17,335 bases of DNA from positions 1 to 17,335 of the forward strand of contig JAAETV010000420.1 in assembly GCA_024227975.1 (NCBI GenBank), written 5' to 3'. Source of the DNA: Actinomycetes bacterium (GTDB taxonomy: Bacteria; Actinomycetota; Acidimicrobiia; Acidimicrobiales; SZUA-35). Position 1 is the stretch's first letter. Each line of letters begins with the position of its first letter. Below, piece after piece: positions 1 through 17,335 of the stretch. Both the position numbers and the translations under genes were made by a program. Under the pieces are notes generated by a model that saw nothing but the letters and a program-made list of their open reading frames with translations, was not told where the DNA came from and ran no database searches.

Positions 1-267
1 AGCGTTCGTATCCCCACGGTTCTCCGCCCGGCAGCCAACGGCCAATCAGAAGTCGAGGTCGGTGGCGCGACTGTAGGCGAAGTCGTCAAGGGGCTCGTGG
101 CCGAGTATCCAGGTCTCGAAGCAACCCTGATCGATGATGGTGGTGCCATCCGCAAGTTCGTGAACGTCTATGTCAACGACGAAGACATCCGTTTCCTCGA
201 CAAGCTGGAGACCGAAGTGAATGGGGGCGATGAGGTCACCATTCTCCCGGCCGTGGCTGGAGGCTGA
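1..267 (+). CDS. cysO: CysO-type sulfur-carrier protein (MoaD/ThiS fold), 5' end cut by window
   Basis: The frame is open from base 1 and gives 88 visible residues ending in Ala-Gly-Gly before TGA. A C-terminal Gly-Gly is the hallmark of ubiquitin-like sulfur carriers, which carry sulfide as a C-terminal thiocarboxylate. The reading IPTVLRP near the start, FVNVYVNDEDIRF in the middle and VTILPAVAGG at the end closely match M. tuberculosis CysO as I remember it. By that comparison only about three to four N-terminal codons lie outside the window. CysO delivers sulfur to O-phosphoserine bound on CysM, and cysM follows 10 nt downstream, so the pair is a cysteine-biosynthesis operon. The GGAGG inside the last Gly-Gly codons (259-263) may be the ribosome site for cysM. 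The family assignment is strong; the start codon is not visible. Confidence 0.93.
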   Translation, partial: SVRIPTVLRPAANGQSEVEVGGATVGEVVKGLVAEYPGLEATLIDDGGAIRKFVNVYVNDEDIRFLDKLETEVNGGDEVTILPAVAGG

Positions 268-277
268 GACCGAAACG

Positions 278-1228
278 ATGGCCGTGTTCGCTTCGATTCT
301 GGACCTGATCGGGAACACCCCGACGGTTGACGTGAGCCAACTGAGCTCGAAGCCCGGGGTCAAGATCCTGGCCAAACTCGAGAGTTGGAATCCAGCCGGT
401 TCGGTCAAAGACCGCATTGCCATGGCCATGGTGAGGGCGGCCGATGAAGCCGGGGACCTCCAGCCTGGCTGTGTTCTGCTCGAGCCTTCGTCTGGCAACA
501 CGGGTATTGCCTTGGCCATGATCTGTCGGCTACGCGGTTATCAGCTGAAGATCGTATTACCCGAGAGCGTGACCATTGAGCGACGCCACGCCCTTGAAGC
601 ATTCGGGGCCGAGATCATCTCATCTCCCGGACCAGAGGGCTCGAACGGCGCAGTCCGTAGAGCTCGACAACTGGCTGTCGAGAACCCGGATTGGGTCTTC
701 CTCTATCAATACGCGAACGAGGCGAACCCCATGGTCCACTACACGACGACGGGGCCCGAGATCTTGTGTGACGTCCCCGATATCACCCACTTCGTCGCTG
801 GTCTGGGAACGAGCGGGACCCTCATGGGAGTCGGGACCTATCTGAAGGAGCACCGGCCGGACGTGAAGGTCTACGCCGTCGAGCCTCCAAGCGGTGAGCA
901 CGTCGAGGGTCTGCGTAGCCTCGACGACGGCTTCGTGCCCCCGATCTTCGCCAAGTGGGGCGGCATCGACCTGCTCGACGGGAAGCGGATCGTGCGTCCT
1001 GTCGACTCCCTCATCTGGACTCGACGGCTCGCAGCCGAAGCTGGGATCTTCGTCGGCCCGAGCACGGGGGCGGCGTTGGCCGGGGCGGCCAAAGTCGCCG
1101 ATCGGTTGGAGGAGGGAACGGTCGTCTTCGTCGTCAGCGACGGAGGCTGGAAGTACCTCTCGACCGGCCTCTACTCGGGAGATCTCGACGAAGCTGCCGC
1201 GACCCTCGAAGACGTCATCTACTTCTAG
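278..1228 (+). CDS. cysM: O-phosphoserine sulfhydrylase (CysM), PLP-dependent cysteine synthase
   Basis: This 316-residue protein is a fold-type II PLP enzyme making cysteine from O-phosphoserine and CysO thiocarboxylate in the cytoplasm. Visible motifs are the PLP lysine K44 in NPAGSVKDR, the substrate loop PSSGNTG (70-76), and the phosphate-binding GLGTSGTLMG (175-184). R213 in GLRSLDDGF aligns with Arg220 of M. tuberculosis CysM, the residue that selects phosphoserine over acetylserine. The C-terminal GWKYLSTG is also shared with the mycobacterial enzyme. The reading frame extends upstream to an ATG at 221, but that start would overlap cysO by 47 nt and add a stretch unlike the family. ATG 278 gives the expected N-terminus (VFASILDLIGNTP). 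It is translationally close to cysO. A hairpin follows the stop. Confidence 0.95.
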   Translation: MAVFASILDLIGNTPTVDVSQLSSKPGVKILAKLESWNPAGSVKDRIAMAMVRAADEAGDLQPGCVLLEPSSGNTGIALAMICRLRGYQLKIVLPESVTIERRHALEAFGAEIISSPGPEGSNGAVRRARQLAVENPDWVFLYQYANEANPMVHYTTTGPEILCDVPDITHFVAGLGTSGTLMGVGTYLKEHRPDVKVYAVEPPSGEHVEGLRSLDDGFVPPIFAKWGGIDLLDGKRIVRPVDSLIWTRRLAAEAGIFVGPSTGAALAGAAKVADRLEEGTVVFVVSDGGWKYLSTGLYSGDLDEAAATLEDVIYF

Positions 1229-1239
1229 CCGCTCGTCTT

Positions 1240-1262
1240 CCCAGCGCACCCTTGTCGCTGGG
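1240..1262. terminator. Hairpin between convergent cysM and HTH gene
   Basis: A 7-bp perfect stem (CCCAGCG at 1240-1246, CGCTGGG at 1256-1262) with a 9-nt loop sits in the 50-bp gap between two converging genes. There is no T-run on either side. It could terminate transcription from both directions, but the assignment rests on position and stem only. Confidence 0.45.
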
Positions 1263-1278
1263 CCGATCCAGGATCCAA

Positions 1279-1968
1279 TCAGACTTCGCCGAGCCGGCTG
1301 TAGTGGCCAGTCTCCTGTGCCCGTTGACTCCAGGCTGGCTTGGCCGCTCCCTTCGAGCGGTTGCGGCTGCGATCATAACGACGGCGGGACCACCAGCCCA
1401 ACGACGCGATGGCCTCCTCCCGATCGGCTTCGAGGGTCCCGATTCGCGACGCCAGCAGGGAACGTTCGACCCGTTCTTGCTCGATCTGGCTGCGCAGCTC
1501 ATCCGCCCGTCCATCAGCAACAGCCCGATCCCGCTCCAACACTGCCTGAGCCTTCTCGGCTGTCGACAGAGCCTCGGCAGCTTGTCGTCGAGCCTCGGTT
1601 TCTGTTTCGAGCTCGCTGGTCAGGTGGGTCAGTTGCCGGGCAAGGTCGCGAGCTTCGGCTCTGGCTGCGGTGGCTTGAGTCTTGGCCAAGACTACGGCGG
1701 CGTGGGCGGCCATCGACTCGTTCACATAGTGATCGAGCTTCTCGGGGCGAGCGGCCAGCTTGCGGGGTGGGCTGCTGCTCGTGAGGTCGAGAGCCCAGCC
1801 TTCGCGTTCGGCGATGGCGTTCAAGGCTTCCGTTGGTACGGTCCAGCCGCCATCCTGTTTCACTGCTTCAGGAAGGCCGCCACCGTCGAGACGCTGCAAC
1901 AGCGTCTCCCTGGATACGCCAAACGCCTCGGCAGCGTGGTCGATTTCAAGTAGGTCGGCTGAGGTCAC
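1279..1968 (-). CDS. HTH plus coiled-coil protein of unknown function
   Basis: This 229-residue protein is not a named family I recognise. Residues 8-55 read like a MerR/excisionase-type helix-turn-helix (HAAEAFGVSRETLLQRLDGG followed by a short wing-like WTVPTEAL). Residues about 92-188 are rich in Ala, Glu, Arg, Gln and Leu with no proline or glycine-rich breaks, typical of a long coiled coil. The tail (190-229) is basic and contains GWWSRRR. A DNA-binding head with a coiled-coil stalk suggests a regulator or nucoid/chromosome-associated factor, but this is inference. The start is GTG at 1968; an in-frame stop lies shortly upstream, and a promoter whose -10 ends 8 nt before the GTG implies a leaderless mRNA. 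It occupies the slot that a rhomboid-family gene has in the M. tuberculosis cysM-murI interval, on the opposite strand. Confidence 0.8.
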   Translation of the reverse strand: MTSADLLEIDHAAEAFGVSRETLLQRLDGGGLPEAVKQDGGWTVPTEALNAIAEREGWALDLTSSSPPRKLAARPEKLDHYVNESMAAHAAVVLAKTQATAARAEARDLARQLTHLTSELETETEARRQAAEALSTAEKAQAVLERDRAVADGRADELRSQIEQERVERSLLASRIGTLEADREEAIASLGWWSRRRYDRSRNRSKGAAKPAWSQRAQETGHYSRLGEV

Positions 1969-1976
1969 TGCGATGC

Positions 1977-2005
1977 AGGATAGGGAATCGTCGTGACTTC
2001 ATCAA
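1977..2005 (-). promoter_or_regulatory. Promoter of the HTH/coiled-coil gene (leaderless)
   Basis: On the minus strand TTGATG (2005-2000) is followed after 17 nt by TATCCT (1982-1977). The GTG start at 1968 comes 8 nt after the -10 box, so transcription would begin at or within a base or two of the start codon. No Shine-Dalgarno sequence precedes the GTG, in keeping with a leaderless message. Confidence 0.6.
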
Positions 2006-2089
2006 AGTCATTGACCCCAGCCTTCTCTGAATTGTCACTAGTTTGCTGGCGGTTCATATGCGGTGTTGCTTCGACATTCATCTTCCAAT

Positions 2090-2118
2090 TTGACCAAATA
2101 GAGTAGATTCACTAGGAT
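2090..2118 (+). promoter_or_regulatory. Distal sigma-A-type promoter upstream of murI
   Basis: TTGACC (2090-2095), a 17-nt spacer and TAGGAT (2113-2118) make a good housekeeping promoter. The start site would be near 2125, inside the palindrome at 2124-2138. The transcript would carry a 235-nt leader before murI, including the stem-loop at 2179-2213, or could be a short non-coding RNA. Confidence 0.5.
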
Positions 2119-2123
2119 GTGAA

Positions 2124-2138
2124 TACCCATATTGGGTA
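2124..2138. promoter_or_regulatory. Palindrome TACCCA-TAT-TGGGTA at predicted start site
   Basis: A perfect 6-bp inverted repeat with a 3-bp centre overlaps the predicted +1 of the promoter at 2090-2118. This size and placement suit an operator for a dimeric repressor. The divergently read HTH gene next door is a conceivable binder, but nothing in the sequence proves it. Confidence 0.4.
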
Positions 2139-2178
2139 GTGCTTCCCAGAGGAATTGCCGGCTCTTGCGGCTACCGGT

Positions 2179-2213
2179 GACCGTCGGTCGGGCCACACGC
2201 CCAACCGACGGTC
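2179..2213. other. 15-bp stem-loop in the murI leader
   Basis: The arms GACCGTCGGTCGGGC (2179-2193) and GCCCAACCGACGGTC (2199-2213) pair over 15 positions with a single C-A mismatch around a 5-nt loop. No T-run follows, so it is not a classic intrinsic terminator, though it could end a short transcript from the promoter at 2090 or shape the murI leader. Flanking GGTGA (2176-2180) and TCACC (2216-2220) offer an alternative outer pairing. Confidence 0.6.
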
Positions 2214-2325
2214 GATCACCACCCAGATCTGCATCGCCCGGGTTCGGGAGGCGAGGGGCGGGGTCGTTCGTCAGAGAGGCCAAGAATAGATCAGGCCTCG
2301 GTCGGCGCCCAGGGGGTCGGGGTCA

Positions 2326-2354
2326 TTCGCTCACCCTCGTAGGCCGCGTAATCT
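2326..2354 (+). promoter_or_regulatory. Proximal murI promoter (leaderless-type)
   Basis: TAATCT (2349-2354) lies 7 nt before the murI ATG, with a weak -35 TTCGCT (2326-2331) at 17-nt spacing. There is no Shine-Dalgarno sequence before the ATG, so murI may be translated from a leaderless message. The -10 is reasonable; the -35 is poor. Confidence 0.4.
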
Positions 2355-2361
2355 ATGGGCA

Positions 2362-3177
2362 ATGGATGATCGGCCCATCGGGATGTTCGATAGCGGCTTC
2401 GGGGGCCTGACCGTGGCCCGAGCTGTCATCGACCTCCTGCCAACCGAGCACGTCGTCTACCTGGGTGACACAGCCCGCTACCCCTACGGCAGTCGTACTC
2501 AAGAGGAAGTCAGACAGTTCTCTCTCCAGATCGCAACCCATCTCATCGAGAGCTATGACATCAAGCTCCTGGTCGTTGCCTGTAATACGGCAACCGCGGC
2601 CGCTCTCGAGTCGCTGCGTCAGGAGCTGGCTGTACCCGTCATCGGCGTCATCGAGCCAGGGGTCCGAGCACTGGCTCTGGCCACCGAGACGGGGCGAGTG
2701 GGTGTCATTGGGACTGTTGGCACCATCGAGTCAGGGGCCTACCAACAGGCGGTGGTCGAGTGGGCCCCCGAGGTTGAGCTGGCGAGTTCTGCTTGTCCGG
2801 GCTTCGTCGAGTTCGTCGAGCGAGGGGCCATGTCTGGCCATGAGGTCACGCTCCTGGCTTCGCGCTTGCTGGCCCCGATCTCCGCTTGTGGTATCGACGC
2901 CCTCCTCCTTGGTTGTACCCACTACCCCTATCTGGCTCGGGTGATCTCCGACGTGATCGGCCGGGGTGTCGTCCTTGTCTCCTCGGCCGATGAGACGGCG
3001 TTCGCTCTCGCTCGTATGTTGGCTGTGGCTGGCATCGGCAATGGGAGCAACGAACCCGGAAGCCACCGCTTCATTTCGTCGGGCAATGTCGACGCCTTCG
3101 TAGCCCTCGGAAACCGCCTCCTCGGCCCAGAGCTGGTCGACGCCGAGACGTGGAACCCAGCCAGGCTGTCCGCGTAG
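2362..3177 (+). CDS. murI: Glutamate racemase
   Basis: This 271-residue cytoplasmic enzyme interconverts L- and D-glutamate to supply D-Glu for peptidoglycan. The family signature is complete: FDSGFGGLTV near the start (9-18), GDTARYPYG (35-43), the first catalytic cysteine C74 in VACNTATA, and the second, C185, in GCTHYPYL. Length is normal for MurI. ATG 2362 places the N-terminus right at the conserved first strand (RPIGMFDSG), as in known racemases. No ribosome site is visible; a -10-like box 7 nt upstream suggests leaderless initiation. It lies in a conserved actinobacterial order between the cysteine genes and rph-rdgB, separated from rph by 120 nt with its own promoter. Confidence 0.96.
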   Translation: MDDRPIGMFDSGFGGLTVARAVIDLLPTEHVVYLGDTARYPYGSRTQEEVRQFSLQIATHLIESYDIKLLVVACNTATAAALESLRQELAVPVIGVIEPGVRALALATETGRVGVIGTVGTIESGAYQQAVVEWAPEVELASSACPGFVEFVERGAMSGHEVTLLASRLLAPISACGIDALLLGCTHYPYLARVISDVIGRGVVLVSSADETAFALARMLAVAGIGNGSNEPGSHRFISSGNVDAFVALGNRLLGPELVDAETWNPARLSA

Positions 3178-3197
3178 CCCCAGCCGCGGCCCAGCCG

Positions 3198-3225
3198 TTG
3201 ACCAGGCACCGTTGGCCGCTATAAC
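3198..3225 (+). promoter_or_regulatory. Promoter of rph-rdgB
   Basis: TTGACC (3198-3203), a 16-nt spacer and TATAAC (3220-3225) form one of the best promoter matches in the window. The predicted start is about 3232, giving a leader of roughly 65 nt before rph. Confidence 0.65.
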
Positions 3226-3232
3226 CGGAGGT

Positions 3233-3248
3233 GTTCGCCGCGGCGAAC
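3233..3248. promoter_or_regulatory. Perfect 16-bp palindrome just after rph start site
   Basis: GTTCGCCGCGGCGAAC is an uninterrupted perfect palindrome beginning about one base after the predicted transcription start of rph-rdgB. That position favours an operator blocking initiation or early elongation; as RNA it could also fold into a short hairpin. Its half-site order (GTTC then GAAC) is the reverse of the actinobacterial LexA box, so it is not an SOS box. Confidence 0.5.
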
Positions 3249-3282
3249 CCACCTGCGCCACGGGGGCGCGCCATGACCGACC

Positions 3283-3288
3283 AAGGAG
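3283..3288 (+). promoter_or_regulatory. Ribosome binding site deciding the rph start
   Basis: AAGGAG lies 3 nt before an ATG at 3292 but 9 nt before the in-frame ATG at 3298. The spacing, and the usual N-terminus MRPDGR of RNase PH, favour 3298. Confidence 0.7.
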
Positions 3289-3297
3289 CCAATGCAA

Positions 3298-4023
3298 ATG
3301 CGACCAGACGGACGAGCCAACGACGAGCTGCGACCGGTTTCATTCGTTCGCGACTTCACCGATATGGCTGACGGCTCGGTGCTGGTGAGCTTCGGCCGGA
3401 CACGAGTGCTGTGTACGGCCTCGATCGACGATGACGTTCCTCGCTGGATGCGTGATACCGGCAAGGGCTGGGTCACCGCCGAGTACTCCATGCTGCCCGG
3501 CTCCAGTGCTGAGCGGATCAGGCGTCGGACTTCTGGCCGTGACCAGGAGATACAGCGGCTCATTGGTCGCAGCTTGCGGGGGGTGTGCGACATGGAGGCA
3601 CTGGGGGAGCGCAGCATCACGGTCGATTGTGATGTGCTCCAGGCCGACGGAGGCACCAGAACAGCCTCGATCTGTGGTGGCTATGTCGCCCTCCACGACG
3701 CTTTGACCCGGTTGGTCGCGGCCGGCAAGCTGGCCTCACATCCTCTGATCGATGAGTGCGCAGCCGTGAGTGTCGGGATCATCGACGGTGAGTGTCGCCT
3801 CGACCTTCCCTATGTCGAAGATGCCGGAGCCGAGGTCGACATGAACGTCGTCATGACAGGTTCGGGTAGCTTCGTCGAGGTTCAGGGAACGGCCGAGGGT
3901 GCGGTCTTTGCCCGAGATCAGCTGAACACATTGCTCGATCTGGCCGCCGACGGGATCAGGGAGATCGTCAAGGCCCAGCGGGATGCAGTCGCCGACCCTC
4001 CCCAGGCCAGAAACGACCGATGA
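3298..4023 (+). CDS. rph: Ribonuclease PH
   Basis: This 241-residue phosphorolytic 3'-to-5' exonuclease trims tRNA 3' ends, releasing nucleoside diphosphates. It begins with the canonical MRPDGR (1-6). Other family features are [13 protein letters not shown] (57-69), the arginine-rich [22 protein letters not shown], the phosphate-binding GGTRTAS (118-124), and the acidic catalytic stretch around [12 protein letters not shown] (172-183). Length is typical. A second ATG six bases upstream is in frame but too close to the AAGGAG site. The 3' end overlaps rdgB by the four bases ATGA, so the two are translationally coupled. The operon has its own promoter with a palindrome at the start site. The rph-rdgB pairing matches the rphA-Rv1341 order in M. 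tuberculosis. Confidence 0.96.
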
Positions 4024-4643
4024 GCACCGATCCGGCGGACGGAGCACAAGTGGTTTGCCGCCTGGTGTTGGCCACAGCCAACCAAGGCAAGGTGAGCGAG
4101 ATCCGTCAGCTGCTTGGTGATCGCTATGAGGTAGTGGCCCGCCCCGCAGACCTAGCCGAAACGATCGAGGACGGGGAGACGCTCGAAGCCAATGCCCTCA
4201 AGAAGGCCCGTGAGGTGGCGGCCAGCGCCAATGCACTTGCTGTCGCCGACGACACCGGACTGTTCGTCGATGCTCTCGACGGTCGTCCCGGCGTCCACTC
4301 GGCCCGCTATGCCAGCCCCGAGGCCGACGACGAGGCCAATATCGACAAGCTGCTCAGTGAGTTGGCCGAGATCAGCGAGGATGGTGGCCGGAGGGCGGCC
4401 TTCCGTACCGTTATGGCGGCTGTGTGGCCCGAAGGCAACGAGCTGTTGGTCGAGGGCATGGTCACCGGCCACATCAGCCAAGCCCGCCGGGGATCGGCCG
4501 GGTTTGGCTACGACCCGGTCTTCGTGCCCGCTGAGGGCGATGGTCGAACCTTCGCCCAGATGACGGGGGAGGAGAAGAACCGGATCAGCCATCGGGGACG
4601 GGCCGTTGCCGGCTTGGTTGCCGCTCTGGTCGAGGGGTCGTAG
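4020..4643 (+). CDS. rdgB: RdgB/HAM1-family non-canonical purine NTP pyrophosphatase
   Basis: This 207-residue enzyme hydrolyses dITP, ITP and XTP to monophosphates and so keeps deaminated purines out of nucleic acids. Family motifs are [11 protein letters not shown] (18-28, triphosphate contacts T19, N21, K24), [20 protein letters not shown] (76-95, with the metal-binding/catalytic acidic pair D77-D78), GFGYDPVF (161-168), and the base-recognition ISHRGRA (189-195). Its ATG overlaps the rph stop. About ten extra residues precede the conserved first strand; a later start is not obvious. The last codons form one arm of a strong hairpin, with the TAG stop in its loop. Confidence 0.95.
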
Positions 4644-4656
4644 CCCTCGACCAGAG
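4624..4656. terminator. 13-bp hairpin terminating rdgB, stop codon in loop
   Basis: A perfect 13-bp stem (CTCTGGTCGAGGG at 4624-4636 with its complement at 4644-4656) encloses a 7-nt loop, GTCGTAG, whose last three bases are the rdgB stop. There is no T-run. The tRNA-Leu gene on the other strand ends 11 nt beyond, so the structure could serve both transcripts. Confidence 0.7.
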
Positions 4657-4666
4657 GGCGATCCGG

Positions 4667-4750
4667 TGCGGACGGGGGGATTCGAACCCCCACACCCGTT
4701 AGGGCGCCAGGACCTAAACCTGGTGCGTCTGCCAGTTCCGCCACGTCCGC
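4667..4750 (-). tRNA. tRNA-Leu, anticodon UAG
   Basis: On the minus strand the acceptor arms GCGGACG (4750-4744) and CGTCCGC (4674-4668) pair fully, followed by discriminator A at 4667. The anticodon stem CCAGG/CCTGG encloses the loop TTTAGGT, giving anticodon TAG for CUA leucine codons. A long variable arm (GCGCCCTAACGGGTGT region) and the T arm GGGGGTTCGAATCCCCC are clear, as expected for a class II tRNA. The 3' CCA is not encoded: CCG follows the discriminator. Confidence 0.96.
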
Positions 4751-4824
4751 ATGGATGACGGCCACGAGCTCGAAATCGGGGCTGAAGCGTCTGGCGGTGT
4801 CCACGGTAGCTCGGTTGGCGGCGG

Positions 4825-4830
4825 TAAACT
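4825..4830 (+). promoter_or_regulatory. -10 box of clpP (leaderless-type)
   Basis: TAAACT ends 8 nt before ATG 4839, so the transcript would begin at or just before this codon. No ribosome site is visible and no convincing -35 is seen. Confidence 0.45.
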
Positions 4831-4838
4831 AGATGATT

Positions 4839-5465
4839 ATGACTAGTCCTGGACTCCCGCAAGCTGAGATCGCTGGCAGCGGTTTCGGTTTCGACATCTA
4901 CCAAGAGCTGCTCAAGAGCCGGATCGTGTTCCTTGGCCAAACGGTTGACGACAAAATCGCCAATTCACTCTGTGCTCAGATGTTGTACTTGGCGAGTCAG
5001 GATCCCGATGAGGACATTTGGCTGTACATCAACTCGCCCGGTGGTTCGGTAACAGCCGGTATGGCCCTCTATGACACCATGCATTTCGTCAAGCCGGAGA
5101 TCGCAACGGTCTGCCTTGGCTTGGGGGCCTCGATGGGTCAGTTCCTGCTCACCGCAGGCTCGGCCGGCAAGCGCTACGCCCTGCCACACTCCCGTGTACT
5201 GATGCACCAGCCAAGTGCCGGGGTCCAGGGTCAGGCCGCTGACATCGCCATCCAGGCCGAGAACTTGGTGAAGATCAAGAAGGAGATGGCGGAGCTGATC
5301 GCCGAGCACTCTGGCCAGCCGGTCGAACAGATCGTGGCCGATTCCGATCGCGATCGCTGGTTCAGCGCCGAGGAGGCCCGTGAGTACGGGCTCCTCGATC
5401 ATGTGATCTCTCGGGCCGGCGACCTCACCGACCTTGCCGACCCCGCCGACGCCACCGACTCCTGA
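4839..5465 (+). CDS. clpP: ATP-dependent Clp protease proteolytic subunit
   Basis: This 208-residue serine protease subunit forms the tetradecameric ClpP chamber fed by Clp ATPases. The catalytic triad is visible: S98 in GLGASMGQFL, H123 in LMHQPSAG, and D172 in DRDRWFSAEEA. The conserved YINSPGGSVTAGMALYDTM (63-81) is also present. The numbering runs one ahead of mature E. coli ClpP. ATG 4839 is chosen because the -10 box TAAACT is 8 nt upstream; an in-frame ATG at 4833 would add two residues. The C-terminus is acidic with Asp-Ala repeats. No second clpP or clpX is adjacent, although actinobacteria often have two clpP genes side by side. The gene converges on rpe with 6 bp between stops. Confidence 0.95.
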   Translation: MTSPGLPQAEIAGSGFGFDIYQELLKSRIVFLGQTVDDKIANSLCAQMLYLASQDPDEDIWLYINSPGGSVTAGMALYDTMHFVKPEIATVCLGLGASMGQFLLTAGSAGKRYALPHSRVLMHQPSAGVQGQAADIAIQAENLVKIKKEMAELIAEHSGQPVEQIVADSDRDRWFSAEEAREYGLLDHVISRAGDLTDLADPADATDS

Positions 5466-5471
5466 TCTGGC

Positions 5472-6182
5472 CTACCGGCGTGGTTCCTGAGCGGACGCTT
5501 TGTCCGCCAGCTCCCTCAACTCCCGCACCCCGGCGGCCAAGCCGTCGGGGTTGCGGTAGAGGGCAGAGCCAGAGATGAACACATTGGCCCCCGCCGTTGC
5601 CGCTCCGCCGATGGTCTCGGCGCTGATACCACCATCGACCTCGAGATCGATCCAGTGGTCGACCGTGTCGAGTAAGGCCCGGGTTGCCACCACCTTGGGC
5701 TCCATCGACGCCAGGTACGTCTGACCCCCGAAACCGGGGTTGACCGTCATCACCAACACCATCTCGATCAGGTCCAGTACATGGGCCACGGCGTCGATGG
5801 GGGTGTGGGGATTGAGAGCAACAGCCGGTGATGCTCCAAGCTGGCCAATGGTGGCCAGGGTTCGATGGAGATGAAGACAGGCCTCAGCGTGGACGATGAT
5901 CGTCTCACAGCCAGCATCGATGAACCGCGACAGCAGATGATCCGGTGCCTCGATCATCAGGTGAGCCTCAAAGGGTGTCTCGACCCTGGGCCTGACCGCG
6001 GCGATCACGTCGGGGCCGAAGGTCAGGTTTGGAACGAAGCGCCCGTCCATGACATCGAACTGGATCCGGTCGACGCCGGCCGCGGCCAGCGCCTCGCACT
6101 CGTCACCCAGGCGGGAGAAATCAGCGGGTAGGACCGAGGGAACGATCATGGTCGAGGGCACGGGAGCATCAGCGGTGGCCAT
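5472..6182 (-). CDS. rpe: Ribulose-phosphate 3-epimerase
   Basis: This 236-residue TIM-barrel enzyme interconverts ribulose-5-phosphate and xylulose-5-phosphate in the pentose phosphate pathway. Motifs seen are VPSVLPADFSRL (14-25), FDVMDGRFVPNLTFG (42-56), EAHLMI (72-77), MTVNPGFGGQ (145-154), EVDGGI (181-186), and the phosphate-binding FISGSALY (202-209). Metal ligands D43, H74 and D183 are in place, but the position usually held by a metal-binding His (His-x-Asp before VMDG) is Q41, read as CAG. The start may be ATG 6182 or ATG 6149; the latter gives 225 residues, closer to typical length. The reading frame runs open far upstream, but that part is antisense to the methyltransferase gene. 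Start 6182 leaves only 9 bp to the divergent neighbour. Confidence 0.92.
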   Translation of the reverse strand: MATADAPVPSTMIVPSVLPADFSRLGDECEALAAAGVDRIQFDVMDGRFVPNLTFGPDVIAAVRPRVETPFEAHLMIEAPDHLLSRFIDAGCETIIVHAEACLHLHRTLATIGQLGASPAVALNPHTPIDAVAHVLDLIEMVLVMTVNPGFGGQTYLASMEPKVVATRALLDTVDHWIDLEVDGGISAETIGGAATAGANVFISGSALYRNPDGLAAGVRELRELADKASAQEPRR

Positions 6183-6191
6183 AGCCTCATC

Positions 6192-7394
6192 ATGATGCCA
6201 GAGTTCGAGCTCGAACTGGATCGGGTCGCCACCGGGGGTGCCGGCCTCGGTACCGGCCCCGATGGACGGGTGGTCTTTGCCGTCGGCGGCCTTCCTGGTG
6301 AACGGGTCAGGGTCGAGGTGATCAAGGAGCATCGCCGGCGCATCGAAGGCGCGGTGGTTGACGTTGTTACCCCAGCCCCCGGCCGATGCCTTGTTGCCTG
6401 TCGCCATGTCGACGACGGCTGTGGGGGTTGTGATTGGCAACATGTCGAGCTCGACACTCAGCGTGAGCTGCGTCGAGCCATCGTCGTCGACTGCCTTCGC
6501 CGGCTGGCCAAGATCGACGAACCCGATGTCCGCCTCGGCCCGCCGTTGACCGGCATCGACTATCGGACGACGGTTCGGGCCGCTGTTAGCGAAGGACGGG
6601 CCGGGTACCGCGCCGGCCGGTCTCATCGGGTGGTGACCGTCGACGAGTGCGGGGTCGCCCATCCCGTGGTCGAGGAGGTGCTGGTCGAGGGTCGCTTCGG
6701 ATCCGCCTCCGAAGTCACAGTCCGGGCCGGAGCCAGGACAGGTGAACGGCTGGTGCTGGTCGCTCCGACGGCCGAGGGGGTCATGGTTCCTGATGACGTG
6801 ATCGTGGTCGGCTACGACGAGATCAAGGCCGGCCGGCTCGCTGCATACCACGAGCGGATCCGGTCTAGGTCGCTGCGGATCTCGGCCTCGTCGTTCTTCC
6901 AATGCCGCCCCGACGGGGCCGAGGCGTTGGTCGATCTTGTCGAGACCGCACTGGGCGATGCCGATGGTCCCCTCCTCGATGCCTACGGTGGTGTTGGCCT
7001 GTTCGGGGTCTGCCTCGCCGGGACCAGGTCGGTCATCGGGGTCGAGTCGAATCGTTGGTCGGCGGCCGATGCGGAGATCAACTATGGGGTTGCTGGTGGT
7101 GGGGGAGAGCGCTCGTTTGTCGTCGAGCGGACGAAGGTGGAACGTTGGCGTGCTCAACCCGTCGGGGCCATCGTCGCCGATCCGGCTCGAACCGGACTAG
7201 GTAAGGCGGCGGCTGAGCGCTTGGCCGTGACCCAAGCCCCTGTCATTGCTCTTGTCAGCTGTGATCCGGCCTCCCTGGCCCGCGACTCCTCCCTGCTGGC
7301 CGGTCATGGCTACGACCTGGACTGGGTGACAACGCTCGATCTGTTCGCCAAGACCTCACACGTCGAGACCGTCAGCCGGTTCGTGCGACGATGA
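6192..7394 (+). CDS. RlmD/RumA-type RNA (uracil-5-)-methyltransferase
   Basis: This 400-residue SAM-dependent enzyme belongs to the TrmA/RumA family that methylates C5 of uridine in rRNA or tRNA. An N-terminal TRAM-like RNA-binding segment (about 1-60) is followed by an iron-sulfur cluster set (C70, C77, C80 and C153, in CRHVDDGCGGC and ECGVAHP). The SAM-binding motif is LLDAYGGVGLFG (261-272), then DPARTGL (330-336), the nucleophile C357 in VSCDPASLARD, and the general-base E392 in KTSHVETV. Start choices are ATG 6192 or the adjacent ATG 6195; a TAGCCT box ends 7 nt before 6195. Which RNA position it modifies cannot be read from sequence. The stop overlaps the next gene by ATGA. It is shorter than E. 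coli RumA. Confidence 0.9.
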   Translation: MMPEFELELDRVATGGAGLGTGPDGRVVFAVGGLPGERVRVEVIKEHRRRIEGAVVDVVTPAPGRCLVACRHVDDGCGGCDWQHVELDTQRELRRAIVVDCLRRLAKIDEPDVRLGPPLTGIDYRTTVRAAVSEGRAGYRAGRSHRVVTVDECGVAHPVVEEVLVEGRFGSASEVTVRAGARTGERLVLVAPTAEGVMVPDDVIVVGYDEIKAGRLAAYHERIRSRSLRISASSFFQCRPDGAEALVDLVETALGDADGPLLDAYGGVGLFGVCLAGTRSVIGVESNRWSAADAEINYGVAGGGGERSFVVERTKVERWRAQPVGAIVADPARTGLGKAAAERLAVTQAPVIALVSCDPASLARDSSLLAGHGYDLDWVTTLDLFAKTSHVETVSRFVRR

Positions 7395-8113
7395 CGGCAT
7401 CGATCGGCCCGACACCCGCCGATGGGGTTGCTGCGTTGTTCACCGATGCGACCGCCTATGAGTTGTGGGGCCCCGGCGACCCCGAATCGCTCTACCCGAT
7501 CGAGAAGGCCTTGGTGGAACGGGCCGTCAACGGTCGTTTACGTCAGTTCGCCGCCGGCCGCCAGTGCGCCAGAGCCGCCCTCCGCGAGCTCGGCCTCGAA
7601 CCACGCCCATTGGCCAGGACTGTCGGGCGCTCCCCGGCCTGGCCTGCGGGCATCTATGGCTCGATCTCACACACCGACGGCTACGCCATAGCCGCCGTCA
7701 GCGACGGTGCCGACACTGGCAACGGGGGTCGTGCCGGTGGAGGGTTCTCGGTTGGGGTCGATGCCGAGGATGTTGGTCGGGTGACGCCCGAGCTGTATTC
7801 CCGACTGTTCTGCGAAGCCGAACAGTCCCAGCTGGTATCCATGGCTCCAGATGACGCACGGATCGAAGCCACGGTGCTGTTCGGGTTGAAGGAGTCCTTC
7901 TACAAGGCCCAGTTCCCGCTGACCGAGGCCTGGGTCGGGTTCCACGATGTCGAGATCGAGGCCGAGGACGATGTCGACAGCTCGGGGTGGGTACTGCATC
8001 CACGCACTGATCTCGAAGCCTTGGCCCGCGTCACCTGGCCGGTGCGGGGACGAGCCTTGATTCGTGACCAGCTGGTCGTGACCGGGGTCGAGGTCACTCC
8101 TGCTCGGTCGTGA
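7391..8113 (+). CDS. 4'-phosphopantetheinyl transferase (Sfp/EntD/PptT type)
   Basis: This 240-residue protein transfers phosphopantetheine from CoA to a serine of acyl or peptidyl carrier proteins. Motifs in order are FAAGRQCARAALRELG (53-68), WPAGIYGSISHTDGYAIAAV (84-103), the magnesium-binding VGVDAEDVGRV (121-131, with D124 and E126), and FGLKESFYKA (164-173, with K167 and E168). This layout is that of the EntD/PptT branch used for polyketide, lipid or siderophore synthases. No synthase or carrier protein gene lies in the window. Its ATG overlaps the stop of the methyltransferase gene, so translation is probably coupled. Its 3' end overlaps the converging lipoprotein gene by 20 bp. A glycine-rich insertion (106-118) precedes the metal-binding motif. 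Confidence 0.92.
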   Translation: MTASIGPTPADGVAALFTDATAYELWGPGDPESLYPIEKALVERAVNGRLRQFAAGRQCARAALRELGLEPRPLARTVGRSPAWPAGIYGSISHTDGYAIAAVSDGADTGNGGRAGGGFSVGVDAEDVGRVTPELYSRLFCEAEQSQLVSMAPDDARIEATVLFGLKESFYKAQFPLTEAWVGFHDVEIEAEDDVDSSGWVLHPRTDLEALARVTWPVRGRALIRDQLVVTGVEVTPARS

Positions 8114-9278
8114 TGTTGATTGTGGGCGCTCTCCCTTCGGCGATGGTCACAAAGGCTCGTGAGGTGTCGCCGAGGAAGCCGACGGCCTCCCCTTGTTCTT
8201 CGGGTCTGGTCGGTGCTTCGCATGGCTGGCCAGCGAGGGCATCGGCCACGCTCTGGCCTGGTGATCGCTCGAACAACCACACCGTGTCATAGGTTCTGAC
8301 CGCAATCAGCTCCCCGTCGGCCCGAACATCGGCCCCGGTGGCCAGCCCCCCAACGCCGAGCTGGCCGGCCAGGCTGGTGGCAGCCGGAGCTGAGGTCAAT
8401 GTGGCCAGCTGGTCAAGGGCGATCGTTCCCGCCTGCTCTAGTGTCACCTCGGACCCGAACGGTGGTGAGGCGACCCAAACCGTGGCCGGGTTTGGAGCCA
8501 AGAGACCACCGCCGCCAGCACCCGCGCTGATGGCGAATGTCTTGTCGATGATGATCATCTGTCCCGACAAGGGATCGATGAGGAAGGCCTCGGCATCGTG
8601 GGCACCGTCGGGATAGCGCGCTCGGATTGTCTCGACCTCGCTGATGGGGCTGGGCGAGGAAGGGTCGGGCTCGGCGAAACGATAGATGGCGATCTCACTC
8701 CTGATCTGGTCGTTGTCGCCGATGTCGGCCAGGTAGAGCATCCCGTCGACCAGGGCGATGTCCTCGATGTCGACGCTCGAGTCGAGCGGGAGGGCGAAGG
8801 CGCCGAGATTGGCCCCATCAACACCGACGGCGACAACCGCAGCCCGGGATCCGGAGTCATTGTGGGCCCACAACACCCCAGGGTGAGTGGCGGAGGAGAC
8901 GACGCCCGAGGTCTCTGACAGGAAGGGGCTCTGGGCCGTCGTCTCTTCGGCCAGCTCCAGTCCTGCGCATTGCTTCGCCCTCAACTGGAGGCTAGCGGTG
9001 GGCCCTGAGCTCGAGGGTGAGCTTGTCGGCATCGAGGTCGTGGTCGCCCCGGTCGAGGTAGTGACTGCCACCACCTCAGCTGGGGTTGTGCTTGTCGTTG
9101 TGAGGTCGCGGCGCCAACCAGGCGTTTCGGAGTCGGCAACATCGTCGCCTCCGAAGAAGATGCCGCACCCACTCAGGAATGAGCTGACAACAATGAGCAG
9201 GGCCAGGCTGGGCCGCGCCGGCGGGCGTGACTGGGCGCGGTGGCGATGACGACTATCGAGAACCGGGCGAGAACACAT
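8094..9278 (-). CDS. Secreted lipoprotein of unknown function, probably beta-propeller-like
   Basis: This 394-residue protein has a basic N-region (many Arg/His, residues 4-22), a hydrophobic core (LALLIVVSSFL) and a lipobox LSGC with lipidated C38. A Thr/Ser/Pro-rich linker (59-95) follows. The folded part contains SGVVSSATHPGVLWAHNDSGS (124-144) and DIEDIALVDGMLYLADIGDN (170-189), then IAIYRFAEPD. That pattern recurs in secreted bacterial proteins that look like propellers, but I know no established function. It should sit on the outer face of the membrane. A -10 box TAGCAT ends 9 nt before ATG 9278, suggesting a nearly leaderless message. The gene converges on the transferase gene with a 20-bp overlap and diverges from the basic membrane-protein gene. 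Confidence 0.82.
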   Translation of the reverse strand: MCSRPVLDSRHRHRAQSRPPARPSLALLIVVSSFLSGCGIFFGGDDVADSETPGWRRDLTTTSTTPAEVVAVTTSTGATTTSMPTSSPSSSGPTASLQLRAKQCAGLELAEETTAQSPFLSETSGVVSSATHPGVLWAHNDSGSRAAVVAVGVDGANLGAFALPLDSSVDIEDIALVDGMLYLADIGDNDQIRSEIAIYRFAEPDPSSPSPISEVETIRARYPDGAHDAEAFLIDPLSGQMIIIDKTFAISAGAGGGGLLAPNPATVWVASPPFGSEVTLEQAGTIALDQLATLTSAPAATSLAGQLGVGGLATGADVRADGELIAVRTYDTVWLFERSPGQSVADALAGQPCEAPTRPEEQGEAVGFLGDTSRAFVTIAEGRAPTINITTEQE

Positions 9279-9287
9279 CGTCCAAGG

Positions 9288-9293
9288 ATGCTA
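9288..9293 (-). promoter_or_regulatory. -10 box of the lipoprotein gene (near-leaderless)
   Basis: TAGCAT on the minus strand (9293-9288) ends 9 nt before ATG 9278. No Shine-Dalgarno sequence is seen. No good -35 hexamer is present at 16-18 nt, so confidence is modest. Confidence 0.35.
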
Positions 9294-9381
9294 TGCCGGC
9301 AGCCAGTTGCCGCCGTGGACGTCGGCAAAGCTCAATGGCGTGTACCGTTGGTGCAGGCCAGCGTCCAGGGACGGATTGATG

Positions 9382-9410
9382 TTGCTGGCTCGATACCAAT
9401 TACCTACCCT
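9382..9410 (+). promoter_or_regulatory. Candidate promoter of the membrane-protein/kinase operon
   Basis: TTGCTG (9382-9387), a 17-nt spacer and TACCCT (9405-9410) would start transcription near 9417. This leaves a leader of about 160 nt before the TTG start of the membrane protein, containing a short open frame at 9477-9515. Confidence 0.4.
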
Positions 9411-9476
9411 GGAAGGGCTGAATAACCGTAGTTGAGCGTGATCGGCCGCAACTGGATGGAGGGGGAGTGGACCTAG

Positions 9477-9515
9477 ATGTCTCTTGCTCTTGGGTCGGCG
9501 CCCGATTGCGGGTAA
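9477..9515 (+). CDS. Possible 12-codon leader ORF
   Basis: ATG 9477 follows GGAGGGGGAG (9458-9467) at 9-nt spacing, the strongest ribosome site in this area, yet the frame reads only MSLALGSAPDCG before TAA. It could be a leader peptide controlling the downstream gene, or a sign that the annotated start or the sequence nearby is wrong (frameshift). There is no homology I can name. Confidence 0.3.
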   Translation: MSLALGSAPDCG

Positions 9516-9561
9516 AAAGGAAGTTGGCGCAGGCAGGGCCGAACCAGCAGGCGGAGCTGGA

Positions 9562-9567
9562 AGAGGG
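9562..9567 (+). promoter_or_regulatory. Ribosome binding site before TTG 9577
   Basis: The purine run AGAGGGG around 9562-9568 lies about 9 nt before TTG 9577. It supports that codon over the earlier in-frame TTG at 9484, which has no ribosome site. Confidence 0.4.
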
Positions 9568-9576
9568 GATATCCCG

Positions 9577-11223
9577 TTGAAGCGACAGAACAGGCCACCA
9601 GCCGAGGGTCGGCCCATCGAGACTGCGCGTCAAAAGCGCGGCCGGGTCAATGATGGTAATCCAGCTCGGGCACGCTCCCGACAACCAGAGGATCCGACCG
9701 GGCCCCCTGCTCGGTCCAACAGAGAATCGTCGGTACCTTCTGAGCGCCGAAAAAGCGAGGCGGCCAAGCGATCCTCCCAGCAGCAGAAGAGCCGCGGCAA
9801 CCCTGAGCGGGGACGCCCACCCAAGCGGGGGGCGACTGGCGGTGCAGCCGCTGGAGGGGCTGGGCGTAGCAGGCGGGGAGCGTCGGGCGAACCGACTGAT
9901 CCCAATGCCCTGAACAGGAAACGGAGCGCCCCGGCCGACGCTCCTCCGGCAACGGCCCGACGTCGTCGGACAGCCGAGGGGGCGCAGAAGCCGGCGCAGG
10001 CTCCGCCTGGGTCCGACAAGGCGCGGCGTCCCGCTCGTTCCCGGGGTCGCAATGAAGGGCTTTCCCCTGCTATGTCAGCGGCGGCCCGCGCTCGGGCCGA
10101 GGGTGGTCAGGATACGACCCTGATGCCATCTCGTGAAGATGGTCGCTCCAAGGCCAAGATGCCCCCGGCTCCACCGGCCGAGGGCATCGATCTTCGGGCT
10201 GAGAGCGATGGCCAGACAACCTCCTACGACATGCCGAGCGCCTTTGAGCCAGTCGATGACCGCGCCTACGAGCCGACCCCGGCGCTGCTGGCGGCCAAAG
10301 CCGAGCCACTGGGTGAGGCCAAGACAGGTCGCGCTCCGGCCCGATCCAAAGCCAACCGGTCTTCCAAGCCGGGGCGAGCTCCGAAAGCAGGTGCGCCGCG
10401 CCCCGGCAAGCCGCCGGCCGGACCATCCAAGGCCCGTAGCCGAAGGTCCGGGGGCCGGTCATCGATGTCATCGAAGACGGTGGCCGGCATCGTGGGCGGT
10501 GTCGCCCTGCTGGCTGTTGGGCTTGTCGCCTTCTTGTTGACGAGGGGGAGTGATGAATCCGATCCCGGCTTCACCCTGAATGAAGATGGGGTCAGCAATA
10601 CCTCTATCTCGGCCGAGACCGTCGCCCCAGCCGTCGATGAAGCCACGACGACCACCGCGGTCGTGGCCGCCCCCGCCTCCTTGCCTGCAGTCGTCAGCTT
10701 CGACGAAGCCGCTATCGGCCCCATCCAATCCGAAACCGAGTACCAGGTTGGCATCCAGGACGGCCCAGGTAGTGCCCTTTACCGGCTCCTGATCGATGGT
10801 GAACCCCAGGCCGAGCCGGCGCCTCAGCTCCCCCTGACCGTATTCACTCCTGGTCGCCACCTGCTGGTCGTTGAGATAACAAGTCCCGAGGGCGACGTCG
10901 CCACCGATCCCGTCGTTGTCTATGCCCTGGGTTCCATCCCGGCGGCCAGCTTCCGGGCCAATCTGTCGTCGGTCCACATCGAGACCGAAGGGTGGAGAGA
11001 AGCGGTCCGCCAGTTCGACGAGTTCGTGGCTGCGGGCCACACCGAGATGGAGCTGATGCCGAGTGACTGGTTCCCGAGCCTGGTTCCCGGGTACTGGAAC
11101 CTGTTCGTAGACGGGTTCGCCACTGGAGACGAGGCACTGGCCTACTGCGCTCAGTTCGAGCTGGCAGTACCAGATGACTGCTTCGCCGTGCATTTTGATC
11201 CCGACGCCCCGGCCGGTGGTTGA
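9577..11223 (+). CDS. Single-pass membrane protein: basic disordered cytoplasmic half, Ig-like/SPOR-like ectodomain
   Basis: From TTG 9577 this protein has 548 residues. Residues 1 to about 300 are extremely rich in Arg, Lys, Pro, Ala, Gly and Ser, with no hydrophobic core, so probably disordered and strongly basic. One membrane segment (about 302-322, VAGIVGGVALLAVGLVAFLL) follows, then a Thr-rich linker (TTTTAVV). The ectodomain has an Ig-like stretch (ALYRLLIDGEP...GRHLLVVEI) and a C-terminal SPOR-like segment (MPSDWFPSLVPGYWNLFV...) with two cysteines. This ectodomain is clearly homologous to that of the kinase encoded immediately downstream. The basic-inside rule supports the N-in orientation. 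An in-frame TTG at 9484 would give 579 residues. The function is unknown; a kinase partner, substrate or co-receptor is inferred from the paralogy and overlap. Confidence 0.82.
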   Translation: MKRQNRPPAEGRPIETARQKRGRVNDGNPARARSRQPEDPTGPPARSNRESSVPSERRKSEAAKRSSQQQKSRGNPERGRPPKRGATGGAAAGGAGRSRRGASGEPTDPNALNRKRSAPADAPPATARRRRTAEGAQKPAQAPPGSDKARRPARSRGRNEGLSPAMSAAARARAEGGQDTTLMPSREDGRSKAKMPPAPPAEGIDLRAESDGQTTSYDMPSAFEPVDDRAYEPTPALLAAKAEPLGEAKTGRAPARSKANRSSKPGRAPKAGAPRPGKPPAGPSKARSRRSGGRSSMSSKTVAGIVGGVALLAVGLVAFLLTRGSDESDPGFTLNEDGVSNTSISAETVAPAVDEATTTTAVVAAPASLPAVVSFDEAAIGPIQSETEYQVGIQDGPGSALYRLLIDGEPQAEPAPQLPLTVFTPGRHLLVVEITSPEGDVATDPVVVYALGSIPAASFRANLSSVHIETEGWREAVRQFDEFVAAGHTEMELMPSDWFPSLVPGYWNLFVDGFATGDEALAYCAQFELAVPDDCFAVHFDPDAPAGG

Positions 11224-12826
11224 GGGCCACACCGTTGATCTGGGAATTGCGGGCCTCGGGCCAGCAGTCCGAATCGGTAGTGGTGGCTTCGCCGACGTCT
11301 ACCGGGCTGAACAAACCAATCTTCGTCGTGAGGTAGCGGTCAAGGTCCTGCGAGCCGCCGCCGGCGACGATGATGCCAGAATGCGCTTCCAACGCGAGTG
11401 CTATGCCGTCGGGGCCGTGTCCAGCCATCCGAACATCGTTGCTGTCCACGAAGGTGGTTTCACCAGTGACGGTCGTGCCTACCTGGTGATGGAGTACTGC
11501 CCCGGTGGCTCCCTACTCGATCGGATCGAACAGTACGGCCCCCTGCCTGCTGACGAGGTGATTGAGATCGGCACCAAGATCGGGTGGGCCCTCGGCCTAG
11601 CCCACGATTCCGGGGTCCTCCATCGAGATGTGAAGCCGGCCAACATCCTGGTCACGGCCCATGGAGAACCAGCCCTGGCTGATTTCGGTATCGCCAGGGT
11701 CGAAGGGGGTCAGCAGACGGCGACCGGTTTGGTGACGGCCAGTTTCACTCACGCTGCCCCCGAAGTGCTGCAGGGAGGGCCTCCGAGCCCGGCCTCGGAC
11801 CTCTACTCACTCGGTTCGACGATGTTTGCCCTCTTCACCGGTCTGGCCCCCCACTCCAGGCCGGGCGACGATTCGGCGTGGGCCCTGATGCATCGAGTAG
11901 TTTCCGAACCGATCCCAGACCCGGCCTCGGTAGGGATGGTCGACCCACTGGCCTCGGTGGTCCGCATCGTGACCGCCCCCCACCCCGAGCAACGCTTTCA
12001 GACCGCGGGGGATCTCGTCTCCGCCTTGTCGGCTCCCGGACCCGTTGCCGTCACTGGATCCGCTGCACCCCCGCGACCTGTTGCGGCCCCTGGATCTGCC
12101 TACACCACAGCCCAGATCCCGGTGGTGCCAACCCTCACCCCCAGCCCGTCCGTGGCCACGGCCCCAGTCGAAACGGTCAGGCAGCCATCGTCGAGGAAGG
12201 GTCTGGTCCGTGGCCTGGTTCTGGTCCTCATACTCGGCGCAATCGGGGCCGGTGCGGTTGGGTGGTTGACCCTCCAGGACGACGAGCCGCTCCCCGATTT
12301 GGTATTCAGCTTCCCCGCTGGGGCCACCGGGCCTCTCGACGAGGGTGAAAGCTATGAGCTGTCGGTCCAGGGCGGTCACGATGCCACCCTGTACCGGCTC
12401 TTTGTCGATGGTGAGCCCGCCGGCCAGCCTTCGAGCCCGTTGGAGCCGTTCATCGCTCGGGCCGGGCGTCATTCGGTGGCCGTCGAAGTCACCCGAGGCG
12501 ACATGATCGAATTGACTGATGTTGTCGAGACCTACACCATCGGCGCTCTCCCACCGGCCGGTCTACGAGTCAACCTCGCATCGGTGACAGCCGATCCGAG
12601 CAGGTGGTCGACCGCTATCCGCCAATTCGATCGCCTGGTCGACGACGGCCATGTCGAGCTCGAATTGCTCCCCTCAGATCGGTTCGCCTCGCTGACCCCT
12701 GGCTACTGGAATATCTACGTCCCAGGTTTCGGTGAGAATCGAGCCGAGGCCAACGACTACTGTGCGAGCTTTTCGCTGGTGAGCGCCAACGATTGCTTCG
12801 TCAGCTACTTCGATCCCAACGCCTGA
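11216..12826 (+). CDS. Transmembrane Ser/Thr protein kinase with Ig-like/SPOR-like ectodomain
   Basis: The protein has 536 residues from GTG 11216. The kinase domain (about 8-273) has the glycine loop IGSGGFADVY, catalytic lysine K43 in VAVKVL, E61, HRDVKPANIL with D138, DFGIA (156-160), an activation loop with several Thr, and APE (181-183). It is a complete Hanks-type kinase expected to be active. A Pro/Ala/Thr-rich juxtamembrane linker (about 274-327) leads to one membrane helix (about 330-353). The ectodomain (about 356-536) lacks PASTA repeats; instead it is paralogous to that of the upstream protein, with LYRLFVDGEP, LTPGYWNIYV and two cysteines in the SPOR-like part. The start could instead be ATG 11174, which overlaps the upstream gene by 50 bp; GTG 11216 overlaps by 8 bp and sits closer to the conserved VDLGIAGLG. 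Confidence 0.93.
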   Translation: MVEGHTVDLGIAGLGPAVRIGSGGFADVYRAEQTNLRREVAVKVLRAAAGDDDARMRFQRECYAVGAVSSHPNIVAVHEGGFTSDGRAYLVMEYCPGGSLLDRIEQYGPLPADEVIEIGTKIGWALGLAHDSGVLHRDVKPANILVTAHGEPALADFGIARVEGGQQTATGLVTASFTHAAPEVLQGGPPSPASDLYSLGSTMFALFTGLAPHSRPGDDSAWALMHRVVSEPIPDPASVGMVDPLASVVRIVTAPHPEQRFQTAGDLVSALSAPGPVAVTGSAAPPRPVAAPGSAYTTAQIPVVPTLTPSPSVATAPVETVRQPSSRKGLVRGLVLVLILGAIGAGAVGWLTLQDDEPLPDLVFSFPAGATGPLDEGESYELSVQGGHDATLYRLFVDGEPAGQPSSPLEPFIARAGRHSVAVEVTRGDMIELTDVVETYTIGALPPAGLRVNLASVTADPSRWSTAIRQFDRLVDDGHVELELLPSDRFASLTPGYWNIYVPGFGENRAEANDYCASFSLVSANDCFVSYFDPNA

Positions 12827-12832
12827 GTCCGT

Positions 12833-14110
12833 GTGAGGAAGATCTTCCACGGTTGGAAGGTGGTAGGAGCCGGCGCCGCCATCCAGGCCCTACACAGCGG
12901 GCTCATGACCCAGGCCTTTGGCAACTATGCCGTCCTCCTCCAGCGAGAGTTCGGCTGGACTCGCACCCTTTTCTCGGCCGCCTATTCCCTGACCAGGGCC
13001 GAGAGCGGGCTCCTGGGCCCAGCCCAGGGTTGGGCCCTCGATCGTTTCGGGACCAAGGCCGTGATGCGAGTGGGGGTGGTCGTGATGGCTGCCGGCTTCA
13101 TCGCCCTCAGCCAGATCCAGAACGCCACCCAATTCATCATCGCCTACCTCATCATGGCCGTCGGGATGAGCCTGTCGGGGTTCCTCAGTATCACGACGGC
13201 AACGGTGAGATGGTTCGAGCGTCGACGGGCCAGGGCCCTTGCCCTGTCGGGAACCGGATTCGCCATCGGTGGCATCGTCACCCCCGTTGTCGTCTATTGC
13301 CTGCGAACCTTCGGCTGGCGCTGGACCGCAGCCGTGAGCGGCCTCCTGCTCTTCGCCATCGCTATGCCCCTGACCTTCTGGTTCGGAGACTCACCCCAAA
13401 GCAAGGGGGAGCATGTCGACGGGATCGATCCCGACACCGTTCAGATCGCTAGGGCCAGGGCGGAAGGGGTGTCCGATGTCCACTTCACGGCCCGTGAAGC
13501 CATGCGCACCCGCGCCTTTTGGATGATCTCGCTGGGTCATGCTTCGGCCTTGCTCGTTGTGGGCGCCGTCATTGCCCACCTGTCCCTCTATCTAACCGAG
13601 GAGCAGGGTTTCACCCTCCAGCAGGCCAGCTTCGTTGGCGGGGCCCTACCCCTTCTCCAGTTCGTCGGCCAGTTGGCCGGTGGGATACTGGGTGACCGGG
13701 TCAACAAGCGGCTCCTGGCATCATTGGCCATGCTCGGCCATATGGGCGGCCTGCTACTGCTCACCTACGCCACCACCCGCTGGATGATCTGGCTGTTCAT
13801 TCCCTTTCACGGCTTCGCCTGGGGACTCCGAGGACCCCTCATGCAGGCCCTTCGAGCCGACTACTTCGGGTCGACGTCGTTCGGCCAGATCATGGGGGCA
13901 TCGTCGATGGTGGTCATGTTCGGCATGGTCGGTGGCCCTCTCATAGCCGGTTCGCTGGCTGACGCCACCGGCACCTACCGTCTCGGGTTCACGGTCCTGG
14001 CTCTCATGGCGGGGGCTGGGCTGATCTTCTTCGTGTTGGCCACCCCGCCGTCGCCACCCCTGCGATCGGTCGCCGATCCCGACCCGAGCATCTCGCCGCC
14101 GGCTTCCTAG
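12833..14110 (+). CDS. MFS transporter, oxalate/formate-antiporter-like
   Basis: This 425-residue protein has about twelve hydrophobic segments and is an inner-membrane secondary carrier. The start HGWKVVGAGAAIQAL is typical of the monocarboxylate/oxalate-formate antiporter branch. The loop between helices 2 and 3 has the MFS motif A-like GWALDRFGTKAV (66-77, with D70, R71 and G73), repeated in the second half as GGILGDRVNKRL. A soluble loop of about 40 residues links the halves. The start is GTG 12833, only 6 nt after the kinase stop, so the two are probably co-transcribed. The substrate cannot be read from sequence; the adjacent N-carbamoyl-amino-acid-type hydrolase makes an organic anion or ureido compound conceivable. 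The tail is Pro/Ser-rich. Confidence 0.88.
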   Translation: MRKIFHGWKVVGAGAAIQALHSGLMTQAFGNYAVLLQREFGWTRTLFSAAYSLTRAESGLLGPAQGWALDRFGTKAVMRVGVVVMAAGFIALSQIQNATQFIIAYLIMAVGMSLSGFLSITTATVRWFERRRARALALSGTGFAIGGIVTPVVVYCLRTFGWRWTAAVSGLLLFAIAMPLTFWFGDSPQSKGEHVDGIDPDTVQIARARAEGVSDVHFTAREAMRTRAFWMISLGHASALLVVGAVIAHLSLYLTEEQGFTLQQASFVGGALPLLQFVGQLAGGILGDRVNKRLLASLAMLGHMGGLLLLTYATTRWMIWLFIPFHGFAWGLRGPLMQALRADYFGSTSFGQIMGASSMVVMFGMVGGPLIAGSLADATGTYRLGFTVLALMAGAGLIFFVLATPPSPPLRSVADPDPSISPPAS

Positions 14111-14139
14111 CAGCCGTGGTCGGTGCCACCCTGGTAGCC

Positions 14140-15375
14140 ATGACAATACGAGTAGATGGGGAACGGCTGTGGAGTCGATTGATGACGATGGCCGAGGTCG
14201 GGGCCACCCCAAACGGGGGGAGTAACCGCCAAGCGCTCAGCAACGACGACGCCGCCGGTCGAGCCCTCCTCCTCGGTTGGGCCGAGACCGCAGGCTGCAG
14301 GGCCGAGATCGACGAGATCGGCAACCTCTTCCTCCGCCGGGCGGGTTCCAATGAAAAGGCCGATCCGGTCATGATCGGTAGCCATCTCGACACCCAGCCC
14401 ACCGGTGGACGCTTCGACGGCGTCTATGGGGTACTCGGCGGATTCGAGGTCATCGAGCGGCTCAATGATCTGGACCGCGTGACCGAGCGCCCGATCGAAC
14501 TGGTGGTGTGGACGAACGAGGAGGGCTCACGGTTCCAGTACTCGATGATGGGGTCGGCCGTCTGGGCCGGGAAGCTGGCTCTCAGCACCGCATGCGAGTT
14601 GGAGGACGTCGACGGGATCACGGTCGGGGCTGAGCTTGATCGCCTTGGTTGGCGGGGTTCGAGACCAGCTCGATTCCGGCCATACCACGCGGCCTTCGAG
14701 CTCCATATCGAGCAGGGGCCGATCCTGGAGCGCGATGGGCTGGAGGTTGGTGTCGTGACCGGAGTCCAGGGGCTCAGATGGTTCACGATCGAACTGGCCG
14801 GTTTCCCCGCCCATGCCGGACCGACACCGATGACGGGCCGCCGAGATCCGGCCCGGGCCATCGCTGCCATCGTGGATGGGGTCTACGCCGCAGCCGAGGC
14901 GCTGGCCCCGTGGGGGAGGGCGACGTTTGCCCAGTTCGCGTCGACCCCAGTTTCGCCAAACACGATTCCCGAGACCCTCACCTGTACCCTCGACCTTCGC
15001 CACCCCGAGATTGGATACCTCGATCAGCTCGAAGCCGAGATGAGGGCCGTTGTTGCTTCCGTGGCCGAGCAGACCGGGGTCGGAGCCCAAGTGACCATCC
15101 AGAACGACTCACCCCCGGTCCACTTTGACCCCGACTGCATCAAGGCTGTCCAAGGAGCCGTCGACGGGCTCGGCTTCACCAACACCTCGATGGTGTCGGG
15201 GGCGGGCCACGACGCTTGCTATGTGGCTACCAGGAGCCCAACGTCGATGATCTTCGTACCCTGCGACGACGGCCTGAGCCACAACGAGGCTGAGTCGATC
15301 AGTCTCGATCAGGCCGAGCGGGGGGCCAGCGTCCTACTCGGAGCGGTCGAGACGATGTCAGGACCTCGATGCTGA
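14140..15375 (+). CDS. M20-type N-carbamoyl-L-amino-acid / ureidopropionase / allantoate amidohydrolase
   Basis: This 411-residue cytoplasmic metallohydrolase removes carbamoyl (or related ureido) groups from amino acids. Two-metal ligands are visible: H82 in GSHLDTQPTGGRFDGV, D93, E127/E128 in TNEEGSRF, H189 in HIEQGPILE, and H381 in LSHNEAE. FPAHAGPTPM (222-231, with H225) and GAGHDA (354-359) are further family motifs. The exact substrate (N-carbamoyl amino acid, beta-ureidopropionate or allantoate) cannot be separated by eye. The frame opens at a GTG at 14116, but ATG 14140 gives the family-like N-terminus IRVDGERLWSRLM. It follows the transporter gene by 29 nt on the same strand and may form an uptake-plus-hydrolysis pair with it. 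Confidence 0.9.
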   Translation: MTIRVDGERLWSRLMTMAEVGATPNGGSNRQALSNDDAAGRALLLGWAETAGCRAEIDEIGNLFLRRAGSNEKADPVMIGSHLDTQPTGGRFDGVYGVLGGFEVIERLNDLDRVTERPIELVVWTNEEGSRFQYSMMGSAVWAGKLALSTACELEDVDGITVGAELDRLGWRGSRPARFRPYHAAFELHIEQGPILERDGLEVGVVTGVQGLRWFTIELAGFPAHAGPTPMTGRRDPARAIAAIVDGVYAAAEALAPWGRATFAQFASTPVSPNTIPETLTCTLDLRHPEIGYLDQLEAEMRAVVASVAEQTGVGAQVTIQNDSPPVHFDPDCIKAVQGAVDGLGFTNTSMVSGAGHDACYVATRSPTSMIFVPCDDGLSHNEAESISLDQAERGASVLLGAVETMSGPRC

Positions 15376-15441
15376 TCTCGGACCCACCATGGTCCGTTCC
15401 TCTCGGACACCCCATCATGGCATCCGCGCTGACAACTCGGA

Positions 15442-16497
15442 ATGATCCGCCGCTACGGTGACCGCATCGATGGCGAGGTGACACGGTTGACGTTGACAGC
15501 AAGGAGGCCACTCGGGCTTCGAGCCATGGCTCTGATCTTGTTGTTGTTGTTGGTCGGCGCCTGCTCATCCTCTGATCCCGAGACAGAGCAGATATCGTCG
15601 ACCACCCTCGTCGGTGAGTTCGAATCGAAGCCGTCGATCTCGTTGGCGGTCAATGATTGGACGGCCTCGGCCATCAATGTTGCCATCGCCGAGCGAATCA
15701 TCGAGCGCTATCTCGGCTACCCGGTGTTGCCGGTCCGCCTCGATGATACGTCTGAGATGTATGAGGGACTGGCCGAAGGTTCCCTGGATGCTGTGCTCGA
15801 GGTCTGGCCGTCGACCGTGAGCGAGCGGGATGATCGCTATTTCGAGAGGGGAGAGGTCGTCGATCTCGGGCCCTTGGGTGTCGTCGGCAAGGTCGGCTGG
15901 TTCGTACCGCGCTATGTCATCGACCAGAATCCAGGCCTGGGGTCGTGGGAGGGATATGCCACCCCCGAGGCGGCCAGCCTCTTCGCCACCCCCGAGACTG
16001 CGCCCGAGGGCCGCTTCCTTGGGACCAATCCCGACTACCAGCAATACGACCAGCAGATCATCGACAACCTGCGCTTGCCCTTCGAGGTCGAGTTCTCCGG
16101 TTCGGAGATGGCGACCATGGTCGAGTTGGCGGCTCGCTATGAGGCCGGTGAACCGATCCTGTTGTATTGGTGGACCCCAACCGCCGCCGTTGGCATCTAT
16201 GACCTCGTCAACGTGAGCTTGCCGACCCCGACCGAGACCTGCATGGCGTCGGCCCGAGCCGACGATGGAACCGTCAACTGCGACTACCCCGAAGATGAGC
16301 TGTTCAAAGTGTCCTCGCCCCAGCTCGAGGCCAAGGCCCCTGAGGTCGCCCGCTTCCTCAGCCGCTTCGTGATGACGACGAGCGATCAGCTGGCCCTACT
16401 GGCAGCAGTGGAGGGAGAGGGCGTCACCATAGACGCCGCTGCGCTCTCTTGGGTCGAGGCCAACGAAGCCACCTGGCGGACCTGGCTCGAAGGCTGA
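15442..16497 (+). CDS. Glycine-betaine/choline-type (OpuAC-like) substrate-binding lipoprotein
   Basis: This 351-residue protein has an Arg-containing N-region, the hydrophobic run MALILLLLLV and a lipobox VGAC with lipidated C41, so it is a surface lipoprotein. The mature part resembles quaternary-amine binding proteins: VNDWTASAINVAIAERII (70-87), LGYPV, and GSLDAVLEVWPSTV, with the aromatic residues that would make a cation-binding cage. Two cysteines (TETCMAS and TVNCDYP) may form a disulfide. No ABC permease or ATPase gene is adjacent, so its transporter must be elsewhere or the protein works alone. The true start is uncertain: ATG 15442, or a later GTG/TTG at 15478-15493 that still keeps the basic residues before the core. 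It converges with the dehydrogenase gene, 7 bp between stops, across a GAGGGCCCTC palindrome. Confidence 0.87.
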   Translation: MIRRYGDRIDGEVTRLTLTARRPLGLRAMALILLLLLVGACSSSDPETEQISSTTLVGEFESKPSISLAVNDWTASAINVAIAERIIERYLGYPVLPVRLDDTSEMYEGLAEGSLDAVLEVWPSTVSERDDRYFERGEVVDLGPLGVVGKVGWFVPRYVIDQNPGLGSWEGYATPEAASLFATPETAPEGRFLGTNPDYQQYDQQIIDNLRLPFEVEFSGSEMATMVELAARYEAGEPILLYWWTPTAAVGIYDLVNVSLPTPTETCMASARADDGTVNCDYPEDELFKVSSPQLEAKAPEVARFLSRFVMTTSDQLALLAAVEGEGVTIDAAALSWVEANEATWRTWLEG

Positions 16498-16504
16498 GGG
16501 CCCT

Positions 16505-17335
16505 CTACATCGTCCGGAGGTGGCGTTCCAGAACGTCAGCGTACTTGGCTTCGGCCGCGGCCTGACGTCTCGGTAGGTGGGAGCTCGGGAACAGGTCATC
16601 GGTTGGTTTGTAGTCCCGCAGGACCTGGCGGGCGACCTGGACCTTGTGGACCTCGGTTGGTCCATCGGCCAAGCCCATGTGGAACGACTCGATGACCTCC
16701 CTGGCGAAGGGCATCTCCCACGAAGCTCCTAGCGAACCATGGATCTGGAGGGCACGGGAGGCGACATTGCGGTAGACGGTTGGCATGGCTGCCTTGACCG
16801 CTGAGATGTCCTTGCGGACCTTGCGATAGTCCTGGTACTTGTCGATTCGCCATGCTGTTCGCAGGACGAGGAGCCGGAACATCTCCATCTCGGTCCAGCT
16901 GTCGGCGATCATCTCCTGGACCATCTGCTTCTGGCTGAGCAGCTCACCCTTGGTGGTGCGGGACAGGGCCCGCTCACACATCATGTCGAACAGGCGACGG
17001 ACCCGGCCCGAGGTTCGCATGGCGTGGTGGATTCGCCCACCTCCGAGACGGGTCTGGGCGACGGCGAAGCCTCCACCACGTGTACCGAGCAGGTTCTCCT
17101 TCGGTACCCGAACATCGTTGTAGCGGACATAGCCGTGCGAACCGTGGGATTCGTCTTGGGGCTCGTAGCCGAGGCCGACATTGCGCACGATCTCCAGGCC
17201 GGGGGTGTCGGCGGGTACGAGGAACATCGATTGGCTCTTGACCAGCTCGTTCTCGGGGTCCGTGACGACCATGGCGATGAGGAAGCTGGCATATCGGGCA
17301 TTCGACGAGAACCACTTCTCACCATTGATGACCCA
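16505..17335 (-). CDS. Acyl-CoA dehydrogenase, C-terminal 276 residues (5' end outside window)
   Basis: The frame is open to the window edge and begins with WVINGEKWFSSNARYASF, the FAD/beta-domain region of acyl-CoA dehydrogenases. No start codon is in view; the internal Met at 17272 is not the start. Downstream are RIHHAMRTSGRVRRLFD and SQKQMVQEMIADS (C-terminal helical domain), LQIHGSLGASWEMP, and LADGPTEVHKVQVARQVL. These flavoenzymes oxidise acyl-CoA at the alpha-beta bond. At the place where medium-chain enzymes carry the catalytic Glu (Tyr-Glu-Gly-Thr), this one has Ala-Asp-Gly-Pro, the pattern of the ACAD10/11-like branch, in which the base may differ. The acyl substrate is unknown. 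It converges on the binding-protein gene. Confidence 0.92.
   Translation of the reverse strand, partial: WVINGEKWFSSNARYASFLIAMVVTDPENELVKSQSMFLVPADTPGLEIVRNVGLGYEPQDESHGSHGYVRYNDVRVPKENLLGTRGGGFAVAQTRLGGGRIHHAMRTSGRVRRLFDMMCERALSRTTKGELLSQKQMVQEMIADSWTEMEMFRLLVLRTAWRIDKYQDYRKVRKDISAVKAAMPTVYRNVASRALQIHGSLGASWEMPFAREVIESFHMGLADGPTEVHKVQVARQVLRDYKPTDDLFPSSHLPRRQAAAEAKYADVLERHLRTM

Follow-up and report, generated by a model that had tools for sequence, protein, structure and literature searches.

Overlapping genes encode a receptor Ser/Thr kinase and its kinase-less companion with homologous ectodomains

The gene pair and the anatomy of the kinase

The window, by which we mean the whole stretch of DNA analysed (17,335 nucleotides), carries two adjacent genes that overlap by eight bases, and both lie where an earlier note, made from the sequence alone, had placed them, with the companion at 9577–11223 and the kinase frame running to 12826.

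9577..11223, + strand: companion gene, 548 aa; single-pass membrane protein with a cytoplasmic N-terminal tail, a transmembrane helix, and an Ig-like plus SPOR-like ectodomain
11216..12826, + strand: receptor Ser/Thr kinase gene, 536 aa
11216..11223, + strand: overlap GTGGTTGA, comprising the kinase start GTG and the companion stop TGA

The companion opens with a TTG codon, a start accepted because three relatives (P0037, P0041, and L002) share the N-terminus (M/L)KRQNRP. For the kinase we take GTG 11216, which gives the 8-base overlap; a near-identical kinase, P0011, is recorded in the database as opening at ATG 11174, a start that we set aside by reasoning, since upstream of GTG 11216 lies only a stretch overlapping the companion. 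An MFS frame at 12833 follows the kinase gene after a gap of six bases, and the genes downstream of the pair (MFS, an M20 hydrolase, and a ProX-like protein) include no cell-division genes. A phage origin was rejected, given that the companion has no match at E ≤ 1e-5 in 50,697 phage records and that the scanned neighbours are mostly housekeeping genes.

11270..12040, + strand: Hanks-type kinase domain, residues 19–275, catalytic motifs present
12212..12274, + strand: kinase transmembrane helix, about residues 333–353, read from the sequence by eye

The kinase domain belongs to Pfam Pkinase PF00069 (E 4e-42; 144.9 bits against a cut-off of 31.7) and retains the glycine loop, VAVK, HRDVKPAN, DFG, and APE motifs, which bears out the earlier description of a complete Hanks-type kinase. 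Among NCBIfam models the PASTA kinase NF033483 scores highest, at 206.8 bits against a cut-off of 450 and over residues 19–273 only, so the protein falls short of PASTA-kinase membership; the Pfam scan found no PASTA domain in it. The same scan found in the companion neither a kinase domain nor any Pfam family above cut-off.

A common ectodomain with Ig-like and SPOR-like halves

10681..10935, + strand: companion ectodomain, Ig-like half, about residues 369–453, from strand order in the model and homology to the kinase ectodomain
10945..11199, + strand: companion ectodomain, SPOR-like half, about residues 457–541, with two conserved Cys, from the model and HH comparison
12296..12544, + strand: kinase ectodomain, Ig-like half, residues 361–443
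12554..12817, + strand: kinase ectodomain, SPOR-like half, residues 447–534, from the AF2 model and HH comparison

As judged by sequence, the two ectodomains are homologous along their whole length, with 77 of 174 residues identical (44%) by BLASTP at E 1e-44, far above the chance level at which the earlier note's claim of a common ectodomain would have failed. The resemblance is indeed stronger than that note claimed: its 15 identities among 22 C-terminal residues are correct, yet form just part of the 174-residue match. In a phylogeny of the ectodomains, 46 of 47 companion sequences form one supported clade and all 20 kinase sequences fall outside it (P0011, a fragment, was left out of alignment A2 and of the tree). 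This topology supports one old split between the two types, in keeping with the suggested duplication of a sensor ectodomain.

The AF2 model of the ectodomain (pLDDT 95.6) is that of an Ig-like module followed by a C-terminal SPOR-like module, and the order of the main elements is alike in the predicted ectodomains of kinase and companion. The matches listed by the fold search concern the Ig-like half only, which resembles Ig/FN3-like domains structurally. The SPOR-like half (residues 93–176 of model md1ee4e8fd5c1) has a beta-alpha-beta-beta-alpha-beta order that fits the RNP-like SPOR fold, judged by element order. The ectodomain had been called unusual; both of its modules resemble known folds.

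Neither window protein matches Pfam SPOR PF05036 (cut-off 21 bits), and two of the 39 rows of alignment A3 are listed against this model (best E 0.092). In genome G267 the best match of the model, at 19.9 bits, falls inside the kinase ectodomain. Searched with a profile of the SPOR-like half, genomes of the same class yielded domains in other proteins; four of these domains, from three proteins, all match Pfam SPOR at 19.7–22.4 bits, one of them above the cut-off of 21. Eight such domains align with the window SPOR-like half at HH probability 98, E 2e-12, and a score of 66.7, compared with a maximum of 11.2 among 100 column-shuffled profiles. The same-class domains in turn score HH 50, E 2e-5, against E. 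coli SPOR. Compared directly with four E. coli SPOR domains, the window SPOR-like half gave an HH probability of 2, which is not significant; an outlier at score 135 makes the E. coli shuffle null uninformative. When PDB sequences were searched with the ectodomain profile, three came up at E ≤ 10; the best, 7ong, reached E 4e-4 without any individual stretch passing.

Relatives of the pair and the companion tail

A scan of genome contigs gave two loci, and relatives were reached via the genomes of these loci. Companion and kinase are neighbours in seven of the eight relatives' genomes that have both, so the pair is not the isolated arrangement that would have counted against the earlier proposal; in the eighth, G267, they lie on separate contigs. 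The overlap GTGGNTGA, which joins kinase start and companion stop, is found at 7/8 paired loci examined, the window counted, and in G534 the genes are adjacent without overlapping. Both adjacency and GTGGNTGA are kept across deeply diverged pairs. In the protein database, five of nine kinases share the exact size of the longest contig with a companion match.

In seven further genomes the search found a companion at the equivalent locus, next to clpP and trmA, but no such kinase. These genomes speak against a two-protein module in the strict sense, and the module is thus not an obligatory one. Kinases of this type also occur without an adjoining companion, in G534 (L074), G537 (L084), and G267 (L069). 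Around the pairs of relatives, mfs, m20, or proX turns up repeatedly; at L077, L078, L080, L081, and L082 the companion is present and none of these three lies in the stretch examined.

At class level, 85 of 395 genomes match at E ≤ 0.001, mostly with low scores and to tail columns, and the only strong matches are in G002 and G267. In G367, G257, G371, G329, and G178 the match lies in the SPOR-like columns and represents SPOR-like domains in other proteins; the matches of G247, G191, and G333 fall in these columns as well. Order-level searches at E ≤ 1e-20 found 3/198 genomes around G002 and 3/198 around G001, and at phylum level the kinase ectodomain matched 2/396 genomes at E ≤ 1e-6, the match in G630 being confined to the SPOR-like half. 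Because only four to eight candidates were scored per genome, the class, order, and phylum searches may miss homologues. Among 23 family genomes without a companion match, 22 have a TrmA-like gene; the 20 stretches examined after it (nine of them under 6.2 kb; G513 and G526 left out) contain neither companion nor kinase, nor is the order of the genes that follow TrmA preserved there.

9577..10479, + strand: companion cytoplasmic tail, residues 1–301, net charge +36
10270..10314, + strand: tail motif EPTPALLAAKAEPLG, residues 232–246, from column conservation in alignment A1
10480..10539, + strand: companion transmembrane helix, residues 302–321, from hydropathy, and a helix in the model

The tail is predicted to be disordered, as had been suggested (AF2 of residues 187–306, block means 41–55; the tail is modelled from residue 187 on, that is, over residues 187–301), yet it contains short conserved motifs. 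In the companion alignment A1, 28 of 31 rows have Thr at the position of Thr234 and two have lost it, and A236, L238, A239, A240, E243, P244, and L245 are present in 31/31; the runner-up among the 23 judgeable tail Ser/Thr positions is Ser299 (24/31). AF2 places a four-residue helix at residues 236–239 with low confidence. Left out of A1, the tree, and the motif counts are P0012, which nearly duplicates the window, and the diverged P0043, in which neither the LQDTE nor the ALLAA motif is seen by eye.

The description of this half as very basic stands for the window, where the 301 residues before the transmembrane helix carry a net +36, but fails as a conserved property: 45 of 46 other companions range from -17 (G529) to +37 (G267). 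This survey takes genome rows as stop-to-stop frames and leaves out G001, which ends before its tail; tail lengths differ between rows because many database rows start late.

In a sister clade, the tail motif LQ(D/E)TE(F/M/I)KLA is present in 5/5 genomes with the kinase and 0/7 without it, an association that amounts to two independent contrasts only (sign test p 0.5). The LQDTE motif is missing from the window's own clade, though kinases occur there. The suggestion that the tail is a substrate or output arm thus gains from the near-invariant Thr motif and its sister-clade counterpart, within the limits of two contrasts.

A proposed kinase and substrate couple at the wall

The companion invites comparison with MapZ (LocZ) of Streptococcus pneumoniae, in which two Thr of a largely disordered tail are reported to be phosphorylated by StkP, a transmembrane Ser/Thr kinase, and the extracellular part consists of a pedestal and a C-terminal module that interacts with peptidoglycan (PMC4931243; PMC7055233). 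Both proteins are bitopic, with a disordered N-terminal tail (modelled from residue 187 in the companion), a single transmembrane helix, and a two-module ectodomain, a likeness that we treat as an analogy of architecture and not as membership. They differ in that the StkP ectodomain is of the PASTA type and is not reported to be shared with MapZ, whereas the window pair has a common ectodomain and overlapping genes. The SPOR-domain proteins FtsN, DamX, DedD, and RlpA offer a second comparison: their domain is reported to be small, C-terminal, RNP-like in fold, and mostly joined to an N-terminal transmembrane anchor via disordered regions (PMC6895207), and the predicted strand and helix order of the SPOR-like half fits. 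The pair differs in scoring below the Pfam cut-off and giving no significant direct HH match to the four E. coli SPOR domains, in its Ig-like half and conserved Cys pair, and in having one copy fused to a kinase. Among the PASTA kinases (PknB, StkP, and PrkC), the PknB ectodomain is reported to bind muropeptides and to be required for PknB location (PMC3145798). The window kinase is likewise a single-pass Hanks-type protein whose ectodomain possibly faces the wall, but it lacks PASTA domains by Pfam, has a different ectodomain, and lies beside a kinase-less paralogue.

To our knowledge, little is settled about the way in which receptor kinases of bacteria reach their membrane substrates at the wall. 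We tentatively propose, with a confidence just short of even, that the companion is a wall-binding bitopic protein of the MapZ or FtsN kind, and that the kinase, by sharing its ectodomain, meets it and phosphorylates its tail. The Ig-like half would serve as a pedestal for the SPOR-like half, which would grip peptidoglycan and hold a given envelope site such as the septum or poles. Since the kinase bears what appears to be a duplicated copy of this ectodomain, both proteins would gather at the same wall site, and the conserved gene overlap may couple their translation. The kinase would then phosphorylate a tail Thr, putatively Thr234 in EPTPALLAAKAEPLG here and, in the sister clade, that of LQDTEFKLA, and phosphorylation would regulate what the tail recruits; for MapZ, phosphomimetic change of both Thr is reported to leave contacts with FtsZ or lipids unaltered (PMC7055233). 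The companion likely also has a kinase-independent task, because some lineages (the seven genomes above) keep it alone.

MapZ and StkP show that a kinase and substrate couple of this sort exists, and the novelty here is ectodomain sharing by duplication: a kinase and a kinase-less sister with a common ectodomain and overlapping genes would be a novel arrangement for wall sensing in bacteria. Together with the lineages in which a companion but no such kinase was found, the pair makes a natural experiment, which renders directly testable the idea that a common ectodomain unites kinase and substrate and which offers candidate Thr sites.

A receptor/co-receptor couple is conceivable, if somewhat unlikely: with translation coupled, the common wall-binding ectodomain would present the paralogue's disordered tail as a dedicated kinase substrate, and loss of the kinase would release the tail from keeping its Thr motif.

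Kinase-less receptors tune receptor kinases in animals and plants, and the companion could by the same token be a pseudoreceptor whose ectodomain, as the earlier note envisaged, heterodimerises with that of the kinase or competes with it for ligand; it would so tune kinase activity, and the tail would count for little. Full-length ectodomain homology, conserved overlap, and conserved adjacency are all consistent with this, and S. aureus AuxB, which is reported to bind PknB and antagonise its extracellular PASTA part, is an example of a membrane partner that modulates a receptor kinase (PMC12505970). We consider it unlikely, however, given the conserved motifs of the tail and the seven genomes in which the companion, but no such kinase, was found.

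Those seven genomes, together with the companion-less neighbourhoods of the kinases in L074, L084, and L069, would fit a companion that serves mainly in the envelope or in division, independently of the kinase, while the kinase, with other substrates, shared only its targeting ectodomain and no functional link. We hold this to be improbable as well, since adjacency and overlap are conserved across deeply diverged pairs and the sister-clade Thr motif follows the kinase, observations that agree with the kinase and substrate couple proposed above. Finally, the short gap to the MFS frame and the recurrence of mfs, m20, or proX could suggest a pair that responds to a small molecule and regulates the MFS, M20 amidohydrolase, and ProX-like genes through an ectodomain that binds a solute or polysaccharide in place of peptidoglycan, which is very unlikely in view of the five loci that hold the companion and none of these genes in the stretch examined, and of the SPOR-like half, which points to a module whose studied members are reported to bind peptidoglycan (PMC6895207).

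The gene pair in the window

Two overlapping genes form the pair, a kinase-less companion and a receptor kinase; a tRNA gene lies upstream:

9577-11223, + strand: companion gene, encoding a single-pass protein of 548 residues
11216-12826, + strand: kinase gene, overlapping the companion gene and encoding a complete Hanks-type Ser/Thr kinase that also has a TM helix and an ectodomain
4665-4750, - strand: tRNA-Leu gene, between rdgB and clpP

The Pkinase match of 144.9 bits (Pfam) bears out the earlier note's call of a complete Hanks-type kinase in one gene; the companion has no family over the cut-off in a Pfam scan. The two ectodomains are homologous end to end, with 77 identities over 174 residues (E 1e-44), and the 15 of 22 identities noted earlier are a portion of this larger match. 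Support for a TTG start in the companion comes from its (M/L)KRQNRP beginning, which recurs in two database records (P0037, P0041) and a locus in a relative (L002). We set the kinase start at GTG 11216; a nearly identical kinase in the database, P0011, is recorded as beginning at ATG 11174 instead.

At seven of eight paired loci (the window and the relatives' genomes G001, G002, G530, G531, G537 and G538; the exception is G534), a GTG of the kinase frame lies within the 8-base overlap GTGGNTGA, which contains the companion stop, and directly precedes the conserved N-terminus of the kinase. In G537, an ATG one codon upstream is a possible alternative start. Because the kinase GTG and companion stop share GTGGNTGA at these loci, we infer translational coupling of the two genes.

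Distribution and descent

A protein database search recovered 9 kinases and 32 companions (E ≤ 0.001), and five of the nine kinases match a companion record exactly in the size of the longest contig (6223, 11171, 7399, 10230, 2262). Within the family of G002 in the genome collection, 16 of 39 genomes encode the ectodomain, with a main-clade companion in 15 and a diverged companion in one (G522). A kinase with this ectodomain is present in eight genomes (G001, G002, G267, G530, G531, G534, G537, G538). On the earlier note's check of whether the pair stays adjacent in relatives, companion and kinase adjoin in 7 of the 8 genomes having both. In G267 they occupy separate contigs, and in G530 contig ends cut the kinase.

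Seven genomes (G505, G528, G529, G532, G533, G535, G536) retain a companion, with the clpP and trmA neighbours again close by, and show no such kinase. Genome-wide searches of these seven found no kinase of this type (E ≤ 1e-5). At the locus itself, the 4.2-9.8 kb that follow the companion contained nothing kinase-like (best 26 bits, E 0.19). As completeness is not stated for these genomes, such an absence is not proof. Extra kinases sharing this ectodomain stand without an adjoining companion at L074 (G534), L084 (G537) and L069 (G267), each in a genome with a companion elsewhere. Another ectodomain copy in G001 (stretch L086, 8776-9446) overlaps a short kinase-domain piece in a different frame, and looks like a decayed kinase gene.

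In a tree of 67 ectodomains (182 columns, IQ-TREE), 46 of 47 companions form a single clade (support 99/98); every one of the 20 kinases, and G522 on its long branch, falls outside it. The duplication of a sensor suggested in the earlier note appears here as one companion/kinase split. If both genes descended together, this split is single and older than the two companion clades, the window's own and its sister, since the kinase partners of both fall on the kinase side. The tree is unrooted and silent on which form came first.

The SPOR-like half of the ectodomain

Pfam SPOR matches neither C-terminal domain in the window and appears among the matches of 2 of 39 rows of an alignment, A3 (best E 0.092); its best match in genome G267 (19.9 bits, cut-off 21) lies inside the kinase ectodomain. 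The companion profile also matched domains of other proteins, by eye lipoproteins and trypsin-like proteases, in genomes from G002's class. Four such domains, from three proteins, all match SPOR, one over the cut-off. Between the C-terminal alignment (67 rows) and eight same-class domains the HH probability is 98 (E 2e-12, score 66.7; 100 column-shuffled controls, ≤ 11.2); between these eight and four E. coli SPOR domains it is 50 (E 2e-5). Direct comparison of the C-terminal half with the E. coli domains gives HH probability 2, with a shuffle null made uninformative by an outlier of 135. On the Pfam scores and HH comparisons together, we call this half SPOR-like, not SPOR. The profile search also returned predicted secreted proteins (L022, L036, L039) with, by eye, a trypsin-like protease between two SPOR-like domains.

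Companion tail, proposed mechanism and neighbouring genes

Across residues 161-300 of a 31-row companion alignment, taken in blocks of ten, the commonest residue occupies 42-62% of rows in most blocks; better kept are 231-240 (88%), 291-300 (75%) and 241-250 (70%). Thr234, in the motif EPTPALLAAKAEPLG (residues 232-246), is Thr in 28 rows and Ser in one, the best kept of the 23 Ser/Thr positions in the tail that are occupied in 12 rows or more, followed by Ser299, adjacent to the membrane (24 of 31). Sister-clade companions carry LQ(D/E)TE(F/M/I)KLA ahead of the TM helix in 5 of the 5 genomes that have the kinase and in 0 of the 7 where none was found; in these seven the site reads RP(Q/R)LELA (five genomes), PPKLELA (G529) or QKLRLA (G505); the association comprises two independent contrasts on the tree, identical in direction (sign test p 0.5). 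LQDTE is absent from the window's own clade although kinases are present, neither tail motif was found in the G267 companion, and the G001 companion has its tail cut off.

The simplest reading is a bitopic companion anchored at the wall, whose tail would recruit or regulate something inside the cell, and a kinase that would meet it at the same place, because the putative wall-binding ectodomain is common to both, and phosphorylate it there. Among working systems, MapZ with StkP offers the closest parallel. In excerpts of two papers (PMC4931243, PMC7055233), MapZ carries two phosphorylated Thr in its disordered tail and has a single TM helix, followed by a pedestal and a C-terminal module interacting with peptidoglycan; in these excerpts, phosphomimetic changes leave contacts with FtsZ or lipids unaltered. 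Passages from further papers report that a wall-binding ectodomain can put PknB at mid-cell and poles (PMC3145798), that a receptor kinase can be tuned by a membrane partner, AuxB (PMC12505970), and that SPOR domains have an RNP-like fold and are mostly joined to a TM anchor via disordered regions (PMC6895207). A literature search, with most subscription papers outside its coverage, found no described bacterial receptor kinase with a kinase-less paralogue sharing its ectodomain, and no kinase with a SPOR ectodomain. The layout of the pair seems new; the folds and the MapZ/StkP-type parallel are already known.

Adjoining the companion is a predicted lipoprotein gene (8094-9278, - strand) with similar stretches in L002, L076 and L085; neither Pfam (E ≤ 1) nor NCBIfam (E ≤ 0.1) gives a match. 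Closely downstream of the kinase (12833-16497) lie genes for an MFS transporter, an M20 amidohydrolase and a ProX-like binding protein (OpuAC); the window showed no ABC transporter component other than OpuAC, and at least one of the three genes recurs in relatives.
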